From positions 4,886,501-4,950,500 of the forward strand of contig NZ_CP135921.1 of NCBI RefSeq assembly GCF_032397745.1: DNA of 64,000 bases, in the 5' to 3' direction. The translations under genes were made by a program, and so were the position numbers. Positions 1 through 64,000 of this stretch are shown here, piece after piece (within the stretch, counting starts at the first letter, position 1; the number at the start of each line of letters is the position of its first letter). Below the pieces are notes generated by a model. The model did not search any database, was not told the origin of the DNA, and saw only the letters and a program-made list of their open reading frames with translations. Origin of the DNA: Bradyrhizobium prioriisuperbiae. Its GTDB lineage: Bacteria > Pseudomonadota > Alphaproteobacteria > Rhizobiales > Xanthobacteraceae.

Positions 1-490
1 TGTAGATGTGCTGGCCGGAGCGGATGCAGATCTTGCCCTTCCATTTGGGATCGGCGAGCTCCTCATAGGTGATGGCATCCTGCTTCACGCGCTCCTTGGA
101 AGCGTAGATGACGCGGGCGCGCATCGAGATGCCGTGCCAGTGCTTGTCCGGATCACGATATTGCGCCGGCACCGTCTTCTCGATCACCGCGGAGTCGATC
201 GGCTGGGAGACGCCGGCCTGCACCGCATCGTCGATGCGGCCGATGTCGACGGTGATCAGAACGTCGGCCGGCGAGTCCTTGCCCTCGGCCTTCATGCGCT
301 GTTCCAGGCCCGAGCTTGCCGAGGTCACATTGACCTTGATGCCGCTCTCCTTGGTGAAGGCATCGAACAGCGGCTGCATCAGCTTGGTTTCGCGATAGGT
401 GTAGACATTCACCTCCTGGGCCCGCGCCTGCGATCCCAGCGAGATCAGGAGGGCGGCCGATGCTGCGGCGGCTGTGCGAAACCGGTTCAT
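1..490 (-). CDS. Fe(3+) ABC transporter substrate-binding protein (partial)
   Basis: Reading the minus strand from the ATG at 490 gives an open frame of about 163 residues that runs off the window. It opens with a signal peptide (MNRFRTAAAASAALLISLG, cleavage near ARAQ) followed by EVNVYTYRE, typical of the FutA/AfuA class of periplasmic iron-binding receptors, which deliver ferric iron to an inner-membrane ABC permease. The stretch GKDSPADVLITVDIGRI is also typical of the family. GGAG lies 6-9 bases before the ATG. The C-terminal half and any permease genes lie outside the window. Family is clear; the metal specificity is inferred. Confidence 0.88.
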   Translation of the reverse strand, partial: MNRFRTAAAASAALLISLGSQARAQEVNVYTYRETKLMQPLFDAFTKESGIKVNVTSASSGLEQRMKAEGKDSPADVLITVDIGRIDDAVQAGVSQPIDSAVIEKTVPAQYRDPDKHWHGISMRARVIYASKERVKQDAITYEELADPKWKGKICIRSGQHIY

Positions 491-700
491 GAGAGGCTCC
501 AATACGCTTCGATATGATGTCTCAAGAGGATCGGCTCTGCGCGCGATCGGGGTCCGGTGTAGCCCATTCAACAGGCCCGGCCTCTGCGGCGAAATGGCCG
601 CCAGACCATGATTTAGAATGATTCCAAAGACTTGCTGGGTTGGGGAGTTGTGGCGGTGCCAGCTCGCTGAAGTTGTCCCATGCACGGGCGATGTTTTGTC

Positions 701-730
701 GGCTCCCTCCCCCACAAGGAGGGAGGGAAC
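701..730. repeat. C-rich short interspersed repeat
   Basis: A GGCTCCCTCCCCC-ACAAGG-AGGGAGGG stretch with partial dyad symmetry. Related copies lie near 14497, 15972, 17418, 23125 and 23396, several at insertion-element borders. The rest of the 491-924 interval shows no convincing gene; the small frames there have no family signature. Confidence 0.6.
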
Positions 731-924
731 GATTCCGTGCGGTGTCGAGTCGATGTCGCTCAACGCGGCTCCAACTTTCGTCTTACGTCATCATCACCAC
801 GCGCTTGCGTCATGATGTGCCTGAAAGCTGCTCTGGCCCGTCCCTGATTTGCTTGTTACAAACCGTGCGTTGTCACTTCAACATACGCTGACCGCGCGCA
901 AGTCGCGGCAGTTGGGGGAAACCA

Positions 925-1947
925 ATGCTTTCACTTTTGAAGTCTGTCGCTTCGCGTCCCGCCTTCGTGCGTTCCGTTTCGCGCCGTGGCGCGGTCGGTC
1001 TGGTTGCGATGGGAGTTGCGGCCGTGCTGTCGGCAGGTGGCGCCGCGGCGCAGGATTATCCCACTCATCCGGTGCGCTGGGTGGTCGGTTATCCCGCGGG
1101 CGGAGCCACCGACATCCTGGCCCGCCTGATCGGGCAGCGGCTGTCGGAGCGGCTGGGCCAGCAGTTCGTGATCGAGAACAAGCCCGGCGCGGGCAACAAC
1201 ATCGGCACCGAAGCGGTGGTGAACGCGGAGCCGGATGGCTACACCATCCTGCTGGTCAATCCCGCCAATGCAATCAACGCCTCGCTCTATGCCAAGTTGA
1301 ACTTCAATTTCATCCGCGACATCGCGCCGGTGGCCGGCATCGCGCGGGTGCCCAATGTGATGATCGTGCCGAATGATTTCCCGGCCAAGACGGTCGCCGA
1401 ATTCATCGCCTATGCCAAGGCCAACCCCGGCAAGGTCAACATGGCCTCGTCGGGCAACGGAACTTCGATTCATCTCTCCGGTGAGTTGTTCAAGGCGATG
1501 ACCGGGATCGAGATGCAGCACGTGCCGTATCGTGGTTCGGCGCCGGCGATCACCGATATGCTGGGCAACCGCGTGCAGGTGATGTTCGACAACATGCCGT
1601 CCGCGATCTCGCACATCAAGGCGGGCAGCCTGCGGGCGCTGGCGGTGACCACCACGGATCGCTCGTCCGAACTGCCCGACGTTCCGACCGTCGGTGCTAC
1701 CGTCAAGGATTATGAGGCGAGTGCGTGGTTCGGCATCGGCATGCCGAAGAAGACGCCGAAGGCAATCATCGACAGGCTCAACAAGGAGGTCAACGCCATC
1801 CTTGCCGAGCCGGCGATGAAGACGCGCATTGCCGAACTCGGCGGCGTGATCCTGATTGGAACCCCGGACGATTTCGGCAAGATTGTCGCGGCCGAAACCG
1901 AGAAGTGGGAAAAGGTCGTCAAGTTCGCCGGCGCGAAGGTGGAGTAG
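925..1947 (+). CDS. Tripartite tricarboxylate transporter receptor (Bug family)
   Basis: A 340-residue periplasmic solute-binding protein of the Bug/TctC family, which captures small carboxylates or related metabolites for TctAB-type permeases or signalling. A signal segment ends near residue 43 (GGAAAQ). It is followed by YPTHPVRWVVGYPAGGATD, the family's first ligand loop, and later KPGAGNNIGTEAVVNAEPDGYT and HVPYRGSAPAITDMLGNRVQ, all hallmark Bug motifs. Length is normal. GGGGGA precedes the ATG. No tctA or tctB gene is adjacent, which is usual for orphan Bug receptors; the ligand cannot be told from sequence. Confidence 0.95.
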   Translation: MLSLLKSVASRPAFVRSVSRRGAVGLVAMGVAAVLSAGGAAAQDYPTHPVRWVVGYPAGGATDILARLIGQRLSERLGQQFVIENKPGAGNNIGTEAVVNAEPDGYTILLVNPANAINASLYAKLNFNFIRDIAPVAGIARVPNVMIVPNDFPAKTVAEFIAYAKANPGKVNMASSGNGTSIHLSGELFKAMTGIEMQHVPYRGSAPAITDMLGNRVQVMFDNMPSAISHIKAGSLRALAVTTTDRSSELPDVPTVGATVKDYEASAWFGIGMPKKTPKAIIDRLNKEVNAILAEPAMKTRIAELGGVILIGTPDDFGKIVAAETEKWEKVVKFAGAKVE

Positions 1948-2106
1948 CGGCGCGTCTTGGAACCGCGCACTGTTGCAGCCGGACAACGTCGGAATTGTTC
2001 CTGCTCTGGAACCGCTGATTCAGGATCAGTGATTCCCTGGGCTCTTGTTACGCTGGTGGTCCGGGGCAGGGGGAGCATCTCAGCACGGATCAATATTGAT
2101 CCCGGA

Positions 2107-2137
2107 GGCCGTTGGACGATCGTTCGACGGCCTTTTT
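2107..2137 (+). terminator. Intrinsic terminator downstream of the Bug gene
   Basis: GGCCGT and ACGGCC arms flank a core that is itself nearly self-complementary around ACGATCGT, followed by TTTTT at 2133-2137. It lies 160 bp past the Bug stop codon. Confidence 0.7.
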
Positions 2138-2255
2138 CACGACAAGCCGATTTCGCGTTCCACCAATTGCGGGAGAGATGCTGACGCTGATGAAACCTCA
2201 GCGGCGTGACGTGGTTGATGCGTTAGCCGTGGTTGCCTGCTTCGGGAGCCGGACG

Positions 2256-2483
2256 ATGATCTCTAACGGTTTTGATCAAGCCGCCATCACCAATATGGGC
2301 ATCGCGCTGGAGCGCGCTTGCCGCGATCTGCCCCTTGCTTCACGGACGCCAGGCGATCGCCAGTTCATCGCCAAGAGGATCCTTGCCTATGCGGGCCGTG
2401 GCAACACGCGGGTGGGGGATCTCACGGTGGTCGGCCGCGACGCCGCGGATGAGTTGCTGTCGCAATCCAGCGAGATCGCCTGA
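2256..2483 (+). CDS. Small conserved protein, paralogue of the 10076-10303 gene
   Basis: A 75-residue soluble protein of unknown function. I chose the ATG at 2256 because GGGAG lies 7 bases upstream and because the product then has the same length and register as the gene at 10076. Both share an N-terminal MI-x2-FD, then NM-x-IALER-x-CRD, then a basic helix ending in R-I-LA, and a C-terminal AADELL/AVDELF. The pattern is compact and helical. A longer frame from 2112 is possible but lacks a good ribosome site and would begin inside the upstream terminator. Confidence 0.6.
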   Translation: MISNGFDQAAITNMGIALERACRDLPLASRTPGDRQFIAKRILAYAGRGNTRVGDLTVVGRDAADELLSQSSEIA

Positions 2484-2563
2484 GACGCGATCCGCGTTCG
2501 GTCGCTTCCGTGGACGGACAGGCCGGAGTGCTTCTCGCTGCCGTAGCCGGCCGATGCGGTGTG

Positions 2564-2869
2564 TCATGCCGCGATGCGCCGCTCAAAGCCGGCGATCGCC
2601 TTGTTCGCCAGCCGCAGTGCATTGCGCTCGCCGTCCACGATCAGGCGCGAGATCTCCTCCGACAGCAGCAGATGGCAGCCGTCGGGATCGTCGATCCGGC
2701 CGGACTGGCTCAGATAATTCCACGCGATATTGTAGGATTCCTCCACAAGCCGGGCGGCGGAATCCGCATCGATGAGTGCGACGATCATGACGGGGCAACG
2801 CGGTTGCGTGTGGCGGTGTTCCCGCATCGCAGGCCGTTTTGGCCGCATACGCTTCGCGGTTCCCATCAC
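2564..2869 (-). CDS. Hypothetical protein, helical
   Basis: 101 residues if read from 2869; the conserved-looking part begins at an internal MIVALIDADSAARLVEE, so the true start may be that methionine or the MREH methionine. It contains an acidic/aliphatic helix pattern (LLLSEEISRLIVDGERNALR) and no cysteine cluster or signal peptide. No function is recognised. It is convergent with the 2256 gene. Confidence 0.55.
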   Translation of the reverse strand: MMGTAKRMRPKRPAMREHRHTQPRCPVMIVALIDADSAARLVEESYNIAWNYLSQSGRIDDPDGCHLLLSEEISRLIVDGERNALRLANKAIAGFERRIAA

Positions 2870-2912
2870 CAGGAATGATGCGAATCTTTCGATGTCGTCG
2901 CAAAGATGATCG

Positions 2913-3377
2913 TCAAGGCGTGGTCGGCGCGTTCAAACCGTCGTCGTAGATCTTGATCCGCGGCAGCGCGACCTTGACCATGCTCTCGGTGGCGGCTTCC
3001 ACGGCATCGACCACCGCGCTGCGGGTGTTGGCCTTGGCGCCGCCGGTGAATTTCGTGCTCACCATCTTCTCACCCTTCTTCTTGTCCTTGGTGAGCTCTC
3101 TGGGATAGTGCACGACGATGCCTTCCAGGTTGCATTGCAGATCAGCGCCGTCCGGCTTGACGCTGACCAGGGTGATGATGATCACATAACCCTTGAGGGC
3201 CTTCAGCGCCTTGGCGTCGGTCGGCTTGGTGCTGGTGAAGTCGTTGGACTTGCCGATCCCGGCCCGTATCGCCCGCTGGATCGCGGCTTCGGCTTTATCG
3301 GCATCGCCCTGCGCCAATGTCGCGACATAGATCTTGTTGTTGCGGTCGGAATTGTCGGTCTCGATGAAGATCGGCAT
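2913..3377 (-). CDS. Hypothetical protein
   Basis: A 154-residue soluble protein beginning MPIFIETDN, with GAGGAGG just upstream as a strong ribosome site. It is lysine-rich in the middle (ELTKDKKKGEKMV) and ends in a beta-like IKIYDDG stretch. There is no signal peptide and no motif I can assign. It follows the TAXI receptor gene on the same strand at a 91-bp gap and could share its transcript. Confidence 0.6.
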   Translation of the reverse strand: MPIFIETDNSDRNNKIYVATLAQGDADKAEAAIQRAIRAGIGKSNDFTSTKPTDAKALKALKGYVIIITLVSVKPDGADLQCNLEGIVVHYPRELTKDKKKGEKMVSTKFTGGAKANTRSAVVDAVEAATESMVKVALPRIKIYDDGLNAPTTP

Positions 3378-3468
3378 GGGACCTCCTCGCGAGGCCCTGA
3401 TTCAGACCCCTGGTCTTATGGGTCGTGCGGCTGCGTCCGCGGGTTCATCAGGTTCGAATGATGCGGGA

Positions 3469-4851
3469 TCAGCGCGCCCGCAGCCGCAGACGGTCGGTTG
3501 CATGGCCCTCGATCAACACGCGCCGGTCGACCACTGCATGGTGAAACTGCTCCATCACAAGGCCGAACGCGGACAGGCCGCCGGCCTCGATCGCGCCGTC
3601 GTCGTAGCAGTCGAGCGTCTCGCGCAGGATCTCGTCCACCTCATGCTGCATCGCTGCGAGCTCCTCCACGCTGTCCGCCTGCCGCACCTTGGAGATCGCG
3701 TCCAGCAGTTTGTCGCGATGCTGCGTGTTGCGTTCGCGCTCCGCTCGCCGCCAGGTGTGGCGCAGCCAGGCGCCGGCCGAGCCGAAGCCCGACAGCAGCA
3801 GCACCGCGGCCCAGATGTAATCGCTGTACTTCTCCAGGAAGGTGCGTTCGGTGCCGTCGATGAAAGCGGCCGCGCCCGGGTGGGCCGGCAATGCGGCGTC
3901 CTTGTCGGTATCGGGCTTGGCGATTTTCGCAGCACTGGGCATGTCGCGCGCAAGCTGCGGCCGCACCGCGAACAACTGCCGGACAAAGCTGCCGACGGTG
4001 GTGTCCGACAGCGTGCTCGGCGCGATGATCAGGTGGTTGATGCCGACCGTCTCGATCTTGTCCCCGGGCCGCGCCGGCGAGGAGTTGAAGCTGCTGCCGG
4101 CGATCTCCTCGGATTCGTACAGCGGATGCCGCTGCGCGATCGCTTCCGACACATCGACGGGGAGAAAGCGCGGCTCGCCCCGGGCGCGCGCGGTGGCCGC
4201 AATCGCCTCCGTGACGACCTTGCTGTCCAGCGGGCCGACCGTCATGAACGCATCGATTTGCGGATTGCTTGCAAGCTCATTGATCTGGTCGGCGCCGAAC
4301 TGAGTGATCTCGACCTTTTTGGGATCGACGCCGGACTCCGCGAGGATGACGCGAAGCAGAACGACATTGGCCTCCGAGCGCCCGATCACGCCGACACGGC
4401 GGCCTGCGAGGTCGGCGATCTCCTTGATCCTGTTTTTTGGCGCCGCCGACTTTCGCGCGCCGTCGGTGCGAACGCCGGGCGCCGACCACAGCACCACCAG
4501 ATTGCGCCGCACGATGGCGACGGATTGCGCATCGGCCGGCATCGCGAGGTCGCCACGCGCCACCGCAAGATCGGCTTTGGAGGCCGTGAGTTGCGCGATG
4601 CTCTCCGCCGCGCCGCCGGTCGTGACCGGCACGAGGCGCACCGCGCTGCCGTCGCGCGTGAACGATTGCGCCAGCGCCTGGATCAGCTTGTGATCGTCAC
4701 TGCCCGCGGGGCCGACGGCGATGCGCAACGCCACCGGCCGCAGCGCGATGAACAAGAGGCCGACGGCGACAGCGAACAACAATAGCCCGGCGGCGAGCGC
4801 CGGGAGCGCGGAGGTCTTGCCGTTGCGTCGCCGGGGCGGCAGGTCGGTCAC
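3469..4851 (-). CDS. TAXI-family TRAP transporter solute receptor
   Basis: 460 residues. An N-terminal membrane or uncleaved signal segment (about residues 16-38) precedes RIAVGPAGSDDHKLIQALA, the start of a TAXI/NMT1-like binding fold, with GRRVGVIGRSEANVVLLRVI and QFGADQINELASNPQIDAFMT further in. The receptor is longer than usual because of a C-terminal extension with a second membrane helix (about 345-368) and a charged coiled-coil-like tail. That layout suggests a membrane-anchored receptor or sensor rather than a free periplasmic protein. No fused DctQM membrane gene is adjacent. Confidence 0.85.
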   Translation of the reverse strand: MTDLPPRRRNGKTSALPALAAGLLLFAVAVGLLFIALRPVALRIAVGPAGSDDHKLIQALAQSFTRDGSAVRLVPVTTGGAAESIAQLTASKADLAVARGDLAMPADAQSVAIVRRNLVVLWSAPGVRTDGARKSAAPKNRIKEIADLAGRRVGVIGRSEANVVLLRVILAESGVDPKKVEITQFGADQINELASNPQIDAFMTVGPLDSKVVTEAIAATARARGEPRFLPVDVSEAIAQRHPLYESEEIAGSSFNSSPARPGDKIETVGINHLIIAPSTLSDTTVGSFVRQLFAVRPQLARDMPSAAKIAKPDTDKDAALPAHPGAAAFIDGTERTFLEKYSDYIWAAVLLLSGFGSAGAWLRHTWRRAERERNTQHRDKLLDAISKVRQADSVEELAAMQHEVDEILRETLDCYDDGAIEAGGLSAFGLVMEQFHHAVVDRRVLIEGHATDRLRLRAR

Positions 4852-5192
4852 GGGTGTCGCTGAACTGGAGCGGGTGCATTGCGCGGCGAGCCTATCCGAA
4901 AATGCCGGCGACCGGTACGGGTCTTCAGAACGACGGCGTCAAACCAGGCCGCCGAAATTGTGTCGCAACATGTCTTGTGTGACCGTTGTGCGACGGATGG
5001 CAGATCGTCGCATCGGGCATCGCGGGATACGGCGCGACGTTTGCGCTGCCCGCCGCCTGCGATCGGCGATGCCGCGGGGTGGAAAAATCCGCCGATTGCG
5101 ATGTGCGGATCATCGCTGTCCCGGAACGAACCTCCGGGGAGCGCGAGCGGCTGCTCGCCGAGCGAAACCGCGAAGCATGACGCAAACGCGCC
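4852..5192. other. Intergenic region without a recognisable gene
   Basis: 341 bp between two minus-strand genes. Several frames are open, but all are arginine-rich products of high-G+C shadow frames without a ribosome site or family signature. Confidence 0.5.
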
Positions 5193-5456
5193 TCAGGTCT
5201 GCACGACGTCGCCGAACACGTTGCGGAGCGCCTTGGCTTCCTCGATGTCCTGGCAGAACATCGCGGTGGTCCTGAGCGATGCGCCGTCGGTCTTCAGGGC
5301 CCATTCGCCCTTGATGACGAACTTGTCGGCGGCGTCGCCGATCAGGCCGTACACCACCTCATGAGTGCGGAAGATGCACCGAACAACTTCGCCGGCGTTT
5401 TCGGCGTGCGCGATGCGATCTCTGTTGTCCTCTGCGGCTTTGCGAAGGTCGGTCAT
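5193..5456 (-). CDS. Hypothetical protein
   Basis: An 87-residue soluble protein starting MTDLRKAAEDNRDRIA, with an amphipathic N-terminal helix and a mixed core (VVRCIFRTHEVVYGLIGDAADKFVIKGEW). Two cysteines are present (residues 27 and 68), with no known metal-binding spacing. Codon use and composition look genuine. No function assigned. Confidence 0.55.
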   Translation of the reverse strand: MTDLRKAAEDNRDRIAHAENAGEVVRCIFRTHEVVYGLIGDAADKFVIKGEWALKTDGASLRTTAMFCQDIEEAKALRNVFGDVVQT

Positions 5457-5923
5457 GTCAGTCCTGCCAAAAAGGCCCGAAGCCCAATGCTTGCGAGTTC
5501 AGGGGCATGCGAGTTCAGATCGAGGGGATGTTGTCGCCGCATCCCACGTGATCCTCGCCAGATACAGCAACGCCACGGCGCTGCAAGCCTGCCGGCCGGC
5601 GGCTCAGCTATGCAGAACGCTGCCTTGGCAAGTTCGCTTTTCTCGTTCCGTTCGGCTTGTGGAACAAACATCGCCTTGCGATCACAGATCGCGGAGAACG
5701 TCGTCCTGATCGATCGGTGTGCAGACCACGCGGCATGTGCCGCGCAGATGTCCACTGCCGGTTGCATCCGGCACAGCTCGCCATATCGGAAACGAAGCGA
5801 TCGACGCCCCAGGGGCGCGGCATCATGAGGGAGAGAGTCCAGCCGCCGGCGCATCGTGCAGGCCGGGGCCGTTTCACCGGCTGAACCGAGCGGGGACTCA
5901 ACTTTGGGTAGATCCGGCTCGCG
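5457..5923. other. Intergenic region without a supported gene
   Basis: 467 bp. The longest frame (minus strand, 133 codons) is rich in Cys, Arg and Trp and looks like a shadow frame. No palindrome or terminator stands out. Confidence 0.4.
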
Positions 5924-6061
5924 TCAGATCCAGCCCCAGGCCATCAGCACCAGCGCCACGAGCAGACCGAGGCCGCCAAACAGCAGGAATGTTTGCAGCG
6001 TATCGTCCTCGTTGATAGCGGGCCACAAGGCGCGCTTGAATGCTCTAGCAACGGCAGCCAC
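5924..6061 (-). CDS. Small single-helix membrane protein
   Basis: A 45-residue frame beginning with GTG at 6061, GGAG five bases upstream. The product has a short basic N-terminus (MAAVARAFKRALWP), an acidic break (NEDD) and one strongly hydrophobic helix ending in a Trp-rich tail (MAWGWI). This matches the many one-helix inner-membrane miniproteins of this bacterial group. Function unknown. Confidence 0.5.
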   Translation of the reverse strand: MAAVARAFKRALWPAINEDDTLQTFLLFGGLGLLVALVLMAWGWI

Positions 6062-6297
6062 GGGGGTCTCCAGTCATTGATCTCCACAGGATACGTCCGC
6101 GCCGGCCGATAAAGGTTCAAACCTAAATCATTAAAGGCGTGGGGCCCGCAGGCCGCCGCGCGGCATTTACGTACCCTTTTGGGGCTGGGCGGGGAATTTC
6201 CAGCCATCTTCGTTTCTGATTATTGCTGAAAAGGTACGGCCCCCCCGGCGGGAACGGCGTTAGCATTTGGCTGATTTTCTCAAGCTTGGGGGAGCAC

Positions 6298-7137
6298 ATG
6301 AAGTCATTCCTGATTGGAAGTCTGGCGATTCTCGCACTCGCGGCTGGCGGGGCGGCGAACGCGGCCGATTTGCCGATGAAGGCCGTGCCGCTGCCGCCGC
6401 CCGTGCCGGTCTTCAGCTGGACCGGCTTCTACATCGGCGCCCATGTGGGCGGGCACTGGGGCGAGGACAAGCTTGCCGCCGAGCCGCTGAATCCCGCCGT
6501 GTTCGGAGGTCCGGCAACAACCGCAGAATTCCTTGCGATCACCTCGGGAAAACTGAAACCGCAGGGTTTCGCCGGCGGCGGCCAGATCGGCTATAACTGG
6601 CAGGTCAGCAATTGGGTGCTCGGCCTTGCGGCCGACGCCGCCTAGCTCGACGGCAAGGCGTCCCGCACCGTGCCCTTCACCGGCGCCGTCAACATCAACC
6701 CCGGCGACATCATGACCAACGCGACCAACGCCACGTGGTTGTCGACCGTGCGCGGCCGGGTCGGCATGACCTTCGACCGCCTGCTGGTCTACGCCACTGG
6801 CGGTGTCGCGTTCGGCGAGATCAAGACCACCGACACGTTCTGCGTGGGCGGCTGCCCGGCCACGCCGGACGTGTTCTCCTCGGTCAGCGCCAGCACCACG
6901 CGGGTCGGCTGGACCGCCGGCGCCGGCCTGGAATATGCGCTGAGCAGCAACTGGTCGGTGAAGGCCGAATATCTCCATGTCGATCTCGGCTCGTTCAACA
7001 CCACCATCCCGGCCTGTGCGCTCTGCGTGGCCCAGAACCTCGCATCCGAAGTCGTGGTGCACCACAAATACACCGACAACATCGCGCGTTTCGGCGTCAA
7101 CTACCGCTTCGGCGGGCCGGTGGTCGCGCGCTACTGA
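6298..7137 (+). pseudogene. Omp31-like outer-membrane beta-barrel, interrupted by an amber codon
   Basis: From the ATG at 6298 (GGGGGAG just upstream) the frame encodes a signal peptide (AANAADLPMK), the proline-rich linker and FSWTGFYIGAHVGGHWGED. It meets TAG at 6643-6645 (codon 116) and continues in the same frame to 7137 with RVGMTFDRLLVYATGG, AGLEYALSSNWSVKAEYLHVD and the terminal RFGGPVVARY. The full 279-codon frame is the normal length for an Omp31-type porin-family protein. Only one nonsense codon disrupts it, so the loss is recent, or read-through, or a sequencing error. The C-terminus matches that of the gene at 11042. Confidence 0.85.
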
Positions 7138-7257
7138 CGTGATGTTTTAAGACCAATGGGGGCTGTGGACGCTCCGCGCACCGAGGGGACCGGTGTGCGG
7201 AGCGCTCTGCATTTGGGGGGCGAGGTAGGCGCTAGAATATAATGAGTTGATTCAACT

Positions 7258-7379
7258 CCGTCATCCTGAGGTGCGAGCCTTGCGGTGCACTTGCACCGCT
7301 GGGCGAGCCTCGAAGGATGGACGGCCCGGGCCGTCGTCCTTCGAGGGCCGCGCTGCGCACGGCCACCTCAGGATGACGG
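7258..7379. repeat. Long palindromic intergenic repeat
   Basis: A 122-bp element bounded by CCGTCATCCTGAGGT and its complement ACCTCAGGATGACGG, with inner complementary segments around CCTCGAAGGA/TCCTTCGAGG. The same family occurs at 23211-23349. It would fold into one long hairpin. It sits between the convergent Omp31-like pseudogene and the GrlR-like gene. Confidence 0.85.
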
Positions 7380-7408
7380 ATTAGTTGATCGAACGATATC
7401 TCTCATAG

Positions 7409-8167
7409 CTACGCCGGCCGCATCAGCTTGAGATCCGCGGTGAGGCGAATGCTGCGTTTGCCGATCAGGGCGGCGGCTTCCAGCGTGGCGCCGTGCGGAT
7501 CGAAGGTGCCGGAAAAGCCGATGCCGACCTCGTGGCCGCCGAACACAGGATGCGCCTCTTTCGCCGGCGTATGCTCCTGGTTGACGATGCCGCCTTTCCA
7601 TTTGCCGCCGGCGCTGGTGTAGCTGCCGAGATAATAGAAGAACGCATCGCCGCCGAGGATGCAGCCGTCATGGAGCAGCATCACGCCCGTCAGCGCACCG
7701 TCCACGCCGTCGAGCGCCTTGAGATGGATGGAATAGAGACCGCTGACGAGCTTGTTGCCGACATCCGGAGCGCTCTGTGGCGAGGACGACGTGTCCGCGG
7801 CCGGCAATTCCTCATCGTCCAGCCGCGTCATCACCGATCGGAACACAGCGCCGGGCATCTGCGGCGAGCCGCCCTGGAAATGAAAGGCGTCGCCGACGGC
7901 GCGGCCGCGGGCGTTGATCTCGGCGATATCGGAGCCCAGGAGCGAGATGTGGTTGGGATCGAGGTTATGGCGATGGCTGGTGATGCGGGTAATCGTCTCG
8001 CCGCCGGCCTCGTGATAGCTGCCGTAGTGCGCGAAGCCGGAATTGCCGCCCAGCATCTGGCCGGCATGAACGTACATCACGCTGCGCCCGACGGCCGCGT
8101 CCACCGAAAACTCGACCTTGTAAAATCCCTCGCGCAACGACGGCTTGTCCCACCCAGCAGACGGCAT
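7409..8167 (-). CDS. GrlR-like protein with two repeated domains
   Basis: 252 residues from the ATG at 8167. Two copies of a GrlR-like fold are visible. The first (about 10-130) runs EGFYKVEFS, LGGNSGFAHYGSYHEAGGE, then MTRLDDEE; the second (about 145-252) runs SGLYSIHLKALDG, LGGDAFFYYLGSYTSAGGKWKG, then IRLTADLKLM. GrlR was described as a small beta-barrel repressor of type III secretion in enteric pathogens, but relatives are widespread and mostly uncharacterised. There is no GrlA partner or secretion cluster here. The longer frame to 8356 runs back into a repeat and is not the start. Confidence 0.7.
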   Translation of the reverse strand: MPSAGWDKPSLREGFYKVEFSVDAAVGRSVMYVHAGQMLGGNSGFAHYGSYHEAGGETITRITSHRHNLDPNHISLLGSDIAEINARGRAVGDAFHFQGGSPQMPGAVFRSVMTRLDDEELPAADTSSSPQSAPDVGNKLVSGLYSIHLKALDGVDGALTGVMLLHDGCILGGDAFFYYLGSYTSAGGKWKGGIVNQEHTPAKEAHPVFGGHEVGIGFSGTFDPHGATLEAAALIGKRSIRLTADLKLMRPA

Positions 8168-8222
8168 CTTAAAGCATGATCCGGACAAGTGAATACCGGT
8201 TTTTCTTGCGACAAACGCGAGG
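8168..8222. repeat. Rhizobial AGCATGATCCGG-type intergenic repeat
   Basis: The stretch AAAGCATGATCCGGACAAGTG followed by ACCGGTTTTTC matches the common palindromic repeat of Rhizobiales that contains ACCGGTTTTCC. It lies directly upstream of the GrlR-like gene. Assigned from pattern memory; borders are approximate. Confidence 0.5.
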
Positions 8223-8333
8223 CGTTTGCGCCGGGAATGTACGGCAGTATCGCAGGCACGCGTAGCGCAGGCACACGCCCGCCGTTTTTCGCGAAACAGG
8301 ATCTCGGATATCAGGCCGTCAGCCGGTCCGCTC

Positions 8334-8588
8334 TCAAAACGAATCCGCCAGCGCAATCTCCGCCTTCAGCGCGGCGATGCGCACGTCGGCTTCGTCGCGG
8401 CTGAGGTTGGCGGCGAACTGCTTGGGCTGATAGGCCTCGATGCTCAGGCTGCGCAGGGTCGCGGCCTGGGTCCGTGTCATCGGCTGGGTGATCTGGTCGG
8501 GCAACGTGATTGCAATGCGCTCCATCGCAATCACGTTCATCGCAACGCTAGTCACCGCAACGCCATTCATCACAACACTGCTCATCAC
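8334..8588 (-). CDS. DUF3072 family protein with an N-terminal pentapeptide repeat
   Basis: 84 residues. The C-terminal part (PMTRTQAATLRSLSIEAYQ to the end) matches DUF3072, a short helical domain of unknown role. The first 27 residues are a five-residue repeat (NGVAV, TSVAM, NVIAM, ERIAI) created by a 15-bp DNA tandem repeat at 8521-8595, so the annotated start is uncertain: it could be the first methionine or one near residue 36. The gene is divergent from dinB across about 80 bp holding a LexA box, so it may also be SOS-controlled. Confidence 0.75.
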   Translation of the reverse strand: MMSSVVMNGVAVTSVAMNVIAMERIAITLPDQITQPMTRTQAATLRSLSIEAYQPKQFAANLSRDEADVRIAALKAEIALADSF

Positions 8589-8595
8589 AACTCTC
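8521..8595. repeat. 15-bp tandem repeat, five units
   Basis: Five imperfect 15-bp units of the form YTCATCRCAACNCT. The period keeps the reading frame, so copy-number change would lengthen or shorten the DUF3072 N-terminus in five-residue steps. Confidence 0.75.
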
Positions 8596-8644
8596 CGAAA
8601 CCTGTGGTTTTCGCCGTTTCCGGGCCATCTCTGGCTTGCATTTT

Positions 8645-8659
8645 GTTCTCTATTTGTTC
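8645..8659. promoter_or_regulatory. LexA (SOS) box upstream of dinB
   Basis: GTTC-TCTATTT-GTTC, an exact match to the alphaproteobacterial LexA operator GTTC-N7-GTTC. It ends 9 bp before the ATG chosen for dinB and excludes the earlier in-frame ATG at 8636 as a start. Confidence 0.8.
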
Positions 8660-8668
8660 TTATATGGC

Positions 8669-9967
8669 ATGGCGCTGGCTGAAGTCAAGACGGGCGGCGA
8701 GGCGTGTCCGGCTGCGCTGCAGTCTGGCGCCGCCACCATCCTGCATGCCGATCTCGACTGCTTTTATGCCTCGGTCGAGCAGCTCCTGAATCCGTCCCTG
8801 CGCGGCAAGCCGATCGCGGTTGGCGGCGGCGTGGTGCTGGCGGCTTCGGTGGAGGCGAAGGTGTTCGGGGTGCGCGGCGGCATGCCGGGCCGGCGGGCGC
8901 GCGAACTCTGCCCGCAGCTGATGTTTGTCGGCGGCAATTTCGGGGAGTACCAGCGGCTCGGCGATGCCGCCATCAAGATGCTCGGCGATTTCACCCCGCT
9001 GGTCGAACGCATCTCGATCGACGAGGCGTTTGCCGACGTCGCCGGCTGCACCCATCTGTTCGGTTCGCCCGGTGAGATCGCGCAGGCGATCCGCGCCCGC
9101 GTGCGCGCCGAGCTGGGCCTGCCGATTTCCGTCGGTGTGGCGCGCACCAAGCATCTCGCCAAGATCGCCTCGCAGGTCGCCAAGCCCGACGGCATGGTGG
9201 TGGTCGACCCCGGACACGAACTGGACTTCCTGCATCCGCTGCCGGTGGAGTTGATGTGGGGCGTCGGCCCGGCCACCCGCGCGCGGCTGGCGGAGCAGGG
9301 CGTGGTTACGATCGGACAATTGGCGCAGATGCCGGGACGCACCCTCGAGCGCCTGCTCGGTCCCGCCGCCGGCGAGAAGCTGGCCCGGCTGGCGTGGAAC
9401 AGCGATCCGCGCAAGCTCGTGGTCCACAGGCGCAGTAGCTCTGCCGGCGCGCAGTCGGCGCTGGGACGGCGGCCCGCGCAGGCGCATGTGTTTACCCCGG
9501 TGCTGCGGCATCTGGCGGATCGCGTCGCCAGCCGGCTGCGTGCCAAGGCGCGGCCGGGCCGCACCGTCACCGTGCGCGTTCGTTTCGCCGACATGCGTGC
9601 GGTCAGTCGCTCCATCACCCTCGATGCGCCCATCTCATCAACCACAACGCTCGCTGAAATCAGCGAACAGCTGGTGCGCACGGTGCTGGCCGATCACCCG
9701 CAGGAGGCAACCATCTCGCTGCTGGCGATTTCCGTGTCCCATCTCGAGAGCCGGGCCGGCCTGCAACTCGAACTGCCGCTGGACCGCACGGGCGATGCCG
9801 GCCGTCCCGGCAGCCGCCGCGGTCTCGCGCGCTGGACCGCCGACCGCGCCATCGATGCCATCCGCGAGCGTTTCGGCTGGGAGGCGGTGGGCTATGGTTC
9901 GGTGGCGCTGGAGCTCAGCCGCTCGGTGCCCGACGGTTTTCGGGAGCTTGCGGAGAAGGAATTATAA
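8669..9967 (+). CDS. dinB: DNA polymerase IV (Y-family translesion polymerase)
   Basis: A 432-residue error-prone polymerase. The catalytic carboxylates are visible: ILHADLDCFYASVEQ with Asp28, and ISIDEAF with Asp118 and Glu119. The RTKHLAKIASQVAKPDG segment of the fingers/palm and the VGPATRARLAEQGVVTIGQLA helix-hairpin-helix follow, with a little-finger domain from about 260. The LexA box directly upstream shows SOS control. No imuA or dnaE2 is adjacent, so this is the stand-alone dinB. I took the ATG at 8669 because the earlier one lies before the operator. Confidence 0.95.
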   Translation: MALAEVKTGGEACPAALQSGAATILHADLDCFYASVEQLLNPSLRGKPIAVGGGVVLAASVEAKVFGVRGGMPGRRARELCPQLMFVGGNFGEYQRLGDAAIKMLGDFTPLVERISIDEAFADVAGCTHLFGSPGEIAQAIRARVRAELGLPISVGVARTKHLAKIASQVAKPDGMVVVDPGHELDFLHPLPVELMWGVGPATRARLAEQGVVTIGQLAQMPGRTLERLLGPAAGEKLARLAWNSDPRKLVVHRRSSSAGAQSALGRRPAQAHVFTPVLRHLADRVASRLRAKARPGRTVTVRVRFADMRAVSRSITLDAPISSTTTLAEISEQLVRTVLADHPQEATISLLAISVSHLESRAGLQLELPLDRTGDAGRPGSRRGLARWTADRAIDAIRERFGWEAVGYGSVALELSRSVPDGFRELAEKEL

Positions 9968-10075
9968 GGGGCGGCGCTGCGGCGATCTGTCGAAGTAAAA
10001 TCCAGCGGCGCTGCGGGAACCGCGGCCACATCAGCGGATTAAATCGCCATTCCCGCTGAGTGGAGGAGCCGCTCC

Positions 10076-10303
10076 ATGATCACCGATTGTTTTGACGACG
10101 CGGTTGTCCTGAACATGAGCATCGCACTGGAGCGTGTCTGCCGCGATATTTCCATGGAGCTGCGCAAGCATGAGGATCGCCGCTTCGTCGCCGATCGTAT
10201 CCTCGCCTGTGCGCACAGCGGCAAGACCAGGCTGGATGACTTCATCGCCGCAGGCCGCGCCGCCGTCGACGAGCTGTTTCCGCAGACCGGCCAGGCCGCC
10301 TGA
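10076..10303 (+). CDS. Small conserved protein, paralogue of the 2256-2483 gene
   Basis: 75 residues beginning MITDCFDDAVVLNMSIALER, with GGAGGAG shortly upstream. It is collinear with the gene at 2256 over its whole length, including the CRDI/CRDL motif and the C-terminal AVDELFPQ. Predicted all-helical and cytoplasmic; function unknown. Confidence 0.7.
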   Translation: MITDCFDDAVVLNMSIALERVCRDISMELRKHEDRRFVADRILACAHSGKTRLDDFIAAGRAAVDELFPQTGQAA

Positions 10304-10335
10304 CGCGGGCGTCCCCAAACGGCAAGTGTGATGTC

Positions 10336-10440
10336 CTATTTGGCGGCAAGGGTGACGGCTTCAACCTTGTTACCGTCGGGATCGCGCGCGAACGCGCCGT
10401 CATGGTTGGCGTCGTACTCCTGCGCTTGCTTGCGTGTCTG
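10336..10440 (-). pseudogene. C-terminal fragment of a VOC/glyoxalase-family protein
   Basis: Reading toward the stop at 10336, the frame gives QEYDANHDGAFARDPDGNK then VEAVTLAAK. This is the standard C-terminus of small VOC-fold proteins (the DPDGNKxE metal-ligand loop). No matching N-terminal half exists upstream, so it is a gene remnant of about 34 codons. Confidence 0.65.
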
Positions 10441-10479
10441 CTGCCTGGCGGGTTCGGCGTTCGCAGATCACAGCAGGTT

Positions 10480-10704
10480 TCAAACCGAGAGGCGCGGTCC
10501 CTTCGGCCGCAGCAATCGCTTCATGTCGATGTACATCCGCAGCTGCGCGGCCTCGGCCAGAATTTTCTCCCGGCTTTGTCCCTGCGGCAGCGTGTCGGCG
10601 ATGGTCAGCCGTTCGTCGATGATGCGCTCGATGTCCTCGTCGGTCATGCGATGCGTCAGCTTCCCAGCCGCACCGGCCACATCAGTCAGAATGTTCTGTG
10701 CCAT
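10480..10704 (-). CDS. Small hypothetical protein, helical
   Basis: 74 residues from the ATG at 10704, with GGGAGA at a good distance. The sequence MAQNILTDVAGAAGKLTHR leads into an acidic helix (MTDEDIERIIDERLTIAD) and a basic helix ending KRLLRPKGPR. No membrane segment. A longer frame reaching 10920 passes through a degenerate tandem repeat and is not convincing. Confidence 0.6.
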   Translation of the reverse strand: MAQNILTDVAGAAGKLTHRMTDEDIERIIDERLTIADTLPQGQSREKILAEAAQLRMYIDMKRLLRPKGPRLSV

Positions 10705-10753
10705 TGGGTCTCCCGTCGTGCCGTGAGTGCCATGTCGAAGCGGCTCTGTCGGC

Positions 10754-10808
10754 GTCTTTGAAAAAGTCACGCGAAAAGGTCTTTTGAAAAGCTGTCTTTG
10801 AAAGGTGA
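10754..10808. repeat. Degenerate tandem repeat, period about 15-16 bp
   Basis: Units of the form GTCTTTGAAAA recur four times just upstream of the 10480-10704 gene. Similar repeats lie at 8521, 26679 and 37400, each at or near the 5-prime end of a gene. Confidence 0.5.
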
Positions 10809-10954
10809 TTGTGGACGAAGCCTGGCAACTCACCTTGGAAAGACGCTCCAGCAACGCATCGGACCCCGCGTTGTTCCGTCTGCGCAGCGAAGCGGCGCGA
10901 TCGGCGCAACCACCGAACACGCTAAATGAGTAGTTTGCTCATGACGCTCGCAAG

Positions 10955-10980
10955 CAAAAGCCCGGCACCAGGGCCGGGCT
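10955..10980 (-). terminator. Intrinsic terminator of the Omp31-like gene
   Basis: On the minus strand GCCCGGC and GCCGGGC arms enclose a six-base loop, followed by TTTTG. It lies 61 bp past the stop of the 11042-11824 gene. Confidence 0.8.
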
Positions 10981-11041
10981 TCGCTTGGATGAGACTTTAG
11001 GTGGATGTGATCAGTGCTTAACCTGATCAGTATCTGGCCGA

Positions 11042-11824
11042 TCAGTACCTGGCGACGACGGGGCCGCCGAAGCGATAGTTGATGCGGCCGGTGATGGTCG
11101 AGATTCGCAGATCGTCGCTGAAACGTTCGGTGCCGAAGGTGGTGCCCGTGGATGTCGTGTTGACACCGGAGAACGACTTGCTGCCGAAATCCATGTAGTT
11201 GTATTCGACCGCGACGCTCCAGTTGGTGGCGAAGCCGACTTCGACGCCGGCGCCGATCACGTAGCCGCTGCGCCAGGTTTCGTTGATGAGACGCGTGCCG
11301 AAGATGTCGAAGTTGGTGGTCTTCAGGTTGGCGCCGGCATAGCCGCCCTTGATGTAGGGCAGCCAGTTGTTGAAGGCGTAGCCGATGCGGCCGGTGACCG
11401 TGGCGAAGGTGTCGATCTTCGCGCGCACCAGGTCGGTGGTCGGGAAGAACAGACTGGTGTCGGTGCGCTTGAGGTCGGCGCCGTTGAACTGGCCTTCCAG
11501 GCCGAACACCCAGTTCGCGGCCTGCCAGTTGTAGCCCATCTGGCCGCCATACACGGCGCCCTGGGGCTTCAGGGTCTGGGTCGGGCCGAGCGGGTTCATG
11601 GTGCCGGAGGTCCAGAAGCCGCCGAAGCCCGGTATCAGATCCTCATGCTCCACGCGGCTCCAGCCATAACCGCCGTTGCCGCCGATATAGAAACCGGTCC
11701 AGTTGTAGATCGGATCGAGCACTGGCGGCGGAGCCTTGGTGTAGGGCCGCGCGGCGAGGTCGGCGGCACTGGCCGCGCCAGTTGAGATGGCCAAAGCGGC
11801 GGCGGTGATCAGAAACTTGCGCAT
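11042..11824 (-). CDS. Omp31-like outer-membrane beta-barrel protein
   Basis: 260 residues. A signal peptide (MRKFLITAAALAISTGAASA) is followed by ADLAARPYTKAPPPV and YNWTGFYIGGNGGYGWSRVE, the signature of the porin-family outer-membrane proteins of Rhizobiales. Alternating strands follow and the protein ends RFGGPVVARY with the aromatic C-terminal residue recognised by the BAM complex. The start is the ATG at 11824, not the upstream ATG at 11932. It carries its own terminator and is monocistronic. Confidence 0.92.
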   Translation of the reverse strand: MRKFLITAAALAISTGAASAADLAARPYTKAPPPVLDPIYNWTGFYIGGNGGYGWSRVEHEDLIPGFGGFWTSGTMNPLGPTQTLKPQGAVYGGQMGYNWQAANWVFGLEGQFNGADLKRTDTSLFFPTTDLVRAKIDTFATVTGRIGYAFNNWLPYIKGGYAGANLKTTNFDIFGTRLINETWRSGYVIGAGVEVGFATNWSVAVEYNYMDFGSKSFSGVNTTSTGTTFGTERFSDDLRISTITGRINYRFGGPVVARY

Positions 11825-12268
11825 GATGAAAACCCCATAAAAATTTTGAATCGAAATGATGCGGGAATTGCACCACGAGTCGGCCCGGAATGCTGTAACC
11901 GCCCCGCCACAGGCGCAGCAATGTTGAGACACAAACGCACTGCGGGTCTGCGCCCTTGGCCCCAGAGGCTGGAAAATAACTGCGGAATCAATATTATCGA
12001 AGATGTAGCGAAATCTTCACCACGCGACGATCAGTGCACTCTCGATCAATCGGACGAGCCGCAGGTGGTCGTGTCGAAGCGCGCTTTGGCGATTGCCGCG
12101 GAGCTGCCCTTTGGTCTCGAGCCTGAAGTTGGACATGCGGTAAGGGAGTGCGGATGCCGGGCCGGCGTGCGCCAAATGGTCGCTGTCGCGGAGCCCGGCA
12201 GTCACACTTTGACCATGTCCACAGACCCTAATCCCTGCGCGACGGGGCTGGGATGGGGAACCTGATCA

Positions 12269-12454
12269 ATGCTCGGCAGTCTGTATTATGCGCGTCAGGC
12301 AAGGACGCTGCTCAAGATGGCGCGGGTCACCAAGGACCCGAAGCTGATCGCAACACTCATCAGCAAGGCTTCCGATCTCAGGGATCGCAGCGAAAATCCG
12401 CCGCTTGCGCCGGATCTCGAGCCGGATCCCAGCGAGTTGCAGGGCAGGGCTTAA
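12269..12454 (+). CDS. Small hypothetical protein
   Basis: 61 residues starting MLGSLYYARQARTLLKMARVT, with a basic amphipathic N-terminal helix and an acidic, proline-rich C-terminus (PPLAPDLEPDPSELQ). GGGGA lies about 10 bases upstream. It is convergent with the next gene, three bases apart. No function recognised. The preceding 11825-12268 interval holds no other convincing gene. Confidence 0.5.
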   Translation: MLGSLYYARQARTLLKMARVTKDPKLIATLISKASDLRDRSENPPLAPDLEPDPSELQGRA

Positions 12455-12457
12455 AGC

Positions 12458-12685
12458 TCATCGTTCCGGTTGACTGCTGGAGTGGGCCGGGGGCACGGGC
12501 CGCGGGTCGGCGCATGCGCTCCTGCGCCACTGGCAGCGATCGTCGAGGGGATCGGCGTCGCGTGGCGCGGGCGAGGGATAGATCCACTGCGCCAGCACAT
12601 ACAGCGCCACCAGGAACACCGCCGCGATCACCAGACCGGCGGCGATCGCCTTGTAGGCTTCCCTGTCGAAATCATCGATTTGCAT
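12458..12685 (-). CDS. Small membrane protein
   Basis: 75 residues: an acidic start (MQIDDFDREAYKAI), one hydrophobic helix (AAGLVIAAVFLVALYVLAQW) and a Pro/Arg-rich tail. The charge pattern puts the N-terminus in the cytoplasm. Function unknown. Confidence 0.55.
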   Translation of the reverse strand: MQIDDFDREAYKAIAAGLVIAAVFLVALYVLAQWIYPSPAPRDADPLDDRCQWRRSACADPRPVPPAHSSSQPER

Positions 12686-12779
12686 CGGCTGTGGGCGTCG
12701 CGCGGCGAATGAGGAGCTCTGGGATTAGGTCTGCGCAGCCGTCCCCATCGTTCAAATCGCAGTGCTGATGCGCCGACGC

Positions 12780-13052
12780 TCATCGCTGCAGCCCGATGTT
12801 CGCTGGCAATTGCAGGTCGATGCGCGGCGTGGTCGGCTCCAGCTCCGGCCGGGATTTGCCGCCCAGGAAATTGGCCCGGTCGCGATTGCTGAAGCCCTGA
12901 TTGACGACGCTTTGGTCCGTGCGCTCATACTCGCTGTGCGAGCGATAGCCTCGCTCGCGGTCCGGCCCGAAGCGTCGCTCCAGCGGCTCCGCGGCAAGGG
13001 GCGCCGCGGCCATCGTCATGAGGATGGAAACCATCAGCAGCCACACTGGCAT
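12780..13052 (-). CDS. Secreted hypothetical protein
   Basis: 90 residues from the ATG at 13052, preceded by GGAGG. A signal peptide (MPVWLLMVSILMTMAAAPLA) is followed by a charged, Arg/Asn-rich mature part ending PRIDLQLPANIGLQR. A much longer frame on this strand extends to 14531 but is only the shadow of dctP. Confidence 0.55.
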   Translation of the reverse strand: MPVWLLMVSILMTMAAAPLAAEPLERRFGPDRERGYRSHSEYERTDQSVVNQGFSNRDRANFLGGKSRPELEPTTPRIDLQLPANIGLQR

Positions 13053-13445
13053 CCGCTGTTCCTCCATGGACCGCGGCGCACATTCGCGCGCGCCGGACAT
13101 GCGCGCGCATGCGTGACAGTATAGCAGGAGGGAGCAGCAGGAGGAACGACATCGGTCGGTACTCAACCGCGAACCTGTGTGCCGGCGATCGTTGTCATCC
13201 GCTGCGTGGGTGAATCCAATGCGTCCGTCGGTGGCAGGTTCTGAAGGGGCGGGGTTGAAAACAGCGGTCGGGCACATCGCGGCGGCGACAGCCCACGCTG
13301 CGCCGCGACAATTCATCCCGGCGCTGCCGTCTGGGCGGCCCAGAATTTGGCTTTCTCGGCGGCGGCCTTTTGCATAGGCTCGCGAGCGGAACCCGGCCGA
13401 AAGCGCAACGACGCCAAAAAATACGGCACGGGCAGGGAGGAAGCG

Positions 13446-14453
13446 ATGAAGCGACGATCCGTGCTTGCCGGACTCGGGGCCGCTGCGGCTGCCGGCACAT
13501 TTGGTAACTTGGCAATCCCCTCGATCCTGAGAGCCCAGACCCCCATCACGTTGAACGGCGCCGTGCAGTTCAACGACGATCATGCCTTCACCAGGTCGCT
13601 GCTCAAGTTCGAAGAACTGGTGAAAAAATACTACGCCAAGCCGATCTCGTTCACGCTGCACAAGAACTCGTCCCTCGGCCTCGAGAAGCAGTATTTCGAG
13701 TACATGTCGCAGGGCAAGGCGGTGGATTACGGCATCGTCTCGCCGGCCCACATGTCGACCTTCGCCAAGGCCGCGCCCTTCATCGACGCGCCCTTCGTGT
13801 TCAAGGGCATCGCGCACATGAACAAGGTGGTGACGCAAAACATCCTGGCGCCGATCGCCGACGAGGTCGCGGCCAAGGCGGACGTCGTGCTGGTCGGCTA
13901 TGCGGGGGGCGGCGTGCGCAACATCTTTGCCAACAAGCCGCTCAAGACGCTCGCCGATCTCAAGGGCCTCAAGGTGCGGGTGCAGGGCGCGCCGATCTGG
14001 TCCAAGACGTTCGCCGCCGTCGGCATGAGTCCGACCGTGATTGCCTACAACGAAGTCTACAACGCCATCCAGAACGGCGTGATCGCGGCCGGCGAAAACG
14101 AGGCCGCCGGCGTCGAGGCGATGAAGTTCTACGAAGTCGCACCGCACCTCAATCTGACCGAGCATGCGGTGTCGATCCGCCCGATCTGTTTTGCGGTGAA
14201 GACGCTGAAGACCCTGCCCAAGGACCTGCAGGACGCCATCATGAAGGCGGGCAAGGAGGCCGGCGATTTCGGCCGCCAGCTGGAGTCGAGCGAAGAGGTC
14301 ACCAAGCTCGATGCGCTGGAAAAGGCCGGCAAGCTCAAACGCGTGCCGTTCGCGGACCGCGACGCCATGAAGAAGCTCGCCGATCCGGTGATGGCCACCT
14401 ACGCCAGGGAGATCGGTGCGGAGGGGATTTTCGAGAAGATCAATGTGGCGTGA
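13446..14453 (+). CDS. dctP: TRAP transporter periplasmic substrate-binding protein
   Basis: 335 residues, DctP family. The N-terminus MKRRSVLAGLGAAAAAG has a twin-arginine-like signal, and AGGGAGGAAG is a strong ribosome site. The mature part shows the expected GIVSPAHMSTFAKAAPFIDA, the conserved ligand-carboxylate region around KTLADLKGLKVRVQGAP with its family Arg, and PTVIAYNEVYNAIQNGVIA. In an intact operon the membrane genes dctQ and dctM would follow at once; here they begin 3.1 kb downstream beyond two insertion elements. Receptor and permease may now be transcribed separately. Confidence 0.92.
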   Translation: MKRRSVLAGLGAAAAAGTFGNLAIPSILRAQTPITLNGAVQFNDDHAFTRSLLKFEELVKKYYAKPISFTLHKNSSLGLEKQYFEYMSQGKAVDYGIVSPAHMSTFAKAAPFIDAPFVFKGIAHMNKVVTQNILAPIADEVAAKADVVLVGYAGGGVRNIFANKPLKTLADLKGLKVRVQGAPIWSKTFAAVGMSPTVIAYNEVYNAIQNGVIAAGENEAAGVEAMKFYEVAPHLNLTEHAVSIRPICFAVKTLKTLPKDLQDAIMKAGKEAGDFGRQLESSEEVTKLDALEKAGKLKRVPFADRDAMKKLADPVMATYAREIGAEGIFEKINVA

Positions 14454-14518
14454 ATCGTTTTCGGAAAGTTGCCCGTAACGGGGCGAAATTTTGTGCGGCT
14501 CCCTCCCCCCTTGTGGGG

Positions 14519-15972
14519 CTCTCGTATGCACACATCTTGCCAGATGATTTGATCACTGATTCCGTGGGTTGTTCGATGATTCACGGAGCGTTCGATGTCT
14601 GGACTGGAATTTGGCCTGGGGCGGTTCGGCGACCTGCGGCTGGAAAAAGGGGGGCGCGTTTGCACGCGGCGCTGGTCGACCGACCGGGGTCGTGCATCCG
14701 CCGGCTGGGCGGGACGCGGGCCGGCGAGATGCAGTTTACGCGCTTTCTTCGCAATGGGTCGGTGACGGCGACAGCGATGGCTGAGCACGCGGCGGAGCGG
14801 ACGGCGGCGCGAGTTGCAGGGCGCGATGTTTTGGTCGTGCAGGATACGAGCGAGCTTGCGTTGGGAGGTCGTCGTGCCAAGGCCAATGGCTACGGTCCGG
14901 TGGGAAAAGGCGGGGCGCTGCGTGGGCTGTTGCTGCACGCGGTTTTAGCGGTGGATGCCGGTACCGGTGCGGTGTTGGGCCTCGTCGATGCGCCGGTGAG
15001 GAACCGCAGCGGCGGCAAGGTCAAATCCCGCCGATCGCGGACGACGGCGCAGAAGGAATCGCAGCGCTGGCTCGATGGGACGGCGCGTGCCGGTGGTGCT
15101 GGCAGCGGCGCGGAGCATCACTGGCGTATCGGATCGGGAAAGCGACATCTACGAGCACTTCGTGCAATGTCCGGCCAACATGCATCTGATCGTGCGGGCG
15201 TGCCAGAATCGACGGATTGAAGCCGACGATGAGGAGCAGACGAGGCTGCTGTTCGCGCACGTTGACAGCCTGCCCGAACAAGGCCGCTTTAGCGTTGAAA
15301 TCCCGGCGGCTCCGGGACGGCGCGGCGCGCACGGGCGAACTGGCTGTCCGCTTTGGCCGCGTCGAGTTGCGCAGGCCGCTGCATGGCGCCTCTGATCTGC
15401 CGCCCGCGACCACGGTGAGCGTTGTCGATGTCCGCGAAACCTCGGCAACTGAGGGCGAAAAGCCGATCCATTGGCGGTTGCTGACGACGCACACGGTCAG
15501 GAGCCTTGCCGATGCGCAAAGGATCGTCGGCCTCTATCGGATGCGCTGGGTCATTGAAGAATACTTCCACACCATCAAGACCGCAGGCTTCAGCATCGAA
15601 CAGGCCGATATCGCCGACCCCGAAGTCATGATCAAGCTGGTCGCGGCCATCGCCATCGCGGCAGTCACGGTGATGCAACTTGTCAAAGCTCGCGACGGTA
15701 CCACCGATCAAAGCCTGCTCGAGGCCTTCGAACCAGCCGATCAACCAATCCTGGAGGCCGTCTCGGCCCGCCTGGAAGGCAAAACCGCACGCCAACAGAA
15801 CCCGCATCCGAAGGGATCGCTCGCCTTCGCCGCATGGGTCATCGCTCGTCTCGGCGGCTGGACCGGTTACTATGATAAACCTGGTCCAAAAACCATGCGT
15901 CGGGGTCTCGACGACTTCCAGCGCATCAAATACGGCACCACCTTGAGGCTCCAAGATGTGTGAATCGGAGAG
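14519..15972 (+). mobile_element. IS4-type insertion sequence, decayed, 1454 bp
   Basis: Element ends are matching inverted repeats (14519-14539 and 15952-15972, 18 of 21 positions) sharing the core CACACATCTTG. They are flanked by identical 10-bp duplications CCTTGTGGGG at 14509-14518 and 15973-15982. A 10-bp duplication and the transposase YREK motif fit the IS4 family. The insertion landed in the C-rich repeat downstream of dctP. A 250-bp MITE at 23146 has the same ends and target type. Confidence 0.88.
14595..15963 (+). pseudogene. IS4-type transposase, frameshifted
   Basis: The frame opens MSGLEFGLGRFGDLRLEKGG. It shifts after a run of A and G near 14642, continues as LHAALVDRPGSCIRRLGG through QDTSELALGGRRAKANGYGP, shifts again near 15080, reads ITGVSDRESDIYEHFVQCP, and shifts once more near 15310 into the last third. 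The latter contains YRMRWVIEEYFHTIK, the Y-R-E-K catalytic signature with the DDE glutamate. At least three frame changes make it inactive unless frameshifting restores it. Confidence 0.85.
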
Positions 15973-16075
15973 CCTTGTGGGGGAGGGCTGGGGAGGGGGG
16001 TATGCCCAGCATTCAGCGATGAGAGGTGGCGTGACGTCGTCGACTCAGTCGCGCTGCGGTTTTGTTGGTCCGACC

Positions 16076-17401
16076 GGGTCGATTCCTGACATTTTGGACC
16101 GGGCTGATGCCTGACAGTATTCGGTCATTGTTTTGCTGTCGCTGCCGTTTTCTGCTGAACGCGGAACCGGGCGCGCGGGGGAGCAAAGCGGAGGAAACGG
16201 TGGTCACGATCGATCACCCCCAGATCCCGGTCGCAGAAGCGCAGGATGTGGCCGCCGGTGTCGCGTTCGGCGAGACCAACGAGTTCGCCTGCAAGCGCTT
16301 CACCGACGAACACGAGCTCGCCGCGCCATTTGATTTCGCCGGAGGAACGCACACGGCGGACCTCATGATAAGCATCGTACCAGGGGTCATGGAGATGGCT
16401 CGGCAGGGCGCGCGACGGCGACTGCCAGAGCTTGGCGGGCGGCGCTTGATCGAGAGCCTCGTGCGGCCGCTCCTGGTTGAAGTGGTGGCGGAAGACGTCG
16501 AACCGGCGCTGCTGCTCGGCAGCCGTTGCCGCCGGCGGTTTCGAGGTCTCAGCCTTCAGAGTGCGGTGCATGCGCTCGTGCCGGGCGTTGTCCTGCGGAC
16601 TCGCCGGCGGGATGTAGTGCGGCTCGATGCCGAGCTTGAGCCACCACACCGAGAGTGCCGAAAGGCCGCCCGCCCCGTGGATCCGAACGGTGTACCGTTA
16701 TCGGAGCGGATCGCATCGGAAGGCCAATGTCCGCGAAAACGCGTTCCAGCGCGCCTTTAACGCCAGCCCAGGTCGGATCGACGATGCGGACCTCGACAAG
16801 AAAGCGGCTCGCAGCATCCGTGATGGTGAGCGGATCGCAGCGTGTCCCGTCGCGGGTTCGAAACCAGCCCTTAAAGTCGATCGACCATTCCTCATTGGGG
16901 ACGCTTGCCGGCGCCACCACCTCGCCCTGTGCAATCGCTCGACGTCGGCGACGGCGTGTCTCGACCAAGCCTTCCCGCTTCAGGATGTCGCCGATCGTCG
17001 ACGCCGCAGGCCAGTCGATCTCGGGCCGCCCGCGCTCAAGCCATGCCTTGACCTTCTTCGGGCCGAAATGCGGGAACCGTCGCCGTGTCGCGATGAGGCA
17101 GTCGGCCAGTTGGCTAGCCGTCGCATGCGGACAGCTCTCCACCGCGTGGCTTCTCTCCTCGAACCAGTGCGGCTCCCCGCTCGCGCGGCGGCGCTTCCAC
17201 ACGTAGAAGGTCTCCCGGCTGATGCCATACCGCGCGCACAGCTCCGTCACCGAAAATGCTCCCGTCTCGTACTCCCGAAACAACGCGATACGCTCCTCCA
17301 TAGGACTGCTCTCCCTGAAAGGCATCGCCTGATCCTCCATCGAATCAGACGAAGCTTGCCTGTCAGGAATCAACCCGGGTCAAATTGTCAGGACTCAGCC
17401 C
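16076..17401 (-). mobile_element. IS481-type insertion sequence, decayed, about 1.3 kb
   Basis: Imperfect inverted repeats of about 42 bp lie at 16076-16117 and 17360-17401; both read TCCTGACA, then CCGGG, then a second CCTGACAG going inward. The element encodes a minus-strand IS481 transposase and sits directly after the IS4-type element. No clear target duplication was found. C-rich repeat sequence lies on both sides. Confidence 0.75.
16125..17325 (-). pseudogene. IS481-family transposase, frameshifted
   Basis: Read together the two frames give about 400 codons, the normal length. The N-terminal part has an HTH (GAFSVTELCARYGISRETFY) and the first catalytic Asp in NEEWSIDFKG. The second catalytic segment (SDNGTPF) falls in a different frame around 16690. 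A further shift near 16650 restores VWWLKLGIEPHYIPPASPQD and RPHEALDQAPP with the catalytic Glu. Two frameshifts make it a pseudogene. Confidence 0.85.
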
Positions 17402-17417
17402 AGTTTGTACCGTTGCT

Positions 17418-17460
17418 ACCCCCCTCCCTAACCCTCCCCCACAAGGGGGGAGGGAACAGG
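17418..17460. repeat. C-rich short interspersed repeat
   Basis: CCCCCCTCCCTAACCCTCC followed by CCCACAAGGGGGGAGGG. It belongs to the same family as the sequence flanking the IS4-type element and lies 117 bp upstream of dctQ. Confidence 0.6.
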
Positions 17461-17577
17461 TCTTTGCTGGAATTGGCCTGCACGTCTCAGCGGACGTGGT
17501 CCGAGTGAAAAAATAGAAGCCTGGGGCAGGCCTCGCCGCTTGCTCCATCGATAACAACGTAACCGCGCGGGGGCGCC

Positions 17578-18117
17578 ATGACGGAAATGCCGACGACCTT
17601 ACACCCGTCGCTGTGGCGGCGTGTCACGGCCGGCTATGCCAGGCTGCTGGAGATGTTGCTGGCGGCCAGCGTCGGCATTCTGGTGATGCCCGTCACCCTG
17701 CAAATCGTCTCGCGCTACACGTCGCTGATCCCCTCCTACATCTGGACCGAGGAGATGGCGCGATTTCTGTTCGTCTGGGCGATCATGATCGGCAGCATGG
17801 TTGGCGTCAGGGAGGCGCAGCATTTCGAGGTCGATGTCTGGCCGAACCTGTCGCGGCGCACTGAAGCCGCGGTGCGCATCGCGGCCCGGCTCGGGATTCT
17901 GGCGCTGGCGCTGGTGTTCGTCTGGGCAGGGATCGAGTTCACGCGGTTTGCCTGGAACCGGACATCGGAGCTGGCCGACCTGCCGCTGTGGCTGATCCAC
18001 GTGGCCTGGCCGGTGGCCGGGGCAACGTGGATCGTGTTCGCCGGCGAGCAGCTTTGCGATGAAGCGCGCATCCTGTTCGGGATGGCGCCGGGAACAGCGC
18101 CAGGAAAGGCACCATGA
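17578..18117 (+). CDS. dctQ: TRAP transporter small permease subunit
   Basis: 179 residues with four hydrophobic helices (about 24-45, 61-82, 101-122, 137-158). It has the DctQ signatures QIVSRYTSLIPSYIWTEEMAR and LFVWAIMIGSMVGVREAQHFEVD. The small subunit forms the membrane complex with DctM. Its last codons overlap the dctM start (ATGA), so the two are translationally coupled. It is cut off from dctP by inserted elements and needs its own promoter or read-through from them. Confidence 0.92.
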   Translation: MTEMPTTLHPSLWRRVTAGYARLLEMLLAASVGILVMPVTLQIVSRYTSLIPSYIWTEEMARFLFVWAIMIGSMVGVREAQHFEVDVWPNLSRRTEAAVRIAARLGILALALVFVWAGIEFTRFAWNRTSELADLPLWLIHVAWPVAGATWIVFAGEQLCDEARILFGMAPGTAPGKAP

Positions 18118-19433
18118 GCGGAAATGTGCTGTCCGCCGGCCAGGCCGCCATGGTGTTGTTCGGCGTTTTTTTTGCCCTTCTGGCCGTGCGTGTTCCCGTC
18201 GCGTTTGCGCTGGGGCTCGCGTGTCTGCCGATCCTTCTGATCGAGCCTCATCTGTCGATGATGATGCTCGCGCAGGAGACGTTCAACGCCTACAACTCCT
18301 TCATCCTGCTGTCGGTGCCGTTCTTCCTGCTGACCGCGAACCTGATGAGCATCGGCGGCATCACCGACCGCCTGGTCGAGCTGTCGCGCGCCATGGTCGG
18401 GCACTGGCCGGGCTCGCTGGCGCAGATCAATGTGGTGCTGTCGGTGTTCTTCGCCGGTATCTCCGGCTCCTCGACGGCGGACGCGGCGAGCCAGTCCAAG
18501 ATCTTCATCGATGCGCAAACCAAGGAAGGCTACGACCTCTCGTTTTCTATCGCCATCACGGCGGTGTCGGCGGTGCTGGCGGTGATCATCCCGCCCTCGA
18601 TCCTGATGATCGTGTGGGGCGGGCTGATCTCGACCTCGATCGCCGCGATGTATCTGGCGGGCATCGTGCCGGGCCTTCTGATCGCGGGCGCGCAGATGGC
18701 CACCGTGCATGTCTACGCGGTGCGCCGCGGCTACCCGACCTATCCGAAATCGAGCTGGGTGGAGATGCGCTGTGCGATCTGGCGCTCGATCCCCGCTCTG
18801 GTCACGCCCTTCATCATTGTCGGCGGCATCCTGCTGGGCTGGTTCACGGCCACCGAATCCGCCTGTGTCGCGGTGCTGTATTCGGTGGCGCTGTCGACCT
18901 TCTTCTATCGGGAAACCGGTGCGAGGGAGCTCTATAAAGCGCTGCTCGACACCGGCCGCCTGGCCGGCGTCGCGCTGTTCTGCATCGGCACCGCCAGCGC
19001 CTTCGGCTGGCTGCTCGCTTATTACAAGATCCCGCAAGTCCTGCTGGCCAACGTCTCCACATGGGGCATGGGCCCGATCGCGGCCGGCTTCTTCATCTCG
19101 TTCTGTTTTCTGGTGGTCGGCTGCTTCCTTGATGCCATCCCGGCGATCGTGATCGTCGGCACCGTGCTCGAACCGCTGGCGAGGTCGGTCGACCTGCACC
19201 CTGTGCAGTTCGCCATCATCTCGATCGTCTCGCTGGCGTTCGGCCTGGTGACGCCGCCTTATGGCCTGTGCCTGCTGATCGCCTGCGCGGTCGCCGGCGT
19301 GCGCCTGCGTTATGCGCTCAAGGACACCGCCATCATGCTGGTTCCGATGCTGCTGGTGCTGGTGGCACTGATCGTCTGGCCCAGCGTCTCGCTGTTCCTG
19401 CCGCGGCTGATCGTTCCGGAGATGTTGAAATAG
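18114..19433 (+). CDS. dctM: TRAP transporter large permease subunit
   Basis: 439 residues, 11-13 predicted membrane helices, normal length for DctM. Recognised segments include VPFFLLTANLMSIGGITDRL, FAGISGSSTADAASQSKIF and the VIIPPSILMIVWG region, all typical of the sodium-driven permease. It imports the ligand delivered by a DctP receptor. The complete sequence suggests the permease remains functional if expressed. Confidence 0.94.
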   Translation: MSGNVLSAGQAAMVLFGVFFALLAVRVPVAFALGLACLPILLIEPHLSMMMLAQETFNAYNSFILLSVPFFLLTANLMSIGGITDRLVELSRAMVGHWPGSLAQINVVLSVFFAGISGSSTADAASQSKIFIDAQTKEGYDLSFSIAITAVSAVLAVIIPPSILMIVWGGLISTSIAAMYLAGIVPGLLIAGAQMATVHVYAVRRGYPTYPKSSWVEMRCAIWRSIPALVTPFIIVGGILLGWFTATESACVAVLYSVALSTFFYRETGARELYKALLDTGRLAGVALFCIGTASAFGWLLAYYKIPQVLLANVSTWGMGPIAAGFFISFCFLVVGCFLDAIPAIVIVGTVLEPLARSVDLHPVQFAIISIVSLAFGLVTPPYGLCLLIACAVAGVRLRYALKDTAIMLVPMLLVLVALIVWPSVSLFLPRLIVPEMLK

Positions 19434-19521
19434 CCTATACTGGCTCGAGCGGGTGCACGGCGCAGAGATCGGCTTATTGCCGGTCTCGCTGATCGGGTGG
19501 CGCCGGTGAAAGGGCCAGAGA

Positions 19522-20076
19522 TTGTTTCAGGGAATTGTTAGAAAGGCCCGGCCGGATGATGCGCCTGCGATTGCCGCCGTGCACGTCTCGGTGTCGCGCG
19601 AGACCTATGCTCATCTGTTCTCGGCGGAAGAGCTCGGTCAGTTTTCTGTCGCGCACCGGGCCAGGCAGTGGCACGCCATGATCGGGGAGCGCGACCGGGC
19701 CGATCTTGCGGTGTTCGTGGCGGAGTCTGCAGCCGACAAGACGATTTCCGGGTTTGGCTGCTGCAGCCGGCAGCGCTCCGACATGCTGGTCGAGCAAGGC
19801 TTCAACGGCGAGTTTCAATCCATCTATATCCTGCCGCCGGCTCAGGGCCGCGGCCTCGGACGGGCTCTGATGGCCGAGATGGCGCGTTACCTCAGTGCTC
19901 TCGCCATATCGGGCGGCGCCTGCTGGGTGCTGCGCGGCAACGCCGGAGCGCACCGGTTTTATGAAGCGCTTGGCGGAGAGATCGTGGGTGAGCAGGCGCT
20001 GGGGCCGGACACCGAAGCGACTTTGACCCAGGTGGCCTACGGTTGGCGGAATCTCGCGGCCCTGTCGGGCGATTGA
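19522..20076 (+). CDS. GNAT-family N-acetyltransferase
   Basis: 184 residues from a TTG at 19522. Motif A for acetyl-CoA is clear: SIYILPPAQGRGLGRALMAEM, followed by WVLRGNAGAHRFYEALGGE (motif B). The acceptor substrate cannot be told. A later start is possible, since TTG is weakly supported, but IVRKARPDDAPAIAAVHV is the expected beginning of the fold. It lies 88 bp after dctM and may be a separate unit. Confidence 0.88.
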   Translation: MFQGIVRKARPDDAPAIAAVHVSVSRETYAHLFSAEELGQFSVAHRARQWHAMIGERDRADLAVFVAESAADKTISGFGCCSRQRSDMLVEQGFNGEFQSIYILPPAQGRGLGRALMAEMARYLSALAISGGACWVLRGNAGAHRFYEALGGEIVGEQALGPDTEATLTQVAYGWRNLAALSGD

Positions 20077-20142
20077 CCTCCCGCACGGTCAATGTTACGA
20101 GTTGTAGCATTAACGCGCAGCGCTCGCCGGGCATGTCCTCGC

Positions 20143-21336
20143 ATGATTATTCTTGGTCGTCATCGTCCGCTTGTCCATGAAGCCTGGAGTGAAGGCGCTG
20201 TCCGCTCTGCGATTGAAGAGATCGCTGATGACGCCATCGCCCATTTCGATCCCGACAGGTTTTGGCCGGCTCATCCGAGCGACGACTCGGCAGGCGACGG
20301 CGACCCCAGTTTCTACAAGGGCGCGGCTGGTGTGATCTGGGCGCTGGATTATCTGCATCGCGTCGGGGCCGTCAGCGCCGCGGCGGACTTTCGCCCAGTG
20401 CTGCCCAGGCTGATGGAACGGACGATCGTCGACTTCAAAGCGAGTTCATCGGCCGATTACGAGAAGCACGGCTCGCTGCTGCGTGGCGATATGGGTGCGG
20501 CGCTGCTCGCCATGCGCCTTGCGCCCACGTCGGATGTTGCCGACCTGGTGTTCAGGCGTGCGGAAGACAACAACGAGCTGCCGGTGCGGGAGCTGATGTG
20601 GGGCCTGCCCGGGTCAATGATCGCCGCCATCCACATGACGGAGATGACAGGGGAGGCGCGATGGCGCGGCCTGTTTGAAACCCAGGCCGCCCTGCTGCTC
20701 GCCGATCTGGAAGATACACCGCAAGGTCCGTTGTGGACACAGGATCTGTACGGCGAGCGCGACCGCTGGCTCGGGCCGGTTCATGGTTTCGCCGGCAATG
20801 CCATTCCGCTGTTGCGCGGCTGGGAGTGGCTAACGCCACAGCAGCAGGCACACGTGGCGGAGTTCGTGCCGAAAGCCCTTGCCGCCAATGCGTGGGAGTC
20901 CGACCTCGGCACCACATGGGGCGCGCGAAGCAAGCGCGCGGCACCGCCACGGATGTGCCAGCACTGCCACGGCGCGCCCGGCATGGTGACGACATTTGCG
21001 GATGCGCCCTTCGCGGACCCTGACTTTGACGCGCTTCTGCTGGATGCCGGCCGCTTCAGCTGGGCCGCCGGACCGCTGACAAAGGGCGCGAACCTCTGCC
21101 ACGGCACAGGTGGCAACGGTTACGCTTTCCTCAGGCTGTACCGTCGCACCCATGATCCGATCTGGCTCGATCGCGCCCGCCAGTTCGCGATGACAGCCAT
21201 TGTCCAGTATCGCGGCGCTCAGCTCGCCGCCGGCCGCGGCCGGTATTCGCTGTGGACCGGCGATATCGGTCTCGCCATCTATTTGTGGGACTGCATCACC
21301 GGCGAGCCACGTTTCCCGACCGTCGACGTGTTCTGA
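20143..21336 (+). CDS. LanC-like protein (orphan lanthionine-synthetase C fold)
   Basis: 397 residues from the ATG at 20143. The alpha-toroid repeats end in Gly-rich turns (FYKGAAGVIWAL, LLRGDMGAALLAM, VHGFAGNAIPLL, LWTGDIGLAIYLW), as in LanC proteins. The zinc ligands are present: C272 with C275-H276-G, then C319-H320-G. LanC enzymes add Cys thiols to dehydroamino acids in lanthipeptides, but no precursor, LanB/LanM or exporter gene is nearby. It is therefore called a LanC-like protein of unknown substrate. Confidence 0.82.
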   Translation: MIILGRHRPLVHEAWSEGAVRSAIEEIADDAIAHFDPDRFWPAHPSDDSAGDGDPSFYKGAAGVIWALDYLHRVGAVSAAADFRPVLPRLMERTIVDFKASSSADYEKHGSLLRGDMGAALLAMRLAPTSDVADLVFRRAEDNNELPVRELMWGLPGSMIAAIHMTEMTGEARWRGLFETQAALLLADLEDTPQGPLWTQDLYGERDRWLGPVHGFAGNAIPLLRGWEWLTPQQQAHVAEFVPKALAANAWESDLGTTWGARSKRAAPPRMCQHCHGAPGMVTTFADAPFADPDFDALLLDAGRFSWAAGPLTKGANLCHGTGGNGYAFLRLYRRTHDPIWLDRARQFAMTAIVQYRGAQLAAGRGRYSLWTGDIGLAIYLWDCITGEPRFPTVDVF

Positions 21337-21438
21337 TCCCTCGTTTTGCCGGTCTGTTCGCGGGGCTCTTCGGCACAGCCGTCCGCACGTCAGGTCTTTC
21401 GGCTGACGCCTGCAGTGTCGGACGTGTCGGGCCCAGCC

Positions 21439-21657
21439 TCACCCCTGCAAGTGAGGCGGGTCGTCGTAGCCATGATGGCTGCTGTAGACCAGCAGCCCCA
21501 GCAGCCCCGCGCCGAAACCAATGGTCAGAACGGCACCGATCGTGAGCGGGAGGTATCCTTCGGTGGGCATCGCTCCGATGCCATAGACCGCGAACGCGAT
21601 CGAGGCGGCGAGCAGCCCGAGCAGCAGGGTCCAGGTCGCAAGGATGGTGATACGCAT
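21439..21657 (-). CDS. Small two-helix membrane protein
   Basis: 72 residues from the ATG at 21657 with GGAGGG upstream. Two hydrophobic helices (about 5-27 and 36-58) are followed by a short polar tail (SSHHGYDDPPHLQG). Function unknown. The next 240 bp toward 21920 contain no gene. Confidence 0.65.
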   Translation of the reverse strand: MRITILATWTLLLGLLAASIAFAVYGIGAMPTEGYLPLTIGAVLTIGFGAGLLGLLVYSSHHGYDDPPHLQG

Positions 21658-21922
21658 GTGAAACCCTCCTTTTCGGAGTCAAACAAATTGCCGCGTTCCG
21701 GTTCCCGGTGGATCCGCAGGCCTGTCCGAATTTTCAGGCCCTCGCGCCGGTCGCGGCTCACGTCCCGCCATTTGTCCGCAGCGCCGACCAGAACGGAATC
21801 TCCCGGAGCCGAAGCTGGAGATTCTTCTCAACGCAACGTCACTGGTGGCGGGATTTTTAGTGGATGTGATGGCGCTGCGCCGATGGTCGATCACCCTCGA
21901 ACGGCCGTGACCAAAAACAAAA

Positions 21923-21950
21923 CCCGGGCTGAGGCCCGGGCTTGGTTTTT
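21923..21950. terminator. Bidirectional intrinsic terminator
   Basis: CCCGGGC (21923-21929) and GCCCGGG (21934-21940) form a stem with a four-base loop. It is followed by TTGGTTTTTT on the plus strand and by TTTTGTTTT on the minus strand. It terminates the Omp31-like gene that ends at 21972. Confidence 0.8.
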
Positions 21951-21971
21951 TGCGGCGCGAGGCCGATCCGG

Positions 21972-22769
21972 TCAGAACTTATAGCTGAGCGCGGCGCGCG
22001 CGATGCTCTGGGTGTAGTTCACGGAGTGCAGGAACTTGAGGCCGCCGCCGGCGATGTTGTACTGAACGCCGGTGTTCGGATTGATGACCGGCGCGCTGCC
22101 CTCGATATTCTCGAACGCCACATACAGCCATTCGCCGCGCAGCGACCAGTGATGATCGAACCGGTATTCGAGGCCAGCGCCGGCGGCGAGGCCGACCTTG
22201 ATCTGGCTTGCCCCGAACGACGACACCGCCGGGCTGAGAATGTCGCTGAACGCGCTGGCGAACTTGATCTCGGACACCGCGAGACCGGCGGTGAGATACG
22301 GAATCCAGCCGCCGAAATTGTAGCCGACCCGTCCGGTGAACAGCGCCAGCCAATCCTGTTTCACGCTCTGGTTAAATGTGTCGAAGGGGGCGCCAAAGAA
22401 CGTCCCGCTCCGGGTCACCGACGCCTTGGCGTCGACCCAGTCGAACGAGGCTTCGACCGCGACCACCCAGGGGGTGCTGGAATTGGTGAAGATGTAGCCG
22501 ATCTGGCCGCCGACAAGGGCGCCTGAGCCCTTCAGCCCGTTGTTGCCGTCCCGAAGGACTGTCGCGGTGGCGATAGGGGTGTACGAATTGTTTCCAATCC
22601 CGAGATCCGAGCCGGCGTGGCTCCAATTCCCGCCACCGTTGACGCCGATGTAGAAACCGGACCAGTCGCGCGCCGGATCCACCGGCGGCGCCTTGGCATA
22701 GGGCAGGTCGGCCGCAGAGGCGGCGGTGACACTGAAAGCGGCGATGGCCGCGGCAATAACAAGTTTCAT
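21972..22769 (-). CDS. Omp31-like outer-membrane beta-barrel protein
   Basis: 265 residues from the ATG at 22769, preceded by GGGGG. A signal peptide (MKLVIAAAIAAFSVTAASA) leads into ADLPYAKAPPVDPARDWSG and FYIGVNGGGNW. The last strand ends ARAALSYKF with a C-terminal Phe. It is the third member of this barrel family in the window and diverges from the other two outside the N-terminal signature, so it is not a recent duplicate. Confidence 0.92.
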   Translation of the reverse strand: MKLVIAAAIAAFSVTAASAADLPYAKAPPVDPARDWSGFYIGVNGGGNWSHAGSDLGIGNNSYTPIATATVLRDGNNGLKGSGALVGGQIGYIFTNSSTPWVVAVEASFDWVDAKASVTRSGTFFGAPFDTFNQSVKQDWLALFTGRVGYNFGGWIPYLTAGLAVSEIKFASAFSDILSPAVSSFGASQIKVGLAAGAGLEYRFDHHWSLRGEWLYVAFENIEGSAPVINPNTGVQYNIAGGGLKFLHSVNYTQSIARAALSYKF

Positions 22770-23145
22770 CGCAATTCCCCCTTGAAAATCACAATCAAGT
22801 GAGAGCCACCGTACCCTAGGCCGGACCGCTTGAATGTTCCCGATCGGCAACAGTCGGAAGCATTTTGAAACAAAGCGTTTCCTTGATTTTCTTCGGAAAT
22901 TGCAGCGTCCGGGTACGCGGGTTCGCCGCCAGTGCATCCTGCCTACGTAAATACCTCTGCCGCAAGACGCGCGTCGCAACGTTTTGTCCGGTTTTGACCA
23001 AGCCCCGTCCCGACTGAACAAGGCTCACATCGATTGATCTCTGCGCTTCACCTCGCCCCGCTTGCGGGCTATCGGATTCACACATCTCGACGCGCGCATC
23101 TTGATGCCGAGATGATGATTTTACGGCTCCCTCCCCCGTGTGGGG

Positions 23146-23395
23146 CTGTCGAATTCACACATCTCTACCGTGAGAAAGAGAATCTGAATCAAGTGCTTAG
23201 GTGAATTAGACCCGTCATCCTGAGGTGGCCGCGCGTAGCGCGGCCCTCGAAGGGCGACGGCCAATGCTTAAATAGAATCGGCCGTGCATCCTTCGAGGCT
23301 CGCCCAGCAGTGCAAGAGCACTGCAAGGCTCGCGCCTCAGGATGACGGGTATAAGTTGATCCTACGCAGCCCAACGAGATGTGTGAATACGACAG
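23146..23395. mobile_element. MITE-like element sharing ends with the IS4-type element
   Basis: A 250-bp non-coding unit with terminal inverted repeats CTGTCGWATTCACACATCTC (one mismatch). It is flanked by identical 10-bp direct repeats CCGTGTGGGG at 23136-23145 and 23396-23405. The ends and the target resemble those of the IS4-type element at 14519-15972. The interior is mostly the palindromic repeat at 23211-23349. A lone third end (ATTCACACATCT) lies at 23076-23087. Confidence 0.8.
23211..23349. repeat. Long palindromic intergenic repeat
   Basis: Bounded by CCCGTCATCCTGAGGT and CCTCAGGATGACGGG, with inner CCTCGAAGG/CCTTCGAGG arms. It is a second copy of the 7258-7379 family in the opposite orientation, lying inside the MITE-like element. 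Confidence 0.82.
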
Positions 23396-23626
23396 CCGTG
23401 TGGGGGAGGGCGGGGAGGGGGTCCAGCACTCTGCGATTGAGATGAGTCTTGTGAAGTCACCGATGAGGCGTGCCTCAAGGGGGAGGGAGCGTTCATCGCA
23501 TCGGCGAAAGAGATCAACCGAAGGCGGAGATGTGTGTTGGTCAGGCCGACGCGAACGATTGCGGCCGGTGCCAGCTGGCGGCTACTGTGGCCCCAGGGAA
23601 ACGCCAGACAAGAACAGGGAAAAACA

Positions 23627-24457
23627 ATGACACTTTCGCACCGGCCCAAACCGCGGTTCGTCGCGTCGCTCGCACTGATCGCCTCGCTCTGTTTCGCGTC
23701 GGTTGCGTCCGTTGCTCAAGAGCGGCCGAAGGTGACCAAAATCGCGCCGCCCAAGAGCTCGATCTTCATCGGCAACAGCTTCTTCTATTACAACGACAGC
23801 CTGCACAGCATGGTGCTGAACCTGCTCAAGACGGCCGATCCGGCTGATAAGGCCAGCTATCGCAGCACCTCGGTCACCATCTCCGGGTCCGGCTTCGACT
23901 GGCACGACATCGGTGTCTATTTCCGTCCCGATGCCGTCGGCCGCTATTCGTTCGACGACAACAACAATGTCGTGTTCAACAAGCTCGACAAGCTGTTCGA
24001 CATCGCCATCATGATGGATTGCAGCCAGTGCCCGATCCATCCGCAATTGAAAGATATCTTCGTTGCGTATGCGAAAAAGAATGCCGAGATCGTGCGCAGT
24101 CACGGCACCGAGCCGGTGTATTTCATGTCCTGGGCCTATGCCGACAAGCCGGAGATGACGCGCCAGCTCGCCGATGCCTATACGGCGGCCGGCAATGCCA
24201 ACAATGCGCTGGTGATTCCCGCCGGTCTTGCGTTCGCGCGCGCCATCGAGAAGCGCCCCACGCTCAATCTCTATGCCCCCGACAAGCGCCATCCCAGCCC
24301 CGCCGGCAGTTATCTCGCCGCCGCCACCGTCTACGCCGCCACCACCGGACAATCCCCGGTCGGCAACGGCTTTGCAGGCCCGGTGGACAAGGACACCGCG
24401 GCCTTCCTGCAGGGCGTGGCCTGGGAGACGGTGCAGGCGTATTACAAGGGCGAGTGA
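23627..24457 (+). CDS. SGNH-hydrolase-like secreted protein
   Basis: 276 residues from the ATG at 23627. A signal peptide (about 1-33, ending VASVAQ) is followed by SSIFIGNSFFYYNDS, the block I GxS nucleophile region in the G-N-S form used by some SGNH hydrolases, and by APDKRHPSPAGSYLAA, the block V Asp-x-x-His. These residues would form a Ser-Asp-His triad acting on an ester or glycan-linked acyl group in the periplasm. Substrate is unknown. The upstream in-frame ATG at 23534 would extend past the signal peptide and is less likely. Confidence 0.78.
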   Translation: MTLSHRPKPRFVASLALIASLCFASVASVAQERPKVTKIAPPKSSIFIGNSFFYYNDSLHSMVLNLLKTADPADKASYRSTSVTISGSGFDWHDIGVYFRPDAVGRYSFDDNNNVVFNKLDKLFDIAIMMDCSQCPIHPQLKDIFVAYAKKNAEIVRSHGTEPVYFMSWAYADKPEMTRQLADAYTAAGNANNALVIPAGLAFARAIEKRPTLNLYAPDKRHPSPAGSYLAAATVYAATTGQSPVGNGFAGPVDKDTAAFLQGVAWETVQAYYKGE

Positions 24458-24570
24458 GGGGATGGGCTGGTGAAAGCGTGCAGGGCAGGTTAGCCGAAGG
24501 CGTAACCTGCCGCCAAGCAGCGCAGAGCAAGAAACGGCGGATTACGCTTTCGCTCATCTGCCGTACGACC

Positions 24571-24649
24571 GTAGCCCGGATAAGCGAAGCGGCATCCTCG
24601 AAGACGACATGAACAGGACTGGCGCAACGCGTGGCTCACCCGCGCTACG
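24571..24649. repeat. REP-type palindrome, degenerate
   Basis: Starts GTAGCCCGGATAAGC and ends GGCTCACCCGCGCTACG. It is the same family as the elements at 34011 and 58748. Confidence 0.6.
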
Positions 24650-24666
24650 CTTTCTGATCGACTTGC

Positions 24667-24780
24667 TCAGAGAGATCCCGCGGTCACAATTCGAATGATG
24701 GCGAAGGAGCCGACCCCGACGGCCATGGCGACCGAAATTGAAAAAACGATACGAACCGCATTATCAAACGCACTGGACAT
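24667..24780 (-). CDS. Small single-helix membrane protein
   Basis: 37 residues from the ATG at 24780 with GAGG upstream: MSSAFDNAVRIVFSISVAMA and a continued hydrophobic helix ending IVTAGSL. Too short for the usual gene cut-off but well formed. Function unknown. Confidence 0.45.
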   Translation of the reverse strand: MSSAFDNAVRIVFSISVAMAVGVGSFAIIRIVTAGSL

Positions 24781-25025
24781 AATGGCCTCACGACACTGCA
24801 GCAGACTGACAACGAACGGCATGCACGGAAGCGTCCGAAGCAGACCAAGGCCGGCTTCGGGAGTCAACGACCGGGGAACCGTGGGACTCCCGAATCTCGT
24901 CGGCCGTGACCGGCTTGCCACACCCCGGCCGGGTGCCCGGATGAGCCAGCGCCTCCACGGATGACCGGCTCCCATTCCAGGATATGTTGCGGCATGCTCG
25001 CTGCCCGCCTAACGGAGGCTCGAAG

Positions 25026-25508
25026 ATGCAGGTCAGGTTCGCCGATGCCGGTGAGGTCGATCATCTCGCGCGATTGTGGCACGATGGCTGGCACGACGCG
25101 CACGCGCCTCTTGCGCCGCTCGAGCTGATCCGTCTCCGCACTCTGGCGAGCTTTCGCGAGCGGCTGCAGGCCGCATTCCCGGATGTCTACGTTGTCGGCC
25201 CGGCCGGCGCGCCCCTCGGCTTCTGCGTGCTCAAGGGTGAGGAGTTGTCTCAGCTTTTCGTCGCCCCTGAGGCGCACGGCTCGGGCGTCGCCGCGGCATT
25301 GATTGCCGACGCGGAGGCACGGCTCGCCCAGCGCGGTGTGGAGACGGCGTGGCTCGCGTGTGCGATCGGCAATGATCGCGCCGCGCGATTCTACGAGAAG
25401 AGCGGCTGGCGCCTGGCCGGCACATTCGTCATGTCGTCGGAGACCTCGAACGGCCCTTTTCCGCTGGAGCACTGGCGCTACGAGAAACGGCTCACGCGCC
25501 CAACGTGA
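25026..25508 (+). CDS. GNAT-family N-acetyltransferase
   Basis: 160 residues from the ATG at 25026 with GGAGG upstream. Acetyl-CoA motif A reads LSQLFVAPEAHGSGVAAAL and motif B IGNDRAARFYEKSGW, with the typical Tyr near the end of the fold. The N-terminus VRFADAGEVDHLARLWHDGW is the normal GNAT start. Substrate unknown; monocistronic. Confidence 0.88.
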   Translation: MQVRFADAGEVDHLARLWHDGWHDAHAPLAPLELIRLRTLASFRERLQAAFPDVYVVGPAGAPLGFCVLKGEELSQLFVAPEAHGSGVAAALIADAEARLAQRGVETAWLACAIGNDRAARFYEKSGWRLAGTFVMSSETSNGPFPLEHWRYEKRLTRPT

Positions 25509-25604
25509 GCGTGCGATCGGGGAATTCGATCGGAACGTCCTTTGGCGGCCCTTCGCGATATCCACGCGGGTGACAGTCTGGCTGACGACGCACGTGTGGC
25601 TTGG

Positions 25605-25683
25605 CTAGTACCGCCGATCTGAAGTTCCTGCACCATTTGCCGCAAACTCGTTCCAGGACCTTCAGATCGAAAAGCGGTGCTAG
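25605..25683. repeat. CTAG-bounded palindromic element 1
   Basis: A 79-bp hairpin: CTAG-TA-CCGC, GATCTGAAG and TCCTG on the left pair with CAGGA, CTTCAGATC and GCGGTGCTAG on the right. It is adjacent to a second CTAG-bounded palindrome. Confidence 0.75.
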
Positions 25684-25696
25684 AATCATAGGTTTG

Positions 25697-25773
25697 CTAG
25701 TGCCCCTGATGCATCCGAAGTTCGTGTCAGAGAGCGCTGCGACGTATCACGAACTTCGAATTCGGGACACTAG
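25697..25773. repeat. CTAG-bounded palindromic element 2
   Basis: A 77-bp hairpin with perfect 11-bp inner arms CGAAGTTCGTG/CACGAACTTCG and outer CTAGTGCCC/GGGACACTAG. Its right end supplies the stop codon (TAG) of the neighbouring minus-strand acetyltransferase gene. Confidence 0.75.
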
Positions 25774-26288
25774 AACCGCAGCCGCATGCTGATGGAACGG
25801 CCTTCATCCTGCGGGTCCCAGCTCGGACACGCGCGAAAGCCGAGCCCATGATACAGCCGATGCGATGCGGCGAGTTGTGCATTGCTCATCAGACGAACGG
25901 CCTTGAAATTCCGGGAACGTGCGTCATCAAGCAGATGCCTCGCGAGCGCCGTTGCAAGCCCGCGTTTCCGCCACGCCGTCGCAACAAACATCCGCGAGAG
26001 CTCGCACTCGTCGTCCGAGATGCCACGGATGGCGCCGGTTGCGACAACACAGCCTCGCATCTCCTGGACCAGGAAAAGACCGCCGATGCCGGTTTCCCCT
26101 GCCGCCCGATCGATGTCGTCCAGAGCGTGCGGCAGGAGGAGAAAGTCCCGGACAAATACGTCCGGGTGAGCCTCAAAATTCTCCCGCCAGACGTCGCGTA
26201 TCAGTGCTTTTGCGCCGTTCACGTGGTGCGGACGCAAACGCTGGATGACTGGAAATTCACGCTCTGAATGCATGTCCTCGTTGCTCAT
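25770..26288 (-). CDS. GNAT-family N-acetyltransferase
   Basis: 172 residues from the ATG at 26288. It shows ECELSRMFVATAWRKRGLAT (motif A, with R-x2-G-x-A) and LMSNAQLAASHRLYHGLGF (motif B). The stop codon lies in a palindromic repeat, so the C-terminus may have been set by repeat insertion, but the GNAT fold looks complete. Other in-frame methionines upstream give non-homologous-looking extensions. Confidence 0.85.
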   Translation of the reverse strand: MSNEDMHSEREFPVIQRLRPHHVNGAKALIRDVWRENFEAHPDVFVRDFLLLPHALDDIDRAAGETGIGGLFLVQEMRGCVVATGAIRGISDDECELSRMFVATAWRKRGLATALARHLLDDARSRNFKAVRLMSNAQLAASHRLYHGLGFRACPSWDPQDEGRSISMRLRF

Positions 26289-26567
26289 CGGCGCTTGCTC
26301 GTGATCGGCAAGACTATATCGCGTCGGGTGGGCTGGTGCGACTGCGTCATATACAAACATGATTCTCATCCCGAGGAGATACGAGGCGGCAGGACCAACC
26401 GCGGCTGCCGAGGGGTCATGCGCCGACGAATGCCGAGGCGCGCACAGCCGCCGATGAAGCGATTAGGCACTTGTTCGAGGGGCCGCGCCGCTGAACGGGC
26501 CGGCGCTTGATGCGCGATGCGACATCGCAGTGGTCCACCTCCCGCGTCGGGAACGGCGCGCCTCTCG

Positions 26568-26604
26568 CATATGGGAGATGCGACGGGATCGGTTCTCCCA
26601 TATG
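26568..26604. promoter_or_regulatory. Inverted repeat CATATGGGAG / CTCCCATATG
   Basis: Perfect 10-bp inverted repeats separated by 17 bp; the right half is itself the palindrome CCCATATGGG. It lies 146 bp upstream of the membrane-protein gene at 26750 in an otherwise gene-free interval (26289-26749). It could be an operator; nothing shows the regulator. Confidence 0.35.
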
Positions 26605-26678
26605 GGAAGCTGATCGGTCGTGGTTCGAGCGCGTCCCGCGATGCGGGCGGGCTGCGAGACGTGATCTAACCGCGACGT

Positions 26679-26757
26679 TTTCCAACACTGACTTTCCAAC
26701 AGTGGCTTTTCCAGCAGTGAGTTTTCCAAAAGTGGACTTGGTTTGAAAAGTGACTTG
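26679..26757. repeat. Tandem repeat, period 14-15 bp
   Basis: Four units of TTTCCAACAGTGGC-type sequence followed by a diverged unit that overlaps the start of the next gene. Comparable repeats are at 8521, 10754 and 37400. Confidence 0.65.
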
Positions 26758-27043
26758 GTCTCACATCGCCTATGGGGCGATCGCCGTCTGGTGTCTCGGC
26801 GCACTCGGCCTGTCGGGGCGGCAAAATTACCTCGGCCTGCACATGCTCGCCAACCTGGCTCCCGGTGTGAGCTTTTGGGATTGGAGGCTGCGGTGGCCCC
26901 GGTCGACCTTCCGGCGCGATCCTGCCTTGTTCAATGCGACGGGGCAGCACTACCGCGAACGCGCCATCGCCAACGAACGTTTGCTGTTCTGGTGGATCGT
27001 CGGTGGCTTTGCCGTCTTTCTCGGCTTCGTCGTCTCGCTTTAG
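26750..27043 (+). CDS. Small membrane protein, hypothetical
   Basis: 97 residues from a GTG at 26750. Helices at about 4-22 and 77-95 flank a soluble loop with SFWDWRLRWPRSTFRRD and NATGQHYRERAIANERLLFW. The start overlaps a tandem repeat and no clear ribosome site is seen, so the N-terminus may have been altered. Function unknown. Confidence 0.55.
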   Translation: MTWSHIAYGAIAVWCLGALGLSGRQNYLGLHMLANLAPGVSFWDWRLRWPRSTFRRDPALFNATGQHYRERAIANERLLFWWIVGGFAVFLGFVVSL

Positions 27044-27194
27044 CCAGTGCAATCCGGAGAAACGGAAGTTAGCGCGTCATGGCCATTGCTGCGTCGATCT
27101 CAGCGTAGGCCTCAGGGGAGCCTTCGCGGAGACGTTGCGGATGCCGGCGGCTTTGACGGGTTCGGTCACACGTCCGATCCGGGCCGGGGTCTGC

Positions 27195-27980
27195 TCATGG
27201 TTCCATCGTGCCTTCCCGCCCGAGCGCCATGTCTGCCTCCACCACGGGATCGTTGAAGGTCCAGCGAGGGACCGTGCGTATGCGGTCGAGGCCGGCGAAG
27301 ATATCAGCCGCAAAGCCTGCGGCGTCCTGCGAATCCTCCCGGAGTGCGGCCTCGAACTCCCGGCCGAACCCGTTGAAGCCGTCGGCATCCAGCTCGCACA
27401 GATGAATCTGATTCCAGTCGATTGTCAGCGCCGGGTCACGGTAGAGCACCGCCGCCGTCTCCATTGCCCGGAACGTCCCGATCCTGTTCGCCCGCACGAG
27501 CTTCGCGGCGGCAGGGCCGCAATAGTCCCTCATGACGTCCCTGTAGTCGCGCAGATATCTCGATTGCACGTCGATATATTCCAGCGACGCCTGCCGTTCG
27601 GGCCGATCGGCCGAGCCCTGCCAGTCGCGCGGCAGGATGAAGGATGAAGGGGTGGTCAGAAGAATCTCCGCGCGAAGCAAGTGCATCTCCGGTGGTTGCC
27701 GCCTGACCACGAGCTCAAGGATGACGTCGGCAGGAACCAGGTCGCGAAAGTAGCTGAGTTCGAGATGGCTCCACACCGGCGCGTCCGCAGTGTTGCGAGA
27801 AACACTGCGATGCCGATAGAGCGCCTGCCCGAGGCATGTGTCGCCGAAGCGCGCCCAGTTGACGGCGCTGTCCTTGAGCGCGGTTTCCGCTTCGGGATCC
27901 GGCGCCTGGATCGTCCGTGCCAGCACCACGAGGCGGTTGCCGGGCTCAATCCGGGCCAGATGACGGGTGAGGTTGGCCAT
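27195..27980 (-). CDS. Hypothetical protein in a VOC operon
   Basis: 261 residues from the ATG at 27980. A soluble alpha/beta-looking protein rich in Arg and Asp, starting MANLTRHLARIEPGNRLVVL. The VOC gene's stop codon ends one base before this ATG, so the two are co-transcribed and probably co-translated. I recognise no family. No signal peptide or membrane segment. Confidence 0.65.
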   Translation of the reverse strand: MANLTRHLARIEPGNRLVVLARTIQAPDPEAETALKDSAVNWARFGDTCLGQALYRHRSVSRNTADAPVWSHLELSYFRDLVPADVILELVVRRQPPEMHLLRAEILLTTPSSFILPRDWQGSADRPERQASLEYIDVQSRYLRDYRDVMRDYCGPAAAKLVRANRIGTFRAMETAAVLYRDPALTIDWNQIHLCELDADGFNGFGREFEAALREDSQDAAGFAADIFAGLDRIRTVPRWTFNDPVVEADMALGREGTMEP

Positions 27981-27981
27981 C

Positions 27982-28866
27982 TCAGATTGTCTCCTGTTCG
28001 ACGAACTCCAGCGCCAGGCCATGCGATGCAGCGGGCGCAATCAGCAATGCGGTGTCGATGACCTCGAATGCGACAGCGTTATGGGCCAAAACCCGTCTGG
28101 TCGCATCGAGATCGGTGACCGCCACGCGCGCCGCACAGAAGCGCGGCGAACCCTCCGTGGCGCAACCCGGCAGCCGGCGCGCCATGTTGGACGGGCCGAG
28201 CACTGTGATCCGGTCGCCGCGCTGGCCGACCGTCAGCCGTCCGGGCTCGAGCTCGGCTTGGCTCTGCGTAAGACGCTCGAGGAAGGCGCGATGTTGCGCG
28301 GGCTCCGACGCCGACATCACGACCTCGATCACGCGCAACGCGCCGTTGGCGTGGTGCTGATAGTCCGCCTTCCAGAACAGCTCCGGCGGATGACGTTGCT
28401 GGCAGGTGAAGAAGGCGATCCCGGGCATCGCGGCATCGGTGGCAAAGGCCAGTGAAAACGCAACGCGCGCCGTGCCGCCGCCCGGCAGCACCGCGTCACG
28501 GCCGAAGTCGAACGGCGCATAAGCGCCGATGTGAGCCGTTTTGAAGCGCGCCGCATCGGCATGGGCGTCGGTGCTGTGCAAGGCCAGCATCGACATACCC
28601 TCGGCTGTCTCAAGGAAAGTCTGGTTGTGGGCGGCGAAGCTGAATCGGCCGGGCGCGGCGGGCTGCACGGCCGCAACGTCGGTGACGGCCAGCAATTCCA
28701 GAAAATTATTGCCGAACATCGCCAGGCGGTTGCTGGTTCCAAAGGGATGGACGCCGGTTGGCGTCAGGGTGAAGCCGAGCGTTTGCCAGTCCGACGCGGC
28801 CCGCGCCAGATCGTGGACACAGATGACGAGATGATCGAGGCGGCAAGACCCGAGGTGGTGAGGCAT
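27982..28866 (-). CDS. VOC-superfamily protein (glyoxalase-like, two modules)
   Basis: 294 residues from the ATG at 28866. The first module starts CRLDHLVICVHDLARAASDW, the standard VOC opening with a His ligand, then NRLAMFGNNFLELLAV with a Glu ligand. The second half repeats the pattern less clearly (FCAARVAVTDLDATRRVLA, ending LALEFVEQETI). VOC proteins include dioxygenases, lyases and resistance proteins; the substrate is unknown. It is divergent from the LysR-type gene at 29030, which probably controls it. Confidence 0.82.
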   Translation of the reverse strand: MPHHLGSCRLDHLVICVHDLARAASDWQTLGFTLTPTGVHPFGTSNRLAMFGNNFLELLAVTDVAAVQPAAPGRFSFAAHNQTFLETAEGMSMLALHSTDAHADAARFKTAHIGAYAPFDFGRDAVLPGGGTARVAFSLAFATDAAMPGIAFFTCQQRHPPELFWKADYQHHANGALRVIEVVMSASEPAQHRAFLERLTQSQAELEPGRLTVGQRGDRITVLGPSNMARRLPGCATEGSPRFCAARVAVTDLDATRRVLAHNAVAFEVIDTALLIAPAASHGLALEFVEQETI

Positions 28867-29029
28867 GAGATCTCCGGATGTTGCGAACCGACCGTAACCG
28901 GAGCCGCCAGGCCGGCGCAAAGCATGGTTGCTGCGGTCAAGCACTAGAAAATCTATTGCAAGGCTACGGCCTGTCGGTGTCAAACTGCCAACGGGTCCGC
29001 GCAAAGCGCGGCCCGACGACAGGCTCCAG

Positions 29030-29659
29030 ATGACCTACACCCTTCCGCCTCTCAACGCGCTTCGCGCATTCGAAGCCGCCGCCCGGCATCTCAGCTTCAA
29101 GCTGGCCGCGCACGAACTGCACGTGACGCCCGCCGCCGTGGGGCAGCAGGTGAAAGCGCTGGAGGCGCGCCTCGGCGTGCGCCTGTTCGAGCGGCTGCAT
29201 AAGCAGCTGATCCTGACCGCGGCCGGTCAGGCCTATCTGCCCGGGATATCCGATGGTTTTCGTCGTATTGCGGACGCGACCTCGCAATTGAAACCGGCCG
29301 GTGCGGTGCTGCTGCAACTGGGGGTCCATGGCGGATTCGACCTGCGCCGCCTCGCGTTGGCGGAGTTTCGCGGCGCGCATGCGGACATCGGTTTGCGGGT
29401 GCTGTACCCCGCCGGCTTGCACGAGCTGGTCGAGGGCAAGGTCGACCTGCTGATCGCCCGCGGTCTTGGCCACCATCCGGGCTATCGCTGCGACCGGGTT
29501 TATGAGGGATCAGGTCTGGGTGATTGGCTGATTGCGCCTGAAGGCACCGCGGATTGTCCCGAGGTCGTCAGCTTCCGCGAATGGCTGCGCGCGCTGCCGG
29601 CCGAGAACTCGCTCGCAAACCACCGCCGCCCACGTCTGGTCGGCAGCATCGGACGTTGA
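29030..29659 (+). CDS. LysR-type regulator, GcvA-like, with internally shortened effector domain
   Basis: 209 residues from the ATG at 29030. The winged-helix domain is complete (LPPLNALRAFEAAARHLSF, VTPAAVGQQVKALEARLG). The effector domain begins normally, but after CDRVYEGSG it jumps straight to GDWLIAPEGTADCPEVVSF, the family's C-terminal end. Against the usual 295-310 residues this is an in-frame loss of about 90-100. It is divergent from the VOC operon over 163 bp, the usual position for autoregulation. Such a protein may bind DNA without sensing a ligand. Confidence 0.78.
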   Translation: MTYTLPPLNALRAFEAAARHLSFKLAAHELHVTPAAVGQQVKALEARLGVRLFERLHKQLILTAAGQAYLPGISDGFRRIADATSQLKPAGAVLLQLGVHGGFDLRRLALAEFRGAHADIGLRVLYPAGLHELVEGKVDLLIARGLGHHPGYRCDRVYEGSGLGDWLIAPEGTADCPEVVSFREWLRALPAENSLANHRRPRLVGSIGR

Positions 29660-29809
29660 GGCGACCGGGAAGCAGGAAGCTGCTGATCTTTTTGAGCCCC
29701 TATACACACTGGATCGCAATCTGCGTGCTGCCGCTTGTGGTGATCTATCCGTTTTGCGCTTGCGCCACACCGTCTTGAACGGCAGCGAACGCTGTGAGAC
29801 GTTCGCGTC

Positions 29810-30133
29810 ATGAAAACTGCTGTGATCTACATCGGCGCTGCATTCGCCGAAATCGCGGGCTGCTTTGCGTTCTGGGGCTGGTTGCGTCTCGGCAAACCCA
29901 TCGCCTGGCTGCTGCCGGGCCTGCTCGCGCTCATCCTGTTTGCGTATCTGCTGACATTGGTTCCGACCGATGCGGCCGGGCGCGCCTATGCCACGTATGG
30001 CGGCATCTACATCGTCGCCTCGCTGGTCTGGCTGTGGCTGGTCGAGAGCACCGCTCCGGATCGCTGGGACATCGCGGGCGCGTCGCTGTGCCTGATCGGT
30101 GCGGCCGTCATCCTGTGGGGGCCGCGCGGGTAG
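29810..30133 (+). CDS. YnfA/UPF0060 family membrane protein
   Basis: 107 residues with four helices; contains [20 protein letters not shown] and [20 protein letters not shown], both diagnostic for the YnfA family of small drug-metabolite-like transporters. Length is typical. Starts ATG at 29810. The substrate is not known for most members. Confidence 0.93.
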
Positions 30134-30145
30134 CAGATCCGGGAT

Positions 30146-30796
30146 TCAGGCCGCGGCGCGCGCTCCGCTGCGTGACGCCTCGCGCAGGTCGTCCCGTGCA
30201 TGACGGACGATGGTCCAGCCGCCCGAGAGTCCGAGCCCGGCCATGACAGCGGCAACGATCACATCCGGCAACCCCGTCCCGGTCCCGAACACGCCGCCGG
30301 CCGCGAGCAGAACAGCGACGTTGCCGATGGCGTCGTTGCGCGAGCAGATCCAGACCGAGCGCATGTTGGCGTCGCCGGTTCGAAAACGATAGAGCAAAAC
30401 GGCCACGGCGCCGTTGGCAACGAGCGCGACAACGCCGACGAAACCCATCACCTCCGCGCGTGGCAGCGTGCCGAGCCAGGCATGAACAGCCGCGGTGCCG
30501 AGGATCCACACGCCGAGCCCGATCAGGGTCAGCCCCTTCAGCAAGGCCGCGCGGGCCCGCCAGGCCATCGTCATTCCCGCCACACCAAGGCTGATGGCGT
30601 AGTTGGCGCTGTCGCCGAGAAAATCCAGCGCGTCGGCTTGCAGCGCCGAGGAGCCCGCCGCCAGGCCTGCGGCGATCTCGGCCACAAACAGGGTGGCGTT
30701 GACCGCGAGCGCAATCCAGAGCGCGCGCCGCCAGGCCGGGCTGTCCAGTGCCGTGGGCGCGGGAGCACAGCAATCGTCGTGGGCGCAAGCGGGCAT
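30146..30796 (-). CDS. Cation diffusion facilitator-type metal transporter
   Basis: 216 residues from the ATG at 30796 with GGAG upstream. The N-terminus carries a His/Cys metal-binding patch (ACAHDDCC). Helix 2 has ADALDFLGDSANYAISL with a D-x3-D pair and helix 5 has SVWICSRNDAIGNVAVLL, the expected sites of the CDF core. The cytoplasmic C-terminal domain of longer CDFs is absent. A MerR-type regulator with Cys residues is divergent, so metal-induced efflux is likely; the metal is not predictable with confidence. Confidence 0.82.
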   Translation of the reverse strand: MPACAHDDCCAPAPTALDSPAWRRALWIALAVNATLFVAEIAAGLAAGSSALQADALDFLGDSANYAISLGVAGMTMAWRARAALLKGLTLIGLGVWILGTAAVHAWLGTLPRAEVMGFVGVVALVANGAVAVLLYRFRTGDANMRSVWICSRNDAIGNVAVLLAAGGVFGTGTGLPDVIVAAVMAGLGLSGGWTIVRHARDDLREASRSGARAAA

Positions 30797-30842
30797 CGGC
30801 GAATTCTCCAAAACCTTCGACTTTTCCAGACGCAGGGTGCAT

Positions 30843-30859
30843 CCTCTGGTGACTAGAGG
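30843..30859. promoter_or_regulatory. MerR-type operator for the CDF exporter
   Basis: CCTCTGGTGACTAGAGG, a dyad of the MerR operator type. On the minus strand TTGCTC lies directly before it and a weak -10 region about 19-20 bp from that, the long spacer expected of MerR-activated promoters. It lies between the divergent CDF and MerR genes. Confidence 0.7.
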
Positions 30860-30892
30860 AGCAAGCGGATTCATCGCCACGACGGAAAAGGC

Positions 30893-31294
30893 ATGACTGA
30901 CAAACTGAGCATTGGAGAGGCCGCCCGGCAGAGCGGCATCAAGATTCCGACCATTCGGTATTACGAGCAGATCGGCTTGTTGCCCGCGCCGCCGCGCACG
31001 GACGGCAATCGCCGCTGCTACGGCAAGGACGATATCGGCCGCCTCGGATTCATCCGCCACGCCCGCGAACTCGGCTTCGAGATCGAGGCCATCCGCGCCA
31101 TGCTGGACCTGCAGGACCAGCCCGATCGCTCCTGCCAGCGCATCGATGCGCTCACCCGCGCGCATCTCGTCGAGATCGAAGCCAGGATAGTCCGCCTCAA
31201 CGCGATGCGGCAGGAGTTGCAGCGGATGCTCGCCTGCTGCGCCGGTGGGCGCGTGGCCGAATGCAGGATCATCGAGGCCATCGCGACCGTTTGA
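30893..31294 (+). CDS. MerR-family metal-responsive regulator
   Basis: 133 residues. The winged-helix start MTDKLSIGEAARQSGIKIPT followed by IRYYEQIGLLPAP is canonical MerR. A long dimerisation helix follows, and the C-terminal region has Cys residues in SCQRID, LACCAGG and AECRII where ZntR/PbrR/CadR-type proteins bind metal. It is divergent from a CDF exporter with a matching operator between, so it most likely activates that exporter on excess divalent metal. Confidence 0.9.
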   Translation: MTDKLSIGEAARQSGIKIPTIRYYEQIGLLPAPPRTDGNRRCYGKDDIGRLGFIRHARELGFEIEAIRAMLDLQDQPDRSCQRIDALTRAHLVEIEARIVRLNAMRQELQRMLACCAGGRVAECRIIEAIATV

Positions 31295-31930
31295 GGAATC
31301 GGGAGAGATCGGGCGAATGAGGCCGCATCCACTCATTCGGCGAAGATTGTGCGGGCCGGCCGTGGAAAACGTGGCTAACCGCGCGAGGCGAATCCTTGCT
31401 CGGCCGATGCTTATTCCATCCGCGTTTTCACACAGATAACGCCGACGGGTTTGCAAAAACCCGTTCCGCTTTCGTTTCGGTCGCGGCTCCGATTGGCGTG
31501 GCCGGCGATGCGTGTTCGATCGCTTTTCCTGGCTCTCCTTGCCGCTCGTGCCACGGCGCGCGGGCTGTTCCGGTGGCCGAAGCGGTCGCGGTTTCTTCGC
31601 AACGCGACACGTGTTGCGAACATGCCGCCACGCTCCGCCACGAACCGCGGTGATGCTCGAACGTGAGACGGGATGCGCGCGCATCACGTGTCCCGGCGAA
31701 GCGATTTCGCGTCGCGATCGGTCTCGTCCGATTTTTTCAAACAGGATCAATCGGCGCGCACCCTTCGCGTCACGTGGCATCGGCGCGATGCAACGGTTGA
31801 CGTCACGCCCGCGAAACGGTCCATGCTGCGTGACGCCGCCGTGACCGTCACGCCCCAGAGCAGATACAGATCAGATACAGATCAGAGCACAGCAGGGCGC
31901 GCGTGACGAAATGAGAATTCGATTTTCATG
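31295..31930. other. Gene-free interval
   Basis: 636 bp. All frames look like shadows (Arg-rich, no ribosome site). It holds a short hairpin (ACGGGTTT/AAACCCGT at 31445-31464, not followed by T) and an 11-bp tandem repeat AGATACAGATC near 31862-31888. Confidence 0.5.
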
Positions 31931-32047
31931 TTTGCCACAGCTTTCGTTTTCGACCGCTTGCGCCGTAACGCGGAATCGACGAAATTGGGCACAGTCGCAA
32001 GAGTTGGCGTCGCAACCCGCTTCCGGAAAACCGGTGGCGGGTTTTTG
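31931..32047 (+). ncRNA. Candidate small RNA with intrinsic terminator, copy A
   Basis: The segment shares TTTGCCACA, CGCCGTAACG, GGAATCGACGAA and GTCGCAAGAGTT in order with copies at 34114 and 62843. It ends in a stem CCCGC-TT-CCGG-AAAA-CCGG-TG-GCGGG followed by TTTTTG. In copy B the inner pairs change to CCAG/CTGG, keeping the pairing. No frame is conserved between copies. This suggests a repeated RNA gene or a shared terminator module; transcription is not shown by sequence alone. Confidence 0.5.
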
Positions 32048-32064
32048 TTGGCGGCCACGCGCCG

Positions 32065-33918
32065 TCAGGGCTGCCCCACCTCGAACGCCAGCAGCACATT
32101 GCCGGGCACGCCGGCCCACTGTCCGTAACCGGAATTGACGTAGAGCATGCCGTCCACGATCACCGGGCCGGGGCCGTCGATGGCGCCGCCGTGCGCGGGC
32201 ACGCCATTCACCGTGTCGTAGTCGCGCGCGGTGTCGAACTCCCACAGCAGTCGCCCGTCCTTGCTCGCGTAAGCGCGCAGGAAGCCGCTGACGCCGCCGG
32301 AGAACACCACGCCGGGAATCGAGGTGATCGCGGCGGAGAGGGCGGGGCTGCAGCGGTCGCGCTCGCCGCACGCCACCGGCGCCACTTGCATGGCGATCTT
32401 GCCATCGGAGAGATTGAGCCCGAACAGGCCGCCGCCGGCATTCGGATTGAGACGCAGCGGAGCGCCGCTCACGAAACGCACGTCCGAGTTCGCCACATAC
32501 ACATGCTCCGCATCCGCGGTGGAGCCCCACTCCATGCCGCCCAGCGAGCCGCCCTTGCCCACACGCGTCTGCCACAGCACTTTGCCCTCCTGGTCCGGAT
32601 CGAATGCATGCACGACACCGGATTTCTGGCCGATCACCAGTATGCGGTGTCCGTCGGGCAAATTCGCCAGGATCGGGGATTGGCCGAAGTCGACGTCGGG
32701 GCCATTGTTCTGCGGACAGTTGGTCCGGTCGGGCATGAAGCACGCCACCACGAAACTGTCGTTGGGGGTGGCCTGCCGGTGCCAGAGCATCCGGCCGGTT
32801 GCCAGGTCGAACGCAATGACGGCGTCGCTGGTGTCCGCGGGCGGATTTGAATAGGAATTGCCGGTGGCGACATAGAGCGCCTGGCGCAACACATCGATGG
32901 TCGGTGCGGACCACACCGACGCGCCGGACGGGCCATACAGTTGCGTGCCCGCGGCATTGGTGGTGGTCGGATGCGGCGCATCGGCGATGGTGTAGGATTT
33001 CCAGCTTACGGCGCCGGTCGCGGCCTCCAGCGCCACCACGCTGCCGCGAAATGTGCAGCATGGGTAGGTCGGGCGCGATCCCGTCGCTTCCTCGATCGAG
33101 GACACGGGCACGTAAAGCCTGCCGGACCACAGCGCCGGCGCCCCGGTGATGCGGGCGGCGGGATGGTCCTCGACCTTGACCTTCCAGATCAGCGCGCCCG
33201 TCACCGCGTTCAGCGCATAGGCATTGGTCCGCACATCGCCGAAAAACACCGCGGCCTGATCGCTGCCTGCGAGCGCACCGAAGGTGAGGGACGTGCGCAC
33301 TGGCGCTTCGCTCGTGTAAGTCCACAGCGTGCATCCACGTCTGGCGTCCAGCGCGCGCACCTTGCCGTCGGCGCCGCCGACAAACAGCACGCGCCCGATC
33401 ACGGTCGGCTGCGCATTGGCGGCGGGTACGCCGGGAAAGCCGAACGCCCATGTCAGCTTCAGCCGCGGCACCTGGTCTGCCGACAGCCCTGCCATGGCCG
33501 CCGGCTGGAAGCGGCTGTTGCTGAGATCGGCGCCCCAGCCATTCCAGCGGGGACCGTCGAGCGCGCCCGCGGACACGCGTGCATCCGGCGCGCAAGCGCC
33601 GCCCGGTCCGGTGCCGGCCGCAGTCTGATCAGTCCCGCTCTTGCCGGTGACGAAGGCGGCGATCGCCTTGCGTTCGTCGTCCGTCCGCTCCCTGGCCATC
33701 GCGGCCATGCTGCCCGATGTGATTGCTACAAGCACATGTTCGAACGACATCGCGCGAAGCGCGCTCCGACTGGGCGTCCGGCTCTGCGGATCGCCCGCAT
33801 CATGGCACTGGGCGCAATGCTGAGTGTAAAGCGCGTCGCCGTTCTGCTGCGCGAGCGCGGGAGGGCAGGCGAGAAAGCAGGAAAGCAGCAGGCCAACGGT
33901 GGCAGCGTTCAATTTCAT
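32065..33918 (-). CDS. Cytochrome-c/PQQ quinoprotein dehydrogenase (PVA-dehydrogenase-like)
   Basis: 617 residues from the ATG at 33918. A signal peptide (1-24) is followed by a cytochrome c module with haem site C35-x2-C38-H39 (HCAQCHDAGD), then an eight-bladed PQQ propeller from about residue 120 (WNGWGADLSNSRFQPAAMA) with repeated blade motifs such as GGADGKVRALDARRGCTLW and FDLATGRMLWHR. Domain order, haem first then PQQ, is that of polyvinyl-alcohol dehydrogenase, a periplasmic enzyme oxidising secondary alcohols. No pqq genes or hydrolase partner are near. Confidence 0.88.
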   Translation of the reverse strand: MKLNAATVGLLLSCFLACPPALAQQNGDALYTQHCAQCHDAGDPQSRTPSRSALRAMSFEHVLVAITSGSMAAMARERTDDERKAIAAFVTGKSGTDQTAAGTGPGGACAPDARVSAGALDGPRWNGWGADLSNSRFQPAAMAGLSADQVPRLKLTWAFGFPGVPAANAQPTVIGRVLFVGGADGKVRALDARRGCTLWTYTSEAPVRTSLTFGALAGSDQAAVFFGDVRTNAYALNAVTGALIWKVKVEDHPAARITGAPALWSGRLYVPVSSIEEATGSRPTYPCCTFRGSVVALEAATGAVSWKSYTIADAPHPTTTNAAGTQLYGPSGASVWSAPTIDVLRQALYVATGNSYSNPPADTSDAVIAFDLATGRMLWHRQATPNDSFVVACFMPDRTNCPQNNGPDVDFGQSPILANLPDGHRILVIGQKSGVVHAFDPDQEGKVLWQTRVGKGGSLGGMEWGSTADAEHVYVANSDVRFVSGAPLRLNPNAGGGLFGLNLSDGKIAMQVAPVACGERDRCSPALSAAITSIPGVVFSGGVSGFLRAYASKDGRLLWEFDTARDYDTVNGVPAHGGAIDGPGPVIVDGMLYVNSGYGQWAGVPGNVLLAFEVGQP

Positions 33919-34010
33919 GGCGAAACCGGTACAGTGCAGTGGCGAGGCTTGAGGCGAGCGTAACACAACCCAAACGGTTGTCGTCAACGGATTGATCGGA
34001 ATAAATCAAG

Positions 34011-34090
34011 GTAGCCCGGATGAGCGCCAGCGACATCCGGGAACGGGTCAGCGCGCAGAACCCGGGTATCGCTTTGCTCACCCGGGCTAC
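34011..34090. repeat. REP-type palindrome
   Basis: GTAGCCCGGATGAGC at one end, GCTCACCCGGGCTAC at the other, with complementary CATCCGGG/CCCGGGTATCG in the middle. It marks the border between the quinoprotein gene and the phage-like region. Confidence 0.75.
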
Positions 34091-34113
34091 TCGCTAGCGT
34101 AGGCGTTGCCGAC

Positions 34114-34232
34114 TTTGCCACACCTTTCGTTTTTCCCCGCTTGCGCCGTAACGAGGAATCGACGAACTTAGGCACGGTCGCAAGAGTTGTCGTTGAAACC
34201 CGCTTCCAGAACCTGGTGGCGGGATTTTTATT
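34114..34232 (+). ncRNA. Candidate small RNA with intrinsic terminator, copy B
   Basis: Near-collinear with copy A at 31931 over about 119 bp. The terminator stem is CCCGC-TT-CCAG-AAC-CTGG-TG-GCGGG followed by ATTTTTATT; the CCAG/CTGG pair replaces CCGG/CCGG of copy A. It ends 48 bp before the small terminase gene and could also stop transcription coming into the phage region. Confidence 0.5.
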
Positions 34233-34280
34233 GTCCGATTTTTATGCCACGCGCATCTGAACCAGGGAGGGGGGTCTCAC

Positions 34281-35111
34281 ATGAGCAGGGCCTTGTCCTA
34301 CACGCCCGAATTGGCTGACTGGATCTGCGCGGAACTGGTCAAGGGCCGCACGCTGAAAGAGATCTGCCGTGCGCCTGATATGCCGAGAGCAGGCACGGTG
34401 CGGAGCTGGGCGCGGGTCAATCGCGACGGCTTTGCCGCGAAGTATGCGGATGCGCGGGCGGCAGCGCCGAAGGCGGGATACTCGCCCGAGCGCGCCAACA
34501 GGGTTTGCGAAGAACTGGCGAAGGGGCGCACCGTGACAGACGTCTGCCAGGACCAGGGCATGCCCTCGGTGCGGGTGGTGCAGACCTGGGCGCAGACCGA
34601 TCGCGATGGTTTCGCCGCGCAGTACCACGCCGTGCGCAAGATCGGCAGGCCGACGGTCTATTCGGTCGAACTCGCCGACGCGATTTGCCGCGAACTCAGC
34701 GCCGGCCGCTCCCTGACCGATATCTGCCACGACGCGGGCATGCCGGATGAGGCCTCCGTGCGGCTGTGGGCGCACGACGATCGCAAGGGGTTTGGCGCGC
34801 GTTACCGGCAGGCCCGCCAATTCGGCTATGAGACCCTCGCTGACGAAATGCTTGATATCGCCGACGATAGCCGGAACGATTTTGTGGAGCGGCGCAAGGC
34901 GAACGGCGAGGTCACGCTTGTCGCCGATCAGGAGGCGATCACGCGCGCGCGGCTGCGGGTCGAAACCCGGCGCTGGCTGTTGGGGCGCATGCTGCCGAAG
35001 ACCTATGGCGACGAACTGGATGTGACCGCCGCCGATGAGGCCGGCCACAGCTGGGCCGATCTGCTCAAGGCCGTCGACGGCCGCTCGCGCGGCCTGCCCA
35101 ATCGCAAGTGA
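34281..35111 (+). CDS. Phage terminase small subunit-like protein with three HTH repeats
   Basis: 276 residues. Three tandem 55-60-residue repeats (about 6-60, 67-121, 126-181) each read Y-[ST]-x-E-x-A-x2-[IV]-C-x-EL-x2-GR-[TS]-x3-[IV]-C, then MP-x4-VR-x-WA and R-x-GF. This is the DNA-binding helix-turn-helix of Sf6/P22-type small terminases. The C-terminal part (YETLADEMLDIADDSRND, ARLRVETRRWLLGRMLPKTYG) is the usual oligomerisation domain. Normal relatives have one such HTH. It would select phage DNA for packaging with the large subunit at 37395. Confidence 0.82.
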   Translation: MSRALSYTPELADWICAELVKGRTLKEICRAPDMPRAGTVRSWARVNRDGFAAKYADARAAAPKAGYSPERANRVCEELAKGRTVTDVCQDQGMPSVRVVQTWAQTDRDGFAAQYHAVRKIGRPTVYSVELADAICRELSAGRSLTDICHDAGMPDEASVRLWAHDDRKGFGARYRQARQFGYETLADEMLDIADDSRNDFVERRKANGEVTLVADQEAITRARLRVETRRWLLGRMLPKTYGDELDVTAADEAGHSWADLLKAVDGRSRGLPNRK

Positions 35112-35132
35112 GCGAGAAAGCGTGGCCCGGTG

Positions 35133-36068
35133 TTATGAACCTGCCTCCTGCGGAATGTTGTCCATCAGGGCATAGACCCGCTCCAGCCGTGCCACGGGAT
35201 CGAGGGTGGCCAGCAAGCTTTGCTTGTCGCTGATCGGCAGAGCGACATGCATAGCAATGATATCGGCCACCCGCCCGGGATCGCGCATGCGATCGAGTTG
35301 CGGCCAGATCTTCTGCTGCGAAGCCTTCGAAAGTTCGCCCGCGTTTTGAAGCTCGGGCGCCGTCACATAGCTCTCGAACCGCCTGGCGCCGGTTCGTCGC
35401 TCCACCTGCGCGGCAATGATCTCGGCGACCCGTCCCGGCTCTCGCATGCGATCGAGCCAGGTCTTCTGAAGTCCGCGCGCCGCGGCGTAGCTTTCAAACC
35501 GCGCGGCGGCTTTTTTGATCAGAAAAGGTGCTTCGGGAATCGGTCCCTCGCGGATATCGGTGACTTCGGCTCGGTACGCGCCGTTGTCGTCGAAGAAACG
35601 CCTGACGGTGACGCGCCGGTGCGTCTGGACCTGCACCTTCAGGTGGCCATGTTCGCCAAGGTCCACGCGCCAGAGTTCGACCACCCTGGCAAGCACTCCG
35701 ACCTCATGAACATCGTCAATTCCGGGATCGTCGACCTCGCCATCCCTCTGGGTCACCAGCACAACTTCCCGCAAACGTTCCAGGGCATGCCCGAGCGCGT
35801 GCTTGCTCTTCTCACGTCCCACGAACAGCGTCGGGAAGTTTGTTGTCGGGAAGGGAACGAGGTCTCGCAGCGGCACGGCGGGGTAACTCGCCGTATCGGT
35901 TGCAGGCCGCCCGCCTTGGAGCTGCGCTGACAAGGTGTTCCAGTCGGCCAGGCCGAGCATTCTGGAGACCAGCTCCAGGCTCTCGCTGTGGCTGATGGTG
36001 ATGGACTTGGCGTTCAGGTTGTCGCGCAGGGTGCGCGCCATAGCCTTGGCATCGCGAAAATCGCGCAT
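35133..36068 (-). CDS. Glyoxalase-associated N-terminus fused to a Lon substrate-binding domain
   Basis: 311 residues from the ATG at 36068. Residues 1-50 (MRDFRDAKAMARTLRDNL, ISHSESLELVSRMLGLADWN) resemble the short N-terminal segment of glyoxalase-superfamily proteins. From about 66, VPLRDLVPFPTTNFPTLFVG, EVVLVTQRDGEVDDPG and VHEVGVLARVVEL match the Lon N-terminal domain. Its helical part is duplicated: RFESY and DRMR-[ED]-PGRVA-[ED]-IIA occur twice. It ends there, with no AAA+ or protease domain. It may bind unfolded protein or interfere with host Lon. It lies on the opposite strand between the terminase genes. Confidence 0.7.
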   Translation of the reverse strand: MRDFRDAKAMARTLRDNLNAKSITISHSESLELVSRMLGLADWNTLSAQLQGGRPATDTASYPAVPLRDLVPFPTTNFPTLFVGREKSKHALGHALERLREVVLVTQRDGEVDDPGIDDVHEVGVLARVVELWRVDLGEHGHLKVQVQTHRRVTVRRFFDDNGAYRAEVTDIREGPIPEAPFLIKKAAARFESYAAARGLQKTWLDRMREPGRVAEIIAAQVERRTGARRFESYVTAPELQNAGELSKASQQKIWPQLDRMRDPGRVADIIAMHVALPISDKQSLLATLDPVARLERVYALMDNIPQEAGS

Positions 36069-36272
36069 CGGTGTCGTCCTCTGCATGAGCGAACCAGGCT
36101 TGTCAGGTGGTTGCGTTGCTGACCCGGTCGCTCGGGCAAAGGGAAAAGCCGAGACACCTCGATACGTTCACCATTCCCCATGGGGGGCGCAACCGGCAGG
36201 TCGTATCAACCAAGCCAAAGGCTGACGCAAAGACGATCAGGTGTCAATCGCCGGCCGAGAGGCGGGCGCGGA

Positions 36273-36794
36273 TCAAGCAGAGGTCGGCATCGCGTTGTTC
36301 TTCCGCAACGCTTCCGACCAGAACGCGATCTCCCTGATCGGCGGCCATGGTTTGATGGTGTAGCCGCCGCGCTCCCGCTCCATCCAGTCGGCGAGATCGG
36401 CGCCATAACAAATGACGTCGGTCTGATACACCGAGAGCACGGGATTGCCGCGTTCACAGGGCTCCGCCGGCAGGTAGCGATGGCCGAACAGCGGGATCAG
36501 CTTTGGCGCTGATGCGAAAATCTCCTGAAGCCGTCTGCGCTGCGCATCCGCCGCCGCGGGCTTGTCACCCCATTCCGGCCACCACACCTCATTGTGCTGC
36601 ACATCGAACCAGAAGCTCAGGAATGGCCAGGCCAGCCGGTCGCGGATGGTGTCGGGATCGCTGTTAATCCAGTCGAACGCGGAAGGGCCGTCCAGCAGCA
36701 CACGCTGCCGCTGCAACAGCTCGATCAGATCCGGCGGGAAACGAAGCTCCCACCGCGCCTGGATGGTGTCGAGCTCGGCCAGCGAATAACCCAT
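36273..36794 (-). CDS. SMI1/KNR4 (SUKH)-like protein
   Basis: 173 residues beginning MGYSLAELDTIQARWELRFP, with FPPDLIELLQ, WPFLSFWFDVQHNEVWWPEW, APKLIPLFGHRYLPAEPCER and GNPVLSVYQTDVICYGADL. This is the pattern of bacterial SUKH-superfamily proteins, many of which are immunity proteins to polymorphic toxins. There is no evident toxin gene next to it; the nearest are phage cargo genes. The immunity role is inferred from the superfamily only. Confidence 0.68.
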   Translation of the reverse strand: MGYSLAELDTIQARWELRFPPDLIELLQRQRVLLDGPSAFDWINSDPDTIRDRLAWPFLSFWFDVQHNEVWWPEWGDKPAAADAQRRRLQEIFASAPKLIPLFGHRYLPAEPCERGNPVLSVYQTDVICYGADLADWMERERGGYTIKPWPPIREIAFWSEALRKNNAMPTSA

Positions 36795-36937
36795 GCGTCA
36801 GGTGTCCTGTTTCCCGGTTGTGAAATCTTCGTAACCCGTAACCGGGACACTCTATGGTCCATCATTGGCTCCTAAGGGCCTGAATGGACTATTTATGGAG
36901 CATAAACAGGTTGGCGTTGATGAAGCGAGCGCCGAGC

Positions 36938-37246
36938 CTATCGCTGGCCGACGGCCGGAAAGCCCGGCGCCGTCCGGCTGTCGCCCACCAGTCCGCTCGG
37001 CTGGGCGCCGGTGCCGATGATGCCGGGGGTCGAGGTGTTGGGCACGCCGGGCTGGTTGTGGCCGCTGGTGTTGATGCCGATCGGCGGTGTGACCACCACG
37101 GGAACCGCGGATGGGGCGTCGAGAAGTGCGGGATTGCGCGCGGCGCGGTGTTCGCCGGCCGCGCTGGCGCTGGCCGTCGCGCCGACAACAGCAGCGAGAA
37201 CCAGTGCCGCGAGAGCGAAGCGATGATTGAGGGCGGAACGATGCAT
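36938..37246 (-). CDS. Secreted Pro/Gly-rich hypothetical protein
   Basis: 102 residues from the ATG at 37246 with GGAGAG upstream. A signal peptide (about 1-30, ending ASASAAG) precedes a low-complexity chain (PVVVTPPIGINTSGHNQPGV, STPGIIGTGAQPSGLVG). No fold recognised. It is the third minus-strand gene between the terminase subunits and probably a cargo gene. Confidence 0.55.
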   Translation of the reverse strand: MHRSALNHRFALAALVLAAVVGATASASAAGEHRAARNPALLDAPSAVPVVVTPPIGINTSGHNQPGVPNTSTPGIIGTGAQPSGLVGDSRTAPGFPAVGQR

Positions 37247-37394
37247 AGGACTCTCCAGGGTGATCGAAGTTTGCGGGGCAACGCCGCAGCTCTGGCTCTC
37301 GTTCCAACACGTCCGCGTGCGCTGAGCGCCGTGCGGCCGCGCGCGCGTCTCACCTTCGCGTGACACATGCTTCAGCGATCGATGGCGCATCACA

Positions 37395-39017
37395 TTGACC
37401 CAAGACACTTCGATCCAAGACACATCGATCCAAGACACATCGACCGGCCCCACATCAGCGACCGACACGGATGCCTCCATCGCCGCGGAAAACGCCCCGG
37501 CCTGGGAAGGCGCATGGGGCGCAGGCGTTGACGCCTATTCCGATCCGCGCTGGCGGCTGAACAATCTCTACGTCATCACCGACAAGGACGGCCGCCGGAT
37601 TCCCTTTCGCATGAACACCGCACAAGAGGCGTTGTTCGAGGGTATGCACAATCAGAACATCATCCTCAAAGCGCGCCAGCGCGGCTTCACGACTTTCATC
37701 CAGCTTCTGATGCTCGATGCCTGCGTGTTCAACTCGAACATCCGCGCCGGCACCATTGCGCACACGCTGGCCGATGCGCAGGTGATCTTTCGCGACAAGG
37801 TGCGTTATCCCTATGACAACCTGCCGGAGGGGCTGAAGGCCGCGGCGCCCGTGATCAACGATAACGCCAGCGAGCTTTTGCTCGGCAACAATTCCGGCAT
37901 CCGGGTCGGCACCTCGCTGCGGTCCGGCACGCTGCAATACCTGCACGTCTCCGAATACGGCAAGATCTGCGCGAAGTTTCCCGACAAGGCCCGCGAGGTG
38001 CGCTCCGGCGCGCTCAACACCGTGGACAAGGAGCAGATCGTGTTCATCGAAAGCACGGCGGAGGGGCAGGACGGGCATTTCTTCGAACTGTGCCAGGCGG
38101 CGCGCAGCCGCAGGAACTCCGGCGACCTGCTGACGCCGATGGATTTCAAGTTTCACTTTTCGCCCTGGTGGGAGGACGAGCGTTATGTGCTGCCCGCGAA
38201 CACCGTGGCGATCCCGCCGTCCTACGCGGCCTATTTCACGCGGCTGGAAGGCTGCGGCATCCAACTGACGGATGAGCAGCGCGCCTGGTATGTCAAGAAG
38301 TCCGAGCAGCAGCAGGGCGACATGGTGCGCGAGTTTCCCTCGACGCCGGATGAAGCGTTCGAGGCCGCGATCGAAGGCGCCTATTATTCGGAGCAATTGG
38401 CGCGGATGGAGCTCGACCGGCGGCTGACGCGGATCCCGATCGATCCGGCCATTCCGGTGATGACGGCGTGGGACCTGGGCTTCAACGATGCCAACACCAT
38501 CTGGTTCATCCAGGTGGCGGGCCTCGAGATCCGCCTGATCGACTATTACGAGAACTCGGGCCACGGGCTGGAGCATTATGTCGGCGAGTTGAACCGGCGG
38601 CGCGAGCAGCACGGCTTCATCTATGGCGATCATTACTTTCCACACGATGTCACCAGCAATGAATTGAGCAACGGCCGCAGCCGGTTCGATACCCTGGTGG
38701 GCCTCGGCGTGACGCCAGTGGCGGTGCCGCGGGTGCACAACATCAATGACGGGATCAACGCCGTGCGCCGCATGCTCAGCCGCGCGGTGATCGATCCGGT
38801 GCGGTGCGAGCGCGGACTGAAGTGCCTGCGCAACTACCGCAAGCAATGGGACGACGATCGCGGCACCTTCCGCGACCGCCCGCTGCACAATTGGGCCTCG
38901 CATGGCGCGGACGCGTTCCGCACCTTTGCTCAAGGTTATGTCGAACAATCGCTTGTTGCGCCGCGTGACCGCTATCGCCGCCCGCTGCGCAAAGGCGAGT
39001 CATGGGAGTCGGCGTGA
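37395..39017 (+). CDS. Phage terminase large subunit
   Basis: 540 residues from a TTG at 37395. The packaging ATPase has a Walker-A-like IILKARQRGFTT (about 90-101) and Walker B IVFIEST (about 214-220). The nuclease domain has MTAWDLGFND (Asp near 359) and HYFPHDVTSNEL. This is the P22/Sf6-type motor that cuts and pumps DNA into the procapsid. The first 18 residues are a (S)IQDT repeat from a 15-bp DNA repeat; because of this the true start could be slightly different, and no strong ribosome site is seen. Confidence 0.88.
   Translation: MTQDTSIQDTSIQDTSTGPTSATDTDASIAAENAPAWEGAWGAGVDAYSDPRWRLNNLYVITDKDGRRIPFRMNTAQEALFEGMHNQNIILKARQRGFTTFIQLLMLDACVFNSNIRAGTIAHTLADAQVIFRDKVRYPYDNLPEGLKAAAPVINDNASELLLGNNSGIRVGTSLRSGTLQYLHVSEYGKICAKFPDKAREVRSGALNTVDKEQIVFIESTAEGQDGHFFELCQAARSRRNSGDLLTPMDFKFHFSPWWEDERYVLPANTVAIPPSYAAYFTRLEGCGIQLTDEQRAWYVKKSEQQQGDMVREFPSTPDEAFEAAIEGAYYSEQLARMELDRRLTRIPIDPAIPVMTAWDLGFNDANTIWFIQVAGLEIRLIDYYENSGHGLEHYVGELNRRREQHGFIYGDHYFPHDVTSNELSNGRSRFDTLVGLGVTPVAVPRVHNINDGINAVRRMLSRAVIDPVRCERGLKCLRNYRKQWDDDRGTFRDRPLHNWASHGADAFRTFAQGYVEQSLVAPRDRYRRPLRKGESWESA
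37400..37444. repeat. 15-bp tandem repeat, three units
   Basis: Three units of CCAAGACACWTCGAY encoding a repeated QDTSI at the extreme N-terminus of the large terminase. Unit length preserves frame. Confidence 0.85.
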
Positions 39018-39205
39018 GCAAAATTTGATCAGGGAGGGGCGGGATTGTGTTCCCATCGTGTCCGTGCATGTCTGCAATGTTGCTTTGCTACAACGCCCTT
39101 GAAATTAAGTGGATTACCGCATTGCACTCCGCGAATCAGTGCGCCGCAACAGGAGCAGAATCGCGCTAAGCACGTCATCGGGTAAGGGCCAACGGGACAA
39201 CGGCG

Positions 39206-39349
39206 ATGACGACACTGCTTTATATTGGGTGCGGATGGCTGGCGCTGAATGCTGCCTTCGTGCTGTGGCGCGTGTTTGTCGGCTATCAACAGCAGTCGCA
39301 GACGCAGACGCATTTCCCGCACGCGGGTCGATGGACGCACGCATCCTGA
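39206..39349 (+). CDS. Small membrane protein
   Basis: 47 residues from the ATG at 39206: MTTLLYIGCGWLALNAAFVL then WRVFVGYQQQSQ, one helix and a polar, Gln/His-rich tail. Position after terL could suggest a phage gene, but similar miniproteins are common on the chromosome. Weak ribosome site. The rest of 39018-39680 shows no gene. Confidence 0.4.
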   Translation: MTTLLYIGCGWLALNAAFVLWRVFVGYQQQSQTQTHFPHAGRWTHAS

Positions 39350-39679
39350 TGCCGCCGCGTTGATGCCGGCATGACGCACCGATTGATGGTGTGACGTGGT
39401 GATCGTGTGCCGGCTGCCACGATCTTTCGTGTCTTGAGATCGATGCCCTCAGCTCTGTAATTCTATTTCTCCGTTATCTTTTCGTCGTGCCGCACACTGC
39501 GGCGCCTTTCACGTTCCGGCGCAGTCGCCCGGATGAGCGCTTCCTGCGCGATATCCGGGATGGGGTGCGAGCATCCCGTGACCATTCGCCTTCGGCGCTT
39601 CCTCTTTTCCTTCACCGAAAACCAGAGCCTAGCCATCCGACACGCGTTGTCCGACGCGGCCGGATGCTTTGGCGCAACC

Positions 39680-40493
39680 CAGCGAGGCCCTCATGCCCTA
39701 TCGACCGGACGACAGCGCATTCGACACCGATGACTCCTTTGCGCGTCTCGCGCCGGACACCGCATCCCCGCGCGACTTGTTCTATGCTCTGACGGCGCAG
39801 GGCGTGCCGCCGCAGCAGGCGATGACGGCGGCCTATGCGCGGGACAGCGACGTGCTGCACGCGACGTTGCAGGCCTACGGCCGCCCAACCGTCATCCCCA
39901 ACGCGCCGTTGTCGTCCCTGACTGAGATTCCCGTGGTCGATACCAGGCTTCCCCCGGCCGACTTTTCGAGGGGGCAAGTTGTCCAACCGACGTCTGCGCG
40001 CGGCGCATCAGTGTTTCCAGATCCGCCGTACTTCCCGCCGCAAACCGACGACGATGCGATGCGCCGCCGGCCGGGCTTCATCCCGCGCGCTGACGGCGGA
40101 GATAATCTGGGGCCCGGCTATCTCAACCCGCGTTCGGAAGTCGAACGCCGATCCCGCTGGGCCGCCCGGGATTCGTCCCGTGAAAGCCTGGGACTGCCGC
40201 CGGACAGCACCGACCAGTTCGCGGGCGTCAATCTCGGTAGAGGCGCGGATGGAGGTTACGGTCTCGATCCGCACTATGCGGCGCAGACGCAACGCGCGCT
40301 GGATACGGAGCCCTATGTGCCGACCCAGCGTGAGCGCATCGTTCGCGGCGGCAAGTTCTATGCAGGCGCCGCGCCGTTCGGGTTTGCCGGGCCGGGGTCT
40401 TTGAATTTCGATCCGTCGCTGGAGGCGAATACGGAAACTCTCGCTCCGTTCCGGCGTCCGTTCACCGAACGAGGGCCGTTGGACGCCTTGGCG
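39680..40493. repeat. Direct repeat, copy 1 (near-identical to 42026-42842)
   Basis: About 0.8 kb that is almost base-for-base the same as 42026-42842, starting just before each ATG (GAGGCCCTC) and ending sharply after GAGGGCCGTTGGA. It covers the first two thirds of two large cargo-like genes. Confidence 0.9.
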
Positions 40494-40955
40494 AAAGCCT
40501 ATGTGGAAAGTCCGGCTTACCAGGCATCGTTGCAGCCTGAGGCCGCGGATCACGGGCGCTCGGAGCGCCAACGAAGGTCCGCGCTAGGGAGCCGCAGTAC
40601 GTCCGACGAATATTTCGAAACGGCCTTACGAATAGGTCGGGAGGGGCGAGAGCAGATGTCTCGCGGGTGGGATCAGTTCAGGAATTCTGATGATCCCTGG
40701 ACACGGGCTGAAGGTGTAGGCAACTTCGGAATGGGCTTATGGGATGCTGCGCTGTCGCCGGTGTCCGCGGCTTTGCGGACTGAAGTGACACAACCGTTGG
40801 AAGATGTCGTCGGGCTTCCCAGGGAAATTCTGGAGAGTGGGGTCCGAGGAGCGTCGGCAGCGAGAACCATTGCCGCTGTCCCCGGTGTCATTGCCAGCAT
40901 CCCCGGTCTCATCGCTGGCGTTCCACGTGTGATACGCGGCCTCTTGTCGCGATGA
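39693..40955 (+). CDS. Large cassette protein A (constant N-terminus, variable C-terminus)
   Basis: 420 residues from the ATG at 39693. The first 267 are Pro/Asp/Arg-rich and nearly identical to the protein at 42039; they include SPRDLFYALTAQGVPPQQAM, PDPPYFPPQTDDDAMRRRPG and AAPFGFAGPGSLNF. The last 150 are only distantly alike: DDPWTRAEGVGNFGMGLWDA and TQPLEDVVGLPREI match DEPWTFAKGVGNMVLGGANY and SQPFEDLTGISRYY in the paralogue. The C-terminal pattern recalls membrane-interacting parts of phage ejection or polyvalent proteins. Function unknown. A minus-strand membrane-protein gene follows at 34 bp. Confidence 0.72.
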   Translation: MPYRPDDSAFDTDDSFARLAPDTASPRDLFYALTAQGVPPQQAMTAAYARDSDVLHATLQAYGRPTVIPNAPLSSLTEIPVVDTRLPPADFSRGQVVQPTSARGASVFPDPPYFPPQTDDDAMRRRPGFIPRADGGDNLGPGYLNPRSEVERRSRWAARDSSRESLGLPPDSTDQFAGVNLGRGADGGYGLDPHYAAQTQRALDTEPYVPTQRERIVRGGKFYAGAAPFGFAGPGSLNFDPSLEANTETLAPFRRPFTERGPLDALAKAYVESPAYQASLQPEAADHGRSERQRRSALGSRSTSDEYFETALRIGREGREQMSRGWDQFRNSDDPWTRAEGVGNFGMGLWDAALSPVSAALRTEVTQPLEDVVGLPREILESGVRGASAARTIAAVPGVIASIPGLIAGVPRVIRGLLSR

Positions 40956-40989
40956 TGGCTGAGATGCCGAGGTCCTTCGGACCGACGTG

Positions 40990-41301
40990 TCAGCTATAAG
41001 ACTGCCCCATGAAGGCAAAAATCAAAATGATGACGATGTAGGCGATGATCTCCGCGAGTTTGCGCGTCCACGGCCAGCGTGGAATAGTCATCGCGAAGAA
41101 CGCGACGTAAACCACGAAGGCTGACCAGCCCCACGTGCCAAAGAAAAATATGCTGTACAGCAGCTCGGTCAAGGACAACTGCTCGCCCGGTTCGTGAAGC
41201 AGTTTCATGCCGTAGAAGAAAAGAAACGGGGCCGCAAAAAACCAGAGCACGATGATAGTGAGTGTTGTCCAGCCGACGATTCGCTCATGCCTATATGTCA
41301 T
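40990..41301 (-). CDS. Cassette membrane protein 1 (three helices)
   Basis: 103 residues beginning MTYRHERIVGWTTLTIIVLW. It shares IVGW-x6-IVLWFF-x2-PF-x-F-x-YG and LTELLY-x2-FF-x-GTW-x-W with the proteins at 41389 and 43339. Three hydrophobic helices (about 11-33, 48-72, 82-100). Convergent with cassette gene A. By position it could be an immunity or anti-holin-like partner; that is inference. Confidence 0.7.
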   Translation of the reverse strand: MTYRHERIVGWTTLTIIVLWFFAAPFLFFYGMKLLHEPGEQLSLTELLYSIFFFGTWGWSAFVVYVAFFAMTIPRWPWTRKLAEIIAYIVIILIFAFMGQSYS

Positions 41302-41388
41302 GTTCCGATTCCGCGCCGAAAGCCGCAGCTTGTCTGAGGCTTTGCCACATCTTGTCGCGACGATGCTTTGTCATGTCCGGCAACGTTC

Positions 41389-41706
41389 TCATTTGCCCCA
41401 TGGCGCAAAGATCAAAAACCTCAAGATCATGTCGGTGGTCTCTTTGAGTTGGCGCACCCGGAGAGCGTTCTTCGGCCAGCGCGCCTCGGCCAGCCTGAAG
41501 AGCGCGCCGTAGACCCAGTAAAACGACCAGAACCAGGTTCCGACAAAGAATAGACCATACAACAACTCGGTCAGAGAAATCTGCTTTCCGCTTGGCATGC
41601 CCATCAATATGGAGCCATAGACGAAAAGAAATGGCGCCGAGAAAAACCAGAGTACGATAACCGTCCCTTTAGCCCAGCCGACGATCTGACTCTGCGCGTG
41701 CGTCAT
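41389..41706 (-). CDS. Cassette membrane protein 2 (three helices)
   Basis: 105 residues from the ATG at 41706, GATCGGAAG directly upstream. Contains IVGWAKGTVIVLWFFSAPFL, LTELLYGLFFVGTWFWSFYW and YGALFRLAEARWP. It is closest to the protein at 43339 and lies in the duplicated unit with it, but the large gene that should precede it on the left is cassette A, separated by membrane gene 1. Confidence 0.7.
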   Translation of the reverse strand: MTHAQSQIVGWAKGTVIVLWFFSAPFLFVYGSILMGMPSGKQISLTELLYGLFFVGTWFWSFYWVYGALFRLAEARWPKNALRVRQLKETTDMILRFLIFAPWGK

Positions 41707-42025
41707 CTTCCGATCCCCCGCCAAAAGCTGCTACTTGTGTCATCACGATTGAAATAAGTTTTGGCGTTTCCAGCCGCAAGCGGCAGCACGCCCGTCCGCC
41801 GCTGCGCCATCGGCTTTCAAACATCAAGAACTGGTGATGGTGCGGTGCGCTCAAGCGACCGCGCTTTCGGCGCCGCGCCCCGCGGCAATGCGAGTGCGAC
41901 AATGTCGATAGCAATGCGTCCTGACCTCCTGACGAATTGCAAGCGGTAATTCCCTTTCCATTCATCGACGACGAGCCGATCTGCCCCACCGCGTGAACCG
42001 ACGCGGCGGGCGGGTCGACGCATCC

Positions 42026-42842
42026 CAGTGAGGCCCTCATGCCCTATCGACCGGACGACAGCGCATTCGACACCGATGATGCTTTCGCGCGCCTCGCGCC
42101 GGACACCGCGTCCCCGCGCGATCTGTTCTATGCCTTGACGGCCCAGGGCGTGCCGCCGCAGCAGGCGATGACGGCGGCCTATGCGCGGGATAGCGACGTG
42201 GTGCACGCGACGTTGCAGGCCTGCGGCCGCCCAACCGTCATCCCCAATGCGCCGTTGTCGTCTCTGACTGAGATTCCCGTGGTCGATACCAGGCTTCCTC
42301 CGGCTAACTTTTCCCGGGGGCAAGTTGTCCAACCCATGTCCCAGGCGATGTCCGCGCGCAGCGCATCGGTGTTTCCGGATCCGCCGTACTTCCCGCCGCA
42401 AACCGACGACGATGCGATGCGCCGCCGGCCGGGCTTCATCCCGCGGCCCGACGGCGGTGATAATCTGGGGCCCGGCTATCTCAACCCGCGTTCGGAAGTT
42501 GAACGCCGATCCCGCTGGGCCGCCCGGGATTCGTCCCGTGAAAGCCTTGGACTGCCGCAAGACAGCACCGACCAGTTCGCGGGCGTCAACCTCACGAGAA
42601 GCGCGGACGGAGGCTACGGCCTCGATCCGCACTATGCCGCGCAGACGCAACGCGCGCTGGATACGGAGCCCTATGTGCCGACCCAGCGTGAGCGCATCGT
42701 CCGCGGCGGCAAGTTCTATGCAGGCGCCGCGCCGTTCGGGTTTGCCGGGCCGGGCTCGTTGAATTTCGATCCGTCGCTGGAGGCGAATACGGAAACTCTC
42801 GCTCCGTTCCGGCGTCCGTTCACCGAACGAGGGCCGTTGGAT
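42026..42842. repeat. Direct repeat, copy 2 (near-identical to 39680-40493)
   Basis: Second copy of the 0.8-kb repeat; it has a 15-bp insertion near 42337 relative to copy 1. A further repeated segment joins the units: 41389-42026 resembles 43339-43980, including an intergenic stretch with AAACATCAAGAACTGGTGAT. Confidence 0.9.
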
Positions 42843-43280
42843 ATTGCTATCGACACCGTCGTTGAAGGCGCAAAACGCGCAAAAGAGGCGTCATTGCAGC
42901 CTGAACCTGCCGATCACGGTTACTCGGAACGTCAGAGACAATCTGCGGTCCAGCGGCTGCTTAGTCCAATCACCTACTATCCTGAGACTTACCTCAGAAT
43001 GAATCGGGAGGCGCAAGAACAGTTTTGGCGCGGTGTGGACCAGGCAAAAAGGATGGATGAGCCATGGACCTTTGCCAAGGGGGTGGGCAATATGGTCTTG
43101 GGTGGGGCAAATTACGTCTACTCACCGAGAAACGCGGCCGTGCGGACCGCTCTGTCACAGCCGTTTGAAGATTTGACTGGAATCTCACGATATTATCCGG
43201 AGGCGATGGTTCAGGGAGGGCTCCTGGCGCGCGGTGCTTACCGCCTTGCGCGCCACATTGGCCAGAAGCTGTCGCCGTAA
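42039..43280 (+). CDS. Large cassette protein B (constant N-terminus, variable C-terminus)
   Basis: 413 residues. The first 268 match protein A at 39693 almost perfectly. From IDTVVEGAKRAKEASLQ on it diverges but keeps the overall plan: a linker with SERQRQSAVQ, a helix with EAQEQFWRGVDQAKRMD, a Gly/Ala-rich hydrophobic stretch (KGVGNMVLGGANYVYSP) and a C-terminal helix. It is followed at 58 bp by a minus-strand membrane-protein gene. Start chosen by GTGAGGCCCTC upstream and identity with A. Confidence 0.72.
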   Translation: MPYRPDDSAFDTDDAFARLAPDTASPRDLFYALTAQGVPPQQAMTAAYARDSDVVHATLQACGRPTVIPNAPLSSLTEIPVVDTRLPPANFSRGQVVQPMSQAMSARSASVFPDPPYFPPQTDDDAMRRRPGFIPRPDGGDNLGPGYLNPRSEVERRSRWAARDSSRESLGLPQDSTDQFAGVNLTRSADGGYGLDPHYAAQTQRALDTEPYVPTQRERIVRGGKFYAGAAPFGFAGPGSLNFDPSLEANTETLAPFRRPFTERGPLDIAIDTVVEGAKRAKEASLQPEPADHGYSERQRQSAVQRLLSPITYYPETYLRMNREAQEQFWRGVDQAKRMDEPWTFAKGVGNMVLGGANYVYSPRNAAVRTALSQPFEDLTGISRYYPEAMVQGGLLARGAYRLARHIGQKLSP

Positions 43281-43338
43281 TAGTTCAATGTTGCCGAGCG
43301 ACTCTTCATGTAAGAAGCGCCGCCATCACAGCACATGA

Positions 43339-43641
43339 TCAAGGCAGAGGTGCAGAAAAAAGACAGGTCAGAAACAGATCGATGACTTGCTTGATCTCGC
43401 GGGCGCGTGGCCAACGGGCTTCAGCCAGCTTGAAGAGTGCGGTGTAAATCCAGTAAAGCGACCAGAGCCAGGTTCCAAAGAAAAACAGGACGTATAACAG
43501 TTCGGTCGAAGTATGCGACGCTTCGCCCTGTGAGAAAAACGATCCGAGGCCGTAGAAGAACGGGAACGGCGTCGCAAAAAACCAGAGCACGATGACCGCG
43601 CCTTTGCTCCAACCGACGATCCGGCCATGCCTGTATGTCAT
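43339..43641 (-). CDS. Cassette membrane protein 3 (three helices)
   Basis: 100 residues from the ATG at 43641 with GATCGGAAG upstream. Contains MTYRHGRIVGWSKGAVIVLW, STELLYVLFFFGTWLWSLYW and YTALFKLAEARWP. Third paralogue of the family at 40990 and 41389, and convergent with cassette gene B. A longer frame to 43761 enters the repeated intergenic segment and is not supported. Confidence 0.7.
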   Translation of the reverse strand: MTYRHGRIVGWSKGAVIVLWFFATPFPFFYGLGSFFSQGEASHTSTELLYVLFFFGTWLWSLYWIYTALFKLAEARWPRAREIKQVIDLFLTCLFSAPLP

Positions 43642-43982
43642 CTTCCGATCCCGCGCCGAAAGCTGCAACTCGTCCGAAGTTTCAACAACGAAGATAGGTT
43701 TCGGCGTTTTCAGCCGCAAGCAGCTGTCGGTCCCGCTCGTGGTTGCGCCATCGGCTTTCAAACATCAAGAACTGGTGATGGTGCAGTGCGCTCAAGCGAT
43801 CGCGCTTTCGGCGTCTCATCTAGCAGCGATGCAGTACGACCAATGTTGATAGCAATGCGTCCCGTCTGACCTCCTGACGAATTGCGCACCGTAACTCTCC
43901 TTCCATTCATCAACGAAGAGCCGACCTTTCCAGCTGCGTGAACCGGCGCGGCGGGCGGGTTGGCGCATGTCTGCGAGGCCGC

Positions 43983-46133
43983 ATGACTGACGAGCACGAC
44001 AACCCGATCGCCGACACCGACGCGCTGTTCCGGCGCCTGAAGGGCTGGTTTCTGCAAGACCAGGAAACCGAGAGCGGCTGGCGGCGCAAGGCGCGGGAGG
44101 ATTTCGCCTTCACTGCCGGCGAGCAGCTGTCCGACGAGGACAAGGCGCGGCTGCGCGAGATGAACCGGCCGATCATCGTGATGAACCGGATCGAGCCGGT
44201 GATCGACAGCGTGGCCGGCTCCGAAGTCGCCAACCGCCAGGAGGTGCGTTTCATTCCGCGTTCGCAGGGCGACGTGCAGGTCAACGAGGTGTTGACGTCG
44301 GCGGCCAAGTGGTTCCGCGATCAGTGCGATGCCGAGGACGAGGAGTCCGACGCCTTTCGCGACACCATCATCTGCGGCATGGGCTGGACCGAGACCCGCC
44401 TCGACTATGAGGACACGCCGGAAGGCGCGCCGGCGATCGAGCGCTGCGATCCCCTGCAGATGGTGTGGGACTCGGCTGCCACGAAGCGCAACCTGGTCGA
44501 CATGCGCCGTGTCTTTCACATCCGCCGCGATATCCCGATTGCCGAGGCGCGCGCGCTGTGCCCCGGTGACGATTTCGAGGATGCGGACTACAACGCCACC
44601 TGGGTCGACAGCCGCGACGACAAGGAGCCGCGCCATGTCGACAACACCTTTTACGACAAGGACGAGACCGGCGCGGGCGGCGACCCGGGCGCCGGCGACG
44701 ACACCTGCGTTACCATGGTCCGCGCCCAGTGGTGGGAGCGGGTGCCGGTGTATCTGGTGCTCGACCCGACCAATCCGGACAACATCCTGACACTGGACAA
44801 GCCGGCGTTCGACGACCTGCAGGCGAAAGCGAAACTCGTCGGCGCCGAGCTGCGTTTCACCAAACAAACCCGTAAGACCTACAAGCAGGCGTTTCTCGGC
44901 AACATCCTGCTCGAGATCGGCGAGGCGCCGTGCCGCGAGCACTTTTCCTTCAAGTGCATCACCGGCAAGCGGGACCGCAATGCCAACACCTGGTACGGCC
45001 TTGTGCGCGCCATGAAGGATCCACAGCGGTGGGCCAACAAATGGATGTCGCAGACCATGCACATCATGAACACCTCCGCCAAGGGCGGCATCCTGGCCGA
45101 ACGCGGCTTCTTCGAGAACGATGCGGATGCCGAAGCCACCTGGGCGCGGCAGGATGCCATCACCTGGGCCAGGCAAGGCGCGCTCTCCGGCACCGCGCCG
45201 AAATACACCCAGAAGCCGCAGTCGGAATTTCCCTCGTCGTCGTTCCAGCTGATGCAGTTCGCGATCTCCTCGATCCGCGACGTCTCCGGCGTCAATGTCG
45301 AGATCCTGGGGATGCAGGCCGGCGCCAGCCAGGCGGCGAGCCTGGACATGCAGCGCAAGCAATCGGCGATGACCATCCTGCAGCCGCTGTTCGACAGCCT
45401 GCGGCGTTATCGCAAGGAGCAGGGGCGGCTGCTGCTGTACCTGATCGAGAACTATCTGTCCGACGGCCGGCTGATCCGCATCGTTGGCCAGGAGCAGGAG
45501 CAATATGTGCCGCTGATCCGCCAGCCGGGCACGGCGTCCTACGACGTGATCGTGGACGAGGCGCCGACTTCGCCGAACCAGAAGGAGGCGACATGGTCGA
45601 TGCTGCAGCAATTGCTGCCGGTGATCGGCACCATGCTGCCGCCGGCGACATGGCTGGCGCTGCTGAAATATTCGCCGCTGCCGACTTCGGCCCAGAAGGA
45701 CATCTCCGACAGCGTGACCCAGAGTCAGCAGGCGGCGCCGCAGCAACCGCCGCCGGATCCCACCGTCGAGCTGATCAAGGCCCAGCTGCAGCAAACCACG
45801 CTGAAGACTCAATCCGACATCGTCAACCAGAAGGCGCTGACGGATGCCAAGATCGCCAATCTCACCCGCGAGGCCGAGGCCGAGACCGCGATCAAGCTGC
45901 GCAAGGCCCAGGCCGACAACCTCGCCGACATGCTGGCCACGCCGCCGCCGCTCGGCCCCGACGGTCTGCCGGTAACCGGTGGCAGCGAAGGGGTGGCGCT
46001 GGTGATGTCCGTCATCGACGAAATGCGCAACGAGATGAAGACACTCGCCGACACCCTCAACACGCCGAAGCAGATCGTGCGCGATCCGCAGACCGGGGAG
46101 ATCACCGCAGTGGTGCCGATGCGGATGAACTGA
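43983..46133 (+). CDS. P22-type phage portal protein
   Basis: 716 residues from the ATG at 43983. Recognised by YxFTAGEQLSDEDKARLRE, RPIIVMNRIEPVIDSVAGSE, the acidic wing region, RDVSGVNVEILGMQAGASQA with SLDMQRKQSAM, and a C-terminal coiled coil (KAQLQQTTLKTQSDIVNQKA) forming the barrel. Portal dodecamers are the DNA gate of the capsid and dock the terminase. Length matches P22-like portals. It follows the duplicated cassettes, which therefore interrupt the usual terL-portal order. Confidence 0.88.
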   Translation: MTDEHDNPIADTDALFRRLKGWFLQDQETESGWRRKAREDFAFTAGEQLSDEDKARLREMNRPIIVMNRIEPVIDSVAGSEVANRQEVRFIPRSQGDVQVNEVLTSAAKWFRDQCDAEDEESDAFRDTIICGMGWTETRLDYEDTPEGAPAIERCDPLQMVWDSAATKRNLVDMRRVFHIRRDIPIAEARALCPGDDFEDADYNATWVDSRDDKEPRHVDNTFYDKDETGAGGDPGAGDDTCVTMVRAQWWERVPVYLVLDPTNPDNILTLDKPAFDDLQAKAKLVGAELRFTKQTRKTYKQAFLGNILLEIGEAPCREHFSFKCITGKRDRNANTWYGLVRAMKDPQRWANKWMSQTMHIMNTSAKGGILAERGFFENDADAEATWARQDAITWARQGALSGTAPKYTQKPQSEFPSSSFQLMQFAISSIRDVSGVNVEILGMQAGASQAASLDMQRKQSAMTILQPLFDSLRRYRKEQGRLLLYLIENYLSDGRLIRIVGQEQEQYVPLIRQPGTASYDVIVDEAPTSPNQKEATWSMLQQLLPVIGTMLPPATWLALLKYSPLPTSAQKDISDSVTQSQQAAPQQPPPDPTVELIKAQLQQTTLKTQSDIVNQKALTDAKIANLTREAEAETAIKLRKAQADNLADMLATPPPLGPDGLPVTGGSEGVALVMSVIDEMRNEMKTLADTLNTPKQIVRDPQTGEITAVVPMRMN

Positions 46134-46335
46134 AAGAAGCGGGCAGCAAAATCAGCCGCTTGTCGTTTTGCGCGTCAGCTCACCTCAAATGCCATCCGTG
46201 TTTGATTTGCATTTGATCGATGCCATGCAGAACTCGTTAGCCGTGGCGGCGCGGTGCTGTGGACGGGTGGTGGTGCGGCCACGCGCGACTTTCGAGGAAT
46301 GATATGACCGCTGTGCGAAGGAAAGGTGCTGCACC

Positions 46336-46446
46336 GTGGATATTTTCGGCCTCGATATCTTCAACATCGTGTTCGGGACACTCGGAGCGATGTGCCTTGT
46401 GAAGCTCGCGATGCTGTTCAGCTGCGCGTTTCTGTTCAACTGCTGA
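46336..46446 (+). CDS. Small membrane protein, tentative
   Basis: A 36-residue frame from a GTG at 46336: MDIFGLDIFNIVFGTLGAMC and a second hydrophobic half ending FLFNC. Weak AAGG ribosome site. If real it is a one- or two-helix miniprotein. The remainder of the 46134-46775 interval contains only an ACAGTT-TGT-AACTGT palindrome at 46575-46589. Confidence 0.35.
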   Translation: MDIFGLDIFNIVFGTLGAMCLVKLAMLFSCAFLFNC

Positions 46447-46775
46447 CGACCGCCGAGGCCGGCGTGACGCCAGTGCGCATGGTTGCCGCAATGCGCGGCA
46501 CGCCGGTCGTTCGGCGCCATTATTTTCCAAGGCGGCAAAAATACACGGCGGTGTCTGCGGCTGCGGCTCCGGTTACAGTTTGTAACTGTGTCTGCCGAAT
46601 CCTTGCCGCGGTTCATCTCACGGCCGTCACGCGATGCAAAATGCATCAGCAATGCATTTCCGATCATGCGTGGTGAGCCTGCTGGTCATGCACCGACAAC
46701 GTCGATCGACGAGTGAAGAGCAGAGTCATGACAATCAACGCCCATGCGTGGCAGCGAACCTGACAGGAGCAAACA

Positions 46776-47204
46776 ATGGCCGTCTACAACAAGTTCGACA
46801 TCTTCGTCGAAAATCTCGCCGAAAAGGTGCACAACCTGCAAAGCGATACACTCAAGATCATGCTGGTGAACAGCTTGGCGCCGGTGTCCACCAATTCGGT
46901 CAAGGCCGATCTGACCGAGATCGCGGCGGGTAATGGCTATCCGGCCGGTGGTCTGCAAGTCGCACAATCCGTATCGGCGCAGACCAGCGGCACCTACAAG
47001 CTCGTGGTGTCGGACGCGACGTTTACCGCGACGACAGCGTCGTTCGGGCCGTTCCAGTATGCGGTGCTCTACAACGATACGCCGACGAGCCCGCTGAAGC
47101 CGCTGATCGCATGGTGGAACTACGGCACCGCGATCACCATCACCGCAGGCAACAGCTTCACGGTCGACCTCGACCAGGCGGGCGGCGTGTTTACGCTGGC
47201 TTAG
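46776..47204 (+). CDS. Virion-associated protein (family with 48549 and 48397)
   Basis: 142 residues, beta-rich: NLAEKVHNLQSDTLKIMLVN, KADLTEIAAGNGYPAGGLQV, SFGPFQYAVLYND and WWNYGTAITITAGNSFTVDL. A full paralogue lies at 48549 and a fragment at 48397. It is the kind of small beta-sandwich protein found among phage decoration or tail components; its exact place in the particle is inferred. GGAGCAAAC upstream is a ribosome site. Confidence 0.65.
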   Translation: MAVYNKFDIFVENLAEKVHNLQSDTLKIMLVNSLAPVSTNSVKADLTEIAAGNGYPAGGLQVAQSVSAQTSGTYKLVVSDATFTATTASFGPFQYAVLYNDTPTSPLKPLIAWWNYGTAITITAGNSFTVDLDQAGGVFTLA

Positions 47205-47283
47205 CATCGCGCGGGCGTTCGCTGTCCGCGGCATCGTTGGCGCTTATCCGCAACGATTCATTACTCACGAAAGGAGAAGTCTC

Positions 47284-47787
47284 ATGCGCGTCCTCTATGG
47301 TTTGCTCAATGCGCCGCCGAGCGCGGTTCGGTGGCCTGACGACGTTCGGGGGCAACTTGCCCCTGCGGTGGGGTCATCCGACGACATCCGCGGCGGGCCG
47401 AACGGTTATCCGCCGCCGTTCGGGTTCGTGCCGGTGGGCGCGACACGGTTGATCAATCGGGACGGGGGGCGTTCGATATGGGCCGGGCCTACCAATGGCA
47501 ACTGGGGTGGGAAATACTGGAGCGGCGGACAATACGCGCCTCCGGGCCGGCCGAATGGGTCGCTGCCCCCGGTCGACAGCGGGGACGAAAGCTATATGCG
47601 GCATGATCTCTGTTACGATGCAGCGGGCAGCGATCCCCAAAAAATCCGCGCATGCGATAAAGTTCTTATCGACGAACTGAATGCGTTACCGAGGTCGCCG
47701 AAAGATTGGCCGAGGCCGCCGCAGCCTGGCACGGAAGATGAAACGGAACAGTTTCGCGGCTGGGCAAAAGGGTGGTTCGGCTCGTGA
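47284..47787 (+). CDS. Phospholipase-A2-like protein, phage cargo
   Basis: 167 residues; AAAGGAGAAG is a strong ribosome site. An N-terminal half rich in Pro and Gly (NGYPPPFGFVPVG, NWGGKYWSGGQYAPPG) leads into ESYMRHDLCYDAAGSDPQK then RACDKVLIDELNALP. The HD-x-CY pair (H107, D108, C110, Y111) followed by CD-x2-L is the active-site helix signature of phospholipase A2 folds, also known from viral proteins that breach membranes. The assignment rests on this motif. A small membrane protein is encoded just downstream, as for toxin/immunity pairs. Confidence 0.6.
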   Translation: MRVLYGLLNAPPSAVRWPDDVRGQLAPAVGSSDDIRGGPNGYPPPFGFVPVGATRLINRDGGRSIWAGPTNGNWGGKYWSGGQYAPPGRPNGSLPPVDSGDESYMRHDLCYDAAGSDPQKIRACDKVLIDELNALPRSPKDWPRPPQPGTEDETEQFRGWAKGWFGS

Positions 47788-47904
47788 CGTAGAATGACGC
47801 GTCCGCCTGACGTTAGCTGCGTCATGTTGACATGATTCGTGATTTGTTCCAGCATTCTGACGCAAGCACGTTCATCCGTCAGTTCAGCGCGGAGATTGTC
47901 CGAG

Positions 47905-48213
47905 GTGGCTCTACACAAGAGTGAATTGCGTCAGCCCGCCAACAGGCGCCTCTGGGTGCTCTGCCTTATTTTCATCGTCTGGTCCATTTTGGGTTTGAAT
48001 CAGCTGGGCGAGTTCTGGATTCCGAAAACGAAATGGTGGGGCCTGCTTGTCTACATTCTCGTGCACATCGGACTCGTCGGAATAATTTTGCGAACAGCCG
48101 GCTTGCGACTTTGGTCAGCCGGTTTATGTCTGCTCGGACTTTTGATCGGGGGATGGACTGTTTGGCCGACTTTCTGGGCTTTTACAGCCTGGCACTGGGG
48201 CGGGTTCGTCTGA
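47905..48213 (+). CDS. Three-helix membrane protein downstream of the PLA2-like gene
   Basis: 102 residues from a GTG at 47905 (an ATG at 47839 would add 22). After a basic start (ALHKSELRQPANRRLW) come helices VLCLIFIVWSILGLNQL, WWGLLVYILVHIGLVGIILR and LWSAGLCLLGLLIGGWTVW. It is unlike the cassette membrane proteins in sequence but has the same size and layout. It may protect the inner membrane from the PLA2-like protein; this is inference from position. Confidence 0.6.
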   Translation: MALHKSELRQPANRRLWVLCLIFIVWSILGLNQLGEFWIPKTKWWGLLVYILVHIGLVGIILRTAGLRLWSAGLCLLGLLIGGWTVWPTFWAFTAWHWGGFV

Positions 48214-48396
48214 TATCGCCGCGTGGAATCCGGCTTTGAGTCGGCATCGCGACGATATTCGGGCGTCAACACTGAGCGTCCAAATTCAATCGCCGCGATG
48301 ATGCTTGCATAGCCATCGACGGCAGCATCTCGCAATTTTATCTCACCCGAAACGACCGGCACCGGCGGCGTGTTCACGCTGAAGGAAGGAGAACCC

Positions 48397-48549
48397 ATGT
48401 CGAATACCCTAGCTCCGCTCCGCCTGCCGACGTCGCCGGCCGATCCACTGATCGTCTGGTGGGATGTCGGCACGTCAATCACCGTTACGGCCGGCAACGG
48501 CTTCGTTGTCGACCTGGATCAGGCCGACGGCATTTTTTCGCTGACCTGA
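48397..48549 (+). pseudogene. C-terminal remnant of the 46776-type virion protein
   Basis: A 50-codon frame from the ATG at 48397: PADPLIVWWDVGTSITVTAG then FVVDLDQADGIFSLT matches the last 40 residues of the 46776 product (WWNYGTAITITAGNSF, DLDQAGGVFTLA). The N-terminal two thirds are missing. GGAAGGAGAA precedes the ATG and the stop overlaps the next start (TGATG), so it may still be translated for coupling. Upstream, GGVFTLK at about 48367 looks like the tail of yet another copy. Confidence 0.6.
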
Positions 48550-49016
48550 TGTTCGGATTCGACGCGTTCGGGCGGCTGGCGTTTGGGCAGTTCGCGCCGG
48601 CCTATCTCTCGCCGATCGTCGGCTTTCATCAGTTCAATGAGGACCTGGCGGAAGGCGTTCACAATCTCTCGTCGGACAGCCTGCGGCTGATGCTGTCGAA
48701 CACGGCGCCGCTCCTGAACGCGAAAGTGAAGGCCGAGATTGCGGAGATAGCCGCTGGCAATGGGTATCCGCTTGGCGGTCTGACGTTGCCGGGGATCAAC
48801 GCGTTTGCGCGGGGGATCTATACGCTGACGTGGTCGGACGTGTCATTGCAGGCCGCAGGCGGCTCGATCGGGCCGTTCCGATACGCCGTGATTTACAACG
48901 CGACGACGCCGGCCGGCAGTTTGATCGGATTCTGGGATTATGGCGCGCCCATGTCCCTCACCGAAGGCGCGCGGTTCGCGCTGTTTCTCAGCCATGCGTC
49001 ATTCGCACTGGTTTAA
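48549..49016 (+). CDS. Virion-associated protein with MFGFDA N-terminus
   Basis: 155 residues. Residues 1-14 (MFGFDAFGRLAFGQ) are shared with the 50882 product; residues 30-155 are a full copy of the 46776-type domain (NEDLAEGVHNLSSDSLRLML, AEIAEIAAGNGYPLGGLTL, GPFRYAVIYN). Starts with an ATG overlapping the previous stop. Probably a decoration or tail component built by joining two modules. Confidence 0.62.
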   Translation: MFGFDAFGRLAFGQFAPAYLSPIVGFHQFNEDLAEGVHNLSSDSLRLMLSNTAPLLNAKVKAEIAEIAAGNGYPLGGLTLPGINAFARGIYTLTWSDVSLQAAGGSIGPFRYAVIYNATTPAGSLIGFWDYGAPMSLTEGARFALFLSHASFALV

Positions 49017-49028
49017 CGAGGTATCACG

Positions 49029-49283
49029 ATGGCCAAAACTCAGGACTTGCTGAGGCAGCGCTTTGCGGAGGCTTGCGGCGAGCGCGACGCGATTATCGAT
49101 GCTGCCGCGCCACTGCGCCGGCAGCGCGACGACATCCTGGCCAAGGCGCAGGCACAGGCCGGGAAGGCCGAGCCGTTGACGCAACGGATTCGGGACCTGG
49201 AGGGGCCGCTGTACGAGCTGCATAATGAAATTGCGACCCTCTCGCGCGCACTCGGCGGCAAGACCGCGAAGGATGCTGTCTGA
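49029..49283 (+). CDS. Short coiled-coil phage protein
   Basis: 84 residues, almost wholly helical with heptad character (LLRQRFAEACGERDAIIDAA, QRIRDLEGPLYELHNEIATL). It is 12 bp after the previous gene, and its TGA overlaps the ATG of the tail-fibre gene, so it is translationally coupled to it. A role as fibre chaperone or connector is only a guess. Confidence 0.62.
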   Translation: MAKTQDLLRQRFAEACGERDAIIDAAAPLRRQRDDILAKAQAQAGKAEPLTQRIRDLEGPLYELHNEIATLSRALGGKTAKDAV

Positions 49284-50440
49284 TGGTCGGATTTCTCAAT
49301 GTCTGCCGTTTCAACGTCACCGCCGGTGGCCTGACCGACTGGACGGTGTCCTCCGCGGTGACGGGCTATCAGGCGCCGTCTTCGGCCGGCGCCACCAATG
49401 GGACCGTCTATGCCTACCGCGCCGAGAGTGCTGACCTGACGCAATGGGAAATCGGCGTCGGCGCCTACGCGACGGGAACGGGCGTGCTCGCGCGCACGAC
49501 GGTCCGGGCGTCATCGACTGGAAGCAAGGTCAATTTCAGTGCGGCGCCTCAGGTGGCGATCGTGGGGCTTGCAGAGGAGGTGGCGAACCTGTCGGCGCAG
49601 AATCTCTTCACCGATGCAACGAATGCCAGCTCGACCACCGCGGGTGGTGCGCTCAACGTCGCCGGCGGCATTGCGTCGAACGGCCTGAGCTATCTGAAAA
49701 ACCTTGTTGTCGGCACGACGGCACGCGATCCACTTAGCGCATCGTTTCAAATGGACAACCAAGTACTTCACATCGGCGCAGGGCCAACTTACTCGGTCAA
49801 GGCCGCTACCGGAGGAACAGATCAAAAATTCTGGGATATGACATGTGCCCCGACCAACATCTCATACCGCGCTTTGAACGATAGTTATTCCGCCGCTTCT
49901 ACCTGGATGGCGGTCAACCGAGGTAGTGGATACACGATCAGTAACGTTGTGTTCCCACCAATAGTTGCGATTACGAATGGGACGGCAACAACCAATACGA
50001 CAACTGGCGCACTTCAAGTTTCGGGAGGTGTCGGCATACAGGGGTCTGTTAATGTAGGTGGGTATGTCAACGCCAGCAGCGATGTATTCGGCCAACATTT
50101 GGTGGCGATGGGTTCGCCTGTTGCTGGTTGGCATTGGAATGCTGGCGCGGCGACGGGTGTTTCTATCGCAAATGGATCGAGCGCCGTACTACCTGCAGGA
50201 ACGGGGCTGTACATAATTCGTATTGGCGAGGCTATCGTGAGCGCAGTGATTATCCTTGTAGGTGGTGGATCAAGCGCCGTCGGCCTGCAAATTGGGACCA
50301 TATGGGTCACCGCTACAACAACTCCCGGTGCTGGTAATTGCTCAGTCGCATTTGATGGGAGCACCTACAGAATCTACAATAACTACGGCTCAACTCAGAC
50401 GTTTCATGTCACCAATATCTGCTGTTACGGTGGCAACTAA
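49283..50440 (+). CDS. Tail-fibre-like protein
   Basis: 385 residues. The N-terminal 110 (NVCRFNVTAGGLTDWTVSSA, TVYAYRAESADLTQWEIGVG, LARTTVRASSTGSKVNF) are the particle-binding module seen in many alphaproteobacterial phages. Two repeats with SSTTAGGALNVAGGIA and NTTTGALQVSGGVGIQG form the shaft; the C-terminal 130 residues are a Gly/Ser/Thr-rich tip ending NICCYGGN. The DNA of the distal part is visibly richer in A+T than its neighbours, as for exchanged host-recognition tips. Confidence 0.78.
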   Translation: MVGFLNVCRFNVTAGGLTDWTVSSAVTGYQAPSSAGATNGTVYAYRAESADLTQWEIGVGAYATGTGVLARTTVRASSTGSKVNFSAAPQVAIVGLAEEVANLSAQNLFTDATNASSTTAGGALNVAGGIASNGLSYLKNLVVGTTARDPLSASFQMDNQVLHIGAGPTYSVKAATGGTDQKFWDMTCAPTNISYRALNDSYSAASTWMAVNRGSGYTISNVVFPPIVAITNGTATTNTTTGALQVSGGVGIQGSVNVGGYVNASSDVFGQHLVAMGSPVAGWHWNAGAATGVSIANGSSAVLPAGTGLYIIRIGEAIVSAVIILVGGGSSAVGLQIGTIWVTATTTPGAGNCSVAFDGSTYRIYNNYGSTQTFHVTNICCYGGN

Positions 50441-50450
50441 TTAGAAAGTC

Positions 50451-50563
50451 CTAGAGCCATTTCCGTTCCGATAGAATCGGAACGGAGCTCTAGCATTTTG
50501 TTTTGGCGCGTTTTCTTAACGCGAACCGGTATCCACTTCGCTGGAAAACGCTCTAATCGCTAG
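50451..50563. repeat. Rhizobial palindromic repeat
   Basis: CTAGAGC-CAT-TTCCGTTCCGAT pairs with ATCGGAACGGA-GCTCTAG (50451-50493). A common rhizobial tail follows, with GGCGCGTTTTCTTAACGCGA then ACCGGTATCCACTTCGCTGG. It separates the tail-fibre gene from the next gene. Confidence 0.75.
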
Positions 50564-50573
50564 GAGAAGGTCC

Positions 50574-50882
50574 ATGGCAATTGAGATTGGCACCGAAACG
50601 GTCGCCGTCACCACGCAGGAGCGGACTTGGCGCATCAACATCGAAACGCCGTGTGAAGTGGTTCCGACCGTCACGGTCTTTCGGGAGGTCGTGAAGTCGG
50701 ATCCGAACGGCGTCGTCATTTCGAAGGCGCAGGGCATTTTGGTCACTCGTCAGGCAGATGCCGTCGCTGGTGACAGCTTTTCGGCCGACGGCGTCTCGGT
50801 GACCGGCGCGCAATTGACCGCACTGATTGCGCTGGCTGTCGATCAGTGGCGACAAGAGGATATTGCGGCGGCGGCTGCCTGA
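50574..50882 (+). CDS. Hypothetical phage protein
   Basis: 102 residues: a beta-rich first half (GTETVAVTTQERTWRINIET, VPTVTVFREVVKSD) and a helical end (ALIALAVDQWRQEDIAAAAA). GGAGAAGG is a good ribosome site, and its stop overlaps the next ATG (TGATG). Part of the virion gene run; function unknown. Confidence 0.6.
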   Translation: MAIEIGTETVAVTTQERTWRINIETPCEVVPTVTVFREVVKSDPNGVVISKAQGILVTRQADAVAGDSFSADGVSVTGAQLTALIALAVDQWRQEDIAAAAA

Positions 50883-51691
50883 TGTTCGGCTTTGACGCCA
50901 TCGGCCGCTCTGCCTTTGGGCAGATCACGCGCGCCGGACCGTCGTACGTTTCGCTGTTTGGATCTCGCGGCAGCTACACAATCGTCGGCAATGCGGCTGC
51001 CTTCAGCGGCACACTCACGCTTGGGTCGGCGGCGTATACGATCGGTGGGAATGCCGTCGGGCTAAAATCAACCTTATCGGCGACCCCGGGCGTTTATGTC
51101 GTTTCGGGTGGAATGTCGCTGCTTCCTGGGCGAATGGCGGCGGCAAGCGGCGGCTACATGCTCGGCGGTCAGTCGGTCGGCTTCAAGTCGAACTTTCCGG
51201 CGCTGACCGGCGCGTATGTGCTGACCGGGACGATGGTTTCGTTGCGGGATTATCTGGCGGCATCTGCCGGCGCCTATAACCGATCCTTCGGGGGCACGCG
51301 TGCCGGACTTGTCGCGCCGTTTGCCGGCGGCGCCTATGTGCTGACGCTTGGCGATTATGTTCTGACCCGCACCGGCGGCGACTACGACCAGGTTTACGGC
51401 GGCATCGGGCACTATCTCGAGGAACTGGAGCGGCTGCGACAGCTTGCGGCGATCACGCGGCCGACGCCGCGGCCGGTCGTGCGCGAGATGCGTCCGCACT
51501 TGCGGCCGCTTCCCCCGCTGCCGTTGCCGCAGGCACTGCGGCCCATGGCTGCGAGTGCGCCACCCGATGGGCAGACCGCTCATCTTCAGAACATGGCTGC
51601 GCAGCGTCTCACGGACTATGTCGCGCAACAGCAGGCCACGATCGCCAGGCGGCGGCGGCAGGAGGCCGAGATCCTGCTGCTGGTGAGCTAG
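50882..51691 (+). CDS. Repetitive virion protein with MFGFDA N-terminus
   Basis: 269 residues. It begins MFGFDAIGRSAFGQ as does the 48549 product. Residues 25-165 contain about six repeats of G-x-Y-x-[LIV]-x-G followed by a short variable strand (GSYTIVGNAAAF, AAYTIGGNAVGL, GVYVVSGGMSL, GGYMLGGQSVGF, GAYVLTGTMVSL, GAYVLTLGDYVL), a beta-solenoid-like pattern. The C-terminus is a charged coiled coil (QQATIARRRRQEAEILLL). Likely a tail or decoration protein. Confidence 0.62.
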   Translation: MFGFDAIGRSAFGQITRAGPSYVSLFGSRGSYTIVGNAAAFSGTLTLGSAAYTIGGNAVGLKSTLSATPGVYVVSGGMSLLPGRMAAASGGYMLGGQSVGFKSNFPALTGAYVLTGTMVSLRDYLAASAGAYNRSFGGTRAGLVAPFAGGAYVLTLGDYVLTRTGGDYDQVYGGIGHYLEELERLRQLAAITRPTPRPVVREMRPHLRPLPPLPLPQALRPMAASAPPDGQTAHLQNMAAQRLTDYVAQQQATIARRRRQEAEILLLVS

Positions 51692-51703
51692 CAGAGCTCT
51701 CCA

Positions 51704-51787
51704 TCACATCGTGACGACAAGAAAAATCAGCGCGGCGATGCATGCGCCGATACCCGTCGCAATGATCGCGATCAAAGCCTTGTTCAT
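51704..51787 (-). CDS. Very small membrane peptide, tentative
   Basis: 27 residues from the ATG at 51787 with GGGGA upstream: MNKALIAIIATGIGACIAAL then IFLVVTM, a single hydrophobic helix. Antisense to the virion genes. Could be a small toxin-like or chance peptide. Confidence 0.35.
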   Translation of the reverse strand: MNKALIAIIATGIGACIAALIFLVVTM

Positions 51788-51933
51788 TTGAATCCCCGCA
51801 TGGCCGGGGATAACCGGCGGCGAACAAGAATGTTCCGCCTGACATCATCACCCCATTCCCGACTCTGATCGGGTTCGCGCCGCGCGGCGTTACGCGCGGT
51901 CTGTCGTCAGCAGGTCTGACGGGAATACTCCAC

Positions 51934-52827
51934 ATGACTGACATCGATCCGATCGGCGCGTCCCTGACGCCGGCCGAGGCGAACTATTTCGAAACCGGCG
52001 GCGCCACCGAGATCCCAGCCGACGAAACCGCCGGCGCGGCGCACGGCGACGCCGACCAGGACGGGCAGGCGCGTTCCGACGACGGCCAACACAATGGCGG
52101 CGATGCGCCGAAGCCGGAAAAGATGGTGGCGCTCGCGGCGCTGCATGAGGAACGCAGCCGCCGCAAGGAGATCGACCGGCAGAACCGCGAGTTGCAGCAG
52201 CAGGTGGCGGAGATGCGCGGCAAGTTCGCGGTGATCGATCGCCTCACCACGCCGCCGCCGGCTCCGCGGCCGACGGTCGAGAGCGACATCTTCGGCGTGG
52301 TGAAAACCACGACCGCGACTGTGGACGACATCAAGCGGCGGCTCGATACGGCCGACCGCGAGAGGCATGAGACAGCGATCCGCGATGACTTCGTGCGAGC
52401 CTATCAGGTCGACGCGGCGCAGTTCGAGGCCGCAACGCCGGATTTCAAGGCGGCGTATGATCATCTGCTGGCGAGCCGCGCGCAGGAATTGGTCGCGCTT
52501 GGTTACGACAGCCCGCAGGCGGTGCACCAGGCGCTGCTCGCCGACGAATTCGCGGTGGCGCAGATGGCGCTGGCGTCTCGGCGCAGCCCGGCCGAGGTGA
52601 TCTACAACCTCGCGCGCCAGCGCGGCTATGTGAAGGGCGCCGGCGGCCGCGACCGCCTCGACACCATCAGCCGCGGCCAGCAGGCCAACAAGAGTTTCGC
52701 CGCGACCGGCGGCGGCAGCGGCGGCGCGGAGATGACCGCGGAGGCGCTGCTGAAGATGCCGATGGACGAGTTCGAAGCCTGGTGCAGCAAGAATCCGCAG
52801 CGGGCGAAGCGGATCATGGGTGGGTAG
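51934..52827 (+). CDS. Phage scaffold-like protein
   Basis: 297 residues, highly charged and mainly helical: an acidic disordered start, a coiled coil (HEERSRRKEIDRQNRELQQQ), a Pro hinge (TPPPAPRPTVESDI) and a helical C-terminus rich in Gln and Ala. This matches scaffold proteins of P22-like phages, which guide coat assembly. A coat gene should follow but does not. The assignment is by composition and context rather than by a catalytic motif. Confidence 0.55.
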   Translation: MTDIDPIGASLTPAEANYFETGGATEIPADETAGAAHGDADQDGQARSDDGQHNGGDAPKPEKMVALAALHEERSRRKEIDRQNRELQQQVAEMRGKFAVIDRLTTPPPAPRPTVESDIFGVVKTTTATVDDIKRRLDTADRERHETAIRDDFVRAYQVDAAQFEAATPDFKAAYDHLLASRAQELVALGYDSPQAVHQALLADEFAVAQMALASRRSPAEVIYNLARQRGYVKGAGGRDRLDTISRGQQANKSFAATGGGSGGAEMTAEALLKMPMDEFEAWCSKNPQRAKRIMGG

Positions 52828-52953
52828 CGCGTCGCCTGCCCGCGAGTTTTTGACCACTCCAACTCACTTTGCATTCCGCAAACGCGACCCAACCGGGGTG
52901 GCGTCGGCTTGCGATGAGCAATTTTCCAATTCGAGAACCAGAAGAGAAATACG

Positions 52954-53505
52954 ATGGCCTATCGTTTTGACGACAAGACTTACAATCGCATGCCCTTCGG
53001 CACGCCGGCACCGTTTGGTTTCGGAGGCGGTGTTCTCCCATTGCCGCGCGTCCAGGTTGGTGATGATCTCGGTCGCGCTAGGGCCGAATTCCCAGAATTG
53101 GCGACCGGGTTCGGCTTCGGCCGTTCGACATCCTCTGAACCGACGTGGGAAGTAGCCTCAAGCGATGATCCAACCTACCCTTATTATCCGCGGCCCGGAT
53201 ATGCACCTCCAATCCCGGACATCTTCGCACCTTGGAAAAGGGGAGCCGAGCGCAGCCTGACAGACCTATGGAATTATCTATTTCGAGACGGATATCGGCC
53301 TGGTGGGGGTGGAGATCGCAATGGGCCGGAGTGCGAGGAGGAGTGGAGAGAGGCACGACGATATTGCATAGACCAACTCTCCAAGGAGAATCCGGCCCGG
53401 GGGCCAACTGGTGGCGCTCGAGATATCGAGAATTGCGCCAGAGGCCTGGTCAGCGAACGTTGCGGCGGTAACCCATACGTACAGGATCCGAAGAGGCGGT
53501 ATTGA
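52954..53505 (+). CDS. Cargo-like protein with PFGF motif and Cys-rich C-terminal domain
   Basis: 183 residues. N-terminus MAYRFDDKTYNRMPFGTPAP followed by FGFGGG; a Pro/Tyr-rich linker (DPTYPYYPRPGYAPPIPD); then a C-terminal domain with four cysteines in CEEEWREARRYC, ENCARGLVSERCGGN. The N-terminal PFGF motif recurs in the proteins at 39693, 42039, 47284 and 63500. Function unknown; a secreted or virion-loaded effector is one possibility. Confidence 0.6.
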   Translation: MAYRFDDKTYNRMPFGTPAPFGFGGGVLPLPRVQVGDDLGRARAEFPELATGFGFGRSTSSEPTWEVASSDDPTYPYYPRPGYAPPIPDIFAPWKRGAERSLTDLWNYLFRDGYRPGGGGDRNGPECEEEWREARRYCIDQLSKENPARGPTGGARDIENCARGLVSERCGGNPYVQDPKRRY

Positions 53506-53519
53506 GAGGGACGTTCTTT

Positions 53520-53650
53520 GGGCAATTCCTCAAGCCCATACCAGTCGAATGATAATGGCTTCGCTCGAATTCGATTAGCGGACAACAGCGGTCGTCATCG
53601 GGAAGATGTCTCATGAATATGAAAACAAAGCATCAAGACGACGCCTCTCA
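53520..53650 (+). pseudogene. Degenerate copy of part of the DUF3658-like gene
   Basis: The stretch aligns base for base, with small gaps, to 53826-53958 inside the next gene: AATTCCTC-AGCCCAT, GATNATGGCTTCGCTC and CATCAAGACGACGCCT occur in order in both. The copy has in-frame stops and no start, so it is a decayed tandem duplicate. Confidence 0.7.
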
Positions 53651-53702
53651 TTCTTTCCATGATTGAACGCTCGATTATCCGTCTTGACTCTCTCAAGATA
53701 GT

Positions 53703-53717
53703 GTTCTTATTTTGTTC
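53703..53717. promoter_or_regulatory. LexA (SOS) box upstream of the DUF3658-like gene
   Basis: GTTC-TTATTTT-GTTC, the same GTTC-N7-GTTC operator as at dinB, ending two bases before the GTG start of the gene at 53720. It predicts repression by LexA and induction by DNA damage. Confidence 0.72.
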
Positions 53718-53719
53718 TT

Positions 53720-54070
53720 GTGTTGAACGGTGAGAATGAAGCTAGTTCACGTCAGCGCATATGGGATGATAGTCACGCGCGGCAGATTCTGCGAAATTTC
53801 CGTCGCCCCTGCAGAGGCTTTCACTTGAAGAGAATTCCTCCAGCCCATCTTGATCGCATGATCATGGCTTCGCTCAGATCCAATTGGCGGAAAACAGCGT
53901 TCATTATCCTGAAGGTGCTTTACGAATGTGAGCACAAAAGAATCAAGACGACGCCTGAGGAAATTTACGATCGCATCTTGTTCTTAAAGCGGCTGAGAAA
54001 AATCGACTCTGAGGGGATGCTGCCAAGATGGCGCTACAGCGAGATTCGTTTGTTGCCGAAGAGCGCGTGA
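53720..54070 (+). CDS. DUF3658-like protein under an SOS box
   Basis: 116 residues from a GTG at 53720. After a charged start, LDRMIMASLRSNWRKTAFII then EEIYDRILFLKRLRKIDSEG and RWRYSEIRLL form a winged-helix-like pattern that resembles the DUF3658 domain. An internal ATG at 53862 would give only the second half. The GTG immediately follows a LexA box, giving a nearly leaderless SOS-controlled gene. The role is unknown; its place at the end of a prophage suggests a damage-response or induction function. Confidence 0.55.
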   Translation: MLNGENEASSRQRIWDDSHARQILRNFRRPCRGFHLKRIPPAHLDRMIMASLRSNWRKTAFIILKVLYECEHKRIKTTPEEIYDRILFLKRLRKIDSEGMLPRWRYSEIRLLPKSA

Positions 54071-54152
54071 GCCGGCGCGAGTGCTATCGTCCCCGCGTTC
54101 GTGCGATACCGAATTGTTTGACGGTAACGCAAATGCGCTCGATCGGATCGCT

Positions 54153-54419
54153 ATGACTGACGAGTTCTTCGAACTGCATGCATTCCTGGAACGCGATGGA
54201 GAGCTGAAGCCTTTGTATTTGCGCATTTCACCTGCGTCGCTTTCTTCGGATCAGATCAGCTATTCCAGCTGCATACACGCGCCTTTGCTTTTCACCAAGG
54301 ATACAAACATCCATGGTTTTGATGCCGATCAGGCGCGATCCCTTGCGGCTCAGTTCGTCAAGAATTTCCTCGGTGAGGAAAGGGTTATCGATGACAAGGG
54401 GCGGCCTATCGATTGGTGA
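54153..54419 (+). CDS. Hypothetical protein
   Basis: 88 residues from the ATG at 54153: MTDEFFELHAFLERDGELKP, YLRISPASLSSDQISYSSC, and FDADQARSLAAQFVKNFLGE. A small alpha/beta soluble protein. The next element (IS701) begins 38 bp after its stop. No function recognised. Confidence 0.55.
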   Translation: MTDEFFELHAFLERDGELKPLYLRISPASLSSDQISYSSCIHAPLLFTKDTNIHGFDADQARSLAAQFVKNFLGEERVIDDKGRPIDW

Positions 54420-54457
54420 GATTTCATGTGTGGCGAGGAGTCCGTAGGGCGGATTAG

Positions 54458-55960
54458 TCTTACTGCGTCATGATTTTTCTGCGCGTGGGTGATGCTGCGA
54501 CGGCGCCGCAACAAGGGCATCGTATGATTGTTTTGCTGAGGGCCCGGCTCAACCGCACGCGCATGGTTGCGATCGAGTTCGGGACGTGGCGTTCAGGCCG
54601 CAAGGGCAGATCCTCTGGGTCGATAATTGTCGGGTAAGGGAGGGACCTGGACTGGCGCGGCGGAACAAGTTTCTGAGGGGGGAATCGTCGCCTGTTCGGC
54701 GATCAGGAAGCCGTAGGCCGCGATGCACAGGGTTGCGTGATGATGGAAGCCACGCCAGCCGCGCCCCTCGTAGTGACCGAGCCCGACCTCCTGCTTGAGC
54801 TCCTGATAGTCGCGCTCGATGCGCCAGCGCAGCTTGGCCAGATTGACGAGCTGCGTGAAGCTGACGTTCTCCGGCAGCGTGGCGAGCCAGTATTTGGTCG
54901 GCTCTGCTTCGCCCTCCGGCCATTCGATCAGCAGCCACTCCGGCGACAGCTTCTCGGGGATCAGTTTGTTGTACCCGACGCGGACACGCACCCGCGCAAA
55001 GCGCGAGGATAGCTGGTCGGCCGAGCCTTCCCGCCACGCCACCGTGCGCCAGGCCTGCTTCGGGAGACTGAGTGCCACTTTTTTGGCCGAGACCAGTTCG
55101 GGCTCGTCGCGGCGGCCGGTGTTGTTCATCGGCTTGTCCATCCGCCGCGGGCCGCTGCCAGGGGCCCACATCAAGATGGTCGGCACGATGCCGACCACGT
55201 AAGGCAAGCCCAATTCTGTCATGCCGGCACGCAGCCGCGCGTCCCTGCCGTAGGCCGCATCCATCAGCGCGACGCCGCGTGGCAGACTGCTCTCGCAGGC
55301 CCAGCGGATTTGCTCCAGCGCGATCTGCGGCTTAGTCTTGAACTTGATCTGCTTCGGCACGCCTGCCTTCTTCCGCCGGGCACGATCCTTCGTCCAGGCT
55401 TCCGGCAAGTACAGCCGATAGGCCACCGGAAGGCTGGCGGCATGATTGGCGATCGAGAGCGACACCGCCACCTGGCAATTGGCCTGCTTGCCGAGCTGCC
55501 CGCAATATTGGTGGTGCACGCCGACCGAATGCTTGCCTTGCTTGGGGAACGAGGTGTCGTCGATGATCCACGCCTCGATCGGCCCGCTCTTCTCGATCGC
55601 CGGCAGCACCAAATCGCGCACCTTGGTCAGCACGTCCTCGTCCGACCAGGCCGCGTTGGCGACAAAATGCAGCAACGACTGATGCTGTGCCGCCGTGCGC
55701 GCTGGAGCCGTCCGCGCCGCCATCGGCTCCACGCTCTTGCGTTCCCCAGGCAGCATCAGGCCCGTGCAATAGTCGCGCAGCGGTCTCGTCCGCTCCACGT
55801 GACCGATCACGCTTCCAAGACCGGCTACATACTCCGCAAACCGCGTTTCGCTATCCCCACCCTGATCGAGATTCATCCGGCCCTCCGCGCGCCAAATATT
55901 GAATCTCCTCAATTACTTGATTCTCAGCCTCAATGACTGCGACCGTCTGACTCAGTACGA
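54458..55960 (-). mobile_element. IS701-family insertion sequence, intact, 1503 bp
   Basis: Ends are inverted repeats TCTTACTGCGTCATG and TCGTACTGAGTCAGA (read inward). They are flanked by a 4-bp duplication TTAG at 54454-54457 and 55961-55964, the YTAR target typical of IS701. The transposase frame is complete, so the copy could be active. The insertion split a REP-like palindrome (GGGCGGATTAG ... GTAGTCCGCC). Confidence 0.88.
54593..55876 (-). CDS. IS701-family transposase
   Basis: 427 residues from the ATG at 55876. The DDE core is visible: AWIIDDTSFPKQGKHSVGVH, then VALMDAAYGRDARLRAGMTE, then KLRWRIERDYQELKQEVGLG with the catalytic Glu. Length is full and no stop or shift interrupts it. 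It cuts and pastes the surrounding 1.5-kb element. Confidence 0.93.
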   Translation of the reverse strand: MNLDQGGDSETRFAEYVAGLGSVIGHVERTRPLRDYCTGLMLPGERKSVEPMAARTAPARTAAQHQSLLHFVANAAWSDEDVLTKVRDLVLPAIEKSGPIEAWIIDDTSFPKQGKHSVGVHHQYCGQLGKQANCQVAVSLSIANHAASLPVAYRLYLPEAWTKDRARRKKAGVPKQIKFKTKPQIALEQIRWACESSLPRGVALMDAAYGRDARLRAGMTELGLPYVVGIVPTILMWAPGSGPRRMDKPMNNTGRRDEPELVSAKKVALSLPKQAWRTVAWREGSADQLSSRFARVRVRVGYNKLIPEKLSPEWLLIEWPEGEAEPTKYWLATLPENVSFTQLVNLAKLRWRIERDYQELKQEVGLGHYEGRGWRGFHHHATLCIAAYGFLIAEQATIPPSETCSAAPVQVPPLPDNYRPRGSALAA

Positions 55961-56051
55961 TTAGCGAAGCGTAGTCCGCCGAGTCACATCAGATCCGCTC
56001 ATGGTGGATTACGCCTTCGCTCATATAGACCGGTTAAGCAAAACAAGCGGC

Positions 56052-56285
56052 TCACTCATCGACGATCAGTCCGTACGCGCGGCGCATTTCTATTTGCGTG
56101 ACGACGATTGCTTTGCGAATAGCATTCATTGGATCGTCGCCCGGTTCGTACCCTCCGATAATCCAACCGGCTCTTTCGTCCGGAATCACCGTCACACTGA
56201 CAAGACCTGTGCAGCCTGACACTTTCCTGACTCTCTCCAATGCGATGCGCTCCAGGTCGTTGGCGGTCACAAATTCTTTGGCCAT
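56052..56285 (-). CDS. Small hypothetical protein
   Basis: 77 residues from the ATG at 56285 with GGGAG upstream. Helix-strand pattern MAKEFVTANDLERIALERVR, then VSVTVIPDERAGWIIGGYEP and NAIRKAIVVTQIEMRRAYGL, suggesting a small alpha/beta domain. No family assigned. Related small proteins are common in this group. Confidence 0.6.
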   Translation of the reverse strand: MAKEFVTANDLERIALERVRKVSGCTGLVSVTVIPDERAGWIIGGYEPGDDPMNAIRKAIVVTQIEMRRAYGLIVDE

Positions 56286-56601
56286 CTGAACGCTCCCGGT
56301 CCAGCCCATGGGGCAGATTGGACTGTAGCTCGCAGGGCGAATTAGCAAAGTGTAATCCGCCAGGTCGCATTATGTGCGAGTGCAGCAGGCCCGGTCGCTC
56401 GCCTGACAATCGTCCCCGACGCCCCTGAGCCGGCCGTCAAAACGGTGACGTTGCGCCCGCCGCGATCGGGCGAAACGGCTCCCGAACCTCCTTAATTGCG
56501 CCCCGATGTTCCGCTGCCTTGAGATGCCGGAGCGCCCCTTTTCGCCATGTAGCCGCAAGGTTGCAGGGGTATGGGGATACGACATTCTCAGAGAGAGGCC
56601 T

Positions 56602-57276
56602 GTGCGGATCCTGCTGGTGGAAGACGAGGCGCGGATGGCGGCGGCGCTGACCACTGCGCTCAGGAAATACGATATGGTGGTGGACCGGGCGGCGTCGCTG
56701 AGCGAGGCGCAAGCCGTGATCACCGAGGGCGGGCACGACGCCATCCTGCTCGACCGTCATCTGCCTGATGGCGACGGCCTGTCGCTGGTGGCGCAGTTGC
56801 GCGCGCGTGCCGTGGCCACGCCCATCATCATCCTCACCGCCAAGGGTGAGCTTTCGGAGCGGATCGCAGGGCTCGACGGCGGCGCCGATGATTATCTGGC
56901 CAAACCCTTTGCGGTCGACGAGCTGCTGGCGCGGCTGCGCGCGGTGCTGCGCCGCCCCGCCGACCTGCGCTCGCGCGTGATGCGGCTGGGCCGGCTTGGC
57001 TTCGATCTCGGCAACAGCGAGGCCGATGTCGAGGGGCGGCCGCTGGACCTGCCGCGGCGCGAGCGCCTGGTGCTCGAAACCCTGATGCGGCGGATGGGGC
57101 GCACGGTGGTGCGTGCCGCACTGGAGGCCGCGGTGTATGCCCTCGATGAGGCGGTGCAGCCCAACACCCTCGACACCCATGTGTCGCGGCTGCGGCGCAA
57201 GCTCGCGGAGGCGGATGCCGGCGTGCAGATCCACAGCATTCGCGGCGTCGGCTACCTGCTGCGGTGCGTGTCGTGA
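56602..57276 (+). CDS. OmpR-family response regulator
   Basis: 224 residues from a GTG at 56602 with GAGAGAGG upstream. The receiver domain has the acidic pocket VEDEARM, phospho-acceptor Asp51 (ILLDRHLPDGDG), Thr79 and Lys101 (LAKPF). The C-terminal winged helix has VRAALEAAVYALDEAVQPNT and LDTHVSRLRRKL. The histidine kinase gene follows 43 bp later, so the pair forms a TctDE/QseBC-like system; the signal is unknown. The longer frame from 56506 has no ribosome site. Confidence 0.92.
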   Translation: MRILLVEDEARMAAALTTALRKYDMVVDRAASLSEAQAVITEGGHDAILLDRHLPDGDGLSLVAQLRARAVATPIIILTAKGELSERIAGLDGGADDYLAKPFAVDELLARLRAVLRRPADLRSRVMRLGRLGFDLGNSEADVEGRPLDLPRRERLVLETLMRRMGRTVVRAALEAAVYALDEAVQPNTLDTHVSRLRRKLAEADAGVQIHSIRGVGYLLRCVS

Positions 57277-57319
57277 CATCTGCGCCAAGCGACGCGCGTC
57301 ATGAGATGCAGGACATGAC

Positions 57320-58735
57320 ATGTCTGCCACTGTGACTTGCGCGCCCACCGACTCGCTGAAGTCCGGCCTGGTGCGCCGCCTGGTGCCGCTGCAGGGCGGC
57401 CTGCTTGCGGTGTTCGCGCTGATTATCGTGACCTCGCTCTGGTTCACCGGCTTCATCCTGCACCAGCGCGACGAAGACCGGGTGATCCATGTGCTGCAGG
57501 ATGCGCTGACGCGCGATGCGAGCGGCCATCTGGCGCTGCGTCCGACGCGGTATCTCGACGACCTGCGCGAAGACAATCCGAACCTCTGGTTCCAGATCCG
57601 CGATGGTGGCGGGCAGACGCTGACCGAAGGCATTGTGCCGCCGCAGTTCGCGGGCCTCGGGCCCGCCCTGGACGGCATCGGCCAGGCGAAGCTGGGCTTC
57701 GATCAGGGACACAGCAAATACAAGGGCAAGGACAGCCATTTCAGCGCGCGTTTGAAACGCGTCAACACCGCGGCGGGCGAGGTGCAGATCATAGCGACCT
57801 CGGATGTCACGCTCTCGGACCTGACATCATGGCTGCAACTGGCCCTGGCCTTTCTCGCATTGACGCTGCCGGGGCTGGTGCTGATGACGCTGGCGACCAA
57901 GGTGGCGACACCGATGGTGGTGCGCCGCGCGCTCGCCGGCCTTGCGGATGCGGCGCAGCGCGCCCGCGAGATCGACATCGACAAGCGCGGCACCCGGCTG
58001 CCGGTGACGGCGATCCCCGGCGAGGTGACGCCGCTGGTGGATGCGGTCAATGATGCGCTGGGCCGGCTCGACGAAGGGTATGAGCGGCACAAGCGTTTCC
58101 TGACCGATGCGGCCCATGAGCTGCGCACGCCGATCGCCATCCTGACCACGAGCCTGGAGTCGCTGCCCGACGAAGGCACCGACAAGACGCAGCTGCTGCA
58201 GGACGCGGCGCGGCTGGCGAACCTGATGGAGCAATTGCTCGATTTGCAGCGGCTCGACCAGCGCATCGCCAGGCTCTCCACCGTCGATCTGGTGGCGATC
58301 TGCGCGCGGGTGACGGCGGATCTCGCGCCGATGGCGATAGCAGCGGGCTATGACATCTCGCTGTTGCCCGAGACCGACCGGATCGAGGCCTGGGGGGATG
58401 AGAGCTCGCTCGAGCGCGCCGTGGTCAACCTGGTGCAGAACGCGATCCAGCATGGCGGCCGGCGCGGCATCATCGTGGTGGCGGTGCACTGGCCGGCGAT
58501 CATCGAGGTGATCGACCAGGGGCCGGGCATCCCGCCGTCCCAGCGCGAGCAGGTGTTCGAGGCGTTTCACCGGGTGCGGCCGCTCGACCGCGGCGCCGGG
58601 CTCGGCCTCAACCTGGTGCGAGAAATCGTCCGGCTGCACCAGGGCGAGGTGGAGATCGGCGAAGGTCCCGGCGGCGGCACCCGCGTGCGCGTCACGCTGG
58701 CGCCGATCGCGGTGCCGTATCTCGCGGCGGGGTAG
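57320..58735 (+). CDS. Two-component sensor histidine kinase
   Basis: 471 residues. Membrane helices at about 24-47 and 174-196 flank a periplasmic sensor region of about 125 residues. Then a linker, the HisKA box with His266 (HELRTPIAILTTSLESL), the N box LVQNAIQHGG, G1 DQGPGIP and G2 GAGLGLNLVREIV. It autophosphorylates on His266 and passes phosphate to Asp51 of the regulator upstream. Length and order are typical. Confidence 0.93.
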   Translation: MSATVTCAPTDSLKSGLVRRLVPLQGGLLAVFALIIVTSLWFTGFILHQRDEDRVIHVLQDALTRDASGHLALRPTRYLDDLREDNPNLWFQIRDGGGQTLTEGIVPPQFAGLGPALDGIGQAKLGFDQGHSKYKGKDSHFSARLKRVNTAAGEVQIIATSDVTLSDLTSWLQLALAFLALTLPGLVLMTLATKVATPMVVRRALAGLADAAQRAREIDIDKRGTRLPVTAIPGEVTPLVDAVNDALGRLDEGYERHKRFLTDAAHELRTPIAILTTSLESLPDEGTDKTQLLQDAARLANLMEQLLDLQRLDQRIARLSTVDLVAICARVTADLAPMAIAAGYDISLLPETDRIEAWGDESSLERAVVNLVQNAIQHGGRRGIIVVAVHWPAIIEVIDQGPGIPPSQREQVFEAFHRVRPLDRGAGLGLNLVREIVRLHQGEVEIGEGPGGGTRVRVTLAPIAVPYLAAG

Positions 58736-58747
58736 GGTGCCGGAATC

Positions 58748-58826
58748 GTAGCCCGGATGAGCAAAGCGACATCCGGGTTGGATCTGTCGTACTGGCCCCG
58801 GATATCGCTCCGCTCATCCGGGCTAC
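58748..58826. repeat. REP-type palindrome
   Basis: GTAGCCCGGATGAGC and GCTCATCCGGGCTAC at the two ends with ATCCGGG/CCCCGGAT inside. It lies 13 bp after the kinase stop codon and may act as a transcript end stabiliser. Confidence 0.8.
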
Positions 58827-58866
58827 GCTCGGGCTTTGTACATTCGGCTCATGACATCGCGTGCGC

Positions 58867-59133
58867 TTACCCGCGGCGATGATGGCGATGATGATGACGA
58901 TGCCTTTGATGGTGCCGCGGCATGGCATTATACGCCCGCAGCGGTTCGGCCTGCAGCGCCGGGTTCAGCCGGCAATCGCCGACGGTGCCGGACAGGGCGG
59001 CCATGCACTGCCCATAGGTTGAATACATGCAGTCGTGATTGCCTAGGCGGCACCAGGGATAATCTTGCGCCGCGGCGGACGTGATCGATGCGAGCAGGCC
59101 GGCGGTGGCGGCGATGATGAGCGCGGTGCGCAT
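58867..59133 (-). CDS. DUF3551 family secreted protein with His-rich tail
   Basis: 88 residues from the ATG at 59133. A signal peptide (MRTALIIAATAGLLASITSA) is followed by AQDYPWCRLGNHDCMYSTYG then QCMAALSGTVGDCRLNP, the four-cysteine DUF3551 pattern. The C-terminus is RHHQRHRHHHRHHRRG, which could bind metal. Such proteins are numerous in Bradyrhizobiaceae; the role is unknown. Confidence 0.8.
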   Translation of the reverse strand: MRTALIIAATAGLLASITSAAAQDYPWCRLGNHDCMYSTYGQCMAALSGTVGDCRLNPALQAEPLRAYNAMPRHHQRHRHHHRHHRRG

Positions 59134-59369
59134 GGCGGACTCCCGAGGCTCGATGCGTGAAGACTTGATGCGTATCATTGGTCAACACCGATGGTGCGCC
59201 CGATGTCCGCGCACGGCATCTGAACTTTTCGTCATCGATGGATGCGGCGCGCGCGGCGTCCGCAAAACCGCAATGTTGACGTAAGGAGGCGGCGGCACAG
59301 TGCGCGCATTCCGGTGCCGGCGGATCGATTCACCGCCGGTGACGGACACGACGGTTTTCCGGAGCACCG

Positions 59370-60056
59370 ATGTCGCACGATTTCAGATCGTTTGTCCTGT
59401 CCTGGCTGTCCAGCCCGCGCCGCGTCGGCGCCATCGCGCCCTCGGGCGAGGCGCTGGCCGAGCTGATCACCCGCGAGATCGGGCCCGCGTCGGGGCCGGT
59501 GATCGAGCTCGGCCCGGGCACCGGGGTGTTCACCTACAAGATCCTCGAGAGGGGCGTCCGGCAGCAGGACCTGACGCTGGTCGAATACGGTTCGGAGTTC
59601 GTCAGGGTGTTGCAGCTGCGCTTTCCCGGCGCGCGGGTGTTGTGGATGGATGCCTCGCGCCTCGGCACCACACCGATCCTGAAGGAGGGCACGGCCGGCG
59701 CCGTGATCAGCGGCCTGCCGCTGCTGACGATGTCGCCGCGCAAGGTGCACGCCATTCTCGGCGGCGCCTTTCGCCATTTGCGCAAGGACGGCGCATTCTA
59801 CCAGTTCACTTACGGACCGCGCTGTCCAATCCCGCGGCCGCTGCTCGATCGGCTCGGGCTGAAGGCCACGCTGCTCGACCGCACCCTGCAGAACCTGCCG
59901 CCGGCGGCAGTCTACCGGCTGACCCGGCGCTCGCCATCCCGGTTTGCCGCCAATACTGTTCGAGAATTGGGCGCTCAACCCGGCGTTGAGGGGTGGACCA
60001 CGGCGACGGACCAGGAGGGGCCCCGGGAGGCGAGGGCGGAGGCCGAGGCGGTGTGA
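59370..60056 (+). CDS. Phospholipid N-methyltransferase-like protein
   Basis: 228 residues from the ATG at 59370 with GGAG upstream. SAM-binding motif I VIELGPGTGVFTYKIL is preceded by SSPRRVGAIAPSGEALAELI, the helix typical of PmtA-type phospholipid N-methyltransferases. The end of the fold (NLPPAAVYRLTRR) is followed by about 40 residues of low-complexity extension (GWTTATDQEGPREARAEAEA), which may come from a shifted or extended reading frame. Likely acts on membrane phosphatidylethanolamine or a related lipid. Confidence 0.78.
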   Translation: MSHDFRSFVLSWLSSPRRVGAIAPSGEALAELITREIGPASGPVIELGPGTGVFTYKILERGVRQQDLTLVEYGSEFVRVLQLRFPGARVLWMDASRLGTTPILKEGTAGAVISGLPLLTMSPRKVHAILGGAFRHLRKDGAFYQFTYGPRCPIPRPLLDRLGLKATLLDRTLQNLPPAAVYRLTRRSPSRFAANTVRELGAQPGVEGWTTATDQEGPREARAEAEAV

Positions 60057-60279
60057 GAATGGCGGGCATTGCCGCGTCTATTCGCGCCAGGGTGGTGTTT
60101 CGGCTCGCCGACCGGCATCCGTGTACCGCTGGGGCCGGCTACAGTGCGGCGGCACCGGCATGGCTTTCCGAGTGTCCATGGATCCCGCGGGTCCACCCTG
60201 TGGACAACGGGGATAGTAACTCCCGATCAAGAAACCGCCATCATGGATACAGGTTCTTCCCTTCAGGTGAGAACCCAAG

Positions 60280-60498
60280 ATGCAGAAATTCAGCTTCGAC
60301 CTGACCGACCTGACCTCCTTCGAAAAGCCCGCTGGCGAGTTCTGGCTCAAGCCGAACGGCGCGGTGCGGCGAGGGAAGGCTTTGGCCGCGCGTCTCGCCA
60401 AGGGCATGCCGCCGGCGATGCTGGCCGGACTGTGCATTGTCGCGTTCGACTCCGGCGGCAACCTCGCCGCCGTGGTGCCGCTGGCGACGGTGCATTGA
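60280..60498 (+). CDS. Small hypothetical protein
   Basis: 72 residues starting MQKFSFDLTDLTSFEKPAGE, with a basic middle (AVRRGKALAARLAKGMPPAM) and a hydrophobic end. No signal peptide or known motif. Start supported by composition more than by the ribosome site. Confidence 0.55.
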   Translation: MQKFSFDLTDLTSFEKPAGEFWLKPNGAVRRGKALAARLAKGMPPAMLAGLCIVAFDSGGNLAAVVPLATVH

Positions 60499-60658
60499 GG
60501 CCGATGATCTCGCGCCTGTGTTGAGCGCAGCCGGCCGCACCCGGACCAGGGTGCCCGGATTGCCGTCGCCCGACGGGCGACGTCTCCCACGGAAACCAAT
60601 ATCCATATCGCAGGAAAATACTTTAAGCTTCGCACCGCCCACGCAACCTGGACGGACG

Positions 60659-61003
60659 ATGAGCGCGCTTCTTATCCTGATCGCCTTTCTTCCGATGGGG
60701 ATTGCAGCCCATCAGTTCTGGTCAGCGATCGAGCAGGTTAAACCCACATTGCCGATCCAGTTCAGAGACAATCGCCTCGCGCGAATCGCAATCGATACCC
60801 ATGTCTGGAACTCGTCTGTCCCTGCATCGGCGCGCTGGCGGTATCTGAGATCTCTGCTCGGCATGAGTTTGGGCTTTGGTTTGATTGCGCTGGCGGAGCT
60901 TGTCGCCGGCCAGCTCGTTCCCACACTGCTGTTCGCAGGTCTCTTCCTGCTGGCGCTTGTTCAATTCCTGAGACGGCGGATCAAGTACAGCGCGCTGCTC
61001 TAA
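60659..61003 (+). CDS. Small membrane protein
   Basis: 114 residues from the ATG at 60659. A helix at the N-terminus (MSALLILIAFLPMGIAAHQF), a soluble loop (NRLARIAIDTHVWNSSVPAS) and two closely spaced C-terminal helices (LGMSLGFGLIALAELVAG, TLLFAGLFLLALVQFL). Function unknown. Confidence 0.6.
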   Translation: MSALLILIAFLPMGIAAHQFWSAIEQVKPTLPIQFRDNRLARIAIDTHVWNSSVPASARWRYLRSLLGMSLGFGLIALAELVAGQLVPTLLFAGLFLLALVQFLRRRIKYSALL

Positions 61004-61195
61004 CAAGTATTTCCGTATTGTGATTGGACGCCGGCGCAAGTCCGTTTCCGCTTCACTCGAAGCGTGAACCCCGCGTGGCGTCGTCCGCGAAATCAGCTTC
61101 AGACAACATCAGGTCGGATCGACGTGGCATCTCGCCACGGCGAAGTCGCTTGCTGTGACAAGAGTTCGCAACCCCTAAATGAAAGTGAGGACTAT

Positions 61196-61624
61196 ATGGC
61201 CGATCCTAATACTCCCAGCCGCAGCGGATATTACGGTTGTTTTATCGGAACGACCCCATTCTTCGGCTTGGGCGGTGGATTTTGCGCCGATCTCGATGGC
61301 AATATTTACCCGCAAGTGGCCTGGGGAGTGCCCGGTTTCTCGGCCTCCGCCGGGCACGCATCGGATCTCAACGAGTATCTGACCGGTCCTTCCATCGGAG
61401 TCGGCGGAAGCGGAATGCGGGTCGGAAGTAAAATCGACTATCACGCAGGAGGCAACGCGACATCGATCGGTGGAGGGATTGGTGTCGGTACACCAGGCGC
61501 CGGTATTGGTGCGACCTACGGCCTGCCGCCGTTCAATATCCACGACGTGCCGTCCTATATTTCGAAGCTGCCAACGCTGTTGTATCCGCGTGGCGGGGTG
61601 GAGCCGAACTATTCGCTGATCTGA
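61196..61624 (+). CDS. Gly-rich hypothetical protein, possibly phage-cargo-like
   Basis: 142 residues from the ATG at 61196 (GAGGAC nearby). Gly/Ser-rich throughout with TTPFFGLGGGFCADLDG, AWGVPGFSASAGHAS and GGGIGVGTPGAGIGATYGL. Composition recalls the virion-like and cargo proteins further left and the 63500 product, but no domain is recognised. Confidence 0.5.
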   Translation: MADPNTPSRSGYYGCFIGTTPFFGLGGGFCADLDGNIYPQVAWGVPGFSASAGHASDLNEYLTGPSIGVGGSGMRVGSKIDYHAGGNATSIGGGIGVGTPGAGIGATYGLPPFNIHDVPSYISKLPTLLYPRGGVEPNYSLI

Positions 61625-61718
61625 CGGGCTTCCATGGAAAGCCGAGCATCGCCTGCATCAGGCCCAAACTATTCGGCCTGATGCAGGCGAGCACTACGCT
61701 CAGCGCAGTCCTGTCATG

Positions 61719-62255
61719 CTACTTCAACGACGCCTGTCCGGCCAGCGACACCACATTGTCCTGGGCGCCGGAGCCGCCGCTGACGCCGATGCCGCCGACG
61801 ACCTTGCCGTCGACCAGCAGCATGTTGCCGCCGCGCGAGGCGATGACGTCGTCCAGGGTGACGAGATAGTTGAAGTAGGGACCCTTGCCGATCAGGTTCT
61901 CGAACGCCAGCGTCGGGCGGCGATAGCGCACCGCGGTGCGGGCCTTGTGCTGCGAGACGTTGATCGAGGCATACTGGCAATTGTCCTGCTTCTCGAAATA
62001 CACCAGTTCGCCGGCGGGATTGACGATGGCGATGCAGAACGCATTCCAGTTGCGCTTCGCCGCCTCGGCGAGGGCCGTGGCGGCGACCTTCTTTGCGGTC
62101 TCCAGATTGAGCGACTCGCCATAAGGGGGCGGGTTCAGCGTTTCGGCCACCACATCGTTGGGATTGTCGGGATTGGGCGCCACCTGGGCGAAGGCTCCGG
62201 TACCGAGCAGACACGAAACACATGCAGCCGCGGCGAGCGTGATCAAACGACGCAT
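61719..62255 (-). CDS. GlcG/HbpS-like secreted protein
   Basis: 178 residues. A signal peptide (MRRLITLAAAACVSCLLGTG, cleavage after AFA) precedes the GlcG/HbpS (DUF336) domain: LNLETAKKVAATALAEAAKR, CIAIVNPAGELVYFEKQDNC, GGNMLLVDGKVVGGIGVSGG and AQDNVVSLAGQASL. Members bind haem or small ligands in the periplasm and often accompany sensors or oxidases. No partner gene is adjacent. Length is normal for the exported form. Confidence 0.88.
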   Translation of the reverse strand: MRRLITLAAAACVSCLLGTGAFAQVAPNPDNPNDVVAETLNPPPYGESLNLETAKKVAATALAEAAKRNWNAFCIAIVNPAGELVYFEKQDNCQYASINVSQHKARTAVRYRRPTLAFENLIGKGPYFNYLVTLDDVIASRGGNMLLVDGKVVGGIGVSGGSGAQDNVVSLAGQASLK

Positions 62256-62548
62256 TCAGTCCTCCCACAGTGTTGTTGTTGGCTTGTTGTTCTTGGCTTC
62301 CCGGAAGACGCTCCGGGATGCCGAACGGTAACACGAATCGGGTCGCCGGCTGCAGTCATCTGCGTGGCGGCATTTGTCTTGCGGACAGCCATTGCGAAAG
62401 CATTGGCTATGCACGACATATATGATGGCGAAGCAGCACTCATCCCAGAGCTGCTGCCGGGATCAGGGCCTGCCCCGGGGAACGTCATCCGCTCTGACGC
62501 GTTCCCACGCCAAGAGGCGTGATCCTCTCATCCATCGAAAGGCCGTAC

Positions 62549-62782
62549 ATGAAAAAGTCTCTCACCATCGCCGCCGCCGCACTGCTGATTGTCAGCTTCT
62601 CGTTTGAGGCGGCATCGGCGAAGCATCGCCGCCATCACAGCAGCAGCCAAAGCGGCGTGACCACGGGCGCATCACCCACCGGCGGTAACGCGGCGCTGAG
62701 CGGCAACAACGGTAATTCCGGCAGCGGATCGAATGCACTGGGCGGCCATATCCAGGGCGGCAATGTCGGCGCCGGGAAGTAA
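62549..62782 (+). CDS. Small secreted Gly/Asn-rich protein
   Basis: 77 residues from the ATG at 62549. A signal peptide (MKKSLTIAAAALLIVSFSFE, cleavage near ASA) is followed by KHRRHHSSSQ and a Gly/Asn/Ser-rich chain (GGNAALSGNNGNSGSGSNAL). No fold recognised; resembles small exported low-complexity proteins. Confidence 0.6.
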   Translation: MKKSLTIAAAALLIVSFSFEAASAKHRRHHSSSQSGVTTGASPTGGNAALSGNNGNSGSGSNALGGHIQGGNVGAGK

Positions 62783-62842
62783 ACCGATCAGGCTCACCAG
62801 GGAGTGATGCGTTGCTCCCTGGCGGATTGCGTGCGCGCGGAG

Positions 62843-62973
62843 TTGGCCACAGCTTTTGCAAAGCGCCGATTGACGCGTAACGGCAAATCAGCGACATTGG
62901 GCACAGTCGCGAGAGTTCGGTTCGCGGCACGGTTTTTCAGCCCGCCCCCAGGAATTGGTGGCGGGATTTTTAT
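62843..62973 (+). ncRNA. Candidate small RNA with intrinsic terminator, copy C
   Basis: The most diverged of three copies: GGCCACAGCTTT, CGTAACGGCAAATCAGCGA, TTGGGCACAGTCGCGAGAG and the terminator CCCGC-CCCAG-GAA-TTGG-TGGCGGG-ATTTTTATTG keep order and structure with copies at 31931 and 34114. It follows a secreted-protein gene and precedes a minus-strand gene. Confidence 0.5.
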
Positions 62974-63050
62974 TGGGGCAACCGTTTCAGTGCAGCGGGC
63001 GTGTTAGCGCAGCGGCCGGGCGCCGACCTGACGTCCTGTCAGAGGGTTGC

Positions 63051-63272
63051 TCAGAACGATCGCTGGTCGGGCGCGATATCGGGAAAGTTTTCGGGAATGC
63101 GATACGACTTGCATTCCACCCGTGCCCACTGCACTGCGCCACGGTAATCCGGGCAGCGCAGCACAAGCTGCTTGCCGCGATGAACCACGATCACATCATA
63201 TTCCGGGCCGTCGTCATGCCGCCGGATACTCACCACGCCGTGAGCCGCCCTCATGTGAATCTCGCCAGTCAT
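63051..63272 (-). CDS. Small hypothetical protein
   Basis: 73 residues: a beta-rich pattern MTGEIHMRAAHGVVSIRRHD, EYDVIVVHRGKQLVLRCPDY then a helix GAVQWARVECKSYRI. Two cysteines. No signal peptide. Function unknown. Confidence 0.5.
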   Translation of the reverse strand: MTGEIHMRAAHGVVSIRRHDDGPEYDVIVVHRGKQLVLRCPDYRGAVQWARVECKSYRIPENFPDIAPDQRSF

Positions 63273-63499
63273 CCCTGAAAATCAGGGATCGATGCCGGCG
63301 GACGCTATGAGATTCGCGGCCGGCTGTCTGCGCATTTTCGCCACAATGCCGGGGCGGGGGCATGCTTGCTCCAAGTTAGGCGCCGCATTCGGCTGGCGGC
63401 CAGCCTGCGCTAACCGCCCGCGCCGAAGGCGTGAGTTTCAGGACGTGGCGTACGAGAGCGCGTCGGCGCACGTGCAATCCAACCAGGGAGTGATCCAGC

Positions 63500-63874
63500 A
63501 TGCCAGACAATCGCAAATTCCGTATGTACGATAATTATCGACCGTTCGGCTTCGCAGGACCGTTCGCATCGTTCCCTTCCGCTGAAGACTGGAATGCAAG
63601 CCAGCAGCCAACGAGTGGCGCGGCCACCGCTTTCCAGTACACTCCACCTGAAGCTGATGCAGATCGGTTCGGCGTGCCGGATTACACGCCGATTTTTGGA
63701 AGGGGTGGTGGTGGGGGTAGCGGTTCAGGCGGGTTCTGCAAATTGTTGCCTGCGCCAATTCCAGGTGTATGCTTGTATATGTGTCCGGATGGTCGCATTC
63801 TTCGCTTGGAAATGGACAGTCGCCATCTTAGCTGTCCTTCGTCGATTCCGAGCTTTGGCGGACTCGGTTTGTAG
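63500..63874 (+). CDS. PFGFAGP-motif protein with Gly-rich linker
   Basis: 124 residues. N-terminus DNYRPFGFAGPFASFPSAED shares the PFGFAGP motif with cassette proteins A and B. A Gly linker (FGRGGGGGSGSGGF) precedes a short C-terminal domain with cysteines (FCKLLPAPIPGVCLYMC, HLSCPSS). It resembles the 52954 product in plan. Suggests that a second phage-derived cargo cluster begins here. Confidence 0.55.
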   Translation: MPDNRKFRMYDNYRPFGFAGPFASFPSAEDWNASQQPTSGAATAFQYTPPEADADRFGVPDYTPIFGRGGGGGSGSGGFCKLLPAPIPGVCLYMCPDGRILRLEMDSRHLSCPSSIPSFGGLGL

Positions 63875-63889
63875 CGGTGATCTCTGCAA

Positions 63890-64000
63890 ATGGCGGGTTC
63901 GTTTCCTATAAACTTCCAGATTTCGACTCTCGCGCAGGAGAGGATACGCTTGCTGCAGAACGAGCTGGAGTTGACCGAAGGTCTGAAAGACCAGATCCCC
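63890..64000 (+). CDS. Partial gene at the window edge
   Basis: A frame opens with the ATG at 63890 and stays open to the end (37 residues): MAGSFPINFQISTLAQERIR then LLQNELELTEGLKDQIP, a helical, Leu/Glu-rich start. Continuation is outside the window. Confidence 0.45.
   Translation, partial: MAGSFPINFQISTLAQERIRLLQNELELTEGLKDQIP

Follow-up and report, generated by a model that had tools for sequence, protein, structure and literature searches.

Tandem pairs of ejection-type genes and convergent membrane genes in a Bradyrhizobium prophage: a likely superinfection-exclusion cassette

According to PMC10883804, SieA of phage P22 stops DNA injection, escape changes map to gp16 and gp20, and it is the only studied system thought to stop injection by short-tailed phages. 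That article reports SieA relatives in Enterobacteriaceae only, and finds it puzzling that recognition should persist when ejection and SieA proteins are so diverse. In P22, sieA is convergent to gene 16 and lies 22 bp behind it, and a prophage of E. coli HS1 has the P22-like sieA layout at 21 bp. Here we describe cassettes of large genes and convergent membrane genes in a prophage of Bradyrhizobium prioriisuperbiae, part of which lies in the window (the whole 64,000-nucleotide stretch analysed). Among titles and abstract openings, no published account of such cassettes was found.

Arrangement and duplication of the units

Within the window, the interval between the terminase large subunit gene terL (37395..39017, plus strand; phrog_2, E = 1.4e-28) and a P22-type portal gene (43938..46133, plus strand; Pfam P22_portal, E = 6.3e-109) consists of two tandem units, the first made up of large gene A and membrane genes a1 and a2, and the second of large gene B and membrane gene b. 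Both large genes are on the plus strand and encode putative short ejection-type proteins of 428 aa (A, ORF 39669..40955) and 413 aa (B, 42039..43280); an ATG at 39693 in A is the counterpart of the B start codon. The membrane genes a1 (40990..41301, 103 aa), a2 (41389..41724, 111 aa, internal ATG at 41706) and b (43339..43761, 140 aa, internal ATG at 43641) are all on the minus strand, convergent to A and B. The first-pass annotation had described two copies of one unit, a large gene with an antisense membrane gene; the ORFs, the flanking terL and portal matches and the repeats confirm that this duplicated cassette is real, but there are two membrane genes in the first unit and one in the second, and a further array lies beyond them.

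This second array (G000:C1:4962966-4967079) is found about 33 kb on in the same prophage, outside the window, and contains large genes C and D with membrane genes c1, c2 and d, so that the prophage holds four large genes in total, each followed by one or more convergent small predicted membrane genes. C and D are placed in the ejection cluster and are preceded by a gene matching PHROG 4287 "DNA ejection protein" (3.4e-20) and a gene of 254 aa, whereas A and B, between terL and portal, are outside it. A transposase gene and genes of host type break up the prophage in the window. In other parts of the prophage, candidates for lysis genes were picked by eye only, and none matched Pfam. Scanning the window for Rfam families and tRNAs gave no matches, and promoter-like sites (1 found, 1.4 expected from shuffles) and terminator-like sites (5 found, 5.1 expected) were close to expectation.

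The repeats are far above chance, and a chance origin was rejected. Two 300-nt blocks share 92% identity at a spacing of about 2.35 kb, the membrane genes hold three copies of a 160-nt block, and the spacer preceding B (41754..42035) recurs ahead of the portal gene at 43694..43980, ending at the portal gene start, in blocks of 81-87% identity, which bears out the intergenic repeat noted at first pass. The proteins of a1, a2 and b share 49-54% identity and are paralogues, as had been proposed.

All four large proteins have a region in common with the motif APFG[FL]AGPGSLNF (40311..40493 in A and 42669..42851 in B, plus strand), followed by a rear module (40506..40952 in A and 42864..43277 in B, plus strand). 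The A/B duplication is uneven along the gene: per 30 codons, amino acid identity is 93-100% to codon 240, 80% at codons 241-270, 67% at 271-300 and 40-47% thereafter, and dS is 0.22 over codons 1-270 and 2.67 beyond. C and D likewise have the common front part and are unrelated in the rear module. Judged from these patterns, the large and membrane genes are duplicated as a unit, with the rear module and the membrane protein diverging between copies. In comparisons with finite dS, dN/dS was 0.16-0.28 for the large genes and 0.24-0.49 for the membrane paralogues, below 0.5 in every case.

Relatives of the large and membrane proteins

By sequence, the N-terminal regions of proteins of 513-1118 aa are related to the rear modules of A/B, C and D (513-887 aa ejection-type proteins for A). 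At G361, G386 and G408, the three loci read, a P22-like ejection series closes with the long form; the series genes encode about 226-367, 483-499 and 561-718 aa, which parallels P22 genes 7, 20 and 16 in order and roughly in size. The long form of G408 matches PHROG 26400 "DNA ejection protein" (2.3e-26) at residues 172-539; since this match falls behind the shared domain, the domain itself is without an annotated function of its own. The first series member of G386 matches PHROG 598 "DNA ejection" (1.5e-6), and D matches PHROG 5880 (function unknown) at 1.6e-4. The ejection proteins of PHROG 26400, 4287 and 598 are matched by long relatives or neighbours of the cassette genes; the short forms differ from PHROG ejection proteins in carrying the shared domain alone, at the C-terminal end. 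Short forms end alike (model positions to 184), whereas among 10 long forms of the C type the match is over by position 127 in 7. The large genes appear to encode short relatives of phage ejection-cluster proteins, by way of the domain in common with the long forms.

Other searches with the large proteins returned little. A and B had no PHROG or Pfam match at E <= 1, C had no PHROG match at E <= 0.1, and A, B and C matched nothing in PADLOC or NCBIfam. The shared-region profile (A3) gave four clear matches in 391 family genomes, all in the prophage's own genome, and none in viral contigs; its matches in six other genomes (E 7e-4 to 6.3e-3) were taken for chance. B had no match in the genome contigs, and tblastn of B, C and D (E <= 1e-3) and of b (E <= 0.01) found none in 50,697 phage records. 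The G408 long form gave nothing credible against solved structures, and the structure model of B is mostly of low confidence (mean pLDDT 53.5).

The membrane proteins are predicted to be small and hydrophobic with about three helices, a trait in common with P22 SieA. Three helices are seen in the structure model of a2 (mean pLDDT 77), in line with the three-helix protein of the first-pass annotation; hydropathy windows above 1.5 number three in a1, and only one each in a2 and b. The family motif, ARWPxxR near the C-terminus, is similar by eye only to the SieA motif FxRYPxEAxxFNK, which is absent from the family. No homology of the family to SieA was detected: hhalign of its profile (A7) against the P22 and HS1 SieA proteins gave a probability of 0.1%. 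A Foldseek search with the membrane model gave no match at E <= 0.001 in BFVD or PDB, and A7 found nothing credible among solved structures.

Pairing of the two families across genomes

To count pairing, the interval from -170 to +250 bp of each large gene stop was considered. A convergent gene of the membrane family stood in this position at 19 of the 22 short large genes and at 0 of the 20 long forms (Fisher 3.5e-9), or 19/22 and 0/17 (Fisher 2.6e-8) when near-identical pairs were counted once (L092/L093 and L099/L100 near-identical, L089/L090 about 90% alike). Behind the remaining three short genes lies another kind of small hydrophobic ORF. Given that 12 of the 20 long forms are also followed by some small, hydrophobic ORF in convergent orientation, it is the family alone, and not the presence of such an ORF, that separates short from long.

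Eight of the 19 positive loci contributed rows to the membrane profile, and four genomes or contigs were first reached via the membrane protein. Among viral contigs reached via the large module alone, which gave no rows to that profile, 9 of 10 short forms had the family, the exception being L087. L077 and L087 were omitted from the pairing count as confirmed copies of the phages in G348 and G350, respectively. Matches to profile A6 in 14 genomes comprised six short forms, five long forms and three omitted for short or partly masked frames (G412, G378 and G423). Downstream sequence was short for L103 (181 bases, interval trimmed), L012 (396) and L013 (417). At one membrane locus, G525, the adjacent sequence lacks a large module.

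The expected co-occurrence of a large gene with a convergent membrane gene in other genomes is thus borne out; the co-variation also anticipated at first pass is weak to moderate (13 complete C-type pairs, with L085, L088 and G523 omitted as split and G350 as without the family), and weak with an ejection-protein control (n = 8 of these pairs; an ejection gene was absent from the sequence covered for four others, and L084 was dropped because its frame overlaps the membrane gene). The first-pass annotation had also reckoned with homologues of the large gene standing mostly without the membrane gene, and such homologues do exist in part, namely the longer ejection-type proteins with the same domain. 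At every locus read, the membrane genes are opposite to the late genes. Some copies are broken: the large gene of G348 is cut, and frames are split in G523, L085 and L088. The hosts of the family are Bradyrhizobium and relatives.

A probable exclusion role and its alternatives

Because the layout resembles P22 gene 16 with sieA, we consider it likely (probability about 0.6) that the membrane proteins are superinfection-exclusion proteins, blocking injection by phages with ejection proteins related to the short large proteins. Once the prophage is induced, late expression would yield the large protein, which would be packaged and later ejected into the host envelope, its helical rear module perhaps placed in the membrane or against it. 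Opposite-strand transcription during lysogeny would supply the membrane protein, which is predicted to reside in the inner membrane. By analogy with SieA acting on gp16 and gp20, this protein would block the conduit that related phages use for entry, which may be why the rear module and the membrane protein diverge between copies of the pair, duplicated as a unit. A bolder and doubtful extension concerns phage-versus-phage compatibility: short ejection-derived proteins with interchangeable membrane modules might be effectors that are injected, each matched by a convergent blocker of its own, and a tandem array in one lysogen might recognise and exclude several injection types together.

The tight convergent pairing and the helical rear module of the large genes would also suit a membrane protein that chiefly guards the producer from its own membrane-active large protein, exclusion being a side effect. 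We regard this as rather unlikely, given that long forms with the same modules do without the membrane family and that the opposite strand is expected of lysogenic rather than late expression. Less probable still is a reading in which longer ejection genes have decayed into short forms without function, next to membrane genes that are unrelated morons. The broken copies and the interrupted prophage favour such decay, but it is opposed by the low dN/dS in both families, by the common ending of the short forms and by the recurrence of the pairing in independent phages.

The first-pass annotation had likened the cassette to effector/immunity or holin/antiholin systems, and the paired tandem architecture behind that comparison stands, but both fit worse than the ejection-type and exclusion reading. 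Polymorphic toxins with a common front and a variable toxic end, matched by membrane proteins conferring immunity, would account for the switching ends of A/B and C/D, the cognate neighbour gene and the overall layout; yet the ends are related to ejection-cluster proteins and no toxin domain was recognised there (Pfam, PHROG, PADLOC, NCBIfam), and we give this explanation little credence. Regulation of lysis by the membrane proteins, which as small proteins with two to three predicted helices could pass for holins, is highly improbable: their genes are on the strand opposite to the late genes, which argues against holins made with late genes, and they are paired with ejection-type genes.

If the exclusion reading is true, a second membrane family, unrelated in sequence, is linked to ejection-type genes in the prophages of Bradyrhizobium and its relatives, and the presumed target and blocker, adjacent and co-duplicated, offer natural matched sets for recognition tests. 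Searching downstream of the last ejection gene for small membrane genes in convergent orientation would then be one way to find exclusion genes. Among exclusion proteins, HK97 gp15, TP-J34 Ltp and Tuc2009 Sie2009, as described in PMC10883804, belong to long-tailed phages. The cassette would act like SieA without being placed in its family: both encode, convergently behind an ejection-type gene (in P22 the last ejection gene), a small membrane protein for which about three helices are predicted. P22 SieA has 162-164 aa and the window's membrane proteins 103-140 aa; sieA lies between genes 16 and 9, and units A and B between terL and portal. Unlike P22 SieA, the cassette is found in Bradyrhizobium and relatives with undetectable sequence homology, its partner is a short ejection-type protein, and its pairs are multiplied within one prophage.

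Tandem units and a second array

The first-pass annotation had described two tandem units between terL and portal, and the ORF coordinates and repeats bear this out. Behind terL (37395-39017, +), the first unit comprises the large gene A (39669-40955, +) and the membrane genes a1 (40990-41301, -) and a2 (41389-41724, -), followed by a spacer and the second unit, with the large gene B (42039-43280, +) and the membrane gene b (43339-43761, -); another spacer leads to portal (43938-46133, +). The intergenic repeat claimed earlier is present too, as the spacer in front of B recurs before portal in matching blocks of 81-87%, and a1, a2 and b are indeed paralogues, with 49-54% protein identity among the three.

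A search of the own genome with B and b revealed another array beyond the window, about 33 kb downstream, on a stretch of the same prophage past the window end (L006). It consists of the large gene C (L006:12966-13946, +), the membrane genes c1 (L006:14006-14344, -) and c2 (L006:14442-14993, -), the large gene D (L006:15032-16087, +) and the membrane gene d (L006:16636-17079, -), with an additional hydrophobic ORF between D and d (L006:16206-16808, -) that resembles d (37% over 43 aa). A, B, C and D have in common a region marked by the invariant pattern APFG[FL]AGPGSLNF. The genes a1, a2, b and c1 are clearly related across both arrays, c2 is related to other membrane proteins over short or weak stretches, and d is weakly related to the family (E 9.6e-5 or 6.6e-4, depending on the number of ORFs searched). 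At 0.52-0.56, the G+C of a1, a2, b, c1 and c2 is below that of adjacent genes (0.60-0.65), as late arrivals would be expected to show; that of d is 0.64.

Elsewhere in the prophage, the string HDLCYD in a 167 aa ORF (47284-47787, +) looks by eye like that of a phospholipase A2; the ORF has no Pfam or NCBIfam match and weakly matches a phospholipase A2 in the PDB (E 1.8). A small membrane ORF follows on the same strand (47839-48213, +). The morphogenesis cluster is apparently interrupted by ~11-13 kb (52828-65743, window coordinates extended past the window end into L006), between a gene guessed to be scaffold-like and the capsid gene (Phage_capsid_3). Among the host-type genes within the interruption are those for a DDE transposase (54593-55912) and a histidine kinase (57320-58735), and positions 64234-64500 correspond to a capsid-like 5' fragment.

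Modular large proteins and a probable ejection link

Compared per 30 codons, A and B are 93-100% identical to codon 240, 80% at 241-270, 67% at 271-300 and 40-47% thereafter, with a dS of 0.22 over codons 1-270 and 2.67 beyond. Between C and D, identity is 60-77% over codons 1-121 and then 13-29%. Both profiles therefore indicate a better conserved front followed by a switching rear module, and the dN/dS of 0.16-0.18 in both comparisons shows purifying selection.

Profiles of the rear modules matched short forms, which carry the module C-terminally, and long forms, which carry it N-terminally. Longer proteins in L005 (the L101 contig; 725 aa), G138 (533 aa) and G080 (513 aa), and proteins of 621-887 aa in further viral contigs, match the A/B module with their N-terminal region. 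The C module matches short proteins full-length and long proteins over part; the match goes no further than model position 127 in seven of the 10 long-form loci and reaches 159-163, in pieces, in those of L091-L093. For the D module, G348 has a short form of 349 aa and L105 a long form of 1118 aa. Across 99.5 kb around the prophage, A, B, C and D were the only ORFs of at least 40 aa to match the three profiles, so that no long forms of these types were seen there.

In G361, G386 and G408, the long form is the last of a gene series (226-367, 483-499 and 561-718 aa) in the same order as P22 genes 7, 20 and 16 (229, 471 and 609 aa from coordinates). The G408 long form matched PHROG 26400 'DNA ejection protein' (2.3e-26, residues 172-539, behind the shared domain) and the first series member of G386 matched PHROG 598 'DNA ejection' (1.5e-6), while the other tested members gave no PHROG match at E <= 0.1. 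Upstream of C and D lie a match to PHROG 4287 'DNA ejection protein' and a 254 aa gene. A GGLLGRLL-like string, chosen post hoc, turned up 22 times among 1081 ORFs of at least 100 aa, 18 times in short forms or a gene adjoining an ejection protein (rows judged by eye); it is absent from A and B, and may be an assembly signal.

Pairing of short forms with the membrane family

The membrane family is narrowly distributed: its first profile matched 5 of 391 family genomes, one of these weakly, and among 284 genomes drawn from the order the family was found in the own genome only. A later profile (A7) matched 6 of 265 genomes of G348's genus at 7 loci, six of which convergently adjoin a short form of the C type or a remnant of one; at the exception, in G525 (L064, 8806-9261), no large module is recognisable beside the membrane-family gene.

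The pairing across genomes expected by the first-pass annotation held for short forms and failed for long ones. A C-module search of viral contigs gave 17 loci, with the family directly behind 11 of 12 short forms and none of 5 long forms. Under a uniform test (-170 to +250 bp), it lay behind 19/22 short forms versus 0/20 long forms (Fisher 3.5e-9), where 8 of the 19 positive loci had supplied rows to the membrane profile and G332, G335, G348 and L015 (the L081 contig) were originally found via the membrane protein. Without the row-supplying contigs, the short-form viral contigs retrieved through the large module alone were positive in 9 of 10 cases (L087 negative). The three short-form exceptions (own D, the D-type of G348, and G350) have a different convergent small hydrophobic ORF within the interval; one of some kind, of mixed credibility, also stands behind 12 of 20 long forms. 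Proteins of L078, L079, L081, L083 and L088 consist of two fused membrane domains, and G348 has two tandem copies, 79% identical, with one intact and one cut large gene.

The expected co-variation was seen in part. Distances of the C module and membrane protein correlated across 13 phages (Spearman Mantel r 0.60, p 0.004). In the 8 phages with an ejection-protein control, r was 0.52 for large-membrane (p 0.07), 0.59 for large-ejection (p 0.04) and 0.05 for membrane-ejection (p 0.39), and the partial large-membrane value was 0.61 (p 0.04). Membrane proteins had a mean distance of 0.71, large proteins of 0.49 and ejection proteins of 0.29. This covariation gives weak to moderate support to large and membrane proteins being matched pairs.

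Long ejection genes also have related small ORFs with predicted helices convergent with, and partly overlapping, their 3' ends, in one group from L089, L090, L067 (G361) and L069 (G408) and another from L098, L099 and L012 (G138); in L089 and G408 the overlap, judging from coordinates, does not include the hydrophobic part. These ORFs are leads, and may point to a more general tendency for a convergent membrane gene to follow the last ejection gene.

Likeness to P22 sieA

The cassette is likely an ejection-type protein combined with a SieA-like exclusion protein, and blocking of injection is its likely mechanism. The membrane topology and helical modules are predicted; the large protein would be in the virion, and the membrane gene would be expressed in the lysogen and exclude by blocking injection. 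In P22, gene 16 is followed after 22 bp by sieA on the opposite strand, a layout like the one here. The layout recurs in E. coli HS, where a hypothetical gene comes 21 bp after the third DNA transfer protein; its product is 29% identical to P22 SieA, and we take the gene for the sieA of HS1 in Leavitt et al. 2024 (PMC10883804). No sequence relationship was detectable between the membrane family and SieA. New here are a membrane family other than SieA's, other hosts, and pairs multiplied and diversified within one prophage.
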